DNA of 64,000 bases. Source: a virus. The stretch is taken from positions 1-64,000 of the IMG/VR virus record IMGVR_UViG_3300019888_000004. The stretch is one strand, 5' to 3'. Numbering within the stretch: the stretch's first letter is position 1; every line of letters starts with the position of its first letter. The notes beneath the pieces are model-generated. The model was not told where the DNA came from. It was given only the letters and a program-made list of their open reading frames with translations, and made no database searches. Positions 1 to 64,000 of the stretch are shown one piece after another. A program made the translations under genes and the position numbers.

Positions 1-2
1 AC

Positions 3-245
3 CGGAATCTTGAAGGCTGCTTGGTCTGGCATCAACACAGTTTGAAGGACCTGAAGTGTCAGACTGACAGGACGCAGGCCGAGCACTTGGCCGCCAACAC
101 GCAGCCGCAGACGACGCTCGCGTGGCAGTTTATCCGAAAAGGGCCGGTGTTGTATTTCGAGTTGAAAATTGCCGGAGTTGGCGGGGATGCGGACTTTTCG
201 CGGGTTCAGTTGCGGGCAAAAAGGTACGAGATCAGGAACATCTAA
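3..245 (+). CDS. C-terminal end of a truncated gene, probably virion-related
   Basis: The frame is already open at the left edge and closes with TAA at 243-245, so the true start lies outside the window. About 80 residues are visible. No motif is recognisable; the last third (FELKIAGVGGDADF region) looks beta-rich. The stop overlaps the ATG of the next gene by one base (TAATG), so it is in the same transcription unit. A virion role is inferred only from the neighbouring fibre-like and internal-protein-like genes. An internal TTG at 21 could start a 74-residue version, but truncation is the simpler reading. Confidence 0.5.
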   Translation, partial: RNLEGCLVWHQHSLKDLKCQTDRTQAEHLAANTQPQTTLAWQFIRKGPVLYFELKIAGVGGDADFSRVQLRAKRYEIRNI

Positions 246-799
246 TGGCCAGCCTGAAAGATTTTGTAAACGCCTCGCCCGACGCGAACGATTTCCGCGT
301 GCCGGAACTTCCCGACCTCGCCGCGTTGGTGAAGTCCAACGGTTTCAACAACGGCCTGCAACGGTTCAACGAACTGATGCGCGAGTGGCGCACGAACCTG
401 GAACGCTCGATCCTCGAACGGTTGAAGATTGTCTCGACGCCCGCGCTGGCGGCCACCCCAGCAACGGCAACGCTACTGACAGCCAGAATCACGGCACAGA
501 ACGCAGCAGCGATTGCGAGTATGCCCCCGGCGATTCTTGGACTTGCCGCGCACATCGCCGCGACGAAGGCTCACGGAACAGCCAGCAGCATCGTCGGCCA
601 GTCTGACGAGCAATCGCTGGACAGGAAAACCATCGGCCTCACCGACCCGCGCCAGGCGAAGTTCACCCAAATCACGACGCAGAATACGATTGCCTTCGGT
701 TCGACCGTGACAATCGGCGCGGGCGAAAACATGGTTATGACTGGCCCGCTGAATGTGCTTGGGACGTTCACAGTCCTTGGATACTTTCTTGTCCTATGA
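245..799 (+). CDS. Fibre-like virion protein, hypothetical
   Basis: 184 residues. The ATG at 245 was chosen because it overlaps the upstream stop by one base. Residues 1-70 are charged and helical, about 70-115 are Ala/Thr-rich (ALAATPATATLLTAR), and the last 40 residues are short beta strands spaced by glycine (TVTIGAGENMVM...TGPLNVLGTFTVLGYF), a pattern seen in phage fibre and spike tips. No enzyme motif is visible. The next gene starts inside its stop (ATGA at 796). The fibre assignment is inference from composition and position. Confidence 0.6.
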   Translation: MASLKDFVNASPDANDFRVPELPDLAALVKSNGFNNGLQRFNELMREWRTNLERSILERLKIVSTPALAATPATATLLTARITAQNAAAIASMPPAILGLAAHIAATKAHGTASSIVGQSDEQSLDRKTIGLTDPRQAKFTQITTQNTIAFGSTVTIGAGENMVMTGPLNVLGTFTVLGYFLVL

Positions 800-1155
800 C
801 ACGCATCACGGCGACAGACACCACCACTCCCGTCCTGGTGGTTGACCGAATCGAAATCGCTCTCACCGCCGACGATCAGATCGTGACGACGATTGGCCGC
901 GGTCACATCGCGCTGTCGAGCGATGACGCCGTGGCAGCCAATCGGACTTTCCTTTTGGCCAACGGTGTTACCGGCCAGCGATTGATTCTCGAATGGGTCG
1001 GGACTAACGCGGGCGAACTGATTGGTGACAGCGCCATTCCTGGCGTGAGCGGTCCGGTCAGGCTTTCGGCAACGTGGACGCCAGCGCAGTTTGAGAGCTT
1101 GAGCTTGGTATTCAACGGCGCATCGTGGATCGAGACGGGGCGGGTCATCATGTGA
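796..1155 (+). CDS. Small beta-rich fibre/collar-type protein
   Basis: 119 residues, overlapping the preceding stop by four bases (ATGA). The sequence is almost entirely beta strand: LILEWVGTNAGELIGDS, then GPVRLSATW and LSLVFNGASWIETGR. It resembles the small domain repeated in phage fibre proteins where a gly/asn turn is followed by an xWxE ending. It lacks cysteines and catalytic motifs. It may be a fibre tip or head-fibre subunit working with the previous gene. Confidence 0.55.
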   Translation: MTRITATDTTTPVLVVDRIEIALTADDQIVTTIGRGHIALSSDDAVAANRTFLLANGVTGQRLILEWVGTNAGELIGDSAIPGVSGPVRLSATWTPAQFESLSLVFNGASWIETGRVIM

Positions 1156-1391
1156 TGAAAACTGCAAAACAATGGACCGAATGGCACGAGGAGAATCCTG
1201 ACGTGTCCGATGAAGAACTGAACAAGCGCATCCAGGCCGATGCGCTGAAATACGCCGATGAACTCTGCGAGAAGCAGAGCGAGCCGCGATCCGGCGAACC
1301 CGAAGACTATTCAAACGGCCACGCCAACCGGGGCGTTGGTAATTGCCAGGACGCCATCCGCGAGGCGATGAAACGGATTAATCTCCAATGA
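1155..1391 (+). CDS. Small charged hypothetical protein
   Basis: 78 residues, starting at the ATG that overlaps the upstream TGA by one base (TGATG). Rich in Glu, Asp, Lys and Arg, with a predicted helix around EELNKRIQADALKYADELCE. One cysteine in that helix and one near NCQDAI. No family recognised. It lies in the coupled chain of virion-side genes, so co-translation is likely. Confidence 0.55.
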   Translation: MKTAKQWTEWHEENPDVSDEELNKRIQADALKYADELCEKQSEPRSGEPEDYSNGHANRGVGNCQDAIREAMKRINLQ

Positions 1392-1585
1392 AATCAACCT
1401 ACAATCCAAATCCTGATGGTGACGGCTTTATCGCCCGCATGAAACGGCGATGGAAGCAATGGCGCTTCGAGCGCAAGTTTTCCGGTGTAACGGATGAAGA
1501 ATTCAAGAAATGCTTCCCGCCTGAAGCCTGCGGCTTGCCTGATTCCAGGATTGAATTTTGGAATTGGCTTAACCGAAAAGACTGA
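1388..1585 (+). CDS. Small basic hypothetical protein
   Basis: 65 residues with an ATGA overlap to the preceding gene. The centre (residues about 15-35, ARMKRRWKQWRFERKF) is strongly basic and aromatic, followed by a segment (GVTDEEFKKCFPPEACG) with two cysteines nine residues apart. The basic patch could bind nucleic acid or another virion protein, but no family is recognised. Confidence 0.5.
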   Translation: MKSTYNPNPDGDGFIARMKRRWKQWRFERKFSGVTDEEFKKCFPPEACGLPDSRIEFWNWLNRKD

Positions 1586-1593
1586 CAGGTTGG

Positions 1594-2007
1594 ATGTTCC
1601 GACCGGCCACAGCCGACGACGTTGAGTTTATTTTAGAACTATTGAGGGAGTTTTATCGCAAGGCGGGTTCGATCTACGTGGGCATTGCCTTCGACGGCCC
1701 GTCCACGATTGCGACCATCGCACATGTCGTCGCGCGCGGTGTTTGCATCGTTGGCCCTTCCAGTTGCGCCGGGGCGGTAATCGCTCCATTCGAGTTCAAT
1801 CACCACGCCAGGATCGCCAATGTTGTGTTCTGGTGTTTCAAGTCCGCTCGTGAAATCGTCATCCTGAATTCGTTGATCGAGGCTTGCAAACGCGCTGGCG
1901 CAACGCACGTTGCCGCTGCAAGTCAGTTTCCACACAACGCCATCGGGCGTCGCTACCGGCGATTGGGCTTTACTTTTTGCGAACAGAAGGCATTTTTTCC
2001 TTTATGA
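1594..2007 (+). CDS. GNAT-like acetyltransferase
   Basis: 137 residues. The N-terminus (FRPATADDVEFILELLREFY) matches the beta1-alpha1 start of GCN5-related N-acetyltransferases, and the end (HNAIGRRYRRLGFTFCEQ) matches the usual alpha4-beta6-beta7 region. The acetyl-CoA pyrophosphate loop (Q/RxxGxG/A) is not obvious, so activity is uncertain. GNAT-like proteins occur among virion genes of many phages with unknown targets. The start ATG lies 8 bases after the upstream stop; the end overlaps the next gene by ATGA. Confidence 0.65.
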   Translation: MFRPATADDVEFILELLREFYRKAGSIYVGIAFDGPSTIATIAHVVARGVCIVGPSSCAGAVIAPFEFNHHARIANVVFWCFKSAREIVILNSLIEACKRAGATHVAAASQFPHNAIGRRYRRLGFTFCEQKAFFPL

Positions 2008-3029
2008 CTGGCGCTCTCGGTATTTTCCAAAGCGACCCAACGTTCAAGACGTTGCAGAACGTCAAAGACCCGTGGTATCAAAGCTATCTCACTGGCGCCG
2101 GGAGTGATCTCAACGCGGCGCGCGGCACTCAGGCGAGCGCCCTCAAGGATTACATCACGAAGTATCTCGCGGGCGAACCAGCAGCGCAGGCGCGCACCGG
2201 GCAAGAGATCGGGAACATTGACCGCTACTACAACGGCGATGTGCAGAGCGAGCTTGCGGGACTGCGGGCGCAGCGCGGTCTGGCCGTCACCAACGCGGCG
2301 AACCTCGCCCAGCGTTACGCGCTCGCTAATCAGAATCGTTCACTAGTCGGGAATGAAGGCGGCGGCAGTTCGTATGATCGCCGGCTTGCCTTTCGGAACA
2401 TGGGCGACATCCAGACGCAAGCCGCGCTCGATGCCGCGAACCAGTCGCGCAACGACTACGGCTATTTGGAAAACGCCAGGCTCGGCCTGACGGGGCGGCG
2501 GCAGCAAATGGCAAACGATTTGGCCGGCTACGGTTTGGTGCCCGAGAATGTGCGAATGCAAATGCTCGGCCAGCAGGTCAACCTCGGAAACACCATCGGT
2601 AGCGGGCTTTTGAACAACAGCATTTGGGGCGTCCAACAGAATCGGGATACGCTGGATAAAGTCATCAGCGGAATGGACAAAGACACGGCGACAATCACAA
2701 ACTTGATCGCCGCAGTGCGAGGGGGAAGCCCCAGCGCCAGCGGGCCTGCGTCACCCACAGTATGGGGCGGCGGACAACCCGCTCCAGTCAGTACCTGGGG
2801 CGGTCCTACGACCAACCAAGTCTCAGGGTTCAATGCGGGTTTCGGGCCGGTTTCGATAGGCTCTGCCAATGATCGGCAGAACACAATCAATTCGTTTGTG
2901 ACCGGGAATCCTTACTCGTATCCACCGCCGTCGGGAAATCCGTATTCGCCTCCGCCGATGAGTTTGGGTGGTGGTGGGTGGGGTTCATGGCCCGGTTCCG
3001 ATCCCGGCATGGGTGGCTGGGCCTATTGA
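2004..3029 (+). CDS. Internal-virion-type protein with Gly/Pro/Tyr-rich tail
   Basis: 341 residues from the ATG at 2004 (ATGA overlap with the GNAT gene); an earlier in-frame start would lie inside that gene. Residues about 1-235 are helical and polar (DLNAARGTQASALKDYITKY, NLAQRYALANQNRSLVGNEGG). The last about 95 residues are low complexity, rich in Gly, Pro, Ser, Tyr and Trp, with a near repeat GNPYSYPPP / GNPYSPPP. The arrangement is typical of ejection or tail-interior proteins of short-tailed phages, but no specific family is recognised. Confidence 0.6.
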   Translation: MTGALGIFQSDPTFKTLQNVKDPWYQSYLTGAGSDLNAARGTQASALKDYITKYLAGEPAAQARTGQEIGNIDRYYNGDVQSELAGLRAQRGLAVTNAANLAQRYALANQNRSLVGNEGGGSSYDRRLAFRNMGDIQTQAALDAANQSRNDYGYLENARLGLTGRRQQMANDLAGYGLVPENVRMQMLGQQVNLGNTIGSGLLNNSIWGVQQNRDTLDKVISGMDKDTATITNLIAAVRGGSPSASGPASPTVWGGGQPAPVSTWGGPTTNQVSGFNAGFGPVSIGSANDRQNTINSFVTGNPYSYPPPSGNPYSPPPMSLGGGGWGSWPGSDPGMGGWAY

Positions 3030-3030
3030 T

Positions 3031-3393
3031 ATGATCGAGCGGTTTGGAAAGGCCGTTGGTTTTCGCCTCCCACTATGGCGAGGCCGACAAGCGGAACTGT
3101 GGTTTCTGCCGCGCGGCGCTGTGGTTCCTCCCCACGTCCACCGAACCATTGACAGCTTCATCGTCTATCTCCTGGGCCGGATGCGCGTCACCGTTGGCCA
3201 TACAACCAGAGAGGTGTGCGGCCCGTTGCGAAAGCGCGCAAGCACAGGCCGATGGATTCTTGCGGTCAAACACATACCCCGCGGTGTGAGGCATTGCGCC
3301 GAAGTCGTAGGGTCATTCGCCGTGTTTGTTAATTTCGAGAAGTGTTACGGCGAAAGAACGAGTGCTGCCGCAGACTTCCTGCCAGTTCAATAA
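3031..3393 (+). CDS. Cupin-fold small protein
   Basis: 120 residues from ATG at 3031, one base after the previous stop; the in-frame GTG upstream lies inside the preceding gene. Cupin motif 1 is visible as GAVVPPHVHRTIDSFIVYLLG (the HxH is near residue 37), and motif 2 as IPRGVRHCAEVVGSFAVF with the second histidine pair position. The usual glutamate after HxH appears to be replaced by Asp. Similar single-cupin proteins occur in phage virion operons. The ligand is unknown. Confidence 0.65.
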   Translation: MIERFGKAVGFRLPLWRGRQAELWFLPRGAVVPPHVHRTIDSFIVYLLGRMRVTVGHTTREVCGPLRKRASTGRWILAVKHIPRGVRHCAEVVGSFAVFVNFEKCYGERTSAAADFLPVQ

Positions 3394-3395
3394 AA

Positions 3396-3839
3396 ATGAC
3401 GCATGGCGAAAAGGAGGAATGGCTGTCGGCCATCACCACCGGAAACTTGCAAGGCATGGAATTCCTGTCACGGTGGGGTGATTATCTCCGGGCGATAGAC
3501 AACGTGCTGGACGAGGATCAATGGGATCGTGTGCATTTGACGCGGGCGTTCGCGTTGGGTTGCGACTGCTTTTCTTCTCAATTTTACATTCGCAACTTGC
3601 CGCAACTTCAAATGATCGTTCTGGTCGCAACGTGTATTTTGGCCGACAGCGTTTCGTTTGAGAAATCGCCGGAGTTATGGAAACGGCAATGGGCGGACGT
3701 GCTGCGCCACGCGGACGGGCATGTCGTTCTGGCGGTCGCCCTGATTTGCGGCGGGTGGGATCACGTTCGGAAGTTGAGTCCGGTATTTCTGACTGCCGCC
3801 TATTACGAGCACAAGCAAAATCATGGAATCCCCGCTTGA
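3396..3839 (+). CDS. Hypothetical helical protein
   Basis: 147 residues from ATG 3396, two bases after the cupin stop. Helix-rich, with four cysteines scattered in hydrophobic stretches (FALGCDCFSSQF, VLVATCILADS, ALICGGWDHVRK). No signal peptide and no clear membrane segment. It overlaps the next gene by 17 bases. Not recognised; position places it in the virion operon. Confidence 0.55.
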   Translation: MTHGEKEEWLSAITTGNLQGMEFLSRWGDYLRAIDNVLDEDQWDRVHLTRAFALGCDCFSSQFYIRNLPQLQMIVLVATCILADSVSFEKSPELWKRQWADVLRHADGHVVLAVALICGGWDHVRKLSPVFLTAAYYEHKQNHGIPA

Positions 3840-4092
3840 TCCAGCAGCCTCGTTATTTCTCGAAGCCTTTCTCGCCTATGCTGGCGAACTCGAAACCTTT
3901 CTTTCCAACCCGGCAAAAAATCCAGAGGTGTTGCTGAAGCTGGCTGCGAGTACGAACGCTCTATATTCGCTGCCTTACTACGCAGCCAACGCCGCGAGAC
4001 TTCAGCCAGTGGTGATTCAAGTGCTCGCGTCTGGCGATTTGCAGCCGCTCGTTCGAGCCGTCGGCATTGACAATCCAGCGTCAGGCGGATAA
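3823..4092 (+). CDS. Small hydrophobic helical protein
   Basis: 89 residues, with its ATG inside the 3' end of the preceding gene. Leu/Ala-rich helices (LFLEAFLAYAGELETFL, LKLAASTNALYSLPYYAANAARL). The segments are amphipathic rather than clearly transmembrane. No recognised family. Confidence 0.5.
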   Translation: MESPLDPAASLFLEAFLAYAGELETFLSNPAKNPEVLLKLAASTNALYSLPYYAANAARLQPVVIQVLASGDLQPLVRAVGIDNPASGG

Positions 4093-4101
4093 AGGAATGG
4101 G

Positions 4102-5118
4102 GTGCCCTTCTATTACGGAAACGATTTCTCGGCGGTGCAGCAGGCCCAGCAAGCCGACGAAGCTCTGCGACAGCACGCCCTTCAGTCTGCCTTCGCCAAT
4201 TTGCAGTCGGCCAATCAGAGCGCCCAGCAAGGGTCTTATCAAAACCGCGAACTGGCACTTCGTCAGGCCATTCAGGACTGGCAGCAGAAGGAAGCTCAAC
4301 AGAAGTTCGGCGAGAACGTGCGGCAGTTCGATATTGGAACAGGCTTGGCGAATCGGCAACTGGACATCATGGCGGACAAGCAAGGTCCGGATTCGCAAGC
4401 GGCTCACAAGGCGTATTTGGCAGATGCCACAGCGGATGTTCAGGTGACTCGCAATTTCAATGAGGACGACTGGATGGGAAAGGTTAATCCGGCTGATTTG
4501 GCTTCGCTCAAGCGACAGGACGATGCGCTGCGTGCTCAAGAGGCGGACAGGCTGACTTTAGCCAACAAGGTTGCGCGCACTGGGAATATGCTGAAGCACA
4601 TTGACCGCAATCGGCAAATGATGACCCCGAGGGCGGTGGGTCCTGTTTTTACTGCGAACACGGCAGACTATGGCGACAGCACCGCCGCCGAGGCCGATCC
4701 GGCAGCAGCGGCAAGGCTCAACGCTTTGCGGCAGCAGATCACGCCATATCTCGATCCGAAGCAGGGCTTGGTTCAGACCGATCCAGTGACCGGCGCGCTT
4801 TCCGCGCACCCGCAACTTATTACACCGTGGATGCAGCGGACCAACACGACGAATCTCGTGCCGAGGCGGACCAACGCCCCGCCAGCGTTCAACATCAATT
4901 CATGGACCGCGCCAGCCTTCGGAGGCCGCACGAACGCCCCGGCGATTGACTACAGCTTTGGCGGGCAGGACGCGCGAACGATGAATCCGGCCATGTTCGC
5001 AGCGCCGCCGCAAACAAACGCGCTCGTCACAGTCCAGACGCCCGACGGCAGGATGTGGCAAATCCCGTCAACGAATGTTGGGACAGCGTTGCAGCGCGGG
5101 GCGAGAATAATCCAGTGA
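4102..5118 (+). CDS. Glutamine-rich virion-interior protein
   Basis: 338 residues starting at GTG 4102. Residues about 10-70 are a Gln/Ala-rich predicted coiled coil (VQQAQQADEALRQHALQSAF, QAIQDWQQKEAQQKFGENV), followed by a proline and asparagine-rich region with repeated TNAP motifs (RRTNAPPAF, GRTNAPAID). This composition fits an internal or ejection protein. The gene directly upstream of the giant polyvalent protein would be a candidate partner in the ejectosome. Function is inferred from composition and position only. Confidence 0.6.
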   Translation: MPFYYGNDFSAVQQAQQADEALRQHALQSAFANLQSANQSAQQGSYQNRELALRQAIQDWQQKEAQQKFGENVRQFDIGTGLANRQLDIMADKQGPDSQAAHKAYLADATADVQVTRNFNEDDWMGKVNPADLASLKRQDDALRAQEADRLTLANKVARTGNMLKHIDRNRQMMTPRAVGPVFTANTADYGDSTAAEADPAAAARLNALRQQITPYLDPKQGLVQTDPVTGALSAHPQLITPWMQRTNTTNLVPRRTNAPPAFNINSWTAPAFGGRTNAPAIDYSFGGQDARTMNPAMFAAPPQTNALVTVQTPDGRMWQIPSTNVGTALQRGARIIQ

Positions 5119-5303
5119 GCCGAATGACACTCCTCCAAAAGAATCAGCGTGCTTTTGTAAAAAATATCTTCTTTGGTAAACCATCCGGGTTAAAACCAAT
5201 GCCCGGGTCGCCTGTGGTGAGTTATGGAAATCCAAGCGCCAAAGGGGTGAAGTCATTGTTGCTGAAAAAGCGACGCCTTGTAAAAGCCAGCGTGCGGGCG
5301 TAA
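5115..5303 (+). CDS. Small basic protein
   Basis: 62 residues if GTG 5115 is used (GTGA overlap with the previous stop); an ATG at 5124 would give 59. Lys/Arg-rich, especially at the C-terminus (KSLLLKKRRLVKASVRA). No cysteines and no recognised motif. It ends 10 bases before the giant gene and is probably translated with it. It could be a DNA-binding virion component. Confidence 0.45.
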   Translation: MSRMTLLQKNQRAFVKNIFFGKPSGLKPMPGSPVVSYGNPSAKGVKSLLLKKRRLVKASVRA

Positions 5304-5313
5304 AGGTTGGAGC

Positions 5314-8300
5314 GTGCCCGACTTCGATCTCTCCGACTTGGGCGGCGTGATGGTTGCGCCGCCAGAAGCTCGCCCCTCGTTGCATGATCTCAGCGACCTC
5401 GGCGGAGTCCCGCTCGCGCCGAGACAGCCCGCAGCGGACTTGTCCGATCTTGGAGGAATTCCAGCACAGCGACCGCCGTTGGTGCCAGCGCCGATACCCG
5501 CTGATCTGAGTCGCATCCCGTCTGGGCGCGTTCCGATTCGTCTGGACGCCGGCCTGACGCGCCAGTTGCCGCCTGATTACATTACCCCGACTCCATCTGA
5601 CGCGACCGCGAGCATTGGCCCGGACACGCGGCCGCCGTGGGATGTGACGCGGGATTGGATTGGCGAGAAACTCGAACCTCTCACGCCGAAGGCCAAAGGC
5701 TTTCCGTCCATCACTGCGGAAGACATTGCAAATGGAAACTTCGCCGCGCTTCTACCTGGCGTTGACCCGGAGACCGGCGAAAGCATCCGCAGTCTGAGAA
5801 CGCCGGGCTACGAAGCGCCGTTGGCGGCGAAGATTGGCGCAGGCGTCGAGCGTGGGGTGGCGCGGACGGCTGACGTGCTGGCGCCATGGGTGATAGGCGG
5901 GCCGGTGCTAGGTGCGGCAACTCGTGCGCCATTGGCCGGGCGCGCGGTCAGTGCCGTATTCGCTGCGCAGATGGCCGGCGGCTTGCCGGACACTGCGAAG
6001 GCGTTCATCAACGCGGTCGAGAACAACGACGTGCAGGGCGCGGTCGAGACGGCAGTGGGCGGGACGTTGGGCGCGTATTTCACCTACAAGGCTGGGCAGC
6101 ACGCGCTGGGTCGGCAGCAAGTGCCGATGACCAAGATGGTTGACTACAATCCGCAGCAAGTGAGCGAAGCGTTCGACCGCGTTAATCGCGGAGAGGGAAC
6201 GCCGACAGATGAGGCAGTCGCGCAGTTCATGGGACAATTCGCGCAACCGCTGGAAGCTGCTGGAAAAGGCATCAAGATTCCGCTGCCTGTTTTGGACGAG
6301 TCAGGCGAACCGCAGATGCGCTACGTCGGACTGGCGGAAGAAAGCCCAGCGATTAGGCGCTTGCTCACCAAGCAGATCACGACCGAGTTCACGCCGGATC
6401 AGATCAAGGATATTTACGCTCGCGTGAACACCGACCAGGCGACACCTCCAGAACAGGAGTTGGTGCGGTTCATCAACCAGGCGTTCGAGGCGCCTGGCGA
6501 AGCGGTGCGCAAAGGCGTGAAAGTCAGCACGGGCGAGCCGCGAATTGAAAGCCAGTTCTGGCGGGATTACCTCGGATTGAAGCCGGGCGAGACGACCATC
6601 GAACTCTTGCGCGGCGGAAAGAAAGGAACTTATGCCTCTCGTAAGCAAAGCTCAGTGGCGCAAATTGGCAGCCAAGAAGCCATCGGTGTTTCAGAAGCTC
6701 GTGGCGGAACAGGACCGCCCCTACCGCCGATTGCCGGAACGGGTGAAACAGCCCAAAGGCCGTTCATTGCGCCGCCAGTCGTCGCGCCGGGGAGTGCGCC
6801 GCCGGAACTGATGGAGCCAAAAGAAAGACATTCCGCCCCAAATCCGCAACAAGACGCTGCCGTTGCCGACGAGTCCAATGATTCAATAGTTGGACGGACG
6901 AATGTGGGTGACGAGCGTGACAAAGCCTTTGCGGAACGCGCCAAGGCAGCGACAAGGCTGGCCAACACACTGCGCCCTGGAGACAAGATTGTAGAGAACG
7001 ATGGAACTATCAATACGGTCGAGAGCAATCTTGGCAATGGCGTGTTCCATACGGAAGAAGGCGGTGTCGGAGTAAATCTGGCAATTCTTTTCATCCCGCA
7101 TGATGCGAACCTCACGGTTGGCGAAGGCGGACGCATAATGGCCGGGACTACAATTCCTGCGGCGAAGATTGTTCGCGGAAATTCTGCAAAGGATATTCAC
7201 ACGCAGTATGCCGAAGCGTCCGGGCACAGGAAAGAGTTGCGTCAGGCCATTACGGATCGAAAGCCAGTCAATACTGAAGCTGCCGATGCCTATGGAATGC
7301 AAAAGTCACTTGCCAAAAATGGCTATGTGCGCGAAGGCGACCGCTACGTTTTCAAAGCCACCACTGCGCCCGCGGGCCAAGCGGTGCCGGACCTGACCGC
7401 AGTTGTCGGCCATCTCACCATGCTTGCGCCGGACCAGTTCCGGGCGTGGCGTGATGGGATTGGCGCAGGACTGCCAGCGATGCAGCAGCAACTTGCGACC
7501 ATAGCACCGGACGCGCTGAGGAACGCGCTCGCCATCGCGACTGAGCAGGCGACCCAGGCGCAGGCGCAATCACGGGCCAATCCGAACGGGCAGACCTTGC
7601 AAGCGTACCAGGATGCTGCGGGCAAGGTTCAATTCTTCAATGAGACTTTGGCGTTCGCCAAACCGAAGGCGACGGCACCGCCCAAAATACCTAAGTCGAG
7701 CACGCAGTTGACGCTGCCGAATCAGCACGCTTTGCCATTCCATCAATTCGCGCAGTCAATCCCCGACTCGGAGGTTTACCACAAAGCCGACGAGACGGGG
7801 AAAGAGGATTTCGGAATCGAAACCGAACCGCACATCACAGTGCTCTACGGCCTGACCGAACACGAGCCGTCAGCCGTGGCCAAAATTGCAGCAGGCTCGA
7901 AGCCGATCACCGTCACGCTGGGCAAGTTGTCAGTGTTCGAGCAGCCGGATTACGACGTGCTCAAGGTGGACGTTCACGGCGATGATCTTCGCGCTCTCAA
8001 CAAGGAGATTTCCAAACTGCCGAATGAGCAGACGCACCCAGAGTACACACCACACCTGACCATCGCGTACTTGAAGAAGGGCGAGGGTAAGAAATACGTC
8101 GGCGACAAACGGTTTAACGGAATGACGTTGACGTTTCCGTCCGTCACGTTCTCGCCGCCGAAAGAAATCCGCGCCGTAACCGGAAGGCATGAATTGCCGT
8201 TCACCCCACCCGCGAAGCCCGCGGCGAAAGAGCCGACAGGCCGCTCGCTTAGGCGCGGGCTGATTGATGTTGAGCGTCAGACCAAAGCCCTGCAAGCGGA

Positions 8301-11300
8301 GCGCATCCAGATCAATCGCTTGCTCGATGAGATGCAGCGACGGCGCGACATTGGCGAATATCCACTGCCGAGCCGTGAAGCCGAGGACCGGCTGAAGCAA
8401 CGGCTGAAGGTCGTTGAGGAACAACTTTTCGCACAGGCCAAGCGACCACCCGCGCCGACGCCATCCGTCGCACTTGAGCCTGAGCGAGCCGCCGCAGACC
8501 TGACAGACTTTTCCGACGCGGAAATTGAAAGCCTGTTGAGCGCGCCAGAACCGGCAACGCAGAAACCGCCGCAGCCGCACAAACCCGCGCCAAGCATCCC
8601 GCGCCCCAAGGCGGCTCGGAAGCCTCCAACGGCGAAGGAATCGCTGGGCGGCGCGGCCAAGGACCTCAAGGACGCGATGGAAGAAGGGATGAAGGGCCTG
8701 GACGAACTGTTCGGTGGCGGCACGCACGTCGGCGCACTTGGTCCTACGTTCAGCGAGGAAACGTATCAGAAGGCCAAGCCGCATTTCAAAAAGGCGTATG
8801 AGGATTGCGTCAACGCGGGCGGCAAAATGTCCGACTTCATCAACGCCGTGCTCGCGCGTTTCAAGAAGTTTGGCGACGCCATCAAGCCGTATCTCAAACG
8901 GTTTTTGCAGGAGTTGCGTGACGGTAAAATTGAGATTAACCTGAAAGGCAAAGATGAATCCGAGCGTCAGGCCGGAAAACGACCCTTGGTTCCAAAGCCG
9001 CCTGGTGTGGCTGAGGGACAATCACCCGGAACTGTTGAGGGAGAAGCCGAAGGAACTGTTCAAGGCGGTGGATCAGGCGGTGCAGGCGGCACGCCGGGTT
9101 CACCATCAAGCCCTGGCAAGGGGCGCTCGGTCAGACCTCGCGATGGAGGTGGCGCTAAGCGAACTACTGCCGGTGGAGAACCCGCCGGAGAACCTGATCC
9201 CGATGAACGACCTGGAGTTTCAGAAGGTGCAGGGGACGCTGAGGTCCGTCGCGGCAAGGATGTAGCCCCGACCGACAACCTTCGCATTCAGCCGGGCGAC
9301 AAGATCGTCCCGGACGCACGCAGCGGAAGAATCCAAGCCAACCTCGCAGCGTGGGCACTCAGCAAGCGTCTCGCGGCAGGAGATATGCTTCCGACACCAA
9401 GCGAGAAGCGCATCCTCGCGCAGTTCTCCGGCTGGGGCGATACCTTCCAAGTGTTCGGCCTAACGCAGATCAACGCGCACAACACCGCTGCCGATGTTTA
9501 CGACGAGGAAAAGGCCGGCCACCAGGCTTACTACATCCTCCACAATCCGAAGGAGCGCGAGTCGTATGAGAAGTGGAAGAAGCAGTACGCCGCGGCCTAC
9601 GACACGCTGAAGGCGAGTCTCACGCCGGAAGAATGGAAGTCGGCCAGCGAAAGCTCTCTCAACGCGCACTACACGAGTCGCGACGGCATCAATGCCATGT
9701 GGCAGATCGTGGAGCGCCTGGGCTGGCCGGGCGGCACAGCCGTTGAAACTTCGGCGGGCATTGGCCACATCATCGGACTGACGCCTGACGCCTTGGCAGG
9801 CAAGGTTCATTGGGTCGGGGTCGAGTTGGACAAGATGAGCGCACAGATGCTCGGCCAGCTTTATCCCGCCAGCGACATCCAGAATTCAGCTTTTGAAAAG
9901 AGTCTCCGAACCGAGAACAACAGCGCCAATCTTGCGATCAGCAACTTCCCGTTTGGCGACTACCCGATTGCCGACATCGCCCACCCGGATTACGACGGCT
10001 GGAGCATCCACAATTATTTCCTCGCCCGCTCGGTGGACATGGTGAAGCCGGGCGGCTTGGTCGTGGCCATCACCAGCCGCTACACGATGGACGGCTCCGA
10101 CGGCCAGAAGATGCGGCGCTGGCTCGCCGAACGCGCGGACATGGTTGGCGCGATCCGCCTGCCGAACACGGCTTTCAAGGCGAGCGCCGGCACGGAGGTT
10201 GTCACCGACATCCTGATTTTCAGAAAGAAGGCCGGGATCGGAAACCTGGTCGGCGAACGGTTTACCGCGCTCGCCAACGTCGAGATACCCGCCGCGAATC
10301 GCGCGGCGCAGCGCGAGGGCGAGTCACCCGCAGAGTATCAGGAACGCATTTCCAAGCCGGTGATGGTGAATGAATACTTCGCCGAGCATCCCGAGATGGT
10401 GCTCGGACAGCATTCGACCAAGGGCACGATGTATTCCAAGGACAGCTACACGGTGTCGCCAAAGACGGACAAGCCGCTCAAAGCGCAGTTGGAGGAAGCC
10501 GTTGCGACGCTGCCGCAGAATATCATCCACGCCGAACAGGACCGCATCGAAGCCGAGGACACCGGAGAGAGCTTGCGGACCATCAAGGGCAGAAAGACCG
10601 ACAGCTACGTCTTTGAGGACGGCAAGGTCTGGCAGGTGGACGATCAGGGCCGGATGCAAACGCCCGACTGGGGAGAAAGCGCGGCGCAAGCGGCCAAGGC
10701 GCGGCAACTGATTGGCCTGCGCGACGCTACGCTGAACCAGATAAATCTTGAGCTGGATGAAAACTCGGACGACGCCGCGCTCACTGCGGCGCGCAAGGAA
10801 CTGAACAAGCTGTTCGACTCGTTCACGGCCAAGCACGGCGCGCTGAATGACCGGAAGAACAATCTGATTGATGACGACCCCGAGTGGCCGCTGGTGGCGT
10901 CTTTGGAGGACGAGCGCAGCGATCCAGTTGAGATCGAGCGCGGCGGGCGCAAGGTGATTCGCTTCGTCGCCAGCTATTCCAAAGGGCCGATGCTGTTGCG
11001 CCGGGTGAACTTCCCACACTCCGAGCCGGCCAAGGCGGACAATCTTTCCGACGCGGTGAGCATCAGCATCAATTATCGCGGCGGCATTGACGCGGAGTAT
11101 GTCGGCAGGATGCTCGCCATTCCGACCGAGGAAGCGCGGCAGCGTGTGCTGACCGAGGAACTGGCCTACGAGAATCCGGCGAACGGATTGCTCGAACAGC
11201 CGGACCTGTATCTGAGCGGGTTCGTGAAAGAGAAGTTGGGGGCCGCGCGGCGGGCACAGACGACAGACGACCGATTCAGCCGCAACGTCGCCGCTTTGGA

Positions 11301-14300
11301 AAAGGTGCAGCCCAAACCGCTGCCGGCGGACATCATTTATTTCCGGTTGGGTAGCAACTGGATTGCGAGCAACCAGATTCAGCGGTTCTTGCGCGATGTG
11401 CTGGAGGTGGATTCGAGCGTGATGTTTGTGCGTGCGGGCGATGAGACGCGCTGGATCGTTGGCGATCCGAGCCGTTCGAGCGTGGCCAACCTCAGCAACT
11501 ACTCGGCGGGCGGCGTCGCCGGGCACAAGCTCGTTGAGGACAGTCTCAACCTGAAGCTCACCGAGGTTACTGACAAGATCGAGTTGCTGGATGTGAACGG
11601 CAAGCCATACGAAAAGACGGTGGTTCTCCCGGAAGAAACGGCGGCGGCCCGGGACATGCAGGACAGGATTCAGCAAGCATTCCGCAGGTGGGCGCTGGAA
11701 AGCCCGCAGGAGGCTGGCGAGGTCGAGGAAGTTTACAATCGCCTGTTCAACGGCATGGTGCGGCGCGAATATCCCGTGCCGAAGTTCGACAGATTTCCGG
11801 GCGCCTCGAACATGGTGGACTTGCGCGACTGGCAGAAGCGCGTCGCAGCCAGGGCGGTGCAGGAGGGCACGCTGATGGCACACGCCGTCGGGACAGGCAA
11901 GACCTTCAGCCTTATTACCGCCGCAATGGAGATGCGCCGGCTCGGCACCGCGCGGAAGCCTTTGATCGTCGCGAAGAATGCGACTCTCACGCAATTCGCA
12001 AACAGCTTCCGCAAACTGTACCCGACGGCTCGATTGTTGATCGGGAACTCGAAGGCGACAGCAGCGGAGAAGCGCAACCGATTCATCGCCCGCATCGCAA
12101 CCGGCGATTGGGATGCCGTCGTTGTCCCCACAAGTTTCTTCGAGCGCATTGACAACGACCCAGCGCGCGAGCAGGCGTATGTCCATGAGCAACTCGCCGC
12201 CATTGAGACGGCAATCCGCGAGGCTGAGGGGGAGAATTACACGCCGGGCAAAAAGCCAAAGAGCACTCTCGGCAAGGCGCTGATGCGCGTCCTGAAACGG
12301 TATGAGGCGAAGATGGATCGCATCATGCAGCGTCTCGACAAAAAGAGCGACGACCTGATTACTTTCGAGAAGCTCGGAGTGGACGCCTTGCTTGTGGATG
12401 AAAGTCACGATTTCAAGCGTGGCGATTTTATGACCAAGATGGACCGCATCAAGGGTCTGGACAGCAACGGCAGCGACCGGGCGATGGATTTCCTTCTCAA
12501 GACGCAGTGGATTCACATGAAGTCGCCCGACCGCAACGTGGTTCTCGCCACAGGCACGCCGATCAGCAACACGCTCGCCGAGTTGTGGACGGCGCTGCGC
12601 TACGTGCGCCCCGGCCTACTGGCAAAGTTCAACGTCTCCACGTTTGACGATTTCGTCGGGACGTTTGCGATCCCGGTTGCGACCATAGAAGAAACACCGA
12701 CGGGAGATTTCGCGCAGGTGTTGCGTCTGGCCAAGTACGTCAACGGCCCGGAGATTGGCCAACTATGGCGCGCGGGGGCCGACGTGTATGTGCTCAACCG
12801 TGAAGATTTCAAAGCACTCGGGGTCAACGTGCCCGAGATCAAAGGCGGCGCGCCAAGGGAGGTCGTGCTAGAGAGATCGGAAGCAACTGGCAACTTCGTG
12901 GATTTTCTGCGCGACTGGCGTTTGTGGTGGGAAGACCTGGACGGCAAGGACAAGGCCGAGCTTTCCTATGTGCCGATTCTGCAATACGGATTGGCGCGCA
13001 AGGCGGCCATTGATCTTCGCCTTGTCAACCCGATGCTGCCCGACGATCCGGCAAGCAAGGTCAACCGAGTCGTAAACGACGCTTACAATTTTTGGCGCGA
13101 CACCAAGGAATCGAGCGGCACGCAACTGATCTTCTCCAATCTTCAGAACAGCCACGACCCGGACAAGCGATGGCTCAAAGAGGATTTGCACCTGGCCAAT
13201 CCGCTTTACGGCAAGCCGGTGTTCAACGTGTTCGACGACATGCGGAAAAAGCTGGTCGCTCTGGGCGTGCCGTCCGGCGAGATCGCCGACTTTACGAACA
13301 TGACCGAACCGCAACGGTTTTCCTCAATGGAACAGGTGCAGGCCGGAAGGATACGAATTGTTTTTGGCAGCACTGAATCCCTGGGCACGGGCGTCAACGT
13401 GCAGGATCACGTCGTTGCGGTCCACCACATTGACCCGCAGTTCAGGCCGATGGATTTCGAGCAGCGCAACGGGCGCGCCATACGGCAGGGGAATCAGAAC
13501 AAGGAGGTGGAGCTTCTCGTTTACGGCGTGAAGCGCACGATGGATTCGACGCTCTACCAACTGATGTTGATAAAGCAGAAGTTCATCGCGCAGGTGATGA
13601 CGGCGGACAACTTGAGCCGCGAGTTCGAGGACCCCTCCGACGACAGCACGATGAGCTTTCAGGCGATGGCGGCGGCCTTCAGCGGCAATCCCGTTTTCGC
13701 CCAACGCTTCGCCCTGGAGAACGAAGTCCGCAAGCTTTCCATCCTGGAGGAAGATTGGGGGCGCAAACGTTCGGATGGCCGCACTGAATTGCGAACCGTT
13801 CAAGAGGGCAAGGCCAAGTTCGACGACACGGTTGACGTGTTGAGGAAGGCGCAAGCCGCGCTCACCAAGGCGTTCAGCGGTGACGAGTTCGCCGTCATCT
13901 ACAAGGATCAGTCAGCGGCGGGCGATGACGGGAAGAAGTTGCTCGACAAGGTGCTCGCCGACGCCATTGCCGAGATGCAGACCAATCTCAAGGAGGAATT
14001 TGACGCAGGCGAGTTGCACCAGTCGCACGCGAAGGATATTGACGCCCACAAGAAAAGGAAATTCCCGGAAGATTACTTGCTGTCCCTTCCAACCCGCGAG
14101 CGAACCCGCCGGTTTTCAATCAACGGAGTCGAGTTTGTCATCAAACTCAGCCAACCCTCCGAGATACCGTTGGTGAAAGAAAAAGGCGCTTTGAATTTGA
14201 GAGAGCCTAACGGTTGGTGGGAACTCAAAGGCCATAACACCGCCGACTGGTCGCCCGATAAACCATGGTACAACAGCGTCAACGAAATCCACGGCCACGC

Positions 14301-17300
14301 AACAACCGGGTCGGGGCTTCAAACCTCTCTCGGCCACGCCATCAAGGTCATGGGCGAGCGGCTCACGACCGTTGACGCATCGCGCAAACGCTTCGACAAG
14401 GTTGAGTCGGATTTGAAGCGCGAATTGTCCAAGCCCTTCGAGTCCGCGAACCGGCTCGTCGAACAGCGGCAAAAGCTGGAGGAAGTTCTGGCGCAACTGG
14501 CGGCGTCCGGCGCGGCAGTCGGCCAGCAAGCGGCGCCGACGATGGATGAGATCGTTCGCAAGTACCCGCAGTTGGCCTATCTCACCCGCCAGGTGCAGGC
14601 CGAGGGCAACGCCGAACTCGTGGCCAAATTCAACGCCGAGGATCGGGAGAAAGCCAAGAACGCCTTCTACCGGCGCGTGTCGTCTGGTGGATTTGAGATC
14701 GTGAAGAACGCGCGCCCGGTGAAGCTGAAAGGCTTCGAGTGGATGGACGCTTTCGTCTGGCAGGAGAAGGACACGCTCAAATGGAGGATTGCCGACGGCG
14801 CGACGGGGATGGGGATGGGTTCTGGCGATACGGCGGACGCGACCAAGGCGAAGGCTGAGGAATCTCTCGCAGCCAACGGCGAAGAACAGGTGCGGCGCGT
14901 GCTGAGGAACGCCGCGCTCAACACGGGCCTGACGCCTCGCGCCAAAGCGCGCGACGGAGAGAACGCGAGCATCTTCAGCAAGTTCCAAGAGGGTGCGCTG
15001 GTCGTGCTCGAACGCGACAAGGACCGTTACATCGGGCCAATCAAGCAGATCAACCTGGACACGGGCGAACTGGTGATGGAGGTCAACGGCAACAGCGTCG
15101 TTGTGCCGGCGCGCTTCGTTCAACTCGCATCGAAAGAGGAACAAGCCAAATGGATCGAGGACCGGAAGGTTGATCCCGAAGGCGCGGCGTCGTTGACCGA
15201 AAGCGAAGCGCAACCATCCGGCCCGTTGAATCCCGAGCGCGCAGCGGCAGTCGTCCAAGCGTGGCGCAAAGAAATTCCCAACGCGCCCGACGTTGACATC
15301 GTGAACGATCCTGGGATGACGCGGATTGGCTCGGACGGCCTTCCGTATGGCGTCAAGGCGTTGTGGGACGGCCAGAAGATCATCGTCAACCTGGCATTCC
15401 TGCCCGACGAAGCGGCTTTGCGCGGCGCGCTCGAACACGAACTTGTTCACCCGCTGATGGACTCGCCCGAAGGCTTGCAAGCGATTGACGAGGCGATTGC
15501 CGCAGAACTCGGCAAGGACGAACTCGACAACCTGCGGCGGCGGTACAAACAGGGAGCGTCTGAGGCGGAAGATCAATACCGCCGTCGCATCTACGCCGAA
15601 TGGTTCGCGCGATTGAAGGAGCGGTCGCTGTCCGCGTGGCAGCGCATCATCGCGGCGATCAGAAAGTTTCTGGCCAAGCTGAAGCTGGTGAAGCTGACGG
15701 ATGAGGAAATCGGTCGGGCGATCCTGAGCCGGTTGCAGGCTGACGCTCGCGGGCCGTCTGGTTTGCAGGAAGGCATGGCAAGCCTTGGCGGTGCGCTCTA
15801 CCAGTTTTACTCCCGCCTGACTCGCACCGTCGAACAATCGCAGCAAGGCAAGGCGACCGGCGCGCAGTGGAAGGCGACCATCCGCAACAGCAAGCTCGGC
15901 GCGAACATGGACGAGTTCGCGCTGGTGGGCGTCAATGATCTGGAGGACGGCAAGAGCTACACGAAGCAGGAAGTGCTGGATTACCTCCGGGCGAATGAAG
16001 TGGTGGTGAAGGATGTGACGCTGGGGGGATTCAACCGAACCGGATTCCGTGTTGAACGCGGACGGCAAACAACCGACCCGGCAGACCAAACCTGGGATGT
16101 TTACGACAAAGACGGAAGGTATCTCACATCTGGGCTGAGCGAAGATGGCGCATGGAGAGCACTCAAGGAGTATGTCACTCGCGGTCGTGCGAGAATAAAA
16201 GAGCTTCAAGCCAAATGGCGCGATGCGGGGAGCGGCGGGCTTGCACGATCCGAGCGGGCCGAATTGACCGACCTCGTAAACAGCGACATTGAGCACGCCG
16301 CGAGTGATCCAACACACTTCGCGCAGTACCAGTTGCCCGGCAGTAAGGAGGGGAGCTATCGCGAGATTTTACTGACCGTGCCGGAGCGTGTTGGCTCCGT
16401 TGACTGGCAGAACAGTGGGCCGATCAGATTGAATCTTGAAGTGAGTGGTGGCGGGTCTCGGGTTGTGGACTCGCAGCAATGGAAGGCCAACATAAACGGT
16501 GCCGACTACACGATTACCTACAACCCGAATGTCGCTGCAAAATATAGACTTGATGGCGAAAAAGGAGGACTTCAAAACGCCCGCTTCGGCTCGCTTGAAG
16601 AAGCCAAACTACGCGCGCAGGAAGGCACTAATTACAAATACTCTGGTCGTATGACGTGGCGCGACGGCCACTCCCAATACAGCGCCATTGCCAATCCGAT
16701 TGTCCGCATTCGCCTGAACGAACGAACCACGTCAGACGGCAAGAAAATTTTGTTCCTTGAAGAAGTCCAACCCCCACAGAAAGGCGAGTTCGAGAAGATG
16801 CCCGCGCTGTTCCAAAAGAACTGGAGGGAAATCGCGTTTAAGTGGGCGCTGCAAAAAGCCGCATCGGAAGGATACGATTCGCTGGGGTGGACAACGGGCG
16901 AGCAGCAAGCGGCGCGTTACGATTTAAGCGAGCAGGTTGATAACGTCATCGCACTTCGCTGGGCCGACGGATGGACGATTGCTGTCACAGGCAAAGACGG
17001 AAAGCGATTCCAACCTCAAGAAAAGCAATACAAGACTGAATCAGAACTCGCTGAATTGGTTGGTAAAGACCTCGCCGCAAAGATCGTCAAGGAAGTCGTT
17101 ACGCCTTATTCAGAAAAGGAGTATTCAGGGATTGATCTCAAAGTCGGCGGTGAAGGACTCAAAAAACTCTACGGCGTGGACTTCCGCAACGTCGTCAACA
17201 ACCTGCCCGCGGTGAAGAAGTCGGGGCAGAAGGTGGGGACGGCGGAGATTACCGTTGCGCCGAAGCGTGTTTTTGTAAGAGATGAGGTCAACAGCATAGT

Positions 17301-20300
17301 GCTTCGCAAGGACGTGCTGAACAAGGTGGAGTTAATCCGATCCGTCTGGGAAATGCCAGGGCGCACAGCGGAGGGGTGGCAAAACTGGAACACCGCATTG
17401 GATCAGCAGGCCGACAATGTTCTTTCCGAAATGGGCCACGGGTCAAGCTATGACAAATCAATAGAACAATTCGGGTCGCAAGGACTTGCTGATAAGTTGG
17501 GTTTTGGTGGAACATTTGACCGGGAATCCACAACCAGCCCAATCCACTCCCTCTCCATCACGCCGCAAATCCGTGAATCCGTCATGGGCGGGCAGGCGTT
17601 GTTTAGCCTGACCGGAAAACCGATTCGCGGCCACGCCAGCCTGACCGACGAGCCAGTGCAGGGGATGGATGTAGAAGAATTCGAGCGCGAGATTGACCAG
17701 ACACTTGCCGACGAAGAAGGCGTGCCCACCGTCGTCATGGGCCACAAGGACACCGTGCGCGGCAAGCCTCGGCTGAACCAAGCGGCGGGAGTTGCGATGG
17801 CCAAGCAGGTGTTCGACGACGCCGGCCTAACAGTTGTTGCGCGGACGGACGGCTTCTGGCAACTGGCCGATCCCACAACCAGCCAGGAAGCCGCCGGGCA
17901 GGCGTTGCTGGCGAAGCTCAAGGAGTTGAACGCCGATCCCAACAGCGAGCTATTCAGCGCCCCAGGCGGCGCGGGCGGCAACCTGCTCAACTCCGTCGTG
18001 GTTTACATGACGGGCGACGATCTCCAAGCCTTCTCGGCCGGATTGAAGCGCGAGCTTTACAAGGCGGCGCAGTCCGAACGCAGTCACCGCGGCACGATGC
18101 TGGCCGCATTGCGCGGCGGAAAGCAGTCCGTGGAATACGTGGCCAAGCACGTTGACGTGATGTTGAACGCGCAGTACGCAAAGGAATTCGGCGGGCCGGA
18201 CATCGAGCGCGTCATCAAGGCAGGACTGGAAGACTTTCGCGGGCAGTTTACGGACGAGGAATTGGAGAACGCGCTGAAAGACGCGCCCGCCTTTGCGGAC
18301 CTGCTCAAAAAGCTGACGGGGAACAACGCACTGGAATTCCTGCGTCGGGTATTTCAACTGCCGTTCTCGCAGCGGAGGGAACTGCGCGCCAACGCTGAAC
18401 GGCTGGCCGTCGAGACACTAAACGTCACTCCTGAAATGGCCCGGACGCTCGGCAAGGAGTTCGAGAAGACGTTTGACACGATGTTCGACCGCGCAACCAC
18501 TCACGCCCTGTCGGTACTCGAGAAAATGCTGTCGGCGGCGGAACGGCGGCGGCTGGGCGTGGGCCGGCGGAGCGGCGCGTGGGTGAAGATCGTGGCTGCC
18601 GTCAAGGCCGGCAAGTTCGACGCGGGTTACGTGCTCCAGCGCATTGCCGAGGCGGGCGGCTACACCATTCCGAGCGAAGCCGAAATCGCCAAGGTCCGCG
18701 AGATGGCCGAGCGCCTGGACAAATTGCGGAAGCTGCCGCCGGAGATTGCTGCCGCTGCGGGCAAAGACCAAGCCGCCTTGCGAGCCGCCTACCGCAAGTT
18801 CAGCGCCGGCACGAGCGAGCGCCAGACTTCCCTGCAACGTGACATCGGGACTTATTGGGCGAAGTGGACGCGGCCCTTCACACTCCGCAGCGGGCAGGGC
18901 CGGGCGAACATTGTGGAGGGCATCTACGAATTCGCGTCGGCGAACATCCTGGCGAAGATTGGTTTTCTCACGCGCCAATCCTTTGATGTTGGCCCAACGG
19001 CGGTCATGCACATCCCATTCCGGTCCTTCGCCAACGCGCTGGTCCAGCACGGCGGCTTTCGCGGCGCGAGCACCGCCGAATTCTGGCAGGACGCCAACCG
19101 GCTGCTGCGCGAGAGCGTCACCGGCCAATCACAGGCCCTACGCGCGGCGCTACGCGAATTCCGCGAGGCCCTGAAAGGCACGGCGGAGATCAAGAACGTG
19201 GACCGCCTGCTATCCGGCATCGCGCTGTTCGAGCGTGTCGGACTGAAGGCGGACGAACTGGCGGCCAAAGGGCAGCCCGCGCAGGCGTTTGTCCTGCGCT
19301 TGTTCGGCGCCATCCGGTTCTCTTACCGCTTCGCGTCCGCGTGGGACAACCTGCAAGGAGTGCCGCAGGAATGGCAGGAAATCCGGTCGGAAGCCTACCG
19401 CGAGTTCCGGCAGCGCGGCATGTCGCCGGCGGAAGCGGCGGTCGCCGTGGACCGCATCATGCCCGATGTGAAGGCCGATTACCTTCGCGCAGTCGAGGAA
19501 GCCAGGCGCTACTACGAACTGTCCGAGCCTGATCATGCGCCTTCCAAGTCTGAAATCGAAACCGGTGCATGGCACATCCTCAAAGGCATGGCCTACCAGC
19601 GGATGCGCGAAGCCGGGATGCCCGCCGACGAATACGAGCAGAAGAACCGGCTGATGCGCTCGACGAACGCCTGGAACGAGAGCATGACTGGCGTGGTTTC
19701 CCCGGGCGGTATCATCTCCTCGACAATCAAACAGTTCGGCGAACTGGGCAAGAACGTCCCGATTCCATTCGGCGCGCTGGCGGCGGCCTTTGGCCGGTTC
19801 GGAAACGCTATAGGCATCGGCGTGGATCGTGCGTTGATGTACCCGCTGGGATTCTTCCCCGCCGCGTTCGGCGTTCCATCCAAATACATTGATCCCGAAA
19901 CTGGCATTGCCAGCCGTGGCAATCCATTCATGCGGACGGCGGAGGACCGCGCGCAGCGAAAAGTCGAGGCCACTGTGTTCTCGTCCATCGGCCTGCTCAT
20001 TGCGCTGCTCATCATGGGCGGAATGGTCGTCTATCGCGGACGCTGGCCGCGCGACAAGGAGGAACGCGACATCTGGGACGCCAACGGCTGGCGCCCGGGC
20101 ACTGCGGCAATCCAGCTTGGCGACGGCAAGGAGATCGTTGTCAGCACCACGGTCGGGCCATTCGCCCCACTGCGCCCATACATGGCCGCCGCTGGCGCGC
20201 TGGTTGACGCGCAGACGCGCAAGGCCAAGCAACAGGCGGCGCTCGATGCGAAGGCGGCGAAACTCGGACTGGCACCGGGCGCCGTGCCCCGTCTGGACAT

Positions 20301-21162
20301 CGCCGACATGCTTGGCATTGCTGCCGAAACCGCTTGGGCCGCCGCGCTGGGCGGGCGCACCGCCGGCGGTTTGCTCGGTTCGCTGACAGATCAGGGCACG
20401 TTCAACGCCAGCAAAAGCCTGGCTGCGACCGTCAGCCCGCTCGTGCCGGGACTGCCCGGCATCCAAGAGGCAACGCGGCTGGCCGGTGTCACGCTGGATA
20501 ACAGGACAGCAACCGTCTTGGATTTCATGCTGCCGTTGCCCACAAGCAAAGCCGCGAAAGTGAACATGCTCGGGGATCCCGCCGGTAATCAGAACGACGT
20601 GCAGCGGATCGTCCAAATCCTGACCGGGGGCACATACCCAGGCATCACCGACACCCAGGCCGGCAAAGCCCGTGAAGGATATGCGGCACTGTTCAACACT
20701 GGCTACCGCCCGCCGTCCATTGATCCCGGCAAGGGTTACGCTTTCGCGGACGCCTACCGCACCATGACCGACGCCGAGCTTGAGCGTTACAGCACCCTGC
20801 GCGGGCAGTATTTCAAGGCTGAACTTGCTGGAATAGGGCCGGATGCCGACGTAAAAGCTGTCCGCCAGGCGTTTCAGACGGCCAACGCCCGCGCTCTGGG
20901 CGAATTGGGAGTGTCTCAACCCACCTCGGCGGCGCAATCGCAGCAGGGCGCCCCACGCAGCGCACAAGGCACGGGCTTTGGCGCCGGTGTGGGGAGACTG
21001 GCGTTCGGCGGAAGGGTTGGACTTGGGCGCTCACTCCGGCGCACGGGCCGATCCATTGGCCGGCGCTCAAGCAGGCTGGCGCGTGGACCAAGCTTGCGTT
21101 CGGCTCGCTCGCTCAGGCTGGGGAGTCGGTTTGGGAGAAATCGTGCGCTGACGGTGCGCTAA
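5314..21162 (+). CDS. Giant polyvalent protein: 2H phosphoesterase, DarB-like methylase-helicase, zincin, ejection-type C-terminus
   Basis: 5282 residues from GTG 5314, uninterrupted. In order: three DLSDLGG repeats (5-11, 25-31, 42-48); a duplicated module (about 278-325 and 359-406); a 2H phosphoesterase fold with HIT at 840-842 and HLT at 914-916; a coiled coil at about 980-1040; a gamma-type DNA adenine methylase with ETSAGIG at 1478-1484 and NFPF at 1544-1547; an SF2/SNF2 helicase with GTGKT at 2193-2197, DESH at 2362-2365, TGTP at 2413-2416 and QRNGRAIRQ from 2717; a zincin HELVH at 3375-3379; polyvalent-associated domains at about 3519-3900, including WTTGEQQ at 3859; a membrane segment at 4888-4907; and an Arg-rich tail. 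This is the architecture of phage polyvalent (DarB/Ddr-type) proteins injected with DNA to counter restriction. It could instead be cleaved after translation. Confidence 0.85.
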   Translation: MPDFDLSDLGGVMVAPPEARPSLHDLSDLGGVPLAPRQPAADLSDLGGIPAQRPPLVPAPIPADLSRIPSGRVPIRLDAGLTRQLPPDYITPTPSDATASIGPDTRPPWDVTRDWIGEKLEPLTPKAKGFPSITAEDIANGNFAALLPGVDPETGESIRSLRTPGYEAPLAAKIGAGVERGVARTADVLAPWVIGGPVLGAATRAPLAGRAVSAVFAAQMAGGLPDTAKAFINAVENNDVQGAVETAVGGTLGAYFTYKAGQHALGRQQVPMTKMVDYNPQQVSEAFDRVNRGEGTPTDEAVAQFMGQFAQPLEAAGKGIKIPLPVLDESGEPQMRYVGLAEESPAIRRLLTKQITTEFTPDQIKDIYARVNTDQATPPEQELVRFINQAFEAPGEAVRKGVKVSTGEPRIESQFWRDYLGLKPGETTIELLRGGKKGTYASRKQSSVAQIGSQEAIGVSEARGGTGPPLPPIAGTGETAQRPFIAPPVVAPGSAPPELMEPKERHSAPNPQQDAAVADESNDSIVGRTNVGDERDKAFAERAKAATRLANTLRPGDKIVENDGTINTVESNLGNGVFHTEEGGVGVNLAILFIPHDANLTVGEGGRIMAGTTIPAAKIVRGNSAKDIHTQYAEASGHRKELRQAITDRKPVNTEAADAYGMQKSLAKNGYVREGDRYVFKATTAPAGQAVPDLTAVVGHLTMLAPDQFRAWRDGIGAGLPAMQQQLATIAPDALRNALAIATEQATQAQAQSRANPNGQTLQAYQDAAGKVQFFNETLAFAKPKATAPPKIPKSSTQLTLPNQHALPFHQFAQSIPDSEVYHKADETGKEDFGIETEPHITVLYGLTEHEPSAVAKIAAGSKPITVTLGKLSVFEQPDYDVLKVDVHGDDLRALNKEISKLPNEQTHPEYTPHLTIAYLKKGEGKKYVGDKRFNGMTLTFPSVTFSPPKEIRAVTGRHELPFTPPAKPAAKEPTGRSLRRGLIDVERQTKALQAERIQINRLLDEMQRRRDIGEYPLPSREAEDRLKQRLKVVEEQLFAQAKRPPAPTPSVALEPERAAADLTDFSDAEIESLLSAPEPATQKPPQPHKPAPSIPRPKAARKPPTAKESLGGAAKDLKDAMEEGMKGLDELFGGGTHVGALGPTFSEETYQKAKPHFKKAYEDCVNAGGKMSDFINAVLARFKKFGDAIKPYLKRFLQELRDGKIEINLKGKDESERQAGKRPLVPKPPGVAEGQSPGTVEGEAEGTVQGGGSGGAGGTPGSPSSPGKGRSVRPRDGGGAKRTTAGGEPAGEPDPDERPGVSEGAGDAEVRRGKDVAPTDNLRIQPGDKIVPDARSGRIQANLAAWALSKRLAAGDMLPTPSEKRILAQFSGWGDTFQVFGLTQINAHNTAADVYDEEKAGHQAYYILHNPKERESYEKWKKQYAAAYDTLKASLTPEEWKSASESSLNAHYTSRDGINAMWQIVERLGWPGGTAVETSAGIGHIIGLTPDALAGKVHWVGVELDKMSAQMLGQLYPASDIQNSAFEKSLRTENNSANLAISNFPFGDYPIADIAHPDYDGWSIHNYFLARSVDMVKPGGLVVAITSRYTMDGSDGQKMRRWLAERADMVGAIRLPNTAFKASAGTEVVTDILIFRKKAGIGNLVGERFTALANVEIPAANRAAQREGESPAEYQERISKPVMVNEYFAEHPEMVLGQHSTKGTMYSKDSYTVSPKTDKPLKAQLEEAVATLPQNIIHAEQDRIEAEDTGESLRTIKGRKTDSYVFEDGKVWQVDDQGRMQTPDWGESAAQAAKARQLIGLRDATLNQINLELDENSDDAALTAARKELNKLFDSFTAKHGALNDRKNNLIDDDPEWPLVASLEDERSDPVEIERGGRKVIRFVASYSKGPMLLRRVNFPHSEPAKADNLSDAVSISINYRGGIDAEYVGRMLAIPTEEARQRVLTEELAYENPANGLLEQPDLYLSGFVKEKLGAARRAQTTDDRFSRNVAALEKVQPKPLPADIIYFRLGSNWIASNQIQRFLRDVLEVDSSVMFVRAGDETRWIVGDPSRSSVANLSNYSAGGVAGHKLVEDSLNLKLTEVTDKIELLDVNGKPYEKTVVLPEETAAARDMQDRIQQAFRRWALESPQEAGEVEEVYNRLFNGMVRREYPVPKFDRFPGASNMVDLRDWQKRVAARAVQEGTLMAHAVGTGKTFSLITAAMEMRRLGTARKPLIVAKNATLTQFANSFRKLYPTARLLIGNSKATAAEKRNRFIARIATGDWDAVVVPTSFFERIDNDPAREQAYVHEQLAAIETAIREAEGENYTPGKKPKSTLGKALMRVLKRYEAKMDRIMQRLDKKSDDLITFEKLGVDALLVDESHDFKRGDFMTKMDRIKGLDSNGSDRAMDFLLKTQWIHMKSPDRNVVLATGTPISNTLAELWTALRYVRPGLLAKFNVSTFDDFVGTFAIPVATIEETPTGDFAQVLRLAKYVNGPEIGQLWRAGADVYVLNREDFKALGVNVPEIKGGAPREVVLERSEATGNFVDFLRDWRLWWEDLDGKDKAELSYVPILQYGLARKAAIDLRLVNPMLPDDPASKVNRVVNDAYNFWRDTKESSGTQLIFSNLQNSHDPDKRWLKEDLHLANPLYGKPVFNVFDDMRKKLVALGVPSGEIADFTNMTEPQRFSSMEQVQAGRIRIVFGSTESLGTGVNVQDHVVAVHHIDPQFRPMDFEQRNGRAIRQGNQNKEVELLVYGVKRTMDSTLYQLMLIKQKFIAQVMTADNLSREFEDPSDDSTMSFQAMAAAFSGNPVFAQRFALENEVRKLSILEEDWGRKRSDGRTELRTVQEGKAKFDDTVDVLRKAQAALTKAFSGDEFAVIYKDQSAAGDDGKKLLDKVLADAIAEMQTNLKEEFDAGELHQSHAKDIDAHKKRKFPEDYLLSLPTRERTRRFSINGVEFVIKLSQPSEIPLVKEKGALNLREPNGWWELKGHNTADWSPDKPWYNSVNEIHGHATTGSGLQTSLGHAIKVMGERLTTVDASRKRFDKVESDLKRELSKPFESANRLVEQRQKLEEVLAQLAASGAAVGQQAAPTMDEIVRKYPQLAYLTRQVQAEGNAELVAKFNAEDREKAKNAFYRRVSSGGFEIVKNARPVKLKGFEWMDAFVWQEKDTLKWRIADGATGMGMGSGDTADATKAKAEESLAANGEEQVRRVLRNAALNTGLTPRAKARDGENASIFSKFQEGALVVLERDKDRYIGPIKQINLDTGELVMEVNGNSVVVPARFVQLASKEEQAKWIEDRKVDPEGAASLTESEAQPSGPLNPERAAAVVQAWRKEIPNAPDVDIVNDPGMTRIGSDGLPYGVKALWDGQKIIVNLAFLPDEAALRGALEHELVHPLMDSPEGLQAIDEAIAAELGKDELDNLRRRYKQGASEAEDQYRRRIYAEWFARLKERSLSAWQRIIAAIRKFLAKLKLVKLTDEEIGRAILSRLQADARGPSGLQEGMASLGGALYQFYSRLTRTVEQSQQGKATGAQWKATIRNSKLGANMDEFALVGVNDLEDGKSYTKQEVLDYLRANEVVVKDVTLGGFNRTGFRVERGRQTTDPADQTWDVYDKDGRYLTSGLSEDGAWRALKEYVTRGRARIKELQAKWRDAGSGGLARSERAELTDLVNSDIEHAASDPTHFAQYQLPGSKEGSYREILLTVPERVGSVDWQNSGPIRLNLEVSGGGSRVVDSQQWKANINGADYTITYNPNVAAKYRLDGEKGGLQNARFGSLEEAKLRAQEGTNYKYSGRMTWRDGHSQYSAIANPIVRIRLNERTTSDGKKILFLEEVQPPQKGEFEKMPALFQKNWREIAFKWALQKAASEGYDSLGWTTGEQQAARYDLSEQVDNVIALRWADGWTIAVTGKDGKRFQPQEKQYKTESELAELVGKDLAAKIVKEVVTPYSEKEYSGIDLKVGGEGLKKLYGVDFRNVVNNLPAVKKSGQKVGTAEITVAPKRVFVRDEVNSIVLRKDVLNKVELIRSVWEMPGRTAEGWQNWNTALDQQADNVLSEMGHGSSYDKSIEQFGSQGLADKLGFGGTFDRESTTSPIHSLSITPQIRESVMGGQALFSLTGKPIRGHASLTDEPVQGMDVEEFEREIDQTLADEEGVPTVVMGHKDTVRGKPRLNQAAGVAMAKQVFDDAGLTVVARTDGFWQLADPTTSQEAAGQALLAKLKELNADPNSELFSAPGGAGGNLLNSVVVYMTGDDLQAFSAGLKRELYKAAQSERSHRGTMLAALRGGKQSVEYVAKHVDVMLNAQYAKEFGGPDIERVIKAGLEDFRGQFTDEELENALKDAPAFADLLKKLTGNNALEFLRRVFQLPFSQRRELRANAERLAVETLNVTPEMARTLGKEFEKTFDTMFDRATTHALSVLEKMLSAAERRRLGVGRRSGAWVKIVAAVKAGKFDAGYVLQRIAEAGGYTIPSEAEIAKVREMAERLDKLRKLPPEIAAAAGKDQAALRAAYRKFSAGTSERQTSLQRDIGTYWAKWTRPFTLRSGQGRANIVEGIYEFASANILAKIGFLTRQSFDVGPTAVMHIPFRSFANALVQHGGFRGASTAEFWQDANRLLRESVTGQSQALRAALREFREALKGTAEIKNVDRLLSGIALFERVGLKADELAAKGQPAQAFVLRLFGAIRFSYRFASAWDNLQGVPQEWQEIRSEAYREFRQRGMSPAEAAVAVDRIMPDVKADYLRAVEEARRYYELSEPDHAPSKSEIETGAWHILKGMAYQRMREAGMPADEYEQKNRLMRSTNAWNESMTGVVSPGGIISSTIKQFGELGKNVPIPFGALAAAFGRFGNAIGIGVDRALMYPLGFFPAAFGVPSKYIDPETGIASRGNPFMRTAEDRAQRKVEATVFSSIGLLIALLIMGGMVVYRGRWPRDKEERDIWDANGWRPGTAAIQLGDGKEIVVSTTVGPFAPLRPYMAAAGALVDAQTRKAKQQAALDAKAAKLGLAPGAVPRLDIADMLGIAAETAWAAALGGRTAGGLLGSLTDQGTFNASKSLAATVSPLVPGLPGIQEATRLAGVTLDNRTATVLDFMLPLPTSKAAKVNMLGDPAGNQNDVQRIVQILTGGTYPGITDTQAGKAREGYAALFNTGYRPPSIDPGKGYAFADAYRTMTDAELERYSTLRGQYFKAELAGIGPDADVKAVRQAFQTANARALGELGVSQPTSAAQSQQGAPRSAQGTGFGAGVGRLAFGGRVGLGRSLRRTGRSIGRRSSRLARGPSLRSARSLRLGSRFGRNRALTVR

Positions 21163-21290
21163 AGGCCCGGGACAACGAGGTCCGGCAGGTGGCAACGGAA
21201 ACAGGCGGCTTCAAAGACGAGCATGAGCAGCACGATGGCGGCAAGGGTGAGAAGGATGACGACGGATTCGGTGAGTTCTCTGGTTTTCAT
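21159..21290 (-). CDS. Single-pass membrane microprotein
   Basis: 43 residues, last gene of the leftward operon. One hydrophobic segment, about residues 9-27 (SVVILLTLAAIVLLMLVF), follows a short charged N-terminus and precedes a CFRC motif. The ATG overlaps the previous stop (ATGA) and its TAG overlaps the stop of the giant gene on the other strand. The size and single segment would suit a holin-like or inner-membrane accessory peptide; no family is recognised. Confidence 0.55.
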   Translation of the reverse strand: MKTRELTESVVILLTLAAIVLLMLVFEAACFRCHLPDLVVPGL

Positions 21291-21457
21291 CGCGTTTTTG
21301 GTTGGTTTCTCCGCAGCCGGCATCTATCGCACCGGCTCATAATTTTGACTCGCCCGGCAATCGTCCGCGTTGCCGCTGGTTGCCCGCATTCGACACACAG
21401 GTTGTCGCGCCGGCGAACCTCTCGGATCGCGGCGATTGAGCGCGCTTGGCGGGTCAT
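21287..21457 (-). CDS. Zinc-knuckle microprotein
   Basis: 56 residues, coupled by ATGA at both ends. Two Cys pairs, CVEC (21-24) and CDRC (43-46), separated by 18 residues form a plausible zinc ribbon in a very basic context (REVRRRDN, RLRRNQPKTR). Such small Zn proteins are common in phage accessory operons and usually bind nucleic acid or protein. The overlap pattern at both ends and the Cys spacing are the main evidence that it is real. Confidence 0.6.
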   Translation of the reverse strand: MTRQARSIAAIREVRRRDNLCVECGQPAATRTIAGRVKIMSRCDRCRLRRNQPKTR

Positions 21458-21645
21458 CGTGCCCTCGCTTCGATTTCAGCGTGCAGCCGATCAAAACGAG
21501 GACCGGCTGTTTTGCTTCCGGCCTTCCATGCTCGATATGCGCGGCTTTTTGCAGCATCCAGCCTAGCCATGACGTTTCCGTATCCGAACAGGTTTGCCCA
21601 GTGCGCGTCCTGCGGCTTGACTTGCTTCGTCTCGTTTATTTTCAT
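21454..21645 (-). CDS. Small hypothetical protein
   Basis: 63 residues from ATG 21645 (MKINETKQVKPQ...). Rich in Ala, Arg and aromatic residues, predicted helical (VMARLDAAKSRAYRAWKAG). A GTG three codons upstream is an alternative start. Between the previous stop at 21686 and this start a 12-codon ORF overlaps by ATGA, so the junction may be degenerate. The stop overlaps the zinc-knuckle gene. Not recognised. Confidence 0.5.
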   Translation of the reverse strand: MKINETKQVKPQDAHWANLFGYGNVMARLDAAKSRAYRAWKAGSKTAGPRFDRLHAEIEARAR

Positions 21646-21685
21646 AAATTTCACGCGATGCTGCGCGCCTGGCGGGTTGTCGTTT

Positions 21686-21886
21686 TCATTTGCAAGCTTT
21701 CGCTTTCGCAATCGCGGCAGACACACCCGGCGGCACGATCAGGCCGGCCGCGCTCAACTGTACAGTCAGCGCGACGAGTTGGGCGAGCAAGTCCGCCGAG
21801 ACATTCACCAGCGCGTTGTGTTCCTCGCGCAGCGCCCGGGACTCGGTTTTGCTGATCTTGCGGTCGGGCCAAAGCCAGGTTTTCAT
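21686..21886 (-). CDS. Small helical protein
   Basis: 66 residues from ATG 21886, chosen because an AGGAGG-type ribosome site lies just upstream and the ATG overlaps the previous stop. Predicted: a charged N-terminus (KTWLWPDRKISKTESRALREEH), then a long hydrophobic-amphipathic helix (LVNVSADLLAQLVALTVQLSAAG). Possibly membrane-associated or oligomeric. No family recognised. Confidence 0.6.
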   Translation of the reverse strand: MKTWLWPDRKISKTESRALREEHNALVNVSADLLAQLVALTVQLSAAGLIVPPGVSAAIAKAKACK

Positions 21887-22812
21887 CGCGTCACCTCCTG
21901 CCCAGCGTTCGCTGCACGGTGCTCCTGAATCTCCGCCCATTTGTAGGGCAGCGGCCAAGGAAAGCAGGACGTGACCGCAACCGTCTTTGGGTTGCACTTC
22001 ACCACCTGCGCCCAGCGCCTACGAATCATCACAGCATCGCCCGGCTTTACGTTGTCCCGGCTGAATGCCGCACCGCCCAGCGCGTTCATGGCAGCGGTGA
22101 AGTATTCGAGACGTTCTTGATACTCGGCCCGGAGCACGCCCAATCTGGTTTGATAGGCTTTCGCTTGTTCGTCGGTCTGCTCAATCACTCCCTGCCCAGC
22201 CATGCGCCGGTCCACGTCGCGGATTTGCGCGGCGTTCTCGTCAATGCGGTTTTGCAGATACACCTTGTCCCGCATTTGCACCTGGCTGGCGGTGTACTCC
22301 GCGGAAGCCGCCCGACCCGCGAAGTATTTCGCCTTGTCGCTTTCCTCAATGCCGCGGCGCATGGCGTTGTCAGCGCGTTCAATCGCCCGGCGATGTCTGC
22401 GTTCGCTGTGATGGCCAACAAGGATCGGCTGACCGAATGGAATGCCTGACTTTTCTTCGCTCAAGTCGGCCCGGTCGAACGCGACGGCAGCGCGGCGTTC
22501 TGCGTTGTCCGCGTGCGTTTCCATGCGCTCGACGCGCTCTGCGGCGCGCTCAACTTTTGATTCTTGCTGCTCGGCGAAGCTCAATCGCTCGCCCGTTTCG
22601 CCGTCATCGGTCAAGCCTAGCGCGGTGGCGACCTGCACGGCCCGATAGTCGCTGCGCGTCGCCCGGCTCACCCAGCAACCGGCCCGGCCCGAGAATAGGC
22701 AGGCGCTTTTGATCGTGCTCTTTTGCGCGTCGCTCAAGGCCATGTAATCAGCCTTTGAGAATCGCAATTCCACCTTGCCGGTTTCCAGGTTGCGGACAAA
22801 TGAGCCGTTCAT
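21883..22812 (-). CDS. DUF3560-family protein
   Basis: 309 residues. The central part (GQPILVGHHSERRHRRAIER, then MRRGIEESDKAKYFAGRAASAE) is the signature of DUF3560 proteins, which occur in phages and plasmids beside anti-restriction and replication genes. A region before it (about 90-125) is a predicted coiled coil (ESKVERAAERVERMETHADNAERR). The C-terminal about 50 residues (VKPGDAVMIRRRWAQVVKCNPKTVAV) resemble a small SH3-like barrel. The molecular role of the family is unknown. ATGA overlaps at both ends tie it to the operon. Confidence 0.75.
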   Translation of the reverse strand: MNGSFVRNLETGKVELRFSKADYMALSDAQKSTIKSACLFSGRAGCWVSRATRSDYRAVQVATALGLTDDGETGERLSFAEQQESKVERAAERVERMETHADNAERRAAVAFDRADLSEEKSGIPFGQPILVGHHSERRHRRAIERADNAMRRGIEESDKAKYFAGRAASAEYTASQVQMRDKVYLQNRIDENAAQIRDVDRRMAGQGVIEQTDEQAKAYQTRLGVLRAEYQERLEYFTAAMNALGGAAFSRDNVKPGDAVMIRRRWAQVVKCNPKTVAVTSCFPWPLPYKWAEIQEHRAANAGQEVTR

Positions 22813-23003
22813 AGATAACCTCCACGCGCATAAATGAACTTCTTGCCGCGGCGAATCTCGTAATCGAATGGGGTTGTTGCCCTGCCCTCATTCACTTCCT
22901 TCCGGCCTGCGCGTATGCGCCGCTCACAGGCGTTGACAGCAAGGGCTTTGGTGCGGTGGCGTGAAATCTCGAAGCGGAAGGCCAGCAATCGGTATGCGCT
23001 CAC
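22809..23003 (-). CDS. Small basic hypothetical protein
   Basis: 64 residues, coupled by ATGA to genes on both sides. Very Arg/Lys-rich (RFEISRHRTKALAVNACERRIRAGRKE) with a C-terminal YEIRRGKKFIYARGGYL. Nucleic-acid binding is plausible from charge alone. Not recognised. Confidence 0.55.
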   Translation of the reverse strand: MSAYRLLAFRFEISRHRTKALAVNACERRIRAGRKEVNEGRATTPFDYEIRRGKKFIYARGGYL

Positions 23004-23197
23004 GATTGCACCTCCTTCAGTGTGTTCAAATGATACCGCACCAGTTCAAGGATCGCCTCGTCACGCATCGCTCGCGGAAACTGCTCGATGGCCGGCGCGT
23101 GGAATACCGCGTGATCTTCCGACGCGGGGTCGTCGTGCCAGGCCGCGTTTGCAGCGGCCAGGTAGTCCGCTGTCCGGTCCATGTCGCGCTGAAGCAT
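23000..23197 (-). CDS. Small acidic hypothetical protein
   Basis: 65 residues from ATG 23197; a GTG at 23203 is an alternative. Acidic helical protein (LQRDMDRTADYLAAANAAW, PRAMRDEAILELVRYHLNTL). The stop overlaps the start of the next gene. Not recognised. Confidence 0.5.
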   Translation of the reverse strand: MLQRDMDRTADYLAAANAAWHDDPASEDHAVFHAPAIEQFPRAMRDEAILELVRYHLNTLKEVQS

Positions 23198-23207
23198 GGT
23201 CACCAGC

Positions 23208-23462
23208 TTACGGATGCGGTTGAAGCTCGGTTGATCGTTCTGGACGACGTTGACTTTGCGGGTTGTAAAAATTTCCGGCGGCGTCTTCGACCGTCCAGAA
23301 ATTGCCCGCCATTTTCACGGTTGACCCGCCATATCGTGCGGCATCAGCCCTTTCTTTTTTTCGCGCGAGCGCGCAGGCGGCGGACAGACTCGGCGTCACA
23401 AGCTCCACCACGTCCACCACGTCGCCAGCGTCGTTCTTCCTCTTTACTGTGTAGTTTTTCAT
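23208..23462 (-). CDS. Small hypothetical protein
   Basis: 84 residues with an ATGA start overlapping the upstream stop. The N-terminus (KNYTVKRKNDAGDVVDVVEL) and core (ALARKKERADAARYGGSTVKMAGNFWTVED) suggest a small alpha/beta fold. No motif recognised. Confidence 0.55.
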   Translation of the reverse strand: MKNYTVKRKNDAGDVVDVVELVTPSLSAACALARKKERADAARYGGSTVKMAGNFWTVEDAAGNFYNPQSQRRPERSTELQPHP

Positions 23463-23665
23463 GTGTAGAAAAAGTATGCGCCGTCCGTGCGCAGAACTGT
23501 TTTGCCGGGCCGGTGCAATTTCATCCAGTCGTTAATTTCGCTCAGGTGACGAATTGCTTTGACGGATTCCCATTCTCCGTCATCGGCCCGCTGGCGCTGC
23601 ACGGTGGCCGAATAAGGGACGGGGTGTCCGTCAATTATCCGCGCTGGTCCGGTGTGGTTGTTCAT
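23459..23665 (-). CDS. Small hypothetical protein
   Basis: 68 residues, ATGA overlaps at both ends. Mixed alpha/beta composition (GHPVPYSATVQRQRADDGEW, LRTDGAYFFYT). No family recognised; reality is supported by the strict coupling pattern. Confidence 0.5.
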   Translation of the reverse strand: MNNHTGPARIIDGHPVPYSATVQRQRADDGEWESVKAIRHLSEINDWMKLHRPGKTVLRTDGAYFFYT

Positions 23666-24114
23666 GGGGCGGGCGCAAGTTTTGCGGCCAACGCGATGGC
23701 CTCTTGATCTTCGGCGGCCTGGCGGGAGTTATTCGCCGCGATGGCCTCGGCCAGTCCTTTGGCGATGTCCAGCAGGATGCGGTCGGGCACACTCAGCAGC
23801 GGCTCGCCGATTGGCTCACTCGGCGGATTCTCTGCGCGGTCGCGCTGGAGGTAGTATTTGCTCTGGCGCTCGATTTGGTTGTGCCCGTCGAAGTAGTCGA
23901 GCGTGGGGAAGGTCAACTGGTACTGGCCGTCCACGATATACGCATAGTCGCTACGCGTCTGGTCCCAATCTCGGTCGCAACCGCTCCACTGCGAGCAGCC
24001 GGCATATACGAGTTGATCGCTGATTGTGTGGCCACCAACATCCAGCGGCATCATATCGTCATCGAGTTGCGCGAGGATGGCTTGACGGAGTGCTTTGCGT
24101 GCTTCTTTTTTCAT
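23662..24114 (-). CDS. First gene of the leftward 21-24 kb operon, hypothetical
   Basis: 150 residues. N-terminal helix (KKEARKALRQAILAQLDDDM), a middle with CSQWSGC and aromatic-rich segments (YAYIVDGQYQLTFPTLDYFDG), and an Ala-rich helical C-terminus. Not recognised. As the promoter-proximal gene of eight or nine coupled cistrons it is probably the most strongly translated of the group. No strong ribosome site is visible before the ATG. Confidence 0.55.
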   Translation of the reverse strand: MKKEARKALRQAILAQLDDDMMPLDVGGHTISDQLVYAGCSQWSGCDRDWDQTRSDYAYIVDGQYQLTFPTLDYFDGHNQIERQSKYYLQRDRAENPPSEPIGEPLLSVPDRILLDIAKGLAEAIAANNSRQAAEDQEAIALAAKLAPAP

Positions 24115-24378
24115 GTTTGTCTATCGGCCTCTCAGCCGTTTGCCCGGATGGTTTTGCCGCCGGGATCGCGGTGCGCTCAAGTGAGCGCGTCAACACCATT
24201 TTGCTCGCAGTCTCCATGCCATGCGGAAATCCCCAATGTTTTCCGTTGTCCCGATCCTGTGAATTGTAAGCAATCCCGACGCGCATTTTGCACACTGTCT
24301 GCGTTTCCGACGCACCGTTACCGTTAATCACGCGACGGTTGACGCTACCGAAACTGACTTTGGGTGTTGACGGGATTA

Positions 24379-24406
24379 TTGACGGAAAAGTCTTACATTT
24401 TACACT
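24379..24406 (+). promoter_or_regulatory. Candidate rightward promoter
   Basis: TTGACG (24379-24384), a 16-base spacer and TACACT (24401-24406) give five and four matches to the sigma70 boxes. The next gene starts 176 bases downstream, so a long leader would be made. An identical TTGACG lies 12 bases upstream and could be an alternative -35 or an operator repeat. Confidence 0.35.
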
Positions 24407-24420
24407 CCCGAGAAGTCGCG

Positions 24421-24436
24421 CAACCGTTAAAGGTTG
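24421..24436. promoter_or_regulatory. Candidate operator, near-palindrome
   Basis: A 16-bp sequence with perfect CAACC / GGTTG arms around TTAA, contained in the divergent region and just downstream of the candidate promoter. It includes one of the ACCGTTA boxes. A repressor dimer site at this position would block the rightward transcript. Confidence 0.35.
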
Positions 24437-24581
24437 GAGATCGGAGATTGGCACGGGACACGCTAAACCGAAAGCGTGAAGCAGACGAAAAATCTTCCGG
24501 GGACTGGCCAAGCGCGCGCTTGTCTGCTTCACATCTTTCATCCGTGCGCTGGTTGGTCCTCGGTTTTCCAAACAACAAACA

Positions 24582-24989
24582 ATGAACGCAACTGAAATCA
24601 TCACCTCGAAACCCGTGAACGTGTGGCAGATCGGGCCCGATGGCTGCGGGGCATACGACTTCAACTACGATGGAGATAAAGTCGTATTGCTCAAGAAATC
24701 CCAGCGGGCTTTCCTGCTAACAGACGAATGGTGTGGTGGAAACGTCGAAGGGGAATGCTACCGCTGCCATTTTTCGGAAGTCGGCTACAGCGATGCGGTG
24801 GAAGCCGTCCTGTCTGCCTCCCGGGGCAAAGAGCCGAGCCTCGGCGGCAATGGTGGAAGCCGCTACGGAAATGCACCGGTGTGGCTCAAGCAGGCCGTAA
24901 AACGCGCCGACGTGCGCGACGCGCTGGATGATAAAGAACTCACAGCCGCAATCGATGAAGAACAGGTGGGAAGCGAGGTGCTGCCGTGA
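24582..24989 (+). CDS. Hypothetical protein
   Basis: 135 residues. N-terminal beta-rich half (KPVNVWQIGPDGCGAYDFNYDG) with CYRCHF in the middle (residues about 60-65), then a helical acidic C-terminus (DALDDKELTAAIDEEQVG). It is the first rightward gene after the control region. No strong ribosome site is visible. Not recognised. Confidence 0.5.
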   Translation: MNATEIITSKPVNVWQIGPDGCGAYDFNYDGDKVVLLKKSQRAFLLTDEWCGGNVEGECYRCHFSEVGYSDAVEAVLSASRGKEPSLGGNGGSRYGNAPVWLKQAVKRADVRDALDDKELTAAIDEEQVGSEVLP

Positions 24990-25093
24990 ACACATGGGCC
25001 TGAACACGCGCCGCCGGCCTCCGCGAACTGGGGTATTTCTCGCCAGCGCACTTTTCGCTAGCGCACGTCCCGGAACAGGGGTAAATACGTCCT

Positions 25094-25468
25094 GTGTCAG
25101 CCTGCCCACACTGCGGCCAGGCCATTGAGCCGGCGCCAATACTCGCCTACAACCCGGGACCGCCAGCGTTACAGATTCACACTGAATGGGTTACGGTCAG
25201 ATTGCATGTGAGATGCGCCAATGCTATCGCAAGCCTTCACCGCCGCGCTCGGTGCGCTGCGAGCACCCGCCCAATTCTCGCACCACCGCCAGAAGCCGCC
25301 CAAGCCGCGTTTCTCGCAATCCGCCGCCGCCTGAATAGCCACACTGGAGCTACGCTGTCCGTGCCAGACAACACAGAGGTTTACTGGACCAAACGCCCGC
25401 CGGTCACGCCTACCATCCGCCGCTGGATCGTCACCGCCGCTGACCTGCTCAATATCCCGTGGGAGTGA
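25094..25468 (+). CDS. Small protein with N-terminal CPHC zinc knuckle
   Basis: 124 residues from GTG 25094. Starts with ACPHCGQAIEPAP, then CANAIA and RARCAA, enough cysteines for one zinc site. The rest is Pro/Ala/Arg-rich and ends with a helix (TIRRWIVTAADLLNI). The 100 bases before it, after the previous stop, contain no convincing gene. Family unknown; moderately sure it is real. Confidence 0.45.
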   Translation: MSACPHCGQAIEPAPILAYNPGPPALQIHTEWVTVRLHVRCANAIASLHRRARCAASTRPILAPPPEAAQAAFLAIRRRLNSHTGATLSVPDNTEVYWTKRPPVTPTIRRWIVTAADLLNIPWE

Positions 25469-26121
25469 GCCGTCTTGTGTGTGTCACACCGCTACGGGTT
25501 GTGGTTCAGGAAGTGAATTTTTCGGGTTATGGCCACAAGTCACGAACGCCCTGATTTCATTTGTGTTTATGACGCGGCATGTGGGCATAACTGACATTGT
25601 TCTTCATTATGGTCAGTAGTTGACCCGACGACGCACTTTCCCGGCCACGAGGCAAAACCGGGCCGTCATCTCCGCGCTGATCGCCGACAGGCCGGGCCGG
25701 AGTCGTCCAGCCCGCCCCGAGGTGGCCGCCGACCATCGAGCCATCCAGCCCGACCGCGCCACGAGCCGACACCCACCCCGGTCGAGCGGGGCTACTGGGG
25801 TAGTGGCGTCCAGAACGGCGTATAGACCAACCCCGGACTCGCGGACTCTTTTTGAAAATTTTACGCACCGACCACAAGAAGGTTCATCTGGCGATGCTGG
25901 TCAATTTTGGCGGCTTTCGTAAGGTTCTCTTTCGGTTTCAGAGGTTGGAGGTTTGAGAAGTGGGCGCATTGCTGGAATTGAAGCGGGTCGGCCAGATTTT
26001 TCAGAACTCAGCTTTCGGACTCAGCGAATGATTTTCCGGCCTTGCGCGGCTGGTGCGTTCCTGTCGCGGGCTGAGGTTCGGCCGCGTTTGGGGCAACGGG
26101 TCCGCTTTGGGTGGAGTGACG

Positions 26122-26166
26122 GTACTCGAGCAAGAGGGGAGCCGCGTGGCTGGAGTACTCGAGCAA
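26122..26166. repeat. 12-bp direct repeat pair
   Basis: GTACTCGAGCAA occurs at 26122-26133 and 26155-26166, 33 bases start to start. This is three helical turns, so both copies face the same side of DNA. It lies in the gene-free region upstream of a replication-type gene. Confidence 0.5.
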
Positions 26167-26293
26167 ATGGACACGATGCGATGGATAGTCCTGCTGTAGG
26201 CGGGAGGGAGGAGGCGGGGTGGTTCGGTGGGGGTGGAAGTCCGTGGAGGTTGAGCGAACCGTGGAAGGCGGTAAAAACCAGCGTGGCTCCCTA

Positions 26294-26328
26294 AGAAGTG
26301 TATGTCGGGTGTCAAGCCTCACACTTCT
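26294..26328. promoter_or_regulatory. Perfect 8-bp inverted repeat
   Basis: AGAAGTGT (26294-26301) and ACACTTCT (26321-26328) are perfect reverse complements with a 19-base loop. No T-run follows, so it is more likely an operator or a leader hairpin than a terminator. It lies about 65 bp before the next gene. Confidence 0.4.
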
Positions 26329-26356
26329 CCACATGACTCCACAAAACTCCACAAAA
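26327..26356 (+). repeat. Tandem CTCCACA boxes
   Basis: CTCCACAT (26327), CTCCACAAAA (26337) and CTCCACAAAA (26347) are spaced exactly 10 bases apart, one helical turn. The phasing suggests a protein array such as iterons or regulator sites in front of the replication-type gene starting at 26394. Confidence 0.45.
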
Positions 26357-26393
26357 GGCTTGACTGGATTTGGGTGGTTTGGGAGCCTGCGGA

Positions 26394-26939
26394 ATGAACA
26401 ACTGGTCGCCGCTTTTCGGGAAGATTGTGGACTCGTCGCTGTGGCGCGAGGACGACATGGTGGTGAAGGTGTTTCTGACGATGCTGGCGAAAAAGGATGC
26501 CGACAACGTGGTTCGGGCCAGCGCGTTTATGCTTGGGGAATGGGCGAAGAAGTCTGAGGAGGATGTGCTCAAAGCCTTGAAGGTTCTATCCGCGCCGGAC
26601 ACCAAGCGGATCGAGCCGCAGCCGTTCGAAGGCCGCCGGATCGGAAAGGTGGATGATGGCTGGCTGATTCTCAACGCCCAGTATTACCGGGGGCTGGTCA
26701 GCAAGTATGTTCAGAAGGATTACAACCGGGAGTGGATGGAGAAATACCGGGAGGAACTGAAGAAGAAAACGCCGGAGCAGATTGCCTACATCAAGAGAAT
26801 CAGGGAGCTTGGGAAGAAGATTCGGCACTGGCACAAGCTGTCGAAGGATGAGGTTGGGAACAACGGGAATCCGACGGCGAAGGAGATTCAGGACGCCGAG
26901 AATGAATATCGGGCGGCAACGATGAAGGAGAAAGAATGA
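26394..26939 (+). CDS. Phage replication-type winged-helix protein
   Basis: 181 residues from ATG 26394. The N-terminus (NWSPLFGKIVDSSLWREDDM...VKVFLTMLAKKDADNVVRAS) and the following AEEDVLKAL-type helix, then PDTKRIEPQPFEGRRIGKVDDGWLILN, match the widespread phage family with a DSSIW start and GRRIxxIxGGW segment, usually found next to replication genes. The C-terminal 60 residues are highly charged and helical. It overlaps the adenine methylase gene by ATGA. The exact replication role is not established. Confidence 0.65.
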   Translation: MNNWSPLFGKIVDSSLWREDDMVVKVFLTMLAKKDADNVVRASAFMLGEWAKKSEEDVLKALKVLSAPDTKRIEPQPFEGRRIGKVDDGWLILNAQYYRGLVSKYVQKDYNREWMEKYREELKKKTPEQIAYIKRIRELGKKIRHWHKLSKDEVGNNGNPTAKEIQDAENEYRAATMKEKE

Positions 26940-27835
26940 CAAGCTCACTGACAATCTTCACCCGCGCGGCGGCAATGCTGGCCGAAGCGGACACCATCCA
27001 AAAGGCGAAGGAGTTGAAGGATTTGGCGCTCACGGCGAAGGATTGGGCGCGGCGAAAGGGAATGGGCGAGGAAGCGATTCAGCATGCCCGGAGTTATGCG
27101 TTTGAGGCGGAGCGGAAGATGGGGCAGATGCTATCGGTTATGCCGAAGAACAAGGGGGCGATTCGAGGTAAGACTGGTATCCAAGGCAAACCACTCCCGG
27201 ATAAATTGCCGACGCTTCAGTCTTTCGGTTTGAACAAACTCTCAAGTTCAAAGGCGCAGGCGTTGGCCGCGCTTCCGGTGGAAGTCTTCGAGAAAGTGAA
27301 GGCTGGAATTCTGTCTCGAAATGGAAAATCGGTTCACGTCTCCCACAACTCCGGCGAGAACGAGTGGTACACGCCGTCCGAGTTCGTGGAAGCGGCGCGG
27401 GCGGCGATGGGTGGTATTGACTGCGACCCGGCGTCGTCGGCGATTGCGAATAAGACGGTTAAGGCGCGAAAATTTTTCGACAAGGAGTGCGACGGATTGA
27501 AACAGGCATGGACAGGGCGGGTGTTCTTGAATCCGCCGTATGCGCAACCGCTCGTGGCACAGTTCGCGAACGCGGTTGCCGACAAGTTCAACCTCGGCGA
27601 GATCGAACATGCTTGCGTCCTGGTGAACAACGCGACGGAGACGGCGTGGTTTGTGAAGATCGCGCAGGTGGCTTCGGCGATTTGCTTCCCAACTACGCGC
27701 GTCCGGTTTCTTGATCCAACTGGCGCGGCGGCTGGAGCGCCGTTGCAGGGGCAGGCCGTGCTTTACCTCGGGCGGCGCCGGGCGGCGTTCTGTGCTGCGT
27801 TCAAACCGTTTGGAATTTGCGTGCATGTCGTTTGA
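26936..27835 (+). CDS. DNA N6-adenine methyltransferase, Dam-like phage family
   Basis: 299 residues. The N-terminal third is a helical domain (RAAAMLAEADTIQKAKELKDLALTAKDWARR). The C-terminal part is the phage Dam-like family: NEWYTPSEFVEAARAAMGGIDCDPASS (about 142-168), and the catalytic NPPY at 199-202, followed by VLVNNATETAWFVKIA and FLDP. It transfers a methyl group from S-adenosylmethionine to adenine in DNA, probably to protect phage DNA. The next gene, a predicted nuclease, overlaps its end by 11 bases. Confidence 0.85.
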   Translation: MTSSLTIFTRAAAMLAEADTIQKAKELKDLALTAKDWARRKGMGEEAIQHARSYAFEAERKMGQMLSVMPKNKGAIRGKTGIQGKPLPDKLPTLQSFGLNKLSSSKAQALAALPVEVFEKVKAGILSRNGKSVHVSHNSGENEWYTPSEFVEAARAAMGGIDCDPASSAIANKTVKARKFFDKECDGLKQAWTGRVFLNPPYAQPLVAQFANAVADKFNLGEIEHACVLVNNATETAWFVKIAQVASAICFPTTRVRFLDPTGAAAGAPLQGQAVLYLGRRRAAFCAAFKPFGICVHVV

Positions 27836-28397
27836 AAAACAACTGGCAGTCGGACTTTACGGCGAGGATTTGATAAGCCGATGGCTCATCCGGCGCGGAA
27901 TGCAAGTGTTGCCAGCGTACCAGATTCAGGAGAACCACGGCAAAGGCCCGCGCCTGTTCGGACAATACGGACAGTTGATTTGCCCCGATCTTCTGGTGTT
28001 CAAAGCCGAGCGGGTGATTTGGATTGAGGCCAAGCTGAAATCGGCATTCACTTGGCATCGCATGTCGGCGAGTTGGCAGACGGGAATTGATCGGCGGCAC
28101 TGGCGCGATTATGTGGAAGTCGAGCGCGTTACACCGTTCCCCGTCTGGCTCTTTTTCCTCCACGCTCCCGGACACGCGGCCAAGGACACGCCGGAAGGAT
28201 TGAAAAGCCCCAGCGGACTTTACGGTAACAGCGTAAAGTTGCTGGTTGAATGCGTGCATCACGAGCACGATGGGCACGGGCCAAGCGGGATGGTTTACTG
28301 GCGCGAATCGGCCTTGAAAAAGCTGGCTGATTGGAGTGCGTTTCTGCCAGACAAGATTGCCGCCGAGGGCCTGCCCGGAAATGGAGAGGCGCGATGA
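27825..28397 (+). CDS. PD-(D/E)xK-fold nuclease
   Basis: 190 residues from ATG 27825, inside the end of the methylase gene. YGEDLISRWLIRRGMQVLPAY supplies the N-terminal helix and first strand. CPDLLVF (about 45-51) and WIEAKLK (about 58-64) give the D...ExK catalytic pattern. TWHR and TGIDRRHWRDY follow. The fold is shared with Holliday-junction resolvases, restriction enzymes and RecB-type nucleases. Coupling to a methylase would fit a restriction-like pair or a recombination nuclease; the sequence does not decide. Confidence 0.6.
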   Translation: MSFEKQLAVGLYGEDLISRWLIRRGMQVLPAYQIQENHGKGPRLFGQYGQLICPDLLVFKAERVIWIEAKLKSAFTWHRMSASWQTGIDRRHWRDYVEVERVTPFPVWLFFLHAPGHAAKDTPEGLKSPSGLYGNSVKLLVECVHHEHDGHGPSGMVYWRESALKKLADWSAFLPDKIAAEGLPGNGEAR

Positions 28398-28407
28398 CTC
28401 AACCGAT

Positions 28408-28653
28408 ATGAAGAAGGTTGCGGCGGCGCTGTTCAGGATACTGTGTAGGATACGGCACAAACGCCACTGGCATGAACAGGTCTATACGGATAGGGTGCGC
28501 TACTATCAGCGGACTGAGTGCTGGAAGTGTGGGGCGGTGCAATCGGCATATCGCGTATGCCGCAACCAAAAGCATCCGCATGAAACGCGCGCTTCCGAAG
28601 TTCGCGCGGAGGCTGGCTTGTCCGCGAAGGCCGAAGGACTGCCGGACAACTGA
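28408..28653 (+). CDS. Small zinc-knuckle protein
   Basis: 81 residues from ATG 28408. Histidine and arginine-rich (RIRHKRHWHEQVYTDRVRYYQR), then CWKC at about residues 38-41 and a later single Cys (YRVCRN). One zinc site is plausible. Not recognised. Confidence 0.5.
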   Translation: MKKVAAALFRILCRIRHKRHWHEQVYTDRVRYYQRTECWKCGAVQSAYRVCRNQKHPHETRASEVRAEAGLSAKAEGLPDN

Positions 28654-28661
28654 GAGGACCC

Positions 28662-28832
28662 ATGCCCGACGAATCGCACAACCCGGTAGCATCCGACCAA
28701 CTGCGGCAGGAAATCCGAGAAGTTATCCGCCGCTATGGCCAGGAGAGCGACGTGACGGTGTATCAGGCAATCGGAGTGCTGGAGATCGTGAAATTCGACC
28801 TTGTGGACATGCTGGAAAAGGCGCGGGAGTAA
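28662..28832 (+). CDS. Small acidic helical protein
   Basis: 56 residues, last rightward gene before a convergent junction. GAGAGGACC ribosome-site-like sequence precedes the ATG. The sequence (SDQLRQEIREVIRRYGQESDV, then YQAIGVLEIVKFDLVDMLEKA) predicts two amphipathic helices. Not recognised. Confidence 0.5.
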   Translation: MPDESHNPVASDQLRQEIREVIRRYGQESDVTVYQAIGVLEIVKFDLVDMLEKARE

Positions 28833-28866
28833 TGTTCAGCTGGGGGTTTCGGGTTTCCGGTTTCGC

Positions 28867-29145
28867 TCATGGTTCAGTCACTACGTATTCGATTTGCTTT
28901 TCAGGTCCGGCGTGCGCGCTCACATCCCAGGCGTGCTCGAAGGTTGTGACCCACGCTTCGGATTTGTCTGGTGTGTAGCCTTGCGCGTTTTCTCGCCACC
29001 ACATTTCCCACTGAGCCGACCAGATTCGAACATTCTTGCCGAGCACGTGGCGTTTCAGGGCGGGATAGCGTTTGAGTTTTTCGAGACGGATTCGAGAGTT
29101 CAGCCGTGGCTTAACAACCGCGAGAGTGCGGGGTTCTCTTGTCAT
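28867..29145 (-). CDS. Small basic hypothetical protein, end of the 29-36 kb operon
   Basis: 92 residues from ATG 29145, which overlaps the preceding stop. Arg/Lys-rich first half (TREPRTLAVVKPRLNSRIRL), then a Trp-rich stretch (RIWSAQWEMWWRENAQGY). Last gene of the long leftward operon. Not recognised. Confidence 0.55.
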   Translation of the reverse strand: MTREPRTLAVVKPRLNSRIRLEKLKRYPALKRHVLGKNVRIWSAQWEMWWRENAQGYTPDKSEAWVTTFEHAWDVSAHAGPEKQIEYVVTEP

Positions 29146-29342
29146 GGCTCTCCATTCCTTTCCGAGTCTCGCTGCTTGCGTGCGCACGCGGAACAAACCA
29201 ACCCCACAGTCCACGCGCCGCAAGCGCACTTGTGGACGATGCCGCCGGCCTGGGATTTGGCGATGGCGCGGCGGGTGTCCTTAGCGTCGTCCACGAGGTG
29301 CTTCAATCGGACGGCGAGTTGATTTTCCAATTCGTCGTTCAT
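29142..29342 (-). CDS. Zinc-ribbon microprotein
   Basis: 66 residues. Helical N-terminus (NDELENQLAVRLKHLVDDAKD), then CACG and CSAC separated by 10 residues form a zinc ribbon. A TTG at 29348 is the alternative start. ATGA overlap with the downstream gene. Confidence 0.6.
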   Translation of the reverse strand: MNDELENQLAVRLKHLVDDAKDTRRAIAKSQAGGIVHKCACGAWTVGLVCSACARKQRDSERNGEP

Positions 29343-29344
29343 TG

Positions 29345-29635
29345 TCAAAACGGTTCTCCAACGGGCGACGGCAACGGCCTGAAATCAATCACGTCGTCAG
29401 CTTTTCGCCCATTGCAGACATCACATAAAATTTGCAAATTATCGTGCTGAAAATGCTGCTTCCGGTAAAACAGCATTCGCTGGTCGGTGCTGCCGCGGTG
29501 ATGATCGTCGCCAGTCGGTTCGATGCAGTCGAAGGTAAGGTTGTCAGTCGCCCCACACTTCGCGCAGACCGGCCCAAGGATCGCGAGCAGGTCGGCCCGC
29601 GCTTTTATCGCCCAGGATTTTGCGCGCGCGCTCAT
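29345..29635 (-). CDS. HNH endonuclease, small
   Basis: 96 residues from ATG 29635. Zinc-framed HNH: CAKCGATDNLTFDCIEPTG, then DDHHRG supplying the histidines, then LQILCDVCNGRKAD with the second CxxC. This is the compact bacterial or phage HNH type related to the 5-methylcytosine and packaging-associated enzymes. In phages such a gene can be a homing enzyme or a packaging nuclease; its tight packing in the operon favours a phage-own gene. Confidence 0.75.
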   Translation of the reverse strand: MSARAKSWAIKARADLLAILGPVCAKCGATDNLTFDCIEPTGDDHHRGSTDQRMLFYRKQHFQHDNLQILCDVCNGRKADDVIDFRPLPSPVGEPF

Positions 29636-29637
29636 GG

Positions 29638-29808
29638 TTAAAATGGTTCTCGGCATTTCTCGCAGATAAACTTTCCGTCCTCCAGCGTGATCTGCCGCAC
29701 GTTGAACAACTTCCCGCACTCGTCGCATCGCTCCAGCGTGGCGTCCACGGGAAGACCGATCAGTGGGATGGAATAGTTGCCGACGTGAACGATGGCGTGA
29801 GCACTCAT
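29638..29808 (-). CDS. Zinc-ribbon microprotein
   Basis: 56 residues coupled by ATGA to the VRR-NUC gene. CDEC (28-31) and CEKC (49-52) frame an 17-residue loop containing VRQITLEDGKF, a standard zinc ribbon. The N-terminal half (HAIVHVGNYSIPLIGLPVDAT) is beta-rich. Possible nucleic-acid or transcription-complex binder. Confidence 0.6.
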   Translation of the reverse strand: MSAHAIVHVGNYSIPLIGLPVDATLERCDECGKLFNVRQITLEDGKFICEKCREPF

Positions 29809-30212
29809 TTTACAACTTCTCGAAACTCGTCAAGCGAAGTGACTACTGCGGCCTTGGCTCCGAGCTTCACCAGCCATGCGAGTGTGGCGGCTTGTTCTGT
29901 TGTCAGTTTTTGGCCCGGCCTTTTCACCTCTACAAACCACACGCGCCCACCATCTCCGACGATTATGAAGTCGGGTTCGCCAATCCGGCGTCGCGTTCTG
30001 TGGGCCATTGAGCCATGAAAGAATAGCCAGCCCTTGCTCCGGCAGAATTCCATCATTGCCTCATGCAGATCGGATTCGGATTCAGCCCGCCGTCCGCGGT
30101 GTGCGCTTTCAACGCCAGCGGGCCGATCCGAAGTCCCCTCGTCAGGCTGCCGCACGCGATTCGCGTTCAGGCGGCGAACCATTTCGTCAAATTGTAATCG
30201 GGTGACAGTCAT
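29805..30212 (-). CDS. VRR-NUC domain nuclease
   Basis: 135 residues. SESDLHEAMMEFCRSKGWLFFHG (about 45-67), then GEPDFIIVG and VWFVEVKRPGQKLTTEQAATL give the D...ExK active site and the basic segment of the VRR-NUC branch of PD-(D/E)xK nucleases. These act on branched or gapped DNA and are common in phage replication operons. The N-terminal about 40 residues are basic and poorly conserved. Confidence 0.8.
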   Translation of the reverse strand: MTVTRLQFDEMVRRLNANRVRQPDEGTSDRPAGVESAHRGRRAESESDLHEAMMEFCRSKGWLFFHGSMAHRTRRRIGEPDFIIVGDGGRVWFVEVKRPGQKLTTEQAATLAWLVKLGAKAAVVTSLDEFREVVK

Positions 30213-30215
30213 GGG

Positions 30216-30401
30216 TTATCCGTGCGTTCTCACAAACTCATCAGCATCCGCCTGCTCGCGGAACGTGGCGAGCCATTCGATGCCGCCGTCCCAGCTTGGA
30301 TTTCCGTTTGGCCAGGCGATTTCAAAGTTGCCGGTGTCTGGGTTGTGCCAGATCACGCATCTGGGGTAGCGCGGCTTGGCTATCGGGATTTCGTCAGTCA
30401 T
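30216..30401 (-). CDS. Small hypothetical protein
   Basis: 61 residues, overlapping the HNH gene stop by ATGA. Trp-rich, with alternating beta strands (YPRCVIWHNPDTGNFEIAWPN, then WDGGIEWLATFREQADADEF), typical of short phage accessory proteins. Not recognised. Confidence 0.55.
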   Translation of the reverse strand: MTDEIPIAKPRYPRCVIWHNPDTGNFEIAWPNGNPSWDGGIEWLATFREQADADEFVRTHG

Positions 30402-30997
30402 TTGGACTCTTTTGCGATGGTCAGCCGAGCGGCTTCTCTAGCAGCGTGGAGATGCGGCCAATTTTTCCCGGTTCTAATGCTGCGGATCGCGCTTTCAAAG
30501 ACACCGTATTTTTTGGCCAGTTCTTTGGGCGTCGTTGAGCAATTTATTATTTCCAAAGCTTGAGCCTCTGTGAATTTGTGGTTTGGTCTTCCCTCTCCGG
30601 GATTCGACCTTCCTTTTGCCACCATGTCTTGTGAGTTGTCCTTGGCGGTTCCAACAAAAAGATGGTCAGGGTTTACACATGGACGATTGTCGCAGCGGTG
30701 GCAAACAAACAAACCGGCTGGGATTTGACCGACAAAAAGCTCGTAGGAAACTCTGTGGGCTGGCCTGGTTTTTGTGCCCCGCACTCCAATCGTTCCGTAT
30801 CCGCGCGTTGTTCCGCCGGTCCAAATCCAGCACGTTGAAGTTTTGTCAACCTTAACCTTCGCCAGAAATCGTCCCAGGATTGGCTGTGTTCGGGTTTTGA
30901 AATAACAGATTCTTGAGCAGTACTTTCTTGCTTCAAACCTGGATCGTTCCGGCTTGAATGGCCGTCCGCAAACTTCACAAAGTTTTTCCGCCATCAT
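30398..30997 (-). CDS. HNH homing endonuclease with N-terminal treble-clef finger
   Basis: 199 residues from ATG 30997. Residues about 6-30 are a CEVCGRPF...YCSRIC zinc finger. The nuclease core runs WIWTGGTTRGYGTIGVRG, AHRVSYELFVG, then CHRCDNRPCVNPDHLFVGT with KDNSQDMVAKGR, the HNH_3 pattern. The C-terminus (FTEAQALEIINCSTTPKELAKKYGV) is a HTH DNA-recognition module. A ribosome site is partly inside a small hairpin. The 127-bp gap upstream, in an otherwise gapless operon, fits insertion of a homing gene. Confidence 0.8.
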   Translation of the reverse strand: MMAEKLCEVCGRPFKPERSRFEARKYCSRICYFKTRTQPILGRFLAKVKVDKTSTCWIWTGGTTRGYGTIGVRGTKTRPAHRVSYELFVGQIPAGLFVCHRCDNRPCVNPDHLFVGTAKDNSQDMVAKGRSNPGEGRPNHKFTEAQALEIINCSTTPKELAKKYGVFESAIRSIRTGKNWPHLHAAREAARLTIAKESK

Positions 30998-31002
30998 TGC
31001 TG

Positions 31003-31016
31003 CACCTTTTGAGGTG
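31003..31016 (-). promoter_or_regulatory. Hairpin covering the ribosome site of the HNH gene
   Basis: On the transcribed strand CACCT and AGGTG pair around a four-base loop, and the AGGTG half is the best Shine-Dalgarno match for the ATG at 30997. Folding would hide the ribosome site, as known for several T4 homing endonuclease genes. Short stem, so confidence is limited. Confidence 0.35.
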
Positions 31017-31124
31017 TCCCGGCCCGCGTGTGCAGCGTTCGCTGGAAGGCGAGGCAAGCCCACTGAAGGACTTCGCGAGCCGAGACAGATTTGATTTACG
31101 CTGCACACAGGAACGATGCCAGTT

Positions 31125-31361
31125 TTATCCGCATCCGTCAACCGGATTTGCCAGAGTTAATCTTGAAATGTACTTGAGACAATCCGACTTTAGCGCCGCG
31201 AGCTTGGTGAGCTTGGCCGCCGCATCAGTGTTCAATCGCGCGGTTTCTTCCACGCGATAACGCGCGGTTTCAATTTTCGCTTCGATCTCGGCGAGCTTTT
31301 GCCGGAGGGCGGTTAGTTCCGCGGATTCTTTTTGCGGGTCGCTCATGGGCGAATTAGTCAT
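31125..31361 (-). CDS. Coiled-coil small protein
   Basis: 78 residues from ATG 31361, which overlaps the upstream gene; ATG 31346 is an alternative. Residues about 10-60 form a clear heptad coiled coil (AELTALRQKLAEIEAKIETARYRVEETARL). Probably dimeric. Not recognised further. Confidence 0.55.
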   Translation of the reverse strand: MTNSPMSDPQKESAELTALRQKLAEIEAKIETARYRVEETARLNTDAAAKLTKLAALKSDCLKYISRLTLANPVDGCG

Positions 31362-31566
31362 AGGGGTCGTTGAAGGTTTCCTCGAAGGCAAACGGCCCGT
31401 CGTTCACGGTGTCTTTTGTATCGCCGTATTTACAGCGGCAGCCGCACGGATGGAAGCAGCACGTCGCACAGCATCGCGGCTCACCGCCGGACACTAGGCC
31501 GGTTGCGGGCGCGCCACAGCAGCACAAGCGAACCGCCGATTGCGTCTCAATTTTCGATTCTTTCAT
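31354..31566 (-). CDS. Cysteine-rich zinc-binding microprotein
   Basis: 70 residues with ten cysteines in the first 50 (LCCCGAPATG, CCATCCFHPCGCRCKYG). The spacing could build two or three zinc sites. The C-terminus is acidic. Overlaps both neighbours. Function unknown. Confidence 0.55.
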   Translation of the reverse strand: MKESKIETQSAVRLCCCGAPATGLVSGGEPRCCATCCFHPCGCRCKYGDTKDTVNDGPFAFEETFNDPYD

Positions 31567-31838
31567 GGAATGTCCTTCTGCATGTTATCCCAGAACTCCA
31601 GGCCCGCCGTTGCCAGGCGGCGCGCCTGAGTTTTCCTTGAGCCGAGCGCGATTTGTTCGAGCAAGTCGCGGTAAAAGGCTTTCTCGCGCTCGATCGTTCG
31701 GGCGTCGTCGGCCCAGATCAACCCGCAGGCAGGCTCATGTTGAGCTTCGCACAGCGCATCTACAATCGGAGTAGGCGTGGAATCTTGCGTTTTGCACGAT
31801 TTGGGTTTTGATTTCGGTTTCATCTCGTGATGGCTCAC
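31563..31838 (-). CDS. Small hypothetical protein
   Basis: 91 residues, ATGA overlaps at both ends; ATG 31823 is an alternative start. Lys/Pro/Ser-rich N-terminus (KPKSKPKSCKTQDSTPTP), then a helical part (DARTIEREKAFYRDLLEQIALG). Not recognised. Confidence 0.5.
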   Translation of the reverse strand: MSHHEMKPKSKPKSCKTQDSTPTPIVDALCEAQHEPACGLIWADDARTIEREKAFYRDLLEQIALGSRKTQARRLATAGLEFWDNMQKDIP

Positions 31839-32251
31839 GGCAATGGGGCGCCCTGCGCGCTTGGCGGGCGTCGGCGCTGTTGAAGCCCTGTTAAGGCTTG
31901 CAGATTGGCGAGGTTATCATCCGACCATGCGCAAAAGAAATTGGCTTCCCGATCGCCGACGGATTTAGGCGTCAGCCAGCGGGATTGCGCGAGGCATTTG
32001 CGGACGAACTTTGGACCAATTACGGTCAGGCCAAGTTTGGCAATACCGAACTCCCAAATCTGGCTTCGGTGGCCTTTACCATCCACGAACCAGCCGTCGC
32101 TATGAGCACGTAGGCGATAGTTTGAGGCTAGTCCCAGCAATCTTTCACGGTTTTCCGGGAAGTCACATAGCAGTTCGCCGGTAATGACGTTGTGCCGCCT
32201 GATAACTCGTCCTGTGAGCAATGCTCCGTTGGTTTGAAGTTTCGTGTTCAT
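31835..32251 (-). CDS. Hypothetical protein
   Basis: 138 residues from ATG 32251, preceded by an AAAGGA ribosome site. Basic alpha/beta protein (LLTGRVIRRHNVITGELLCDF, SDGWFVDGKGHRSQIWEFGI, KLGLTVIGPKFVRKCLAQ). No recognised family. Overlaps its neighbours by ATGA. Confidence 0.55.
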   Translation of the reverse strand: MNTKLQTNGALLTGRVIRRHNVITGELLCDFPENRERLLGLASNYRLRAHSDGWFVDGKGHRSQIWEFGIAKLGLTVIGPKFVRKCLAQSRWLTPKSVGDREANFFCAWSDDNLANLQALTGLQQRRRPPSAQGAPLP

Positions 32252-32457
32252 TGTTCCTTTTGGTTGATTGTTTCGCCTTGATACGGGTCGTTCCACTCCA
32301 GCCTGAGTCTCCACAGTCCAGCCTCGACAGCCACCATCCCGGCGACGTGCGCGCCCTGCGAGCGCAGTTCCGCGAGCTTGGCTGCCAGTTGAAGGCCAGC
32401 TACGTCAACGAAGTCGGGTTTGAGCAGGTTGGGGAGATTGGCGGGTTGAGAATTCAT
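32248..32457 (-). CDS. Small hypothetical protein
   Basis: 69 residues, ATGA overlaps at both ends. Leucine-rich helix (LQLAAKLAELRSQGAHVAG), then beta strands (WRLRLEWNDPYQG). Not recognised. Confidence 0.5.
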   Translation of the reverse strand: MNSQPANLPNLLKPDFVDVAGLQLAAKLAELRSQGAHVAGMVAVEAGLWRLRLEWNDPYQGETINQKEQ

Positions 32458-32744
32458 CGCATCGTTTTCGCCGTCGCCGAAGCGAGGAACTTCGCTTTGA
32501 CTTCGGCGATGTGCTTGCTGGTCCGAGTCGTTCCGCTCGATCCGCCCGCTGGGTCGCCGCCTGTGCCCCAGTAGTGAAAATCACCGCAGGCTTTGCAGCG
32601 CCAGCGCGCAACGACGAGCGTGCCGGGAGAATTCGCGGTCTTGAAAGCGTCCATCTCAGCCGGCGTGGCGAAGGCGGGCAAGTTTGCAGCGACACATATT
32701 CTCGGGCCGTTGAGCCATCGGGGCGGATCGAAGGTCGCGCTCAT
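32454..32744 (-). CDS. Zinc-knuckle small protein
   Basis: 96 residues from ATG 32744 (ATGA with the 43-residue gene upstream). A single CKACGDFHYW motif at about residues 55-64, with further Cys at ICVA, suggests one zinc site. Ser/Thr/Lys-rich C-terminal tail. Not recognised. Confidence 0.5.
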   Translation of the reverse strand: MSATFDPPRWLNGPRICVAANLPAFATPAEMDAFKTANSPGTLVVARWRCKACGDFHYWGTGGDPAGGSSGTTRTSKHIAEVKAKFLASATAKTMR

Positions 32745-32872
32745 GCCGTGTTGCGCTTCGTGCCGCGCGCCGTCAGCCCCCTGGCCGCGAACCTGGCTGC
32801 CCGCCGCCGCCACTTGTCGCGGTTGATCCGGCGCCTGACCAGCGGGCCGACTTTTCGGAGGTTGGTTCTCAT
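32741..32872 (-). CDS. Arg-rich microprotein
   Basis: 43 residues, about 16 Arg or Lys (LVRRRINRDKWRRRAARFAARG). ATGA overlaps on both sides make it very likely translated. Probably binds nucleic acid. Not recognised. Confidence 0.5.
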   Translation of the reverse strand: MRTNLRKVGPLVRRRINRDKWRRRAARFAARGLTARGTKRNTA

Positions 32873-33432
32873 CGCATCGGGTAAGGTTTTACGGACGAAA
32901 GATCAACGACGACTGAGTTTCTCAACAGCCGGTCGCTGATTCTCACGTCAAATTTCTCCGACCATGATGGCGGCATTATGTTGGTCGTAATCACCGTGAA
33001 CATCCGTTCCCGCCGCGAAAGGATTTGGCACAAGGCATCAGCGCAGACTTTCCAAGGATCGTTCTCGGCGCCAACATCATCCAGGATCAGTAGGCTGCTT
33101 TCAAAAGAGTCGGTCATGTAAGAGCGGTTCTTTTCTGAAAGTTCGCAGGCTAATTCGGGCCACGAAATGTAATCCACGCTTGGCATTTTGTGATTGCCCC
33201 AATGTCCTCTTTCAAACGACGTGAACGCCGACGCTACTCCAAATCGGTGAATCTTCTTGGCGAGATGCGTCTTGCCGGTTCGCACGTCGCCGCAAAGCAC
33301 GAGTAGGGAATGCTGTGGGGAGTTCTTAAACCAACGAGCGCAGAACGCTTCGGCAATATCTCCAACCGCTTCCAGTTCGGGCGATTGAGAAACATCCATA
33401 CCCAGCCACTTCGTTTGCCACTTGTTCTTCAT
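32869..33432 (-). CDS. DnaC-like helicase loader ATPase
   Basis: 187 residues from ATG 33432, two bases before the end of the initiator gene; a longer frame would overlap that gene heavily. AAA+ core: Walker A CGDVRTGKT (47-55), Walker B SLLILDDVGAEND (113-125), sensor-1-like VITTN. This is the DnaC/IstB branch, which loads the replicative helicase. It lies directly after a replication-initiator-type gene, the same order as lambda O-P and many phages. No replicative helicase is seen in the window, so the host DnaB is probably recruited. Confidence 0.8.
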   Translation of the reverse strand: MKNKWQTKWLGMDVSQSPELEAVGDIAEAFCARWFKNSPQHSLLVLCGDVRTGKTHLAKKIHRFGVASAFTSFERGHWGNHKMPSVDYISWPELACELSEKNRSYMTDSFESSLLILDDVGAENDPWKVCADALCQILSRRERMFTVITTNIMPPSWSEKFDVRISDRLLRNSVVVDLSSVKPYPMR

Positions 33433-33433
33433 T

Positions 33434-34237
33434 TTACTTGATCTCTCCACGCTCGCGGAGTTCGGCGACGATTCGATCGCTGGTTTGCTTCGCTGTGGAA
33501 GGCATTCCAAAGTTGCGAGGGTTTTCGGCAGTATTTCTCCGAGGGTTTTGAATTCTTGGTCCATTTTGTCCTCCGTATTCCTCCCAGTGTCGTTTCCAGT
33601 TCGCGAGCGCAGCGGGCCACAGTTTCATCGGATTCTTGCCAACTCTCCACCCGTTCGCTTGGTAGTAGTCGTAAAACTTGTCACCCTCTGACTCCGGCAA
33701 AGCAATTTCAGCGCATTGGAGTTTTACGGCTTCAATCGTCGGCTTTGAGAATCCTTTCCCAGAGGGGTTGGGCGGAAGCGCGGCATTTCCTTCTTCCGTT
33801 CCTTCCATTCCTTCCATTCCCTTCCCTCCTTGGGCACCTGACTGACAGGACGATGGCACCCTGCTGGCACCCTGCTGGCACCCAACTGCATCATTCGTAA
33901 TTTCAGACACTTCCAGCCAATCCGTGTTTTTTTCTAGGTAATCAAGAGAGACTGTCAGCCAACTGACAGGCGCACGGCACTTGACTGACAGGCTGCTGAC
34001 AGTGTGTGGCGTTCCGTTGTCTCGGATAAGCGTACCGCGAGGACTGCATTTTGAGGCGATTTCGACCATCAAGACGAATGCGGCAAAAATCTCGGCGCCG
34101 CGCGGGTGCGCCATAATGTTACTGAAATTTTCCCCATCGTGTTTGTTTGGCATGGCAACCCAGGAGAGAACCTTGACCGTTCTGGAGCGGTTGTTTTCAT
34201 AGAGAGCGTCCCAGTTGCGAATCTTGTAAAGTTTCAT
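33434..34237 (-). CDS. Phage replication initiator (O-like, winged helix)
   Basis: 267 residues from ATG 34237 (ATGA with the preceding gene). N-terminal about 120 residues match phage replication proteins with a DALYENNRSRTVKVLSW...NKHDG start, RGTLIRDNGTPHTVSSL (winged-helix DNA reader) and a following WLEVSEIT segment. The middle is low complexity. The C-terminal about 80 residues (GDKFYDYYQANGWRVGKNPMKLW, AALANWKRHW) match the domain found in phage O-like proteins that contacts the helicase loader. The gene holds repeat arrays that look like an internal origin. Confidence 0.75.
   Translation of the reverse strand: MKLYKIRNWDALYENNRSRTVKVLSWVAMPNKHDGENFSNIMAHPRGAEIFAAFVLMVEIASKCSPRGTLIRDNGTPHTVSSLSVKCRAPVSWLTVSLDYLEKNTDWLEVSEITNDAVGCQQGASRVPSSCQSGAQGGKGMEGMEGTEEGNAALPPNPSGKGFSKPTIEAVKLQCAEIALPESEGDKFYDYYQANGWRVGKNPMKLWPAALANWKRHWEEYGGQNGPRIQNPRRNTAENPRNFGMPSTAKQTSDRIVAELRERGEIK
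33841..34003. repeat. Iteron-like CTGACAG repeats inside the initiator gene, candidate origin
   Basis: ACTGACAGG occurs at 33841, 33962 and 33984; CTGACAGT at 33996; the inverse ACTGTCAG at 33951. Between 33924 and 33948 is a T/A-rich tract. Repeats inside the initiator gene, next to an AT-rich stretch, are the layout of the lambda origin. No experiment or search supports it yet. Confidence 0.45.
33855..33883. repeat. 11-bp tandem repeat
   Basis: GGCACCCTGCT is repeated at 33855 and 33866, with a third partial copy (GGCACCC) at 33877. It lies in the low-complexity middle of the initiator gene, just beside the iteron-like repeats. It may be part of the origin or a slippage product. Confidence 0.6.
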
Positions 34238-34449
34238 GTGGGGATGTCGTCGTCGCTGACGCAATCGAACTCGGACTTGCAAGTCGGGCAGAAGAAATGC
34301 GCTGTGTGAAGTTCGGCATGTTCCCACTCGTAACCGAATCCAGCTTCTTGAACGGCGCGGCGCATCATTTCTTGAAACGTCCGCGCCTTCGGCCCTTCCC
34401 TGCCGCACTTTTCGCAGACAAGGCAATCTCCAACTGGTGATAATTTCAT
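34234..34449 (-). CDS. Zinc-ribbon small protein
   Basis: 71 residues from ATG 34449. CLVCEKCGREG (about 9-18) and CPTC (about 54-57) make a two-pair zinc site, with the acidic tail FDCVSDDDIPT. The usual start overlap with an upstream gene is missing; a structured element and an HNH gene sit there instead. It overlaps the initiator gene by ATGA. Confidence 0.55.
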   Translation of the reverse strand: MKLSPVGDCLVCEKCGREGPKARTFQEMMRRAVQEAGFGYEWEHAELHTAHFFCPTCKSEFDCVSDDDIPT

Positions 34450-34464
34450 GCGGCAAAACAATTA

Positions 34465-34547
34465 CCCCGTTGCGGAGTCCGGCCCGGAATGGGTAGTAAG
34501 GGTCAGCGTTTCCGCTGAACTTAACTGTTCCGAACCCCGCAACGGGG
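34465..34547 (-). other. Palindromic structured element (candidate RNA or REP)
   Basis: Perfect 11-bp arms CCCCGTTGCGG (34465-34475) and CCGCAACGGGG (34537-34547) enclose CGGAA/TTCCG arms and a 6-bp hairpin at 34503-34518. Read on the transcribed minus strand, that hairpin closes a GAAA (GNRA-type) tetraloop, TCAGCG-GAAA-CGCTGA. Two more hairpins follow at 34579-34599 and near 34620. The stretch 34450-34642 has no gene. It may be an RNA of the HNH element, a REP-like repeat or a regulatory leader. Confidence 0.5.
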
Positions 34548-34642
34548 CATTGCTCAAACATAACCTTCTACCCGTTAGAGCCAGTTTCCGGGGCTGGCTT
34601 GTCAGTATTTCTACCGACGACCGATTGAATCATCGGCGGGAA

Positions 34643-35266
34643 TTATCCGCAAGAAAATAATTCAGCTTTTTCTTTTCTGCTTCCACCAAACCGGAAAGGT
34701 GGTGTTAGGAGCCTTTCCACGCCAGCGTAATTGCAGAAGGTTTTGAATTGATCGCGACTGATTCCGAGGCTTGTAATATCTTCAAACGAAAGAGATTTTC
34801 TTCCAGCGCACATATCTAAAAACGCCTTGAAGACAGCGGATTCAAAGACGCGCATCTTGCCATGACATCTCAAGCAGAGAGGCACAGTCTCGTCCTTTGA
34901 ATAATCTTCATGGTGGCCGTGCAGTGACTTCGAGCGACGACCACAAGCTGAACACACATCCGTTCGCGGCTTCTTGGCTATCAACTGCTGTGCTCTTTGG
35001 TGGGAAAAGCCAAACTCGTCTCCGATTTCAGAATAGCTCTTGCCCTGAATTTTAAGGAGGCGAATGAGTGCTATCCTTTTTATTGTTTGTGGCCGATGGC
35101 CTTTCGGAGCGCCGGGCTTAAAACACGGAAATCCAAGCCGCTTCCTAACCTTAGAAATCTCGTGATGGTTGGTTCCTAAAGCCGCAATGATAGCCACTGG
35201 AGGCTTTCCAACTTTGAGTAATTCTTCGATTTTGAGAATCGTTGGTGATATTGAGTTGTCAGGCAT
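34643..35266 (-). CDS. HNH endonuclease with sigma-like HTH
   Basis: 207 residues from ATG 35266; ATG 35311 would add 15 residues. Two HTH segments: PPVAIIAALGTNHHEISKVRKR (about 20-42) and LLKIQGKSYSEIGDEFGFSH (about 65-85). Then VCSACGRRSKSLHGHHEDYS and LCLRCHGKM form a zinc-framed HNH. The layout (DNA-reading HTH plus HNH) is that of a homing endonuclease. Upstream and downstream are a 23-codon gene remnant and a structured gene-free stretch, as expected for an insertion. Confidence 0.75.
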   Translation of the reverse strand: MPDNSISPTILKIEELLKVGKPPVAIIAALGTNHHEISKVRKRLGFPCFKPGAPKGHRPQTIKRIALIRLLKIQGKSYSEIGDEFGFSHQRAQQLIAKKPRTDVCSACGRRSKSLHGHHEDYSKDETVPLCLRCHGKMRVFESAVFKAFLDMCAGRKSLSFEDITSLGISRDQFKTFCNYAGVERLLTPPFRFGGSRKEKAELFSCG

Positions 35267-35321
35267 AAACGGATCATCGTTTGTGTTTAGTGGTGGGTGT
35301 CCGGCCATCAACCGGCGCCCG

Positions 35322-35393
35322 CTACGACTTTCGAGATTCCTCCGCGTTGTCGCAAGAAAAATCTGCGGATTTCGTTTCCGTCAAGGTTTTCAT
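35322..35393 (-). pseudogene. Possible 5' remnant of a gene cut by the HNH insertion
   Basis: A 23-codon frame begins at the ATGA overlap of the preceding stop (35390-35393), exactly where the next operon gene should start, but ends at TAG 35322, just before the HNH gene. The translation (KTLTETKSADFSCDNAEESRKS) is not recognised. It may also be a real microprotein. Confidence 0.3.
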
Positions 35394-35629
35394 GCCCATA
35401 GCGACTCATAAAATTTGGCGCGTTCTTGTTCGAGCCTGGCGAGCGCCTCAGTCTCATTCCTGCCAATTCCGATGATCTCACCCCCGTCAACTTCAGCGCC
35501 GAAGATCGTATGAATTCGCTCCTTGGCGACAAAGTATCTGCCTGTGCGAGAATTCGGATTGATAACTTCTTCAACGGTTGGTTGGCTGGTCGTCAGTCCG
35601 GGTGATTTGGATTCGTGAATTTGAATCAT
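35390..35629 (-). CDS. Small hypothetical protein
   Basis: 79 residues, ATGA-coupled. Beta-rich core (RTGRYFVAKERIHTIFGAEVDGGEIIGIGRN) followed by a helix (ETEALARLEQERAKFYESL). Not recognised. Confidence 0.5.
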   Translation of the reverse strand: MIQIHESKSPGLTTSQPTVEEVINPNSRTGRYFVAKERIHTIFGAEVDGGEIIGIGRNETEALARLEQERAKFYESLWA

Positions 35630-35868
35630 CTCTGGATTTTTTGTTGCACGATCCCGTCCTCAGTCCGATAGTTCCTTGCCCGCGCAATGCGGGTTGTTGG
35701 TTTCAACAGGTTATCCGGCGGCGGAGTCGTCGCCGGTTTTTGTTGCAACACCAAGGGCAGCCAATAAACCAAAGAAGTCAGCATTTCGATCTCGTAGTTT
35801 ATAGTCCGATTCCTCGCTCGGTTAAGCCTCTGCCGCTCGCGCTGACCCGCTCGCTTTCTTCGACTCAT
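35626..35868 (-). CDS. Small basic protein with hydrophobic centre
   Basis: 80 residues. Arg-rich N-terminus (SRRKRAGQRERQRLNRARNRT), a hydrophobic stretch (EIEMLTSLVYWLPLVLQQK, about 25-43) that could touch a membrane, then a Pro/Thr linker. It overlaps the upstream gene by about 46 bases. Not recognised. Confidence 0.45.
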   Translation of the reverse strand: MSRRKRAGQRERQRLNRARNRTINYEIEMLTSLVYWLPLVLQQKPATTPPPDNLLKPTTRIARARNYRTEDGIVQQKIQR

Positions 35869-36061
35869 ACAATAGCCCGCGTCGTGGATGTCGTGGGCTG
35901 GGTCGGTTGATACGCCGAACCAGCGTCTTTGCGCCAGAGGTGGTCGGTTGATTGGATTTCATTTCACCTTTTTGAGCGCATTGCGCCTGACTCCACAGAG
36001 CGCCATTCAGCTTGCCCAAGTTCCGGTTTTGGTTCTTATATCGCATGTCGGCTTGCATCAT
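35822..36061 (-). CDS. Small basic protein
   Basis: 79 residues, starting at the ATGATG that overlaps the previous stop. Gln/Asn-rich (DMRYKNQNRNLGKLNGALWSQ) with a basic C-terminus (RRINRPSPRHPRRGLLYE). The 46-base overlap with the next gene is longer than normal here, so one of the two starts may be wrong. Confidence 0.4.
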   Translation of the reverse strand: MMQADMRYKNQNRNLGKLNGALWSQAQCAQKGEMKSNQPTTSGAKTLVRRINRPSPRHPRRGLLYESKKASGSARAAEA

Positions 36062-36237
36062 GTGGCCTTCGTTATTGAAAGCCGCTTGCCGTTTGGGTGG
36101 GTTTTCTTCCAGTCCATCAATTCGGCTATGGTTGTCGCAGGCGTGCAAACGTGCGTTTCGACCCACATGTCGCCCACGGTTTCGTTGCCGTCGCTGCATT
36201 CGAGCACGGCCACGTAATCGGATTCGTCGGATTCCAT
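36058..36237 (-). CDS. First gene of the leftward 29-36 kb operon, small acidic protein
   Basis: 59 residues from ATG 36237. Acidic N-terminus (ESDESDYVAVLECSDGNETVGD) with two cysteines, helical C-terminus. A -10 box ends six bases before the ATG, so translation may start without a leader. Not recognised. Confidence 0.5.
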   Translation of the reverse strand: MESDESDYVAVLECSDGNETVGDMWVETHVCTPATTIAELMDWKKTHPNGKRLSITKAT

Positions 36238-36243
36238 TTCGCA

Positions 36244-36272
36244 ATTAAACCACGGGCGGATTGGCGGGGCAA
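36244..36272 (-). promoter_or_regulatory. Leftward promoter, leaderless type
   Basis: On the minus strand TTGCCC (36272-36267), 17 bases, TTTAAT (36249-36244), then six bases to the ATG at 36237. The -10 has five of six consensus bases. The expected start site falls on or next to the A of the ATG, implying a leaderless message for the long leftward early operon. Confidence 0.5.
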
Positions 36273-36283
36273 GAAAAAAGTTG

Positions 36284-36311
36284 TTGACATTATTCGGCAA
36301 CACGGCATGAT
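36284..36311 (+). promoter_or_regulatory. Rightward promoter, leaderless type
   Basis: A perfect TTGACA (36284-36289), 16 bases, CATGAT (36306-36311), then eight bases to the ATG at 36320. It diverges from the leftward promoter only about 12 bases away, so both early operons are probably controlled together. Confidence 0.5.
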
Positions 36312-36319
36312 GCTTGGAA

Positions 36320-36526
36320 ATGCCAACATCAACCAAGCCAAAAAAACTCAGCACGCTTGCCATCGCCGCGAAGCTCAAGGCCGAGAAAACCTTCTGGGTC
36401 GGCACGGATCGAGAACGCAGGGACGTGCTCGCAGTCGCGCGCTACCTCGACCTCGGCGTGAAGATTACAACCCGGGCCTGTGTTGGCTCCGAGGGCTTCA
36501 ACGTCTATTTCATCAATTCAAAATGA
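36320..36526 (+). CDS. First gene of the rightward 36-44 kb operon
   Basis: 68 residues. Lys-rich N-terminus (TKPKKLSTLAIAAKLKAEKTF), then a small alpha/beta part (RRDVLAVARYLDLGVKITTRACVG). A TTG two codons upstream is possible. Not recognised. Confidence 0.5.
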   Translation: MPTSTKPKKLSTLAIAAKLKAEKTFWVGTDRERRDVLAVARYLDLGVKITTRACVGSEGFNVYFINSK

Positions 36527-36888
36527 ACACCCAACTCCTCCGCCGCATCCAGCGGCAGATTCTCAAAGAGCCGGAGCAGTTCCAGATGCGGACCTGGTTC
36601 ACCAGCTGGTCCTACTCAACAATCCCAAACTGCGGCACGGCGGCCTGCATTGGCGGCTGGGCTGTAAGTCTGAAACATGGACGAACTCCAAGAGATGAGC
36701 GCATGGCAATTCCCAAAGGTGGCGTATTTGAGGCCGCGCGCAGAGCCGTCGGGCTTACCACAAAACAAGCGCACCTGCTGTTCATTCCCATCAACTGGCC
36801 AGCGCGGTTTAAGCGATTCCACCACGACAACCCAAAACAAGCCGTGGCGAGAATTTCACATTTCATCAAAACGAAAGGCGAAGATTGA
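36523..36888 (+). CDS. Hypothetical protein
   Basis: 121 residues from ATG 36523, overlapping the previous stop by ATGA; the longer upstream frame overlaps the promoter region and is not used. RRIQRQILKEPEQFQMRTWFTSW, then NCGTAACIGGWAVSL, and AARRAVGLTTKQAHLLFIP. This matches a small family seen in phages and bacteria with a CGTxACIxGWA motif. Its function is unknown. Confidence 0.6.
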   Translation: MNTQLLRRIQRQILKEPEQFQMRTWFTSWSYSTIPNCGTAACIGGWAVSLKHGRTPRDERMAIPKGGVFEAARRAVGLTTKQAHLLFIPINWPARFKRFHHDNPKQAVARISHFIKTKGED

Positions 36889-37280
36889 GCGATCCAATTC
36901 AAATCAGCGACGCTGCGCGCGAAGCGGCTCTCGACATGGACGGCGGGGTGAGTTGGAGGGCCGAAAGAATTCAGAAGGCAATAGATGCCGCGACCTCCGA
37001 GTTACAGAAGGAAATCAATCGCAATAAGCGTTCTGTAAACTGGGCCGACGATACACGCATCGCACTGTCAAAAGAACTCGGCTGCGCGGCGATGGCCTCT
37101 GAAGTTGTCCTGCAAGTCAAAAAACTGCGCGTCGAGAACAACAGGTTGCGCGAAGCCTTGAAATGTCTGGCGCTATCACACACGCCGGAATGGTGGCTGA
37201 GTGGAGCGCCAGAACAGATCGCCGAGAATGCCCTCGCGCAAAAACCGGAGGAAAAACCATGCGAAACGAAACCAGCTTAG
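36885..37280 (+). CDS. Coiled-coil small protein
   Basis: 131 residues from TTG 36885 (TTGA overlap). A long predicted coiled coil from about residue 25 to 95 (RAERIQKAIDAATSELQKEINRNKR, VVLQVKKLRVENNRLREALKCL). Not recognised otherwise. Confidence 0.5.
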   Translation: MSDPIQISDAAREAALDMDGGVSWRAERIQKAIDAATSELQKEINRNKRSVNWADDTRIALSKELGCAAMASEVVLQVKKLRVENNRLREALKCLALSHTPEWWLSGAPEQIAENALAQKPEEKPCETKPA

Positions 37281-37378
37281 GCGGATCACCGGCGGCGACG
37301 CCACAACCCAAACCATCGCGCAAGCGCCGGCCCGCGCTGCCGTTCCCGAAACGCGCCGAAGAACCGGAGGCAGCATGA
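37259..37378 (+). CDS. Pro/Arg-rich microprotein
   Basis: 39 residues, starting inside the previous gene and overlapping the next by ATGA. Low complexity (PQPKPSRKRRPALPFPKR). Reality rests on the overlap chain only. Confidence 0.35.
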   Translation: MRNETSLGGSPAATPQPKPSRKRRPALPFPKRAEEPEAA

Positions 37379-37560
37379 TAGTCATAGACGGAATCGAAAT
37401 GGACGATGGCGTGGACGAGCCGGACGCAGGACACGAGGACAGCGATGATGATGCCTGCGCTACGTGCGGCGGTGACGGAGTGAACGCGCAAACCCAAATT
37501 CTAACCCCGCGCGGTTACGACGAAACTCACGCCGAGTGCCTTGAGCGAGTTGAGAAATGA
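37375..37560 (+). CDS. Acidic zinc-knuckle microprotein
   Basis: 61 residues. Strongly acidic first half (DGIEMDDGVDEPDAGHEDSDDD), then CATCGGDGVN, a single DnaJ-like knuckle, and HAECLE. Overlaps neighbours by ATGA. After its stop a 15-codon frame begins with ATGA but is cut short before the HNH-like gene. Confidence 0.5.
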   Translation: MIVIDGIEMDDGVDEPDAGHEDSDDDACATCGGDGVNAQTQILTPRGYDETHAECLERVEK

Positions 37561-37708
37561 CTTGCACCGCAAAACGAATCAGGCCATCATCCGAACGGCC
37601 TTAGAACGGCTGAAAAAGCAGATGCAAAACGATACTCTCCAGCGCCCTTCACGGTTGCCGCAAATCTGCGCGGGTTCTACTTCACGGTCGGGTGCTGGTT
37701 TTGCGTTT

Positions 37709-38335
37709 ATGGGGAAACTTCAAGACCTAACAGGGAAAACCTTTTCACGATTGTTTGTTGTCGGACTCGCCGGCAGAAACAACAGCGGAACGCACCTATG
37801 GGAATGTTTGTGTCAATGCGGGGCTACAACCTCCGCCACACGAGGCAACCTCAAAAACGGGCACACCAAATCTTGCGGTTGTTTAAGGATGGATGTCTCG
37901 TTTCAAATCAACCTTAAGCATGGGCACGCACACAAAGGAGAGAGAACACCAACCTATCGAAGTTGGGACGCAATGAAAGACAGGTGTTTGCGCCAAGAAT
38001 GCGAAGCTTTCAAGCATTACGGCGGGCGCGGGATAAAAATTTGCGAGCGGTGGCTTCATTCGTTTGAAAACTTTCTGGCCGACATGGGGGAGTGTCCTCC
38101 CGGACTTACGATAGACCGCAAGAACAACGACGGCAATTACGAGCCTGATAATTGCCGATGGGCCGACAGAAAAACCCAAGCCAATAATAATCGCCGCAAT
38201 CGAATCATGGAATTCAACGGAGAGCGATTAACAGCTTCACAGTGGGCGGACAAACTTGGGATTAGATCACGCACAATCCTTGAGAGAATTAACAATGGCT
38301 GGGGCATTGAAAAAACGCTCACAACACCAATATAA
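37709..38335 (+). CDS. Homing-endonuclease-like protein, YGGRGI family (copy 1)
   Basis: 208 residues from ATG 37709. N-terminal zinc-type domain (GKTFSRLFVVGLAGRNN, WECLCQCG, GHTKSCGCLR), core YRSWDAMKDRCL...KHYGGRGIKICERW, FLADMGECPPGLTIDRKNNDGNY then NCRWADRKTQANNNRR, and a C-terminal HTH (TASQWADKLGIRSRTILERI). This family resembles HNH/AP2-type homing proteins found scattered in phage genomes. Two relatives lie at 40728 and 46461. It sits in a gap between two small operon genes, consistent with an insertion. Confidence 0.65.
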   Translation: MGKLQDLTGKTFSRLFVVGLAGRNNSGTHLWECLCQCGATTSATRGNLKNGHTKSCGCLRMDVSFQINLKHGHAHKGERTPTYRSWDAMKDRCLRQECEAFKHYGGRGIKICERWLHSFENFLADMGECPPGLTIDRKNNDGNYEPDNCRWADRKTQANNNRRNRIMEFNGERLTASQWADKLGIRSRTILERINNGWGIEKTLTTPI

Positions 38336-38361
38336 AAACGACATTGCGCTTCCTGATACCC

Positions 38362-38541
38362 ATGTTAATTGACGAGACTTTTGATGAATGCCTGAATCGC
38401 CAGACGAGAGAGAGCCGCTTCGCACTCAAGCCGAAACCCGTCCAGCACGATTGGCATGTTCGCATGTGGGCGGTTGAAATGTTTGAACTCATCGAAACGC
38501 TCGCGTGGCAGAGGCGACAAGCCCGCGCAAACTTTGAATAA
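38362..38541 (+). CDS. Small hypothetical protein
   Basis: 59 residues from ATG 38362. Trp-rich basic protein (KPKPVQHDWHVRMWAVEMFELIETLAWQRR). No recognised family. A few bases after the HNH-like gene, so it may be the downstream part of an interrupted unit. Confidence 0.45.
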   Translation: MLIDETFDECLNRQTRESRFALKPKPVQHDWHVRMWAVEMFELIETLAWQRRQARANFE

Positions 38542-38568
38542 TGGAAAACCAAAAACCCAAGGAAACTC

Positions 38569-39177
38569 ATGCCTACCTTTGAGAGATGCGATAAATCCGT
38601 TGAATCTCTGGCCCGCGAGTTAATCGGAAAATACGACACCAACAAGCCGTTGGACCAGATTGGTGTGAAGATTGACTACGTGTTCGCCTACGCGGATTTA
38701 GACGATAAGGACCGACCGATCAACGATGCACTGACAAATAACGGAATCAAGGCGCTGGGCATCACGCGCAAGATTCCGCTCAAAGACCGCGCTCTTGGAC
38801 GAGGCGATGCCGAAATTGCGCTGGACGGCGACTGGTGGAAGGTGGCCACAGACGACCAACAGGCGGCGCTGCTCGACCACGAACTTCACCACATCGAAAT
38901 CAAATCGGACAAGCACGGCAACGTCCAGTATGACGACCTTAACAGGCCGCAGTTGAGGCTGAGGAAGCACGATCAGGAATTTGGGTGGTTCAACTGCATC
39001 GCTGAACGCCACGGCGCCGCGAGCCAGGAACGGATTCAAGCCAAGTCAATCATGGATTTCTCCGGTCAATTCTACTGGCCCGGCATCGCGCCAACGATTG
39101 AGTTGTCCAGTGGTGGAAAAAGCACAGGACTAATCCCTCTCGGCGCATTCGCAAAGGCCGCAGCCAAGAAAATTTGA
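38569..39177 (+). CDS. Putative phage metallopeptidase
   Basis: 202 residues from ATG 38569. DDQQAALLDHELHHIEI carries the zincin motif HELHH (104-108). ALGRGDAEIALDGDWW and the distal NCIAERHGAA segment match the putative phage metallopeptidase family (Phage_metallopep). The enzyme would be cytosolic; substrate unknown. Similar proteins lie in phage early operons. Confidence 0.75.
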   Translation: MPTFERCDKSVESLARELIGKYDTNKPLDQIGVKIDYVFAYADLDDKDRPINDALTNNGIKALGITRKIPLKDRALGRGDAEIALDGDWWKVATDDQQAALLDHELHHIEIKSDKHGNVQYDDLNRPQLRLRKHDQEFGWFNCIAERHGAASQERIQAKSIMDFSGQFYWPGIAPTIELSSGGKSTGLIPLGAFAKAAAKKI

Positions 39178-39182
39178 ACGCT

Positions 39183-39386
39183 ATGACCGACGAACAATTC
39201 TCCCAACTCAAAGCGGACGAGGAAGCCGCTTACGCTGCGTATGACGAGCAGTTAAACGCAACCAATCCGCTGGGGGCACAATGGCTGCTGCTTAAACAGA
39301 AACTCGACCGCGAGAACATGCGCCGGGAAATTCTGGCCGAGGAAGCGGCGGCGCTGAAATCCATCCCTGACCACGAACTCGCATGA
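39183..39386 (+). CDS. Small helical protein
   Basis: 67 residues from ATG 39183; a TTG at 39174 would overlap the previous stop. Helical and acidic (QLKADEEAAYAAYDEQLNA, LLLKQKLDRENMRREILAEEAAAL). Overlaps the next gene by ATGA. Confidence 0.5.
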   Translation: MTDEQFSQLKADEEAAYAAYDEQLNATNPLGAQWLLLKQKLDRENMRREILAEEAAALKSIPDHELA

Positions 39387-39562
39387 AGCGCGACCTCCGC
39401 AGCCCTCTCGCCAAGGCCCGCGACGAATGGCTGGCGAGCGAGGAAGGGAGACCAGTCGCCGTCCCATACCTCCAAAACCGGCTCACGATGGCCTTTCTTT
39501 GCCGGGGCGCAGTGGGCGACGAAACAACTCAAAGAAAATGTTTGACGAACCTAAACGCTTAG
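39383..39562 (+). CDS. Small protein of the phage KARDEWLASEEG type
   Basis: 59 residues, ATGA-coupled to the preceding gene. The segment ARDEWLASEEGRPVAVPYLQ with NRLTMAFLCRGAV is a pattern common in short phage proteins (helix, W..SE.G, YL.NRL..AF). Function unknown. Ends 10 bases before the next small gene. Confidence 0.55.
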   Translation: MKRDLRSPLAKARDEWLASEEGRPVAVPYLQNRLTMAFLCRGAVGDETTQRKCLTNLNA

Positions 39563-39572
39563 GTATTCTCGG

Positions 39573-39710
39573 ATGAATGCTAAAAACAAACACGCAGTTG
39601 CTCTTGGTAGGATTGGCGGCAAAGCTAAGACGAGGGCCAAAACCAAAGCGGTCAGAGCCAACGGTCGTCTGGGTGGACGGCCAAGAGTGTATCGGCGTAC
39701 CGCTGACTAA
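39573..39710 (+). pseudogene. GGKA-type small gene, probably cut at its 3' end by an HNH insertion
   Basis: 45 codons starting at ATG 39573. HAVALGRIGGKAKTRAKTKA and VRANGRLGGRPR match a widespread small phage and bacterial protein family with GRxGGKA and GGRP motifs. After GGRPR the frame closes quickly and an HNH/AP2 protein runs in another frame, overlapping for about 38 bases or more. Either the true 3' end was lost or the family member is naturally this short. Confidence 0.5.
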
Positions 39711-40197
39711 AGGTATGGTTGCGATAGTTGATAAAGAGGACGCGCCTCGCGTGCTGGAATACTTCTGGGTTGCCAAGAAGCACGGCTCTGAGCCAAACGT
39801 GATTTGGTATGCCGAACGGCGCATCAGGACTGATGAGCCAAATTTTGGAAAGCGTCAGCTTGTAAAGCTTCACCAGTTCATACTTCCAGGCCAACGGGAA
39901 ATAGATCATCACAACAGTGATGGGCTTGATTGCCGAAAATGCAATCTTCGGCCTGCGAGCCATTCTCAAAATGCAGGCAACACTCGTATCGCATCAAGTT
40001 CTAAAACAGGATTCAAAGGAGTCAGTTTCAGGCCCGCAAAAGGAAATCGAAGAAGCCGATGGATTGCCCGCATAAACGGAAATGGAATCCGAAAACAGTT
40101 GGGATCATTTCAGAGTCCGGTTGAGGCCGCCAAAGCATATAATGTCGCCGCGCTGGAAAGGTGGGGAGAATTTGCCCGGTTAAACACAATCCCATAA
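39673..40197 (+). CDS. HNH-AP2 homing endonuclease
   Basis: 174 residues if GTG 39673 is used; an in-frame ATG at 39577 lies inside the GGKA gene and ATG 39715 is a third choice. N-terminal GVPLTKGMVAIVDKEDAPRVLEYFW, then VKLHQFILPGQREIDHHNSDGLDCRKCNLR (HNH core, DHHNxDGLDCRxxNLR) and an AP2 DNA-binding domain (KTGFKGVSFRPAKGNRRSRW, KQLGSFQSPVEAAKAYNVAA). This is the classical HNH-AP2 homing enzyme. It invades the region just after the GGRP motif of the preceding gene. Confidence 0.85.
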   Translation: MDGQECIGVPLTKGMVAIVDKEDAPRVLEYFWVAKKHGSEPNVIWYAERRIRTDEPNFGKRQLVKLHQFILPGQREIDHHNSDGLDCRKCNLRPASHSQNAGNTRIASSSKTGFKGVSFRPAKGNRRSRWIARINGNGIRKQLGSFQSPVEAAKAYNVAALERWGEFARLNTIP

Positions 40198-40222
40198 ACA
40201 ACAAAACAAAAGGTAAAATCCG

Positions 40223-40645
40223 ATGCACATTTCACAATTGAAACAGTCCAAATTTTTAACTCGTGCCGACGTGGGGAAAGGGGTGCTTGCAACTATCAGA
40301 ACAATTCATCAACAGGACGTAAGTAAGGAAGGCGCGCCCGAGGAACTTCGCTGGTGCATCACCTTTGATGAATACGAAAAGCCGATGGTGCTCAACTCGA
40401 CCAACGGCCAACTGATAGCCCAAATCACCAAGAGCGAGGACACGGATGCGTGGGCCGGCCAAAAGATTGTGCTCTACGATGATCCAAGTGTGTCCTTTGG
40501 GGGCAAGTTGGTCGGAGGAATCCGGGTCCGGGCTCCGCGCAATCAACCCGCCAAGCCAGCACCGGCGCCGGCATCGGCTCCGGCAAGGCCAGCGCCAGTG
40601 CAGCAACCGGAGGCTGGAGATCCGGATGGCGAGATCCCTTTTTGA
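40223..40645 (+). CDS. Putative single-stranded-DNA-binding-type protein
   Basis: 140 residues. The first about 105 residues form a beta-rich domain (VLATIRTIHQQDVSKEGAP, CITFDEYEKPMVLNSTNGQL, KIVLYDDPSVSFGGKLVGGIRVRAP). Then comes a Pro/Ala-rich linker and an acidic end DPDGEIPF, which imitates the SSB tail tip that binds partner proteins. This phage family is usually annotated only as hypothetical; the SSB-like role is inference from fold character and tail. Confidence 0.55.
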   Translation: MHISQLKQSKFLTRADVGKGVLATIRTIHQQDVSKEGAPEELRWCITFDEYEKPMVLNSTNGQLIAQITKSEDTDAWAGQKIVLYDDPSVSFGGKLVGGIRVRAPRNQPAKPAPAPASAPARPAPVQQPEAGDPDGEIPF

Positions 40646-40764
40646 GTGAAACTAAGGAAGCGCGGCTTTGTGTCGGGTGCGGCCAGTTCAGAAAATTGCT
40701 CTGGTCAAACAAGCACAAGGAGTTCACATGCTTCCAATGTTTCCTCAAGCCAAAGTTGTTTTGA
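40642..40764 (+). CDS. Zinc-ribbon microprotein
   Basis: 40 residues starting at TTG 40642, overlapping the previous stop (TTGA). CVGC (10-13) and CFQC (30-33) separated by 16 residues form a compact zinc ribbon. It overlaps the ATG of the next frame at 40728. Confidence 0.5.
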   Translation: MSETKEARLCVGCGQFRKLLWSNKHKEFTCFQCFLKPKLF

Positions 40765-41483
40765 AGCCAATCGTCCTTAACACAATTCTGGGGCGGGCTG
40801 CCACGAGAAACGATGTTGACGGAATCCGGACTGTGAATATGATTCTGGCGTGCAACAGAACGTCAAATCTTCCTGCCGCTTCGGAACGGCTTACGCCTAC
40901 ACTCCGCTTTTTGCGGGACTGTTGCACACCGGGGCGGCGGGAACTTCAAAATGGTGCAACAGTGAAAAAAATAGGAAGCAATCGGATTGGGATTATTTGT
41001 CCGCATTGTCATAAGAGCATAACCCACTTCGTTTCCACCCACGGGAAATACAACACCCCGGAGTACCGAAGCTGGTTCGGGATGAAGTCCAGATGCCTTA
41101 ACCCGAGAAATTACGGGTTCCGAAATTACGGCGGCAGAGGGATAACGGTCTGTAAAAAATGGATGGAGTTTGAGGGATTCATCGAGGACATGGGGTTAAA
41201 ACCTTCTCCTGAATACAGCCTCGAAAGAATTGACAACAACGGCAATTATGAGGCTTCCAATTGTCGTTGGAGCAACAGGCAGGACCAAAACAACAACAGG
41301 AGAACAACCAGATTATTGTCCCATGAAGGACAAACAAAAACACTGAGTCAATGGGCTGAACATATTGGAATTCACCAGTCTGGTTTGAGCAGAAGGTTGA
41401 ATCAATTGGGATGGCCGTTGGCGCAGGCTCTTACAACTCCACCAAATTACGGAAACAGGCACCGCAATGGCAAAACCCATTGA
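40728..41483 (+). CDS. Chimeric frame: duplicated gene start plus YGGRGI-family homing-like protein (copy 2)
   Basis: 251 residues from ATG 40728; the nuclease-like part could start at GTG 40962. Residues 14-31 (LKPIVLNTILGRAATRNDVD) resemble the start of the gene at 41467 (KPIELHAVLGRAATKSDG). Then a palindromic element is read through (about 41-67). From about residue 92: CPHCHK, YRSWFGMKSRCLNPRNYGFRNYGGRGI, LERIDNNGNYEASNCRW and a C-terminal HTH (TLSQWAEHIGIHQSG). The N-terminal zinc domain of copies 1 and 3 is largely missing. It looks like a homing gene that landed in the first of two tandem relatives. Confidence 0.55.
   Translation: MLPMFPQAKVVLKPIVLNTILGRAATRNDVDGIRTVNMILACNRTSNLPAASERLTPTLRFLRDCCTPGRRELQNGATVKKIGSNRIGIICPHCHKSITHFVSTHGKYNTPEYRSWFGMKSRCLNPRNYGFRNYGGRGITVCKKWMEFEGFIEDMGLKPSPEYSLERIDNNGNYEASNCRWSNRQDQNNNRRTTRLLSHEGQTKTLSQWAEHIGIHQSGLSRRLNQLGWPLAQALTTPPNYGNRHRNGKTH
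40850..40927 (+). other. Palindromic element with UUCG and U5 hairpins
   Basis: Perfect 9-bp arms GTGCAACAG (40850-40858) and CTGTTGCAC (40919-40927) enclose two hairpins: one with a CTTCGG tetraloop (GCCGCTTCGGAACGGC), and CCGC-TTTTT-GCGG. Together they make a three-way junction. The element lies inside an open frame, but the translated segment has no recognisable fold. It shares TTCGGAAC and CTCCGC pieces with the element at 34465. Confidence 0.45.
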
Positions 41484-41838
41484 ATTACATGCGGTGCTTG
41501 GTCGCGCGGCCACCAAATCCGACGGCACCCTTTCGCTTATTTTCAGCACCGGCGAATTCAGTGCTGAAGAAATGGCCGTCTTGTTCAAGCTCCTTCGGAT
41601 AAATCTTCTTCTCAGGCTGACTCCGCTCGGAGAATCACTTGAGCCGCCCGTGGAGGTAAAGACCGATATTCAGACCAAAACTCCATCTGCGCGGCTTCGC
41701 GGTGTGCTGTTTGTGCTCTACAAGCAGTTGGACGGGCAAGAATTAGTTAAGGGCAAATCCTTTGAATTATTTTACTCAGAACAAATGAACCGGGTTATTG
41801 ACGATTTCAAAGCGCAACTGGAACCAGAACAAGCATGA
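41467..41838 (+). CDS. Hypothetical early protein
   Basis: 123 residues. KPIELHAVLGRAATKSDGTLSLIFSTGEF, then AEEMAVLFKLLRINLLLRLTP and a C-terminal RLRGVLFVLYKQLDG...FELFYSEQMNRVIDDFKAQL. It matches a family of phage accessory proteins placed between recombination genes, without known activity. A partial relative of its start is present at 40760-40830. Confidence 0.6.
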   Translation: MAKPIELHAVLGRAATKSDGTLSLIFSTGEFSAEEMAVLFKLLRINLLLRLTPLGESLEPPVEVKTDIQTKTPSARLRGVLFVLYKQLDGQELVKGKSFELFYSEQMNRVIDDFKAQLEPEQA

Positions 41839-41875
41839 TTTGAATTGACACACGCAAGCCGCTTGCGCATAATCC

Positions 41876-42088
41876 ATGAATGATTCAGTCAAAACGTATC
41901 TCTCAAAAATTGGCCGTCGCGGCGGCAAGGCTGGCGTTGGAGCATCCAAAGCACGCCCACCTGTTCTCGCCCGAAAGGCGGCTAACACCCGATGGAAAAA
42001 CAAAGTGTTGCATCGTGACGTGCGACAGGCCCGTAACCGGAAAAGGGCTGTGCGTGGGTCATTACGCAAGGTGGAAGTACAAATGTGA
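41876..42088 (+). pseudogene. GGKA-type small gene overlapped by an HNH gene
   Basis: Starts at ATG 41876; the first about 41 residues (SVKTYLSKIGRRGGKAGVGA, KARPPVLARKAANTRW) are the conserved GRRGGKA..KARPPxLARKAAxxRW family of small bacterial and phage proteins. After TRW the sequence becomes unrelated, and from 41880 an HNH frame runs over it. The 3' part was probably replaced by the homing gene. Confidence 0.5.
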
Positions 42089-42404
42089 ATTGAATCCAGA
42101 CATTCCACTCGACAAAGCGCAAAACCATAAAGGCGCACTTAATGGGAATTGGAAGGGTGGAGAAATAAGCGATGGGCACGGCAGAATCTTAATTTATGCG
42201 CCTAAACATCCAAATCCTTCGTACTGTGGAACGCACGTTTACCGCTATCGGCTCGTCATGGAGAAGTATCTTGGGAGGTTTCTGCTGCCGAGTGAAATTG
42301 TTCATCACAAAAATGAAGACCAGTCAGACGACAGAATCGAAAATTTAGAAGTGATGACTCAGGCGAAACACTGCAAGCTGCATCTACATCCAACGCAAAG
42401 GTAA
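41880..42404 (+). CDS. HNH homing endonuclease
   Basis: 174 residues from ATG 41880, though a later start is likely because the first about 40 codons overlap the GGKA gene. CCIVTCDRPVTGKGLCVGHYARW is a zinc finger. Then NGNWKGGEISDGHGRILIYAPKHP and HVYRYRLVMEKYLGRFLLP, and EIVHHKNEDQSDDRIENLEVMTQAKHCKLH give a full HNH core (HHKN, N, H). This type is usually mobile in phages. It ends four bases before the exonuclease gene. Confidence 0.8.
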   Translation: MIQSKRISQKLAVAAARLALEHPKHAHLFSPERRLTPDGKTKCCIVTCDRPVTGKGLCVGHYARWKYKCELNPDIPLDKAQNHKGALNGNWKGGEISDGHGRILIYAPKHPNPSYCGTHVYRYRLVMEKYLGRFLLPSEIVHHKNEDQSDDRIENLEVMTQAKHCKLHLHPTQR

Positions 42405-42408
42405 AAGA

Positions 42409-43128
42409 ATGAGCCATGTGATTTTCTTCGATTTAGAAAGTGCCGCATTCGACGCGGAACAGCTTCAACCGTTCATGCCCGAGTTTCTCCCGGCTGGGAA
42501 TTTGAAAGACCCGGACAAGATCGCGGCTAGCATAGCCGAGAAGCGCGAGGCGTGGCTGTCCCGGTGCGCGTTGTCGGCCACAACGGGCCGCATCATCGCA
42601 GCCAGCATCGCGAGAAACAGCGATGTGCCCGAGTTCATCTACGCCCCGGATGAACGCACCATTATTGACGTGCTGCTCCACGATCTGTCCGAAACTATTG
42701 CTTTGGGCGGGACTGCGTTCGGTTGGAACAGCCACGGATTCGACCTGCCGTTTCTGGCACAGCGTGCAGCGTCTCACGGCATCCCAGCCTTCACACTGCT
42801 CACGACCAGCTTTCGCGGCAGGCGTTCCTGGAACGAGGTGTTTGCGGATGTGATGCAGGTCTGGTGCGGGCCTTACAACCGTAGTGACGGCATGAGCCTG
42901 AAAAATGTGGCCTTGGCGCTGGGAGTTGGCACCAAGGCCGGTAGCGGGTCGGACTTTTCCGAATTACTCAAGAGTGATCCCGTCAAAGCCAAGGAGTATT
43001 CTCTGAATGATGTGGTGTTGTTGAGAAACATCGCGGTAAAAATGGGACTGGCTGATCTCACACCCCCGCCTCGCCCGAAGCTCACGCCGCTCAAAGAGCC
43101 GGAAGAACCGACGGACGTGGGGCATTGA
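42409..43128 (+). CDS. 3'-5' exonuclease, PolB/DnaQ type
   Basis: 239 residues. RNase H-fold exonuclease: IFFDLES with D8 and E10 (motif I DxE), FGWNSHGFDLPFLAQR (motif II Asp), and YSLNDVVLLRNI with the motif III Asp and Tyr (DEDDy). It matches the stand-alone exonuclease domain of family-B polymerases. It degrades single-stranded 3' ends in replication or recombination. No DNA polymerase is seen in the window. Pro-rich C-terminal tail. Confidence 0.8.
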   Translation: MSHVIFFDLESAAFDAEQLQPFMPEFLPAGNLKDPDKIAASIAEKREAWLSRCALSATTGRIIAASIARNSDVPEFIYAPDERTIIDVLLHDLSETIALGGTAFGWNSHGFDLPFLAQRAASHGIPAFTLLTTSFRGRRSWNEVFADVMQVWCGPYNRSDGMSLKNVALALGVGTKAGSGSDFSELLKSDPVKAKEYSLNDVVLLRNIAVKMGLADLTPPPRPKLTPLKEPEEPTDVGH

Positions 43129-43132
43129 ACAC

Positions 43133-43330
43133 ATGACCAAATTCCCTGCCATGACACCGCCAACCAGCCCTTCGGAAGTCGGAGGGCGGGGCACGGATAA
43201 AAAGAAGAAGTGCCGCGTCGTGGCAGGTTTCCGAATCAAGCCTCCGAAAATCGAAGGAGACCGATGGATTGTGCAATCCCGCAGCCGCTCGGGACGATGG
43301 GAAACGCGAATTACTACGCACTGCCGATGA
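43133..43330 (+). CDS. Small basic protein
   Basis: 65 residues. Pro/Ser N-terminus, then KKKKCRVVAGFRIKPPKIEGDRW and SRSGRWETRITTH, a beta-rich basic part. Overlaps the next gene by ATGA. Not recognised. Confidence 0.45.
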   Translation: MTKFPAMTPPTSPSEVGGRGTDKKKKCRVVAGFRIKPPKIEGDRWIVQSRSRSGRWETRITTHCR

Positions 43331-43578
43331 AAAATAAACGTCGAATTTCTCGCAAAGCCGGATGCCGAAAGCGAACCTGCGGTTTGCTGCATCCGGCGGC
43401 TGGTTCGGCGGAAACGTCGAGCGACACAAAACTGTGGCGGCGATACCGGCTCACTCATGTCACGGTCGCGTGGCAGGAACGATACGGTGAACATTGGTAT
43501 GACTACTCGAAGAAAATCACGCATGAGGACTTCCTGAAGCACTACTCACAAGTGCCGCCCGCCGAACGACAAAGCTGA
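43327..43578 (+). CDS. Small basic protein
   Basis: 83 residues from ATG 43327. Very basic N-terminus (KNKRRISRKAGCRKRTCG), then a WRRYRLTHVTVAWQERYGEHW segment. Not recognised; coupled to the preceding gene. Confidence 0.5.
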   Translation: MKNKRRISRKAGCRKRTCGLLHPAAGSAETSSDTKLWRRYRLTHVTVAWQERYGEHWYDYSKKITHEDFLKHYSQVPPAERQS

Positions 43579-43596
43579 GCGGCGCAACGAAGACCC

Positions 43597-43794
43597 ATGA
43601 ACAAACCTGAAAGCGTAAATGCGTCCGCTCCAGCGGCGGACGACCGATGCCGCGAACTCGAAAAGCGCATAGCCGAGCTAACGAAACTGTGCCATCGCGC
43701 CGGAGATGCAATGGACGCCGCACTGACCTGCCCCAACGATGCGGGATACCGCGCCGATGCCGCCGATGCCGTGGAAGAACTTCAAGCGGTGTAG
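43597..43794 (+). CDS. Small acidic helical protein
   Basis: 65 residues. One coiled-coil-like helix (DDRCRELEKRIAELTKLCHRAGDAMDAAL), an acidic C-terminus. Not recognised. Confidence 0.5.
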   Translation: MNKPESVNASAPAADDRCRELEKRIAELTKLCHRAGDAMDAALTCPNDAGYRADAADAVEELQAV

Positions 43795-43821
43795 GACCCC
43801 TAACGACCAAGCTCACCGACC

Positions 43822-44187
43822 ATGCGAATAAAAACCAAAACCGTAATGGACCAAATGAACGCCGAGAAGCCAGACGGCGTGCTCGCAGACCTGGAGGCTA
43901 AGCATGGTTCGGTGCAGCGGCTGGTTAGCCCGCTTCCGTGCCCGTTCTGTGGCTCGACGAAAATCACAGTCGAATGGGAGGAATGCGAGCCACTCGACTC
44001 GACAGACACAAACCGTCGCTGGTTCGCGGAATGCGCTCAATGCTGTTGCCAAGGTCCATTTTGCCAGAAAGAACCGCAGGTCATACCGGCGTGGAATAAG
44101 CGGGCTAACAGGGGATTAACCGTCGCAAACGACGGGATATTGGATGGGCCAAGCACGAATCACCCACCAAACACGTCGAAGGTTTAG
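43822..44187 (+). CDS. Lar-like restriction-alleviation protein
   Basis: 121 residues. The core LPCPFCGSTKITVEWEE...FAECAQCCCQGPFCQ...VIPAWNKRANRG has the CPFCG, CxxC and WNxR pattern of the Lar family, which moderates host type I restriction. The N-terminal coiled region is short. Last gene of the rightward operon before a convergent junction. Confidence 0.75.
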   Translation: MRIKTKTVMDQMNAEKPDGVLADLEAKHGSVQRLVSPLPCPFCGSTKITVEWEECEPLDSTDTNRRWFAECAQCCCQGPFCQKEPQVIPAWNKRANRGLTVANDGILDGPSTNHPPNTSKV

Positions 44188-44205
44188 ACCGGCACTTGCG
44201 GTTCG

Positions 44206-44394
44206 TCAGGAAATCCCGAGACGATCACGCGCAGCTTGTTTCTCGGCTGCGGGGGTCGCAGCGTCCACTTGCGCGAGAAAGTCGCTCAAATCTTGCGGTG
44301 TCGGCTTCCAGCCTTCCGGCTTGTTCGCGTGCTCTGCCCAAATTTGGATAAGAGTGTTGATGCCAGTTCCGACGAGAGTAAGAATGCTGTCCAT
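44206..44394 (-). CDS. Small hypothetical protein
   Basis: 62 residues. Hydrophobic N-terminal segment (ILTLVGTGINTLIQIWAEHAN), then an Ala/Asp-rich helix. Too short and polar for a certain membrane segment. It lies downstream of the lipoprotein and may belong to a lysis or envelope group. Confidence 0.5.
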   Translation of the reverse strand: MDSILTLVGTGINTLIQIWAEHANKPEGWKPTPQDLSDFLAQVDAATPAAEKQAARDRLGIS

Positions 44395-44395
44395 G

Positions 44396-44755
44396 TCAGT
44401 TTGGTTTGAGGGTTAGAGTCAGCTTGTCCGCGCCTGCCTTCACCTCAGCGGGCGGTGCGGCACTCCAGTTCTGGCCCGCAGCGACCAAAGCTGTTCGAAA
44501 GGTACTGCGGAAGGCGTTCCACGCCAAATCCGCTTGAGCCTCCTGATCCTTCGTGACTTTGCCTTGCACGACGCGCTCACAGAACGCGCCATAGGCGGCA
44601 TGGGCGACATTCCAGGTGTCTTTGAGAGAATGGTAGGCGATTGCCTCTTTTGTGTCCGTCGTCGAGCAGCCGACAAGCCCGACGGTTGACAACGCGACCG
44701 GCAAGGCGGTGGCACAGAGCAGGACGGACAGGACGACAGATCGGAATCGTTTCAT
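44396..44755 (-). CDS. Lipoprotein, possible spanin
   Basis: 119 residues from ATG 44755. Basic start (KRFRSV), hydrophobic stretch VLSVLLCATALPVALSTVGL, then the lipobox LVGC, so a type II signal peptide cutting before Cys at about residue 30 is clear. The mature part is helical (WNVAHAAYGAFCERVVQGK) with a Thr/Leu-rich end. Short phage lipoproteins are often outer-membrane spanin subunits; the partner would be the membrane protein at 48253, but the genes are not adjacent. Confidence 0.6.
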   Translation of the reverse strand: MKRFRSVVLSVLLCATALPVALSTVGLVGCSTTDTKEAIAYHSLKDTWNVAHAAYGAFCERVVQGKVTKDQEAQADLAWNAFRSTFRTALVAAGQNWSAAPPAEVKAGADKLTLTLKPN

Positions 44756-45033
44756 GGCTTCAATTTGCCACCGGCGGGCTGGATTGGCAACCCTGGGGTT
44801 TTCACGATCCAACATCGCGCCTCGCACCACGCTTCCCATGCGAGTTGCACGGCGATGTCTTTGTATTGGTCGGGCCACGCGTGCGTGGTTTCGTCTTGCG
44901 GCCAGCGTTCTGTTTCGCGCTCATACGGCGGGCCTGCAACCCATTGTTCAAATGACGACCGCGCAGAACCTTGGTCGATCTCGGACAGAGCTTGGTCGTA
45001 TGTTGGCAGCCCACATGTTGCTTCGCCGTTCAT
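44752..45033 (-). CDS. Small Trp-rich protein
   Basis: 93 residues. ALSEIDQGSARSSFEQWVAG, ERETERWPQDETTHAWPDQ and VQLAWEAWCEARCWIVK: acidic and Trp-rich with three cysteines, typical of phage proteins of this size with a W.AW.A pattern. Overlaps both neighbours by ATGA. Confidence 0.55.
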   Translation of the reverse strand: MNGEATCGLPTYDQALSEIDQGSARSSFEQWVAGPPYERETERWPQDETTHAWPDQYKDIAVQLAWEAWCEARCWIVKTPGLPIQPAGGKLKP

Positions 45034-45209
45034 CTGTTTCCTTTTCGTCGCGCCAACTGATAGTTTCTTTGCTCGTCCCGCTCGTCCGCTGGACGCGGCA
45101 ACGGGTTGGGAAGTTTTGTTCGGCGACGGCGGGCAAGCGCGTCATACGCGCGAAGTTCCGCTTTTGTCATTCGCCTATTCACACCTGTCCCGATGTTGTA
45201 AATAGTCAC
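45030..45209 (-). CDS. Small basic protein
   Basis: 59 residues from GTG 45209 (GTGA overlap with the preceding gene); an ATG at 45170 would give 46. Arg-rich (RAYDALARRRRTKLPN, RNYQLARRKGNR). Not recognised. Confidence 0.45.
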   Translation of the reverse strand: MTIYNIGTGVNRRMTKAELRAYDALARRRRTKLPNPLPRPADERDEQRNYQLARRKGNR

Positions 45210-45484
45210 GCCTTCGTCTCCATTAACGCATCATGCACCGCCATATGCCGCAGAATGTGCCGCGCCTGTTCCTGCCACGGCTCATTCGATCCGACGAGCA
45301 CCGGCAGCGAGTATTTCACGCGGACGAGGTAGCAGACATACGGCCACTCAGTATCTAATACCGCGCAGTCCGCCTTGTATTTCCACCAAAACAAGTCTGG
45401 AGACGATTGAAGAACGCGAATCTGGTCAGGCAAGAGCCACGCCAGTTCGGCCTGCAACTCGTCGTCTGAAATGTCGGTCAACAT
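45206..45484 (-). CDS. Small hypothetical protein
   Basis: 92 residues. Acidic N-terminus (LTDISDDELQAELAWLLPDQ), aromatic core (LFWWKYKADCAVLDTEWPYVCYLVRVK). Not recognised. Confidence 0.5.
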   Translation of the reverse strand: MLTDISDDELQAELAWLLPDQIRVLQSSPDLFWWKYKADCAVLDTEWPYVCYLVRVKYSLPVLVGSNEPWQEQARHILRHMAVHDALMETKA

Positions 45485-45531
45485 CAATCCTTAAGCGCCA
45501 CAGCGCCGACTTTACGAAAGCCGGAAATTAT

Positions 45532-45750
45532 TCAGTAGCAGTTTGCCATTCTTTCCGCTCGCGTTGGGTGCTGCAAGTCTTCGATCTCCTTCTCAAGTTC
45601 TTTGATCTCCTCCTCAAGCTCTTTGATCCTCGCCAACGCTGCGGTCAGCAACGAAGCTGTTTGAATATAGTCCACTTCCCAGGTCAAGAGTTTTTCAGGC
45701 GACTGAATCGCTATAGGAGCTTCTTTAATCTCTCTTTCCAGATTCGTCAT
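45532..45750 (-). CDS. Small coiled-coil protein
   Basis: 72 residues. Residues about 35-62 are a strong coiled coil (ARIKELEEEIKELEKEIEDL). ATGA overlap with the preceding gene. Not recognised. Confidence 0.5.
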   Translation of the reverse strand: MTNLEREIKEAPIAIQSPEKLLTWEVDYIQTASLLTAALARIKELEEEIKELEKEIEDLQHPTRAERMANCY

Positions 45751-46124
45751 TCTGCCGCCTTGCTCTCTGGTAACTGTCGCACGGGAACAGCGTCTCCCAC
45801 GGGGATGTTTCCGGCGGCCAGGATTCCATCACTGATCGCCCCAATCAGCGCCTTGTTGTGCCCGTCGGAGTTTGGGCTGTACGCGTCCTCGTAATACGCA
45901 AACAGGTCCATAAAGGCCAGGCGCGCCTGCAATGTCCATTTGTCGTTCTCGGAGGCGCGTGTGAGCTTGGCTTTGAGTTCAGATGGGAACAACACGTTAC
46001 CACGAACCGCTTCAATCAGGTTGTTGCGGCAGGACGAACTCAGGTGCAGGCCCGCGCGCGGATATTGTCGGAACGTCTGCACAAGCCTGCTCTCGACCAC
46101 CAACTTCAAAGTCTCGGGTGTCAT
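45747..46124 (-). CDS. Hypothetical protein
   Basis: 125 residues. Helix-rich, with the middle (WTLQARLAFMDLFAYYEDAY) and N-terminus (LKLVVESRLVQTFRQYPRAG) suggesting a small globular fold. ATGA overlaps at both ends. Not recognised. Confidence 0.55.
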   Translation of the reverse strand: MTPETLKLVVESRLVQTFRQYPRAGLHLSSSCRNNLIEAVRGNVLFPSELKAKLTRASENDKWTLQARLAFMDLFAYYEDAYSPNSDGHNKALIGAISDGILAAGNIPVGDAVPVRQLPESKAAE

Positions 46125-46345
46125 TGAGTGGAGTCTGGGATTGTTGCTTTTGCCACATCGTCAACGTGGAGACATTCCTTGAGATTCGGCATCACGTCTG
46201 ATGGAGACGTTGGCGCAATCCTTCCGTTGCATGTGTCGTTGCCGGCGACAGCGTCGTAAAGAATCCCAGCCACCGGCGCGCCGTAGGAAGGAATCAAAAC
46301 AACCTTATCTCCGTTCTTCGCTTCTCTGCCGTTTTTGTAGTGCAT
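46121..46345 (-). CDS. First gene of the leftward 44-46 kb operon
   Basis: 74 residues from ATG 46345. KNGREAKNGDKVVLIPSYG resembles the start of a small SH3-like or KOW-type barrel. A -10-like box ends six bases before the ATG. Not recognised further. Confidence 0.5.
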   Translation of the reverse strand: MHYKNGREAKNGDKVVLIPSYGAPVAGILYDAVAGNDTCNGRIAPTSPSDVMPNLKECLHVDDVAKATIPDSTQ

Positions 46346-46351
46346 GGCGAC

Positions 46352-46380
46352 AATATGCTTTGCTTTCGGGCAACCGTCGA
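46352..46380 (-). promoter_or_regulatory. Leftward promoter, leaderless type
   Basis: TCGACG (46380-46375), 17 bases, CATATT (46357-46352), six bases, then the ATG at 46345. Four of six matches in each box. The spacing to the ATG is the same as at 36.24 kb. Confidence 0.35.
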
Positions 46381-46460
46381 GGCACAATTCGCGGGTGAGC
46401 GCCCGTTGATGCGGAACGCCCACCCGCTAATCACAACGTTAGAAATCGAAGACGAACGTT

Positions 46461-47204
46461 ATGCCTGACACACCTGATAATCCAATCGGAACCTACCGTC
46501 CACACGCAAATGCGAGGACAATCCCACCCGGAACGAAATTCGCGAGACTGACCGTTCGCGAGCCTGGGCCAATCGTAAAACAACGAAGCACCAGCATTTG
46601 CGATTGTGTATGCGGTAACGTCGCCACCGCCTTGAACAAGAGATTGCTGAACGGAATGACATCATCCTGCGGGTGCTTGAAGAACGAGGGCAACAATTTC
46701 AAACACGGGCACGCCCTTGCTGGAAATCCAAGCCGAATGTACCAGCAATGGCAAAATATGGTTAAGAGATGCTGCAATCCAAACGCCACGCAGTTTGAGT
46801 GCTGGGGCGGGCGTGGAATTCGAGTGTGCGAACGCTGGAGAAATTCCTTCCCGGCGTTTCTCGAAGACATGGGCGAGTGTCCGCCTGGGCTTGAGATTGA
46901 CCGCTGGCCGGACAAGAATGGGAATTATTCCTGCGGGAAGTGCGACGAGTGTTTGCGTAACGGCTGGAAGTTCAACTGCCGGTGGGCCACCAAAAAAGAA
47001 CAAGCCAGAAACAAGCGCGACAACTTGGTGTTCACCGTGCGTGGCACCACAGCCTGTTTGGCAGAATTATGCGAACGCTTTGGTTTGGACTACGTCAGAA
47101 CGCACTGCCGATTGACGGCAGGGTGGGATATTGAAAGAGCGTTATTTCAACCCGTGGCGAATCGGGGTCAGCTTAAAGCATCGGAGTCGAGAGAAGCGAA
47201 GTAG
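46461..47204 (+). CDS. Homing-endonuclease-like protein, YGGRGI family (copy 3)
   Basis: 247 residues from ATG 46461. Zinc-type N-terminal domain (PPGTKFARLTVREPG, CDCVCGN, TSSCGCLKN), core QQWQNMVKRCCNPNATQFECW with GGRGIRVCERW, FLEDMGECPPGLEIDRWPDKNGNY and NCRWATKKEQARNKR. Unlike the other two copies it carries a CGKCDEC knuckle between NGNY and NCRW. C-terminal HTH (ACLAELCERFGLD). It is alone on the rightward strand between leftward units and overlaps the glycosyltransferase gene tail-to-tail by 37 bases. Confidence 0.65.
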   Translation: MPDTPDNPIGTYRPHANARTIPPGTKFARLTVREPGPIVKQRSTSICDCVCGNVATALNKRLLNGMTSSCGCLKNEGNNFKHGHALAGNPSRMYQQWQNMVKRCCNPNATQFECWGGRGIRVCERWRNSFPAFLEDMGECPPGLEIDRWPDKNGNYSCGKCDECLRNGWKFNCRWATKKEQARNKRDNLVFTVRGTTACLAELCERFGLDYVRTHCRLTAGWDIERALFQPVANRGQLKASESREAK

Positions 47205-48208
47205 CGGCTGATGTCCCTGCGAAGGCCAGGACTTCGGTCGGTGAGTTGATAAAGGCCATTGGCTCCTGGTTTTAAGTCCCTGTCGGGATCGAAACCATGG
47301 CGCATGAGAATTTGACCGCGCGTGTTGTACTGCCGGTTAGCCCGACTTCCGTGCCAGAAATGAATGCACAAAGAACGCATCAATCCGATGTTTCCAACTA
47401 TGCTTCGCTCCTGCCACCGTCCACGGCGTAAGTGTTCCTGGTACTTGAGCATTTTTTCTACGAAGGCCGGGGACAAATCGTTCCTGAATTTTATCGCGTC
47501 GTCCAGAGTTCCAAGCAGCGCCGCGCTTTGATACCAGTCGCCCGCGCCCAACGCGCAAACGTCCAATAATCCGCCCATTTGCTCGATGGCTTCGCGTCGC
47601 GCGGCCCAGCATAATCCCGGCGACCCGAATTTCTGTCCGCCGGGTTCGTAGTAATTTCCGGGTGGCCGTCCAGGATGTTCAAACTGAATTGACATCAAGC
47701 TCCGCAACTGACTTTTTATTTCGTAATTAACCGTGACGTTCGTGAGTTCAGAGAAGCACTGAATCACGGGCCAATGTTCGAGCAAGTGAAGGATTTCATT
47801 TGCCCAGTCTGGGCGGACCCAAATAAAGTCACCATCACACCACGCCATTTTTTCCCAGTCTGGGAACATGCGCGTGAGGTGGGTCGTGCCGACGTTGATT
47901 GCCCGCTCTTTCAGCCAAAGCTCGTGCCAGGTCCGAAGTTGGATGTCTAACGGATTGTCGGCCTTGGTGACTACGAAATCACGATCTCCGAAACTGACCT
48001 CGATGGTAATCAGCACGGCCCCCGCATTACTGCAATGCCTTCGGAAATCATCAAACAGCTTCCATCTGGCGCGTGAGCGTGAGGCGTTGATGATTGGGCA
48101 CAAGACGTAAAGTGGGGTGTGCAATTTATCCTGCCTTTGCAGGATAGTCTCCAGCATGGGGTCGCTAGGGGGTCTTTCAACCCCAGCCGGTGATACGTCT
48201 TCAGGCAT
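47168..48208 (-). CDS. Glycosyltransferase-like protein
   Basis: 346 residues from 48208; ATG 48154 (LETILQRQDKLHTPLYVLCP) may be the better start. TPLYVLCPIINASRSRARWKLF and MAWCDGDFIWVRPDWANEIL suggest a GT-A fold with a DGD variant of the metal-binding DxD. GLCWAARREAIEQMGGLLDVCALGAGDW with a later HFWHGSR segment gives the acceptor and catalytic region. Such enzymes in phages modify DNA bases or virion glycoproteins; its place beside fibre-like genes favours the latter. Confidence 0.65.
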   Translation of the reverse strand: MPEDVSPAGVERPPSDPMLETILQRQDKLHTPLYVLCPIINASRSRARWKLFDDFRRHCSNAGAVLITIEVSFGDRDFVVTKADNPLDIQLRTWHELWLKERAINVGTTHLTRMFPDWEKMAWCDGDFIWVRPDWANEILHLLEHWPVIQCFSELTNVTVNYEIKSQLRSLMSIQFEHPGRPPGNYYEPGGQKFGSPGLCWAARREAIEQMGGLLDVCALGAGDWYQSAALLGTLDDAIKFRNDLSPAFVEKMLKYQEHLRRGRWQERSIVGNIGLMRSLCIHFWHGSRANRQYNTRGQILMRHGFDPDRDLKPGANGLYQLTDRSPGLRRDISRYFASLDSDALS

Positions 48209-48252
48209 CGTGGAATTTACCCCTTACGCCGCCGTTCGGCACCAAGAAAAAA

Positions 48253-48672
48253 TTATCTTTTATCCGTCCCCACTTCCGGCGTGGGCGTCGGCTCAATGCC
48301 CGCCGAAATCTTGATCTGCGCAAGCGACGCGCGAAGCGTGGCAATTTGCGCGTTAGCCCTTCCCAATTCCGTGCTAGGTGAGAACGATTCTGGCACGACC
48401 GGAACGAGGACTGACAAAGCCGGCAGACCTTCTTTAGCGCGAAACGAATTCTCTCGCGCTCTCATAACTTTTTCAGAATCAGTGCTGATGTCTCGAAAGC
48501 TTTTCCACAGGAGTTCCAACTCGCGGAGATCGCGCTCCTTTTCTTTCAGGAGTGCAGAATGTTCGCGTTCCTTGCTGGCAATCAGCATCCAGAACAGCGC
48601 GCTGATAGTGCCGACCAAAACCGTCAAGGCTGTTAATGCCTGACCCGTTGAGATTTCAATGCTGGCAATCAT
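48253..48672 (-). CDS. Single-pass membrane protein with coiled coil
   Basis: 139 residues. A hydrophobic segment (TALTVLVGTISALFWMLIAS, about 13-32), then a strong coiled coil (KEREHSALLKEKERDLREL) and a second helix near the end. An N-terminal membrane anchor followed by periplasmic coiled coil is the layout of an inner-membrane spanin or a holin-associated protein. Not confirmed by motif. Confidence 0.6.
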   Translation of the reverse strand: MIASIEISTGQALTALTVLVGTISALFWMLIASKEREHSALLKEKERDLRELELLWKSFRDISTDSEKVMRARENSFRAKEGLPALSVLVPVVPESFSPSTELGRANAQIATLRASLAQIKISAGIEPTPTPEVGTDKR

Positions 48673-48675
48673 GGT

Positions 48676-50700
48676 TCAGCGATGGTTACGCTTTGGTGTG
48701 GTCAGGACAAGCGTGCCCGACGACACGCTCTCTCCGTCCGAGTTGAAGGCCGTGACGTTGAACGCAAACGTCGTATTGGCACGCAGGAACAATGTCGTGG
48801 AAGTTCCAGTCACGGTTTGCGAAAGGACGCCGGACGAATAGACCCTATAACTGACCCCTGCGGTCGAGCTTGCAACCCAGTCGAGAGAAACGGAAACGGT
48901 GTTGTGTTCGATCAAAACTAATGACCAACCCAGATCGGTTGGCGGGGCTGGCAATGTCGGCAGCACGGCGGGATAGATGGTAAACGCACTCGTCGCAAAG
49001 CTCGACCCGGCTGAGTTGGCAGCGAACAATCCAACCGAATAGATTCCCGCCGCGGTAGGCACGCCGGTTATTACTCCAGTTGATCCGTCCAGAGTTAGGC
49101 CGGGAGGTAGGTTTGTCGCTCCAAAAGTTGTCGCGGTATTGCTCGTTATGATTGAGTAGATAAAGAACGTAGCTCCATTCGTCCCGGATATGTTGCCGCC
49201 GCTGATGATGACTGGCGGGTAAATCACTGGCGGAACAACGACCCCGCCCGCTTCGTAAGCCCCCATGCTCCACGCCACTCGCTTCACCCCGCGTATGTCC
49301 GTCGTGAACCAGGCCGACAGGTTTGTTCCCACTGCCCTCGCAGGACTGGTTGGTTGTAGCGTGAGGTCCTTCGGGTAAGCCGTGAATCCAGGGTTCGTGT
49401 CGAAAAGCTGCGTGCTGAATGAAAAGCTGTTGCCTGAGCCGTTGGCCGAGACTTTGAAGCGGTAATCGGGCGACGCACTGCCGGCATCCGAGAAATTGAA
49501 CCACGTCGGGTTGTGATCCGTCCCGCCGATTTCGAGTCCGGGGTGAATCGCGGTGTTTGGGTCCCACCACAAATTGTAGGCGATGACGTTGTTGTTCCCG
49601 AGCGACGACCCGCCCGAAGGCGCGTAGATGCCTACTGGCAGAGTGATTCCGCCAGCCGCACCAACAGGAGCTTCGGACGTGATGATGTTGTTCAGAATCA
49701 AAGTGCCATTCACCCCCGCGCTACGGCAGTCGAATGAGATGCCAGCGTTGTAAGTTCCCGACGAGTCAATGTCGATGAGCGTGTTGTTGAAAATCTTGTT
49801 TCGGTCGCCCACGCCGCCGCCCTGTCCGTTGTCGAGCTTGATGCCGCCCCGGTGACAGTGAGCGATTACGTTGTTGTAAAAAAGATTGTCGCTCGTCGTA
49901 AGGGGTGAACCGATGGAGAACTTTATTCCGTAGCCAGGATCAGTTCCGGTTGTCATCAAGACGTTGACGCCCGCATTCGAAATCGTGTTTCCGAACACTC
50001 GGTTGCCGTCCGAGGTCAGGACAATGCCGTGATCGCGAGCGTTCCAAAGGAAGTTGTTGACGATGGTGTTGTAACCAGCTCGGTAAGTCTCGATGCATTT
50101 TTGGGTGGAGTTGTAGATCGTGCAGTTAGTGACCGTGTGATACGACGCACCTTGCGAGTCGTTGATGATTTCCACGCCGTCTGCGTGTGCGTTCGCGCTG
50201 CTTGTCCCAATGTCGTGGACGATGCAGGAGTCGAGGAAGTTTGAGACGCAGTTACGGAAAGTCACCGCTGAGGCGTCCGCCGCCGGGCTTGAAACTGTGT
50301 TGCCCATCTTCAATCCTCGAAACCGCGCATTCGAAACGTAGGAGAACAGAATCCAGTTGCCGACGCCCGCGCCGTCGATGGAAGGCATTCCTGAGCCGTA
50401 ACCAACCTCAGAGCCGTTGGCAATTGTGATGCCCGGACTGTAGCCAGGAGAGTCGAGCGTGATGCCGCTGGAGGTGGCGAGCGCGTAAACGCTGCCGCCT
50501 TTAAGGTAGATTGTGCCGGTTATTCCGGTTGCCGAAGCGGGAGTTCCAGTCGCGCTAGGGTCGCCCGGCAGGTGCTTCCAGGGCGCGCTGATGGAAAGGC
50601 CGGAGTTGGAGTCGTTGCCGGAGCCGCTGTCCACGTAGTAAACCGACGCGGCGGCGCACTTGGCCAGCGCGAGGAACAGGATGAGAGGGAGGGGTTTCAT
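48676..50700 (-). CDS. Secreted parallel beta-helix protein with Ig-like and Fn3 C-terminus
   Basis: 674 residues from ATG 50700. A Sec signal (KPLPLILFLALAKCAAAS, about 2-19), then YYVDSGSGNDSNSGLSISAPW, the usual start of secreted right-handed beta-helix polysaccharide-binding or lyase proteins. NNF, TISNAG, NNVI and NNTLI turns (about 190-400) show the helix coils. About 480-590 is a putative Ig domain (NLPPGLTLDGSTGVITGVP); about 590-674 is Fn3-like. It could be a tail spike, but a signal peptide is unusual for one. No catalytic residues identified. Confidence 0.7.
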   Translation of the reverse strand: MKPLPLILFLALAKCAAASVYYVDSGSGNDSNSGLSISAPWKHLPGDPSATGTPASATGITGTIYLKGGSVYALATSSGITLDSPGYSPGITIANGSEVGYGSGMPSIDGAGVGNWILFSYVSNARFRGLKMGNTVSSPAADASAVTFRNCVSNFLDSCIVHDIGTSSANAHADGVEIINDSQGASYHTVTNCTIYNSTQKCIETYRAGYNTIVNNFLWNARDHGIVLTSDGNRVFGNTISNAGVNVLMTTGTDPGYGIKFSIGSPLTTSDNLFYNNVIAHCHRGGIKLDNGQGGGVGDRNKIFNNTLIDIDSSGTYNAGISFDCRSAGVNGTLILNNIITSEAPVGAAGGITLPVGIYAPSGGSSLGNNNVIAYNLWWDPNTAIHPGLEIGGTDHNPTWFNFSDAGSASPDYRFKVSANGSGNSFSFSTQLFDTNPGFTAYPKDLTLQPTSPARAVGTNLSAWFTTDIRGVKRVAWSMGAYEAGGVVVPPVIYPPVIISGGNISGTNGATFFIYSIITSNTATTFGATNLPPGLTLDGSTGVITGVPTAAGIYSVGLFAANSAGSSFATSAFTIYPAVLPTLPAPPTDLGWSLVLIEHNTVSVSLDWVASSTAGVSYRVYSSGVLSQTVTGTSTTLFLRANTTFAFNVTAFNSDGESVSSGTLVLTTPKRNHR

Positions 50701-52085
50701 CAGAAAGGTTTCCAAGTTGCGGTTGGTGTTCCCAATGTGTAGGTGATTACGGTCCATTCCCCATTTTGCAGGCTGATGGTATTTTGGCCGATGGTGTTGA
50801 ACACAGTCGTTCCATTTATTCCGACCGTTCCTGTCACCGATACCCCGTCCACATAAACGTGGACATTCGCCCCGCTCGTGTTCGTCCAGGAAAATGGAGA
50901 CGCACCAACGGTAATAGTTGCCGCAGCCAGCTTGTTCGATATGTAGCTAACGAAGCCGTTGGTTGTAACTGAAACGAGTGCCTCTATCTGAGCACCGGCA
51001 GTCGCACCATTTGCAAGAAACTGAATTCGGGTGGTGCTTGGCGAAAGCATTGTTCCACGACCGTTCCAGGAAATTTGTTGTCCTGCTCCTGCTGATATAT
51101 AGCTAGTCGTCACAATAGGTCCAGTCCCGTTGATTGTTCCATCTGAATCAAGCCGAATCCCTGTCGAAGCAGGTGCATTTGTTCCATTCCTAAAATATAA
51201 CCACAACTGGCCGTTTGGGTCATTGACAGTTCCTTGGACTGGCACATCAACCCAAAAGAAATCAACATTCGTTGAGCTTCCAGTCGTCCGCATCCCACGC
51301 CCGCTCAGTCTAATCGCAGCCCATTGCTGCGCGTTAGTCAAAGCCACTTGGCTGTTGACGGCACTAATAATTGGCACAACCGTCGCGCCCGCTCCAGTTG
51401 ATGTAGTTGCCGAGATAGTTCCTCCAGTTGTCGTAACACTACCAAGCGCATTGCTGATAGCCACCCCACCAGTACTGATTGAAATACCATTTGTCTGTCG
51501 CGCGTCGCCATAACCGATGACTGAGTTCGTGAATGGATTTGGAGCGCCAGCGGGAGTTCCACTAACCGCCGAAGCAAGAATCCCCGTCAGCAACGCACCA
51601 TTGTAAGTGCGCCACCGATTAAGCCCTATCAACTCCAGCAAATAACCGCCTTGATTACCGTTCGTCAGTCCAGCCGCTATTCCGCCTACTGGGACTTGCC
51701 CGCCAACTGTCAAGTTTGATGCCGCATAGCCTGTTGCACCACTAAGATCACCAGCAATCGAGTTCGCCGCGTTGTTTGCGGTGATCGCGCCGGAGAGGTT
51801 TAGGGCGCGAGAGTCCTGCGTCCGAACTAACGAGTTGTAGAACGCTGGGCCGTTTGAGTATGCGATTGATCCGGCATTAAGCACCTGCGCGACGTTGATG
51901 TTCGTCTGCGCCAACGCTGCCCGCAGATCGGTGTTGAGCTTGTTTGTTTCCGGCGCTACGGTCAACAGCACCACGTTCGTCCACGCTGCCGGCGTGTTCG
52001 TCGTTCCTGGACCGCGCAGGACTGGGCCTTGCGAGAAGGCGGAGAACGACAGGAGCGAGAGAAGGAGGGTAAGGATGATTTTCAT
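50700..52085 (-). CDS. Fibre-like protein with signal peptide
   Basis: 461 residues. Signal peptide KIILTLLLSLLSFSAFSQG (about 2-20). The mature part is Asn/Thr/Gly/Ala-rich and beta-rich, with shaft-like repeats (ISTGGVAISNALGSVTTTGG) and a C-terminal strand-rich tip (WTNTSGANVHVYVDGVSVTG). The composition is that of a phage fibre, but export through Sec would put it outside the cytoplasm before assembly. Its stop overlaps the start of the beta-helix gene by one base. Confidence 0.6.
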   Translation of the reverse strand: MKIILTLLLSLLSFSAFSQGPVLRGPGTTNTPAAWTNVVLLTVAPETNKLNTDLRAALAQTNINVAQVLNAGSIAYSNGPAFYNSLVRTQDSRALNLSGAITANNAANSIAGDLSGATGYAASNLTVGGQVPVGGIAAGLTNGNQGGYLLELIGLNRWRTYNGALLTGILASAVSGTPAGAPNPFTNSVIGYGDARQTNGISISTGGVAISNALGSVTTTGGTISATTSTGAGATVVPIISAVNSQVALTNAQQWAAIRLSGRGMRTTGSSTNVDFFWVDVPVQGTVNDPNGQLWLYFRNGTNAPASTGIRLDSDGTINGTGPIVTTSYISAGAGQQISWNGRGTMLSPSTTRIQFLANGATAGAQIEALVSVTTNGFVSYISNKLAAATITVGASPFSWTNTSGANVHVYVDGVSVTGTVGINGTTVFNTIGQNTISLQNGEWTVITYTLGTPTATWKPF

Positions 52086-52086
52086 T

Positions 52087-52425
52087 TTATGCGATGAGAG
52101 CTACCCAGCCCGTGTTGGTTGCGCTGCCAGTGACTTTAACCCAAAAATTGTTCGAGTCGGTCGCCACGTAGGTTTGCCCCGGCGAGCCAACCTGAGCGCC
52201 TTCTGGTGAGCCGACTCCCGCCAGCCCGCTTGCGCCACCGCCCGTCACAAGCGACCACACGCCGCCCGATTTTGTGTAAGCGGTGCCAGAATCCCGGTCC
52301 ACGTACACGTCGCCGTTTGATCCGAGTGAATCGCTGGGCGCGCCACTGCCGGAATGCAGATCGCCGCCTGCGAAAAGCGTGGTTGGATCAGGCCCTTTCA
52401 GGCCGGGAACGTAATCAATAGCCAT
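52087..52425 (-). CDS. Small fibre or collar-domain protein
   Basis: 112 residues. GDVYVDRDSGTAYTKSGGVW, then GVGSPEGAQVGSPGQTYVATD and NFWVKVTGSATNTGWVAL are the short repeats seen in phage fibre and collar-type domains (a G-x-Y-x-x-x-x-x-G pattern with a final TGW). It has no signal peptide, unlike its downstream neighbour. Confidence 0.65.
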   Translation of the reverse strand: MAIDYVPGLKGPDPTTLFAGGDLHSGSGAPSDSLGSNGDVYVDRDSGTAYTKSGGVWSLVTGGGASGLAGVGSPEGAQVGSPGQTYVATDSNNFWVKVTGSATNTGWVALIA

Positions 52426-52428
52426 GCC

Positions 52429-52992
52429 CTACTGTTTAACCCCGATTGGCGTCTCTGGCAATGCGATTGTCTCCGGCGCTGGCGTGGCCACCGTCTCGGC
52501 GACCATTGGAATCACTTGCTGCCCCGGCTTGAACGAATCTCGAATTGGCGCTGGTGGATCAGGATTCAGATTGCCGGCCAACCTTCCCTCTGTTTCGAGC
52601 AGAGATTTCTGGGCGTAAAGGATCACCTGGCCCTGGTTGGCAATCCCGTCCATGATCCTGATTCGCTCCTTCATCGCCTCCTTCGTGTTCTTCCCCTTGT
52701 AAAACTGCAAATGCTCCTCCAGGACGTTAATGTTCTCGAACATCCTGGCCTGCACCATCACGTTCGCGCCGCGGATCAGGTCACGAATGCCAACGTTTCT
52801 GATGAACTTTCCAAGCGTCAGGATGTTTCGCAGGAAAAGCTTGGTGTCGGTCGTCGTCTGAAGTTTCAGTTCCTCGAAGGCCCGGCGCACGTTCGGATCG
52901 GCGCTGTCCACGAGGCCGTCCAGAGGCGTACCTTCACAGTCAAGCAGGACGACTGGCTTGCTTAGTGCGGGTCTTGTTGGTCGTCGGTCCAT
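52429..52992 (-). CDS. Hypothetical helical protein
   Basis: 187 residues. The centre (RNILTLGKFIRNVGIRDLIRGANVM, ARMFENINVLEEHLQFYKGKNTK) is helical with a leucine-rich pattern, and the C-terminal 40 residues are Pro/Thr-rich. Position near the terminase could fit a terminase-small-subunit or packaging-accessory role, but the HTH needed is not evident. Confidence 0.5.
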   Translation of the reverse strand: MDRRPTRPALSKPVVLLDCEGTPLDGLVDSADPNVRRAFEELKLQTTTDTKLFLRNILTLGKFIRNVGIRDLIRGANVMVQARMFENINVLEEHLQFYKGKNTKEAMKERIRIMDGIANQGQVILYAQKSLLETEGRLAGNLNPDPPAPIRDSFKPGQQVIPMVAETVATPAPETIALPETPIGVKQ

Positions 52993-53365
52993 TGTAATAC
53001 GAAGCGTTTAATTCATTCGGCCAACCGTGCGTGCCGCGCGTCTTGGTCCACAGCCAACAATCTGTATGCAATCTTGCTTTCCACGGCATGTGGCACCAGC
53101 ACCCGTACTGTTCCTCTTTCCCAGTCTCCGGGTCAATGAATGTATCGCCAGGTGTCCCACATGTCGAGATTTCCGAGAAAAGAGGACAGACCGAACAGTG
53201 GGCGGCGCGCTTCGCCCGCAGCACGTTGTCCGGCAAGCCGCGACCAAATCGAACGATGGTGTGCGACCAGACGAGAAACCAAAGCACGCCTACGACATCG
53301 AACAGACAGAGCCAAGGCCGCAGGCGGCATTTTGCGACGGTGGCGAGCAGCATTGCTCTCAGCAT
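52940..53365 (-). CDS. Cysteine-rich phage protein
   Basis: 141 residues from 53365; a later GTG (VLRAKRAAHCSVC) is possible. Conserved part: CSVCPLFSEISTCGTPGDTF, then GCWCHMPWKARLHTDCW. This matches a small phage family with C..CP, TCG, GC.C.MP.KA and CW. The N-terminal about 50 residues contain a hydrophobic stretch (LCLFDVVGVLWFLVW) and may be non-coding. Overlaps the next gene by 53 bases. Confidence 0.55.
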   Translation of the reverse strand: MLRAMLLATVAKCRLRPWLCLFDVVGVLWFLVWSHTIVRFGRGLPDNVLRAKRAAHCSVCPLFSEISTCGTPGDTFIDPETGKEEQYGCWCHMPWKARLHTDCWLWTKTRGTHGWPNELNASYYNGPTTNKTRTKQASRPA

Positions 53366-53387
53366 GGCCAGAACGTAACTTGTCGGA

Positions 53388-53567
53388 GTGAGCGCGTCAG
53401 TTCAAAAGTGCCCAGATTGCGGCAAGCCGCTTTCGGCGGTTGTCCACCCGGAGGACCGCACGGCGGTCTATCTTTACTGCACCGCCACGCCCTGCAATCC
53501 GCTCGCGCTTCGCAACCTCGGCGTGCCGGCAACGGTTGCCGCGCCGAAGAAGAAGCGGCGCCGGTGA
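53388..53567 (+). CDS. Zinc-knuckle small protein
   Basis: 59 residues from GTG 53388. CPDCGKPLSAVV and CTATPCN frame a zinc site; the C-terminus is a basic stretch (PKKKRRR). Overlaps the HTH gene by GTGA. Coupled expression suggests a role together. Confidence 0.55.
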   Translation: MSASVQKCPDCGKPLSAVVHPEDRTAVYLYCTATPCNPLALRNLGVPATVAAPKKKRRR

Positions 53568-53881
53568 AAACATTGCTCCAGCGGTTGAATGAGATTTCGC
53601 CGAGCCGATGCCGCATCGCGGCGCAACAGAGAGGACGCCCCATTACACAGCTTGAACTCTCCGTTCGCATCGGCTGGAGCAAAACGAAGGTCATTCGCGT
53701 TTCTCGTTTGAAGGCTTGGGACACTCTGTCAATCGCCGATTGCCAAAAGTGGGCGTCTGCTTGCGGGTTGAGACTGCCAAGGTTAAAGAGCGATTTTTAC
53801 CATCGCCTCAGAAGAACCAAATTGGTTTTCTCAAAATTGAAAGAGAGCCAACGGAGAATGTATGGACGGCTGATGAAGTGA
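53564..53881 (+). CDS. HTH regulator-like protein
   Basis: 105 residues from GTG 53564. TQLELSVRIGWSKTKVIRVSRL (about 30-51) is a Xre-type helix-turn-helix, followed by LSIADCQKWASACGLRL. The C-terminus is basic. It could be a Cro-like regulator or the terminase small subunit. The latter also has HTHs, but normally sits on the same strand as the large subunit. Confidence 0.55.
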   Translation: MKTLLQRLNEISPSRCRIAAQQRGRPITQLELSVRIGWSKTKVIRVSRLKAWDTLSIADCQKWASACGLRLPRLKSDFYHRLRRTKLVFSKLKESQRRMYGRLMK

Positions 53882-53911
53882 AAAGCGGCGACTGCACTCG
53901 CAATCGCCGCT
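53880..53911 (-). terminator. Terminator for the leftward terminase transcript
   Basis: AGCGGCGA (53884-53891) and TCGCCGCT (53904-53911) form a perfect 8-bp stem with a 12-base loop. On the minus strand the stem is followed by TTTT, an intrinsic terminator layout for transcripts from the terminase gene. The T-run is short. Confidence 0.5.
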
Positions 53912-54062
53912 AAAGTAACCATACCGCGGCCATGCCAACCGGACCTCTGCTGGACTCGGCTAGGCTTTGCCAACCGCTGCTGGCCATGCCACAAATTGTT
54001 TCACGGGTATGAGTCCGTTTAACGAAATGACGTTACCAAAGATTTCAACCGGGAGTCAACAA

Positions 54063-57000
54063 CTATCTCACGCAAACCGCCAAGCCTGCCCTGGCGCCGG
54101 TGGCGAACCTCGGAATTGCCTCAAGTTCGTCGGCAAGTTCCATCAAAAGCGCGTAGCTCACGGCGTCAAAAATGTGTTTTGAATCCTGCCCCGCCGCGAC
54201 GAAGTTGATCCGGCTGGATGGGTTGCCCACGGGCGCTCGACCCTTCTTCAAATCGTTCAGCATCTTGATCGTGTAGTGGCAATGCGCTGAAACCTTGATC
54301 CGGTCGAACGCCAGAAGTTGCTGCAAAAGCTGGACGCGCGCCATCATCGTGCCGCGCGGCTTCGGCACTCCAATCAGCACGATGCGACCGAGTGACACGG
54401 CGTTGATCTGAACGGCAGGGAACGTATCTGCCGTCGCCGAGTACATCGTGACTGCGCTCAAATCCGAGTAGGCTTTTGAGAGATCGAACTTCCTGCCCGC
54501 CTGTTCTTCCAAATCGGCGATCAGGTCCATGAAGTTGTTCGTGAATTCTTCCAGCGACATTTCGGTGTGCAGGCTGACGAGTTCGTCAATGACGGTGAAG
54601 TGCGCGCGGCTGATGGTGGTTTTCGTCTTGGGCAGGTACTGCGTGTAATTCTGCCGCTCGATGATGACGGCGGCGTGGTTGGTTTCGCCGGTGTCCCACC
54701 CGGTAATCAGTTCGTAGCAGTTGTTCGTCGGGTTGGCGAATTCCCATGCGTCCTCGTCCTGGCCGTCCACGTTGCCGACGACGTGAATGTTGGGCTTGAA
54801 GAAACGGCGGAAGTGCAGCGATGTTTCACCGCTGCCGTAAACCCACTTGCCCTCGACGAACCGCGCGTAAAGACCAGGATCGTAGGAGTACGTGCCTTTC
54901 AGTTCTTCAAGCTGGCCGGGCTTCAAGCGTTCGTTGTCCTCAGCCTGCATTTCGATGACGCGCGTGTTCTGTTTGAAGTTCAGGAACGTGGCCTCGCCCA
55001 TTGCCGGTCGGCCAAGCTTTACCTGCCGGTCGCGGTACTCCTCGTAGGTCAGCTTCGGCTCGATGTAGAACGCTTCATAAATCCACGAGTTCTCGCCTTC
55101 GTCGGACGGGTTGGTATCAGCCAGCCACATCTGCTGCTTGAAGTCCAGGTAGGGCATTCGCAGGCACATCAGGCCGAGACTCAGCACCGCGCGCGTGTAA
55201 AAGTTGGAAAGCTCGCTGAAATAGATCAGGCTGAACTCGCGCTCCTTCAGAATGGATTCGGCGTCGTTGTCGTTGAGCAAGGAAAACAACATGCACTCGG
55301 ACTCGCCTCCGTGAAGGTTGGTCACGCGAAAGAACGGCGTGCGCGTTGTGCCGTCAACCTTTGGACCCACCTTGTCATCGTAGTTGCGCGTCGTGAATCT
55401 CATTCCAATCCCTGATTGAATCCATTCCTTCAAAGTATAGTTTTCAAGATTTTTCCAAGCGCCAGCATCCTTTGAGTTCTTCAACACTCTCGAAAACATT
55501 GCGACGCGAGCATTTGGAGTTTCCCACAAGTGGCGAGCAATGCGGTGGAGCGCCGACCATGAATTGTGATTCACGAATCCGTTCCCAATGAAATTATGAA
55601 ATCGCGGAACGGATAAATCGTAAAGGTTCACCTGGCACGGCGTTGCAGACACAACGGCTTCCCATGCTACTTTTCCTTCCAAGAAATATCTATTTAGCAC
55701 CTCGTCGTCTTGAGACAACGAAAACGCCATCAGGCGTCTTAACTTTTCGGATGACACTGATCTTCCGCTTGATTTGCAGTATAATCCAGCAGAGCTTTTA
55801 CCACTTCCGCGAGGAATCGTTCCCCTTGGCGCCCCTCTTGAGTGTCTCGATAGATAGGCACGCCTAACCTCGGTTCTGATCTCTGGCGGGTAATCCATTG
55901 GCTCTTGCAGGTATTTAATAGTTACAGCGCCTTTTGCTTGTTTTCTGAGCAATCGAAATCCGACCGTTTTGTAAAATAGCCGAGCGTTTTGTCCGTAGAT
56001 TCCGACCTTCCAATAACCTCGGTGATTGTTTTCATGGCGTGTCCGCGAGCTTTCTATTCCGAACGCCAGGAGAATCTGATGAACGTCGCAGGCCAGGGAT
56101 TCGCTCGTGCTGGCAAACGAAGCGGTTCCCAAACGCCCCATGCCGTCGGTGTCAAATAAGCCCTGCAACAAGGCTTTTAACACTGGCTCTGGAGACTCTA
56201 TCAAACAGTCGGGGATTCGCTTGTTAAAGAAATGGACGCCAAGATGCAGGTGTCTGACTAAGGCGATCAACGAAAGGGAGGCGATTTTCCAACCATACGG
56301 ACCAGATTTGTTGAGTGTGTGATCCGGGAAATGCTCCTTCAAGATTTCTCTTACAGCCTCGACAATCTCAGAATCAGCCGTGCTAAACAGGACGCAGCTT
56401 TTGGATAAACACGTCTCCGTCATACATCCGTCTCCGATCAGAATTCCAATAAGGTAGGCCAAGGATTGATTGAGCGTCAGGTGGTGTTGTTTGATTTTTT
56501 TCCGCTCGTTGAAAAAAGAGCGCACGGCCCTTACCTGAGTTTTTGCCGCTGCCGCTATTTGGCTCACATTTGAGCATTCTCCGGCTTCAACAATGGCAGC
56601 GATCCTGTCGTGCGTGGCCGCAACGCGGTGTTCCCGCTTGTCCACGGACATGAAGTTGAGCACAAGGCAATCAAAGTCTCGCCACGCGGCTCCTTTTACC
56701 AACGGTAGCCAGACGCGCTTTCCGCTTTCGACCAGCGATTTGATTTCGGTGGAGTTCCTGTAATTGAACACGCCGTCGCAGAAAGACCACACGGGATGCC
56801 ACGGGGAAACTTTTATTGAATAGCCAAAATCAGTCACCAGCTTGATCCCGCACTTGTGATCGTTACGAAATACCGCATCAATCGCAGCGGTCGAGAAGCG
56901 TGACTGCTGAACATCAAGGGCTGTTACAGTGTGGCCGTGGCGCATTGATGAAATGCGCTTTAGCGCGCCGTCACAATGCACGATTGTGTCTGCGTCAACA

Positions 57001-57116
57001 CATTTCCCACTGAGGCGGCCACCCGACAGAAGCAGTGCTCGTTCGTACGAATTAAATACCGACCACTGGACGCCAAAGAGATTTGGCAGCCAAATGCGAT
57101 TGGGTTCTTCAGGCAC
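54063..57116 (-). CDS. terL: Terminase large subunit interrupted by an intein
   Basis: 1017 residues from GTG 57116. Extein parts: residues 1-38 and 519-1017. The N-extein ends SGGRLSGK and the C-extein continues with S, rebuilding the Walker A GGRLSGKS. REFSLIYFSELSNF (about 660) has the Walker B position, with Ser where Asp is usual and Glu kept. The nuclease domain shows ELITGWDTG, then SDLSAVTMYSATADTFP and HIFDAVSYALLM with metal-binding Asp. ATP-driven packaging of DNA into the head. A promoter and -10 precede the GTG by eight bases. Splicing is needed for function. Confidence 0.85.
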   Translation of the reverse strand: MPEEPNRIWLPNLFGVQWSVFNSYERALLLSGGRLSGKCVDADTIVHCDGALKRISSMRHGHTVTALDVQQSRFSTAAIDAVFRNDHKCGIKLVTDFGYSIKVSPWHPVWSFCDGVFNYRNSTEIKSLVESGKRVWLPLVKGAAWRDFDCLVLNFMSVDKREHRVAATHDRIAAIVEAGECSNVSQIAAAAKTQVRAVRSFFNERKKIKQHHLTLNQSLAYLIGILIGDGCMTETCLSKSCVLFSTADSEIVEAVREILKEHFPDHTLNKSGPYGWKIASLSLIALVRHLHLGVHFFNKRIPDCLIESPEPVLKALLQGLFDTDGMGRLGTASFASTSESLACDVHQILLAFGIESSRTRHENNHRGYWKVGIYGQNARLFYKTVGFRLLRKQAKGAVTIKYLQEPMDYPPEIRTEVRRAYLSRHSRGAPRGTIPRGSGKSSAGLYCKSSGRSVSSEKLRRLMAFSLSQDDEVLNRYFLEGKVAWEAVVSATPCQVNLYDLSVPRFHNFIGNGFVNHNSWSALHRIARHLWETPNARVAMFSRVLKNSKDAGAWKNLENYTLKEWIQSGIGMRFTTRNYDDKVGPKVDGTTRTPFFRVTNLHGGESECMLFSLLNDNDAESILKEREFSLIYFSELSNFYTRAVLSLGLMCLRMPYLDFKQQMWLADTNPSDEGENSWIYEAFYIEPKLTYEEYRDRQVKLGRPAMGEATFLNFKQNTRVIEMQAEDNERLKPGQLEELKGTYSYDPGLYARFVEGKWVYGSGETSLHFRRFFKPNIHVVGNVDGQDEDAWEFANPTNNCYELITGWDTGETNHAAVIIERQNYTQYLPKTKTTISRAHFTVIDELVSLHTEMSLEEFTNNFMDLIADLEEQAGRKFDLSKAYSDLSAVTMYSATADTFPAVQINAVSLGRIVLIGVPKPRGTMMARVQLLQQLLAFDRIKVSAHCHYTIKMLNDLKKGRAPVGNPSSRINFVAAGQDSKHIFDAVSYALLMELADELEAIPRFATGARAGLAVCVR
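55563..57002 (-). mobile_element. LAGLIDADG intein in the terminase Walker A motif
   Basis: 480 residues (39-518 of the precursor): first residue Cys39 with CVDADTIVHCDG, block B near GYSIKVSPWHPVW, LAGLIDADG-type motifs LAYLIGILIGDG (219-230) and LLQGLFDTDG (316-325), and a final VNHN with Ser519 as +1. All splice residues are intact, and the two dodecapeptides suggest an active homing endonuclease. Confidence 0.9.
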
Positions 57117-57124
57117 GCTTGCAG

Positions 57125-57152
57125 ATTACCCTTGCTTGCGCGAGACTTTCAA
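57125..57152 (-). promoter_or_regulatory. Terminase promoter, leaderless type
   Basis: Minus strand: TTGAAA (57152-57147), 16 bases, GGTAAT (57130-57125), eight bases, GTG start at 57116. It overlaps the opposite promoter, so transcription in the two directions may compete. Confidence 0.45.
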
Positions 57153-57161
57153 TCGTATAAG
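57132..57161 (+). promoter_or_regulatory. Head-operon promoter, leaderless type
   Basis: TTGCTT (57132-57137), 18 bases, TATAAG (57156-57161), seven bases, then ATG 57169. The -10 box is five of six consensus. The expected transcript start is on or next to the ATG. Confidence 0.45.
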
Positions 57162-57168
57162 ACGCCAC

Positions 57169-57390
57169 ATGGCCACAATGAAAATCACCATTCCCAAAGA
57201 TCACCCCGCGCACAAGGGCTTGAAAGTCGGCGACATGGTTGCCATGCGCGGCCCGGTGACGGCGATGGGCGACGAAGGGGCGGAGTGCGAGATGGATGGA
57301 TGTGAAAAGGAGAAAGCGCCGCCGAAGGGGAAGAAGAAAATGACGCCGCTCGATTATCTTCGCGCGAAGCGCCGGGGGGAAACAGATTGA
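57169..57390 (+). CDS. Small protein at the head of the portal operon
   Basis: 73 residues. MKITIPKDHPAHKGLKVGDMV and a following acidic stretch (MGDEGAECEMDGCEKEKAPP) suggest a small beta protein with an acidic/Lys-rich tail (PKGKKKMTPLDYLRAKRRGE). Overlaps the portal gene start (TTGA). Such genes precede portals in several short-tailed phages; function unknown. Confidence 0.55.
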   Translation: MATMKITIPKDHPAHKGLKVGDMVAMRGPVTAMGDEGAECEMDGCEKEKAPPKGKKKMTPLDYLRAKRRGETD

Positions 57391-59876
57391 TTGATATTGG
57401 CTATTTACGCGAATCCGGCCTCAGCGATTCAAATTTGAAGCTTTGGCTCGGCGGCGACCCGAAGCTCTGGCCCAGCGTCCCCGTTGCGAGTGGCGAGGAA
57501 AAGAACGACGCCGACAAGCGCGTCGCCCTCCACAACCGCATCCGTTCGCGCACCGATGAAGGCCGGCAGCGCAATTTCTCCGATTGGCGCGTGTTCGCGG
57601 CCATTGACAAATCATGGTCGCAAGCTCTCTACCAGATCAGCCCCAGCATTCTCGCCAGTTTCATTGACACCGATCCGAACAGTGAGGACGTGCTGAAACA
57701 ACTCGACGGCTGGGGCTTGGCACATCTCATAACCGAAACGGTTGACGCCAAGAGCGGCAAAGCGGTGAAGAAGCTCAACCTTCCGGTCTTCTTCAAAGTG
57801 TTCGTGCCGCTGGTAAAAGCGTATGTGACGATCCGTTGGGCGAAGATAATGAATGATCGCCGGCAAACGCCGTTCTTCAAATACGAGCCGTTCAAGCAAA
57901 CCACGCCGATGCGTCTCAAGTGCGAGGCGCTCACCGACCGCATCAACGTCATCAGCAACCAGTACGGTTATTACGACGTGATGAAGCAGGCCGTGCTGAA
58001 GATGCTCAATTATTCCTACGCGCTGCAATTCATCACGAAGGAATGGGATTACGAGGAACAATGGCGCAAGGCCACGGCGGAGGATGTGGCTCTGGGAAAG
58101 ACCAAGGCCGCGCCGAGCGACGCGGACCCAAACGCGCGCCTGCCGGTGAACGAAGGCGAATACATCAAGGTGACGGACAGGGAAGGGTTGAGTTACCACA
58201 CACCGCACCCGTCGCGCTCGTTCTGGGACATGGCGCACGGCAAGCACACGATCAACTACGACCACGGCTGCCAATTCACCGGCTATTGGCGCATCGCCCG
58301 CTATCGCGAACTCAAGGAGAGCAATTTCTGGAACACGGAAGCCATCGCCCTGGGCGGCACGGACCTTATCGGGGCGCACAAGGCGTTTTTCGACAACGTG
58401 TACCCGTGCATGATGAAATACGGATGCGCCTCGGCGACCGCCGCCTCGGCTGAGATTGGCGTCGGCGCTCCGCCACTGGATCGCGAGAAAGAAATTGCCA
58501 ACCAGTATTACGGCACGGAACTGCTCGATCAAGGCGTGCTCGTGACCGAGTATTTCGAGAAATTGGTTCCCAAGGACAACGGGCTGGGCACCTACGATTG
58601 CCCGGTCTGGTTCAGATTCGTGCTCGCCGGGGATGGCTGCACGATTCTCTACGCCGCGCCGCTGCCCTACGCGCCGACGATCTATTACGGGTACGACGCC
58701 GACGAAAGCTTGTCCAAGAATTCGAGTCTCGCGCAGGAGGTTCAGCCGTTTCAGGATCATTTCGGCAATGTGCTGACGCAAATCCTGCACACGGCCAAAC
58801 AGAACCTCGCCAACCTGACGTTGATTGACGAAGATCAGTTGACCGAGAACGCCTTCAAGAAAATCGGCAACATTGGCGATGACATTTATCAGGGGTTGAA
58901 CCTGTTCGGGTTCAGCGGCAAGAAAGCGTTCCGCGGCCAGAACCGCGTGGTGGACGCCATCCACTCGTTCAATCTGCCCAAGGGCAACGTGGCCGAGTTG
59001 ACGAACGTGCTAAAGACGATTCTCGACGTGCTGGAGCGCATCCTCGTCATGTCCTCGCAGGAAATCGCGCAAGCCGCTTCGCACGAGCAGACGCGCGAGG
59101 AAGTGCGGGTCATCTCGGCTTCGATGACTTCGCGCTTGCAATTCACATCAACGCCGGTGGACATCGCGACGGCGGCGTGGAAGCGGCAACTGTATCAGGC
59201 GGTGATGGCCTACGGCGATGACGACATGTGGGCGCACCTGCCATCGGACATTCCATTGAGCAAGGAAGCATTGGAAGCGTTCGGATTTACATACGTGGAC
59301 AAGGACGCGGTGGTGGGCCGCGACCGTTACCGCGCGGTCAAGTTCAACAAGAAATCAACGGCGGTGGACATGTGGCTGTTCGCCAACACCCGGGACGACA
59401 CTGATCGCGGCAGCGACAAGGACGCGGCGGTTGCGTGGAGTCAGATCGTGCAAAACCTGATGAACAACCCGATAAGCGCGCAGGCAATAGGGGCGGATCA
59501 GATGATCGAAATTGCCAATCTGATCGGGCATCTTTCGGGCGCTTTCCCGCGCGATTGGAATTTGAAGAACGCCGCGCCGAACGTCAGCGAGGAACAGCGC
59601 CAACAGCAGGCGCAGGAGCAACTGAAGGCCGTCACGGATCAGGTGTTGAGCCAGGTGCATTCCGACATGCAGCACGCAATCGAACCGCTGTTGGAGGCCA
59701 CGAAGAAAAATAGTGACGAGCTTGGCATAGTTATGCCAGCGGTGGGCCAACTGATGACGATGCTGCGCGGAGGTGCGCCGCCGCCGATGGCTGGAGGACC
59801 GCCAATGCCGCCGCAACTGCCGCCGAACGGTCAGCCGATGGTTGATCCGAGAATGGTTGGAATGCCAATGCAATGA
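57387..59876 (+). CDS. Portal (head-tail connector) protein
   Basis: 829 residues from TTG 57387. The location directly after the terminase hub and before scaffold and capsid, and the length, fit a portal of the large podovirus type. The middle (FVPLVKAYVTIRWAKIMNDRRQTPFFKYEP, YYDVMKQAVLKMLNYSYALQFITK) and the C-terminal AEQRQQQAQEQLK helix with Pro/Gly-rich end match that group. No portal-specific motif can be proven by eye. Ends with ATGA overlap to a methylase. Confidence 0.65.
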   Translation: MIDIGYLRESGLSDSNLKLWLGGDPKLWPSVPVASGEEKNDADKRVALHNRIRSRTDEGRQRNFSDWRVFAAIDKSWSQALYQISPSILASFIDTDPNSEDVLKQLDGWGLAHLITETVDAKSGKAVKKLNLPVFFKVFVPLVKAYVTIRWAKIMNDRRQTPFFKYEPFKQTTPMRLKCEALTDRINVISNQYGYYDVMKQAVLKMLNYSYALQFITKEWDYEEQWRKATAEDVALGKTKAAPSDADPNARLPVNEGEYIKVTDREGLSYHTPHPSRSFWDMAHGKHTINYDHGCQFTGYWRIARYRELKESNFWNTEAIALGGTDLIGAHKAFFDNVYPCMMKYGCASATAASAEIGVGAPPLDREKEIANQYYGTELLDQGVLVTEYFEKLVPKDNGLGTYDCPVWFRFVLAGDGCTILYAAPLPYAPTIYYGYDADESLSKNSSLAQEVQPFQDHFGNVLTQILHTAKQNLANLTLIDEDQLTENAFKKIGNIGDDIYQGLNLFGFSGKKAFRGQNRVVDAIHSFNLPKGNVAELTNVLKTILDVLERILVMSSQEIAQAASHEQTREEVRVISASMTSRLQFTSTPVDIATAAWKRQLYQAVMAYGDDDMWAHLPSDIPLSKEALEAFGFTYVDKDAVVGRDRYRAVKFNKKSTAVDMWLFANTRDDTDRGSDKDAAVAWSQIVQNLMNNPISAQAIGADQMIEIANLIGHLSGAFPRDWNLKNAAPNVSEEQRQQQAQEQLKAVTDQVLSQVHSDMQHAIEPLLEATKKNSDELGIVMPAVGQLMTMLRGGAPPPMAGGPPMPPQLPPNGQPMVDPRMVGMPMQ

Positions 59877-60565
59877 CTCTTGCCGCAAGCGCAACCGAAA
59901 CGCAGCCTGAAATCCATCAACTTGTTGGGCGTTATTCGTCTGCGCTGCTCATACTCGGTGACTGCCTGACGATGCTCGGCGAGCATGAATGCGATGCGGT
60001 AATCAGTGACCCGCCGTATGGCATCGCTCACAAGTCGAGCTTCGACGCCTCGTGGAGCGGAACTGAAATCGCTGGCGACCGCTGCACAACAGCACGCGAT
60101 ACAGTGTGGAATCACTACGCCGACAAGCCGCGCGCCATGTTCGGCATCTCGTGGAAGCAACCGCCGCCGACGCTCGTCAGGATTTCTCTCGTCTGGAATA
60201 AAGGTCCGGCGTTCGGCGCGGGCGACCTGCGAATCCCGTGGAAGCCATCATGGGAGGAAATCTACATCGGCGGCGATGGCTGGGTCGGCAAGCGCGATGA
60301 AGGCGTCCTGAGTGGTCCGGTAGTAGTAAGCTGGGAAAGCAAGGGGAGGATGCACCCGCATCAGAAACCTGTGTGGCTCATGTGTCGGCTGCTCGAAAAG
60401 CTGCCAGACGCGAAAGTAATACTCGACCCATTCATGGGCATCGGAACAACCGGCGTCGCCTGCGCAAAACTGCACCGCAATTTCATCGGCATCGAATTGG
60501 ACGCCACGCACTTCAAAACCGCGTGCGACCGCATCGCGGACGAACTAGGAGGCGCGCTGCTATGA
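59873..60565 (+). CDS. DNA methyltransferase, beta class
   Basis: 230 residues. DPPYGI at 46-51 comes before the SAM-binding DPFMGIGTTGVACA (185-198), the order of beta-class N4-cytosine or N6-adenine enzymes. LILGDC and QKPVWLMCRLLEKLP are other conserved blocks. The central target-recognition part is only about 100 residues. It is coupled to the portal gene, so it is expressed late and could protect DNA before packaging. Confidence 0.85.
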   Translation: MTLAASATETQPEIHQLVGRYSSALLILGDCLTMLGEHECDAVISDPPYGIAHKSSFDASWSGTEIAGDRCTTARDTVWNHYADKPRAMFGISWKQPPPTLVRISLVWNKGPAFGAGDLRIPWKPSWEEIYIGGDGWVGKRDEGVLSGPVVVSWESKGRMHPHQKPVWLMCRLLEKLPDAKVILDPFMGIGTTGVACAKLHRNFIGIELDATHFKTACDRIADELGGALL

Positions 60566-60858
60566 TACAAATTGTTCAAGTGCCATTTTCAGACCCAGAC
60601 CGTCAAACACTGCATGACTGGTTGAATGCGCCCGGACGACTGCTCTACCAGCGATTCCTTTCGAGCCAGGCCAGCGAGATGATGGCCACCGCCGCGAACG
60701 TCAGAGTGCGCAACGAGCAAGGCGACAAAGAAGATTCGGAACTGCTCACCGATCAGGCGCGTGTCATCGTGGCCGCGAACAAAGCGTTCGATCAAGTGTT
60801 GACGAAAGAGTTTAAGTTCTATTGCGTGGAACTACGCCCTGAAACGCCCGCAAAATGA
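60562..60858 (+). CDS. Small virion-operon protein
   Basis: 98 residues, ATGA overlaps at both ends. QTLHDWLNAPGRLLYQRFLSS, QASEMMATAANVRVRNEQG and QARVIVAANKAFDQVLTKEF are amphipathic helices. Not recognised; a head-completion or scaffold-partner role is possible from position. Confidence 0.55.
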   Translation: MIQIVQVPFSDPDRQTLHDWLNAPGRLLYQRFLSSQASEMMATAANVRVRNEQGDKEDSELLTDQARVIVAANKAFDQVLTKEFKFYCVELRPETPAK

Positions 60859-62018
60859 TGATTGACCTTGCAGATACGTTGAGTCCATCGTGTCCAATGA
60901 TTCGCGCCGTGCGCATTTCTCTTTCCGAAGCGACCGCTTCCAAACAGCGCCGTCTTCAATCCGTTCTGAGGGAACTTCGCTCGGCTGCTAATTTCTACGC
61001 ACGGTCAATCTGGAAAGAAAAAGGTAAATTGGATGCGGAGACACATGGGCGGTACAAAAACGGATCGCTTAACTATAGCCAGCGAAATGCGGCTCTGAAA
61101 TTCGCTCTGGATTCAGTCATTTGCGCAAAGAGCTTTGGGAAACAATTAAATTGTCGCGTAAGATGCCCGGTATTCAGGAATGCGCTTCGCCTCTCAAAAC
61201 TTGTTTGCAGAATAGAACAAGGTAAGGGCTGTTTCGATTATGTGATGAAGGTTACTTCAATGAGGCTGCGTGAACCCTTGGTTCTTCCATTCAAGTCGCA
61301 CGAACGATTGAACTACTGGTTGGCGAAGGGTGGAAAGATTCTTGATGGAGCAATCATAAGCTCCACGATGGCGGCATGGATTTACGTCGAACTCCCGGAC
61401 GAGCCTGCCAAAACCGAAGGGGACATCGTTGGATTGGACACCGGCTATAAAAAGTTGCTCACCGACAGTAATGGCAACTTTTATGGGAGAGACATCGGCG
61501 ACATTGTGCAGAAAATTCGGCGCAAGAAACCAGGATCAATCGCCAAGCGCAAGGCGCGGGTGGAGCGCCAAGATTACGTCAATTTCGTCTGCCGCCGTTT
61601 GCCGTGGCAGACCGTCAAAACTTTCGTCCTCGAAGACCTGACCGGAATGAAAGTCGGTAAAGGTAATCGAGGGAAACGAAACCGCAAGCTGCTCGCTCCC
61701 TGGAGCTATCGGCAGGTGAGAACAAGGCTGGAACAACTCGCGCCGGAGAACCGTGTTCGTCTGGAATTCGTCAGCCCTAAATTCACTTCCCGAATATGCC
61801 CCTCGTGTGGGTGGGAGAGCGCGAAAAACAGGGTGGGAGAGAAGTTCTGCTGTCTGCGATGCAACTACACAGCCGACGCCGACTTTGTCGGAGCGCGGAA
61901 CATTCTCGCAAAGTTCACTACCACTGGAAACTGTCCGGAGCGTACGGTCCCGGTCGGAGATTGCGGAGAACTACTGTGCGGGAAGAAGAAGGAAGAACCT
62001 TATGCCCAAAACGCTTGA
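60855..62018 (+). CDS. TnpB-like RuvC nuclease
   Basis: 387 residues from ATG 60855, though the TnpB-like start MIRAVRISL is at 60897. RuvC residues are intact: D195 in IVGLDTG, E260 in FVLEDLTG and D343 in DADFVGARNI. The zinc finger is CPSC (315-318) plus CLRC (333-336). This is the IS200/IS605 OrfB family, ancestor of Cas12, RNA-guided where tested. No TnpA is visible. The start is coupled by ATGA to the upstream head gene, and the end overlaps the scaffold-like gene by 17 bases, so it has become part of the operon. It may also be a diverged regulator or homing nuclease. Confidence 0.8.
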   Translation: MMIDLADTLSPSCPMIRAVRISLSEATASKQRRLQSVLRELRSAANFYARSIWKEKGKLDAETHGRYKNGSLNYSQRNAALKFALDSVICAKSFGKQLNCRVRCPVFRNALRLSKLVCRIEQGKGCFDYVMKVTSMRLREPLVLPFKSHERLNYWLAKGGKILDGAIISSTMAAWIYVELPDEPAKTEGDIVGLDTGYKKLLTDSNGNFYGRDIGDIVQKIRRKKPGSIAKRKARVERQDYVNFVCRRLPWQTVKTFVLEDLTGMKVGKGNRGKRNRKLLAPWSYRQVRTRLEQLAPENRVRLEFVSPKFTSRICPSCGWESAKNRVGEKFCCLRCNYTADADFVGARNILAKFTTTGNCPERTVPVGDCGELLCGKKKEEPYAQNA

Positions 62019-63528
62019 TGTTTCATTCACGGAAACGAAAAGAGGGAAGAAGAAGGATGAGCCAACCGTTCCTGCAACCGTAGCGGTTCAGCCTGAGCCA
62101 ACGCCGCCCGCGCCCACCGCCGAGGAACTCGAAGCGCGCCGGAACACTCTGCACAAATCGCTGTTTGGCTCTGATCTTCCCAAAGAGCCTGCCGCTCCAG
62201 TTGTTGCCGTCGCGCCGGTCGAGCCACCGCCCGAACCGCCAGCCGCCCCTGTCGTGGCTGCGCCCGCCGCCCCTGCGCCTGCGCCTGCGCCCGAACCAGT
62301 CCAACCCGCGCCAGCATCAAGAACGGAGATCGAAACCGCCGCCCGCGCCGCCGCCAGGATGGTGATGGATGAAAAGCCAGCGGCACCGGCGCAACCTCCA
62401 CCACCGACCGCGCAACCAGCGTTCGAGTTGTCGCCCGAGGACAAGGCCGACTACGAAGTCGTACAGTTTTTGGAACGCACCGAGCCAGACAAGCACGCCG
62501 GGGCAGGCCAGAGATTTCTCGACTACACCAAGGCGCACTACGCTTATCAGGCCGAGTGGTCGGCCAACAACAGCAACGCGGAGTTTGATCCCAATTCATC
62601 CGAGCACGAGGCATGGTACAAGCGCCATGATCCCGGCCTTGACGCCGACGAGATTGATCGCGGGCGCATGACGATGCTGGCCGAACGCGCCGCGCTCAAG
62701 ATCGTTCAACCGCAGATGGAGGCGATGAGCCGCGAGAAAACCGAACGCGAACAGCGCGAGGCGATGAATAAGGCCATGCCGACCGTGGTGGGGTATGTGC
62801 AGCAGCGCATCGTGGAATTTGTCAGCGCCGTGGATGAGACGCTGGCCGCGCACATCAAGGACGACAAAGGCAAGCCGCTGCTCACCGAGGAAGCCATCGC
62901 CAAAATTGACGCCGCCGATTCGATTGCCAAGCGCGTGCTCGATGACGTGGTGCGTTATCAACTTGAGCCGATGGTGATGGCCCTGGAAATGACTACCGTG
63001 GAGAAGGGCGGCTTCAAGTTGAATCCAGCAGTCAACCCGGCTCATCGTCAGATTGCCGATTACATTGACAAGGCCGAACGCGAAATGCTGGCCGCTCCAG
63101 CCGAGGTCCGCATTCAGAACGGGAAAGAGTTTGCGACCATCGCGCAGCTTCAGCGCATGAAGCAATCCATCGAATCCGGCGGCGGCACGCGAGAGGGTAA
63201 GGAGCAGCAAATTGCCCAGGTCAACGACCGTTATTACACGCTGGGCGTGGATGACATCGAAGCGATTATCGTCGAAGAATGCGCTCAGACCGCCCGCACG
63301 CGCATTGATTTCGACGATGGAGTGGCGAAACGCAAATATCCACAGGCCAACGGCGCTGGACAACCGGCAGCGCAATCGGCGCACGCCGCACCAGCAGTGC
63401 CGGCAAGTGGGAAGCCCAATTCGCCCACCATCAGTTCAGCCGGCGATACGGTAGTGCAACGGGACCGAAATGCGCCGACGATAAAAAAAGCAGGAGAACA
63501 GATGGAAAGCATGTTGTTCAAGCGGTAA
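62002..63528 (+). CDS. Scaffold-like head protein
   Basis: 508 residues from ATG 62002, preceded by a GGAAG ribosome site. Pro/Ala/Val-rich N-terminal about 120 residues (PAPAPEPVQPAPASRTEIE), then acidic helical segments (DYEVVQFLERTEPDKHAG, EAMSREKTEREQREAMNKAMP) and a helical end. It lies after the portal and before a gene in capsid position, fitting a scaffold or scaffold-assembly protein. A protease motif is not visible. Confidence 0.6.
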   Translation: MPKTLDVSFTETKRGKKKDEPTVPATVAVQPEPTPPAPTAEELEARRNTLHKSLFGSDLPKEPAAPVVAVAPVEPPPEPPAAPVVAAPAAPAPAPAPEPVQPAPASRTEIETAARAAARMVMDEKPAAPAQPPPPTAQPAFELSPEDKADYEVVQFLERTEPDKHAGAGQRFLDYTKAHYAYQAEWSANNSNAEFDPNSSEHEAWYKRHDPGLDADEIDRGRMTMLAERAALKIVQPQMEAMSREKTEREQREAMNKAMPTVVGYVQQRIVEFVSAVDETLAAHIKDDKGKPLLTEEAIAKIDAADSIAKRVLDDVVRYQLEPMVMALEMTTVEKGGFKLNPAVNPAHRQIADYIDKAEREMLAAPAEVRIQNGKEFATIAQLQRMKQSIESGGGTREGKEQQIAQVNDRYYTLGVDDIEAIIVEECAQTARTRIDFDDGVAKRKYPQANGAGQPAAQSAHAAPAVPASGKPNSPTISSAGDTVVQRDRNAPTIKKAGEQMESMLFKR

Positions 63529-63580
63529 CGACTCTTGAGCCGAAACCTGTCGCAATCAAGCACAGGACGGCACAAGAGCC

Positions 63581-64000
63581 ATGCTACGAAACCAAATCAA
63601 CTACGGGCTTGCCGCCCTGTTCGTCGTCTCACTTCTCGTCGGTCTTTATCCGCTTGCCGTAGTCTGCTTCCTGATCGCCTGCGCGATCAACAAGCCGATC
63701 CCTGGCCAGCTTAACATCTCGCCGTTCCAGGAATTGCCGTGTTCAACCGTCGTGCGCAACACCTACGACACGCACGGCACGATCACGCGCGCCAGTATCA
63801 ACATGCTGACGCCAACGCAACTGGAGGCGTTGTTCTCGACGAACGGCCTTTTCAACGAGATGGACGACTGGTTTCGGACGAGCTTCGAGATGAAGGCGTG
63901 CGGAACACGGGTCAACAGCATGTATGACTGGCTCATGTCGTCCATGCGTTCCGACCTGAAAGGGTTGCTGTCGTACGAGAAGCTGGACCGCGGCCCGTCG
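63581..64000 (+). CDS. Truncated gene in major-capsid position
   Basis: 140 codons from ATG 63581 to the window edge; the end is missing. The first about 35 residues are hydrophobic (INYGLAALFVVSLLVGLYPL, AVVCFLIACAI) like a membrane or packing segment, then PGQLNISPFQELPCSTVVRN and LTPTQLEALFSTNGLFNEMDDW, WFRTSFEMK. The order (scaffold then this) suggests a capsid gene. The hydrophobic start is odd, and a later start cannot be excluded. Confidence 0.5.
   Translation, partial: MLRNQINYGLAALFVVSLLVGLYPLAVVCFLIACAINKPIPGQLNISPFQELPCSTVVRNTYDTHGTITRASINMLTPTQLEALFSTNGLFNEMDDWFRTSFEMKACGTRVNSMYDWLMSSMRSDLKGLLSYEKLDRGPS

What the first reader, a model, noticed from the sequence alone, without database searches (positions are those of the whole stretch)
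60855..62018. TnpB-like RNA-guided-type nuclease domesticated in the head operon
A complete RuvC triad (D195, E260, D343) and zinc finger remain in a stand-alone TnpB with no transposase. Its start is coupled to the upstream head gene by ATGA and its end overlaps the scaffold gene by 17 bases. Such exact embedding suggests selection for use by the phage: homing into the head locus, attack on competitor phages, or regulation. An omega-type guide RNA would be expected at or after its 3' end, near 61900-62020.
Basis: partly seen in the sequence, partly recalled or inferred. Interest (0 to 1): 0.7.

Follow-up and report, generated by a model that had tools for sequence, protein, structure and literature searches.

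The report
Transposase-free TnpB inserted in phage head genes
A bacterial virus carries, wedged between two of its head genes, a tiny selfish element made of one RNA-guided DNA-cutting enzyme and its built-in guide RNA; comparison with related viruses suggests it is an inserted hitchhiker that may copy itself into relatives lacking it, rather than a tamed viral tool.

Summary
The gene is real: a full-length TnpB with intact catalytic residues (D195/E260/D343, four zinc-binding cysteines; confident AlphaFold model of Cas12f/TnpB fold), with no TnpA in the 67-kb phage record. It belongs to a phage-enriched, mostly TnpA-less TnpB clade; one member (L042) still sits behind an IS607-type serine transposase. 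Across 26 loci the 3' end of the gene carries a conserved RNA fold: a hairpin whose loop pairs with the last bases before the element's end, with many compensatory changes. Related copies stop being alike there. 'Domesticated by exact embedding' is not supported: 23 kin records covering the junction lack this gene, the likely start is ATG 60897 (not 60855), and the last ~13 codons, which make the 17-base overlap, are flanking phage DNA read through to a chance stop. The head module also holds a TerL intein, HNH genes and, in one kin phage, an unrelated IS605 TnpB at the same stop codon. Best reading: a selfish RNA-guided homing-type element. Activity, guide use and homing are untested.

The parts
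60855..62018 (+). tnpB-like ORF as first read (387 aa); likely true start ATG 60897
60897..61977 (+). predicted transposase-free TnpB element core: coding region plus 3'-overlapping guide-RNA scaffold (left boundary not determined; lies between 60858 and 60897)
   Evidence: MIR start shared by clade; copies in kin elements share only the ORF, 0-60 nt before it, and the 3' end
61437..61439 (+). RuvC catalytic Asp 195 codon
61632..61634 (+). RuvC catalytic Glu 260 codon
61881..61883 (+). RuvC catalytic Asp 343 codon
61931..61957 (+). predicted guide-RNA hairpin 1 (CUG-U-CCGG / CCGG-U-CGG) with 11-nt loop AGCGUACGGUC
61941..61948 (+). pseudoknot strand in the hairpin-1 loop (CGUACGGU)
61973..61980 (+). 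pseudoknot partner ACUGUGCG; ACUGU (61973-61977) is the predicted scaffold end
61978..61997 (+). predicted guide (GCGGGAAGAAGAAGGAAGAA), native 5' UTR/RBS region of the scaffold gene; boundary uncertain by about 3 nt
   Evidence: inference
60562..60858 (+). conserved ~98-aa head-module gene (gpX98), native C-terminus kept
62002..63528 (+). scaffold-like head gene, next after gpX98 in most kin phages

Best explanation
A transposase-free TnpB element of IS607-like descent has inserted at the end of a small conserved head-module gene (gpX98), just before the scaffold gene. It makes a RuvC nuclease of about 360-373 residues; the 3' end of its own mRNA folds into a guide-RNA scaffold (hairpin plus loop-to-end pseudoknot), and the next ~16-20 nt, taken from whatever DNA flanks the insertion, is the guide. 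Here the guide would be the 5' UTR of the scaffold gene, so the nuclease should cut the uninserted allele of closely related phages in the same cell, and repair from the inserted copy would spread the element: an RNA-guided equivalent of a free-standing homing endonuclease. Shown by sequence: intact enzyme residues, conserved RNA fold, element 3' boundary in relatives, absence from kin phages. Inferred: guide identity, activity, homing.
For: Intact triad and zinc finger; full-length Cas12f/TnpB fold, mean pLDDT 82, Foldseek TM 0.62-0.64 to Cas12f and 0.51-0.54 to TnpB. Hairpin 1 plus pseudoknot on 26 loci: 95.2% of cells paired vs 80.1% shuffled, 38 double-change cells vs 8.1, 0/500 shuffles; slid versions at most 55%. 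Conservative 20-locus pseudoknot-only test: 99.0% vs 95.2%, covariation 0/500. In the window loop 1 pairs with the terminal motif over 8 bp. Copies at different sites lose similarity at or within a few bases of the predicted 3' end. 23 kin records spanning the junction hold no member of this clade. Up to 4 copies in one phage. One member has an IS607-type TnpA directly upstream. The head module also holds an intein and HNH genes, and a kin phage has an IS605 TnpB at the same stop codon, with empty alleles showing TAM TTCAT (L086, L087) and 16-17/20 guide match. TnpB cutting of uninserted alleles is published (PMC8612924; PMC11870625).
Against: No close uninserted allele of this phage was found; the only exact match to the predicted 20-nt guide in IMG/VR is in an unrelated phage, so guide-target matching is untested. 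The window's second hairpin is weak or missing, and its RNA alone folds no better than shuffles (z=0.38 and -0.69; pseudoknots not modelled). TAM and left end not identified. Some outlier terminal motifs were placed with the pseudoknot in mind (L032, L034, L049, L052-L054).
Confidence: 0.6

Rival explanations
1. A passive, now immobile IS607-like TnpB remnant: the protein may still be made and may still bind RNA, but it neither homes nor helps the phage and is on its way to decay.
For: No transposase in the record; weak second hairpin; the closest relative L021 has an internal deletion and has lost the third catalytic Asp; GC3 of the gene (0.575) differs from the portal (0.77).
Against: The window copy keeps every catalytic and zinc residue, a full predicted fold and a compensated 8-bp pseudoknot.
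Confidence: 0.22
2. A domesticated phage tool (head-gene regulator, or weapon against unrelated competitor phages) kept because it benefits this phage.
For: Compact embedding in a structural operon; nuclease-dead TnpB homologues (TldR) are known to serve temperate phages (PMC13418256).
Against: Not conserved at this site in any of 23 kin records; no conserved genetic partner seen across the clade; active site intact, unlike TldR; start and stop overlaps explained by insertion and read-through; no match of the guide to another phage's head genes.
Confidence: 0.1
3. A weapon by side effect: a homing element whose cutting of uninserted kin also excludes them in mixed infection, as for an intron endonuclease of a jumbo phage, so it is partly beneficial to its carrier.
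For: Precedent for an intron-encoded homing endonuclease (PMC11620839); the predicted target lies at a head gene likely to be essential.
Against: Nothing here separates it from pure homing; no target allele in hand.
Confidence: 0.08

Closest known systems
IS607 TnpB with RAGATH-18-derived reRNA (ISFba1 TnpB, PDB 8IAZ; PMC11061315)
   Same: Size (~390 aa), RuvC triad, guide at the 3' end of the scaffold RNA; in that RNA too an apical loop pairs with bases close to the guide (PK2). One clade member (L042) has an IS607-type serine transposase directly upstream.
   Different: No RAGATH-18 or other Rfam match; the RNA overlaps the coding region here; protein similarity to NCBIfam IS607_TnpB is low (25 bits); no TnpA in this phage.
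IS200/IS605 TnpB (ISDra2; PMC8612924)
   Same: RNA-guided nuclease architecture; [quoted passage not shown]
   Different: Clade separate from the nine canonical TnpBs sampled (support 91/77), shorter RuvC-to-zinc-finger stretch (window 161 residues vs 164-193), no Y1 TnpA, no identifiable ends.
PHROG 506 'transposase'
   Same: All 22 clade members scanned match it (best 1e-37): the protein family is already catalogued in phages.
   Different: The catalogue entry gives no guide RNA, element boundaries or mechanism.
Free-standing and intron or intein homing endonucleases of phages (HNH, LAGLIDADG)
   Same: Intergenic single-gene insertion that leaves neighbours intact, absent from kin, in a module that also holds HNH genes and a LAGLIDADG intein.
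   Different: Target would be set by an RNA copied from the flank, not by the protein.
TldR, nuclease-dead TnpB repressors of phages (PMC13418256)
   Same: TnpB fold carried by phages.
   Different: RuvC triad intact here; no conserved partner gene seen.

Membership tests
TnpB / OMEGA RNA-guided nucleases | RuvC D-E-D triad and TNB zinc finger | tested here: met
   D195, E260, D343; C315, C318, C333, C336; PF07282 E=3e-16
TnpB / OMEGA RNA-guided nucleases | Full-length TnpB/Cas12f fold including N-terminal RNA-binding part | tested here: met
   AlphaFold pLDDT ~90 over most of residues 1-344; Foldseek to 8iaz, 8h1j and Cas12f; NF040570 over residues 9-339, just below its cut-off
TnpB / OMEGA RNA-guided nucleases | Guide-RNA scaffold at the 3' end of the gene | tested here: met
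   Conserved hairpin plus pseudoknot with compensatory changes over 26 loci, window included; the RNA itself was not observed
TnpB / OMEGA RNA-guided nucleases | Guide is flanking DNA directly after the element end | tested here: inconclusive
   Relatives diverge at the predicted end; no uninserted allele of the window phage
TnpB / OMEGA RNA-guided nucleases | RNA-guided, TAM-dependent DNA cleavage | not testable with these tools
   needs biochemistry
IS607 or IS200/IS605 insertion sequence (autonomous) | Linked TnpA (serine or Y1 transposase) | tested here: not met
   PF01797 and PF00239 absent from the 67-kb record; among 17 records a TnpA sits beside a clade copy only at L042
TldR (domesticated nuclease-dead TnpB) | Inactivated RuvC triad and conserved partner gene | tested here: not met
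   triad intact; kin lack the gene
Type V CRISPR effector (Cas12f) | Adjacent CRISPR array | tested here: not met
   no repeat array in window 40000-64000 or in G000 60000-67022
Homing endonuclease gene (functional class) | Site empty in relatives and neighbours left intact | tested here: met
   gpX98 and scaffold adjacent or nearly so in kin
Homing endonuclease gene (functional class) | Nuclease cuts the empty allele and the gene is copied in | not testable with these tools
   needs coinfection experiment

The most novel reading that the evidence does not exclude
A phage-specialised lineage of TnpB has lost its transposase and become an RNA-guided homing element: a gene-sized unit (ORF plus overlapping guide-RNA scaffold, no recognisable ends) that spreads among phages by cutting uninserted alleles, each insertion reprogramming the guide to its own empty site.
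Probability: 0.35. Interest if true: 0.75.

Novelty: new variant of a known kind. Interest (0 to 1): 0.55.

Why it matters
TnpB is the ancestor of Cas12, and its cutting of uninserted DNA is thought to serve transposon retention. A phage-borne, mostly transposase-free clade whose unit of movement is just the gene and its overlapping guide RNA would link TnpB to classical homing endonucleases, give compact nucleases with a guide-RNA fold not in Rfam, and offer a directly testable system for RNA-guided gene drive during phage coinfection.

Tried and rejected
Single-sequence search for close relatives of the protein or of the major capsid protein in viral contigs gave nothing. Rfam at gathering and permissive thresholds: no guide-RNA family in the window or seven relatives; the tRNA hits in L038 are unrelated. 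RNA folding of the window alone: no better than shuffles, pseudoknots not modelled. The weak hit at 65677-65832 lies in an HNH protein, not a second TnpB. Exact search for the guide: one match in an unrelated lysine-rich coding region. Flank-to-guide direct repeats as target duplications: present in L021, L022, L023, L027 (single tests p 0.005-0.02 among 26) but not in the window or most others; left open. CRISPR effector: no array. A Pfam call on L085:379-957 failed on a stop codon. The PNAS classification paper of TnpB/Cas12 (PMC10691335) is not held.

Full report
WHAT IS THERE. The window lies in G000, an IMG/VR virus record of 67,022 bases. The ORF 60855-62018 encodes a TnpB-like protein with the RuvC triad D195/E260/D343 and cysteines 315/318/333/336. 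Pfam, PHROGs and NCBIfam agree on TnpB; the NCBIfam guided_TnpB model is matched nearly end to end but just under its cut-off, so it is a divergent member. AlphaFold with 22 clade sequences gives mean pLDDT 82 and a Cas12f/TnpB fold. Neither type of TnpA (Y1, serine recombinase) is found in the record, and there is no CRISPR array nearby.

THE COMPACT EMBEDDING. The N-terminus M-I-R is shared by most of the clade and corresponds to ATG 60897, so the ATG inside the ATGA at 60855 is probably not the start. The residues after NILAKF have pLDDT ~29, vary wildly between relatives, and from 61978 on come from DNA beyond the predicted end of the element. The 17-base overlap with the scaffold ORF is therefore what an insertion without its own stop codon would give. 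In the relative L021 the TnpB frame likewise runs on into the next gene.

KIN PHAGES LACK IT. Portal-based searches found kin with 33-55% identical portals. Their order is terL(-), portal, gpX98, scaffold, major capsid, with gpX98 and scaffold a few bases apart or overlapping in L004, L006 and L011. The C-terminus of gpX98 in the window (ELRPETPAK*) matches L004 (ELKPTVPNKIA*), so the gene was left intact. A profile of the TnpB clade finds nothing of this clade in 24 kin records, 23 of which span the junction (some are near-duplicates). The one hit, L085, is a canonical IS605 TnpB (OrfB_IS605, HTH_OrfB) on the other strand at the same gpX98 stop codon. Comparison with empty relatives shows a clean insertion, with TAM-side sequence TTCAT kept in L086 and L087 (CTCAT in L089, L090) and 16-17 of 20 guide bases matching in the empty alleles. 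So TnpB insertion at this junction happened at least twice, independently.

A MODULE FULL OF HOMING-TYPE GENES. The terminase holds a LAGLIDADG intein at its Walker A motif (55563-57002) that the kin lack. An HNH_3 gene follows the major capsid gene (G000 65578-66336). HNH relatives sit between terL and portal in L085, L086, L088-L091 and between portal and gpX98 in L080.

THE CLADE AND ITS RNA. Pattern searches found 31 loci in viral contigs against 3 in 84,980 bacterial and archaeal genomes with closely similar patterns. In a tree of the RuvC-to-zinc region the 24 clade rows form one group (support 91/77), with window plus L021 (98/97) as sister to the rest. Several phages carry multiple copies (four in G002). 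L042 has an IS607-type TnpA, HTH plus serine recombinase, directly upstream, so the clade probably descends from IS607-like elements; the other records tested have no TnpA beside their clade copy.

At the 3' ends, 26 loci share a hairpin (stem such as TAGAGG/CCTCTA, loop such as AGTATATRGTC), usually a second hairpin, and a terminal motif RACTRT; the loop pairs with the terminal motif. Paired states include ATAGT/ACTAT, ACAGT/ACTGT, GTGGT/ACTAC, ATCATT/AATGAT and TTCGGA/TCCGAA. Counted formally, hairpin 1 plus pseudoknot pairs in 95.2% of cells (80.1% shuffled), with 38 double-change cells (8.1 shuffled), 0/500 shuffles reaching either, and at most 55% when slid. On a conservative subset of 20 loci the pseudoknot signal is smaller but still beyond all shuffles for pairing and covariation. 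For the window, the loop CGUACGGU pairs with ACUGUGCG over 8 bp; 2/400 shuffles and 11/400 random windows contain a comparable nested arrangement. DNA similarity between copies at different sites ends at or within a few bases of the terminal motif in most comparisons, which marks the element end and hence the start of the guide. In the window that is about 61977/61978, and the guide would be GCGGGAAGAAGAAGGAAGAA, in the scaffold gene's 5' UTR.

HOW IT MOST LIKELY WORKS. Established work shows that TnpB uses a 3'-end RNA whose guide is flanking DNA and cuts a target next to a TAM, which fits cutting of the uninserted allele (PMC8612924), and that it can act as a gene drive between plasmid copies (PMC11870625). 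The element here has those sequence parts except an identified TAM and left end. I infer that it acts as an RNA-guided homing element among coinfecting relatives; guide use, cleavage and homing are not shown. An inactive remnant is the main rival. Domestication for phage benefit is weak, because the gene is not conserved at the site and the apparent fine-tuning has a simpler cause.

NOVELTY. The protein family is catalogued (phrog_506) and TnpB biology is known. The guide-RNA fold of this clade has no Rfam entry, though a loop-to-3'-end pseudoknot also exists in IS607 reRNA (PMC11061315). In the open-access library searched I found no account of phage TnpBs as transposase-free homing elements, but subscription papers and preprints are mostly not held, including the main TnpB classification paper.

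Noticed in passing
window 55563-57002 (-): LAGLIDADG intein inserted at the Walker A motif (SGK|C...HN|S) of the terminase large subunit; absent from the kin examined.
   Followed up: partly
G000 65578-66336 (L003:5579-6337): HNH_3 endonuclease gene directly after the major capsid gene; related HNH genes at other spots of the head module in L080, L085, L086, L088-L091.
   Followed up: partly
window 59873-60565: DNA N4/N6 methyltransferase gene between portal and gpX98, not detected in the kin phages.
   Followed up: no
window 61980-61999 and 62044-62063: 18/20-identical near-repeat covering the predicted guide and a stretch 64 nt downstream inside the scaffold gene (0.02 expected by chance in 64 kb); possible insertion relic, partial self-target or shared lysine-rich coding.
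   Followed up: partly
L085 4645-5909: Canonical IS605 TnpB inserted exactly at the gpX98 stop codon on the opposite strand; empty alleles in L086/L087 give TAM TTCAT and a 16-17/20 guide match: a clean natural homing-site pair.
   Followed up: yes
L027, L022, L021, L023: 9-13 nt direct repeats between the upstream flank and the predicted guide region of clade elements.
   Followed up: partly
L039, L044, L047 upstream of tnpB: A small ORF ending like a ribbon-helix-helix protein (...MSKLITKLILKELENK*) is shared upstream of TnpB while the downstream flanks differ: it may travel with the element.
   Followed up: no
L038: Contig stretch with at least 15 tRNA genes in under 9 kb around the TnpB.
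   Followed up: no
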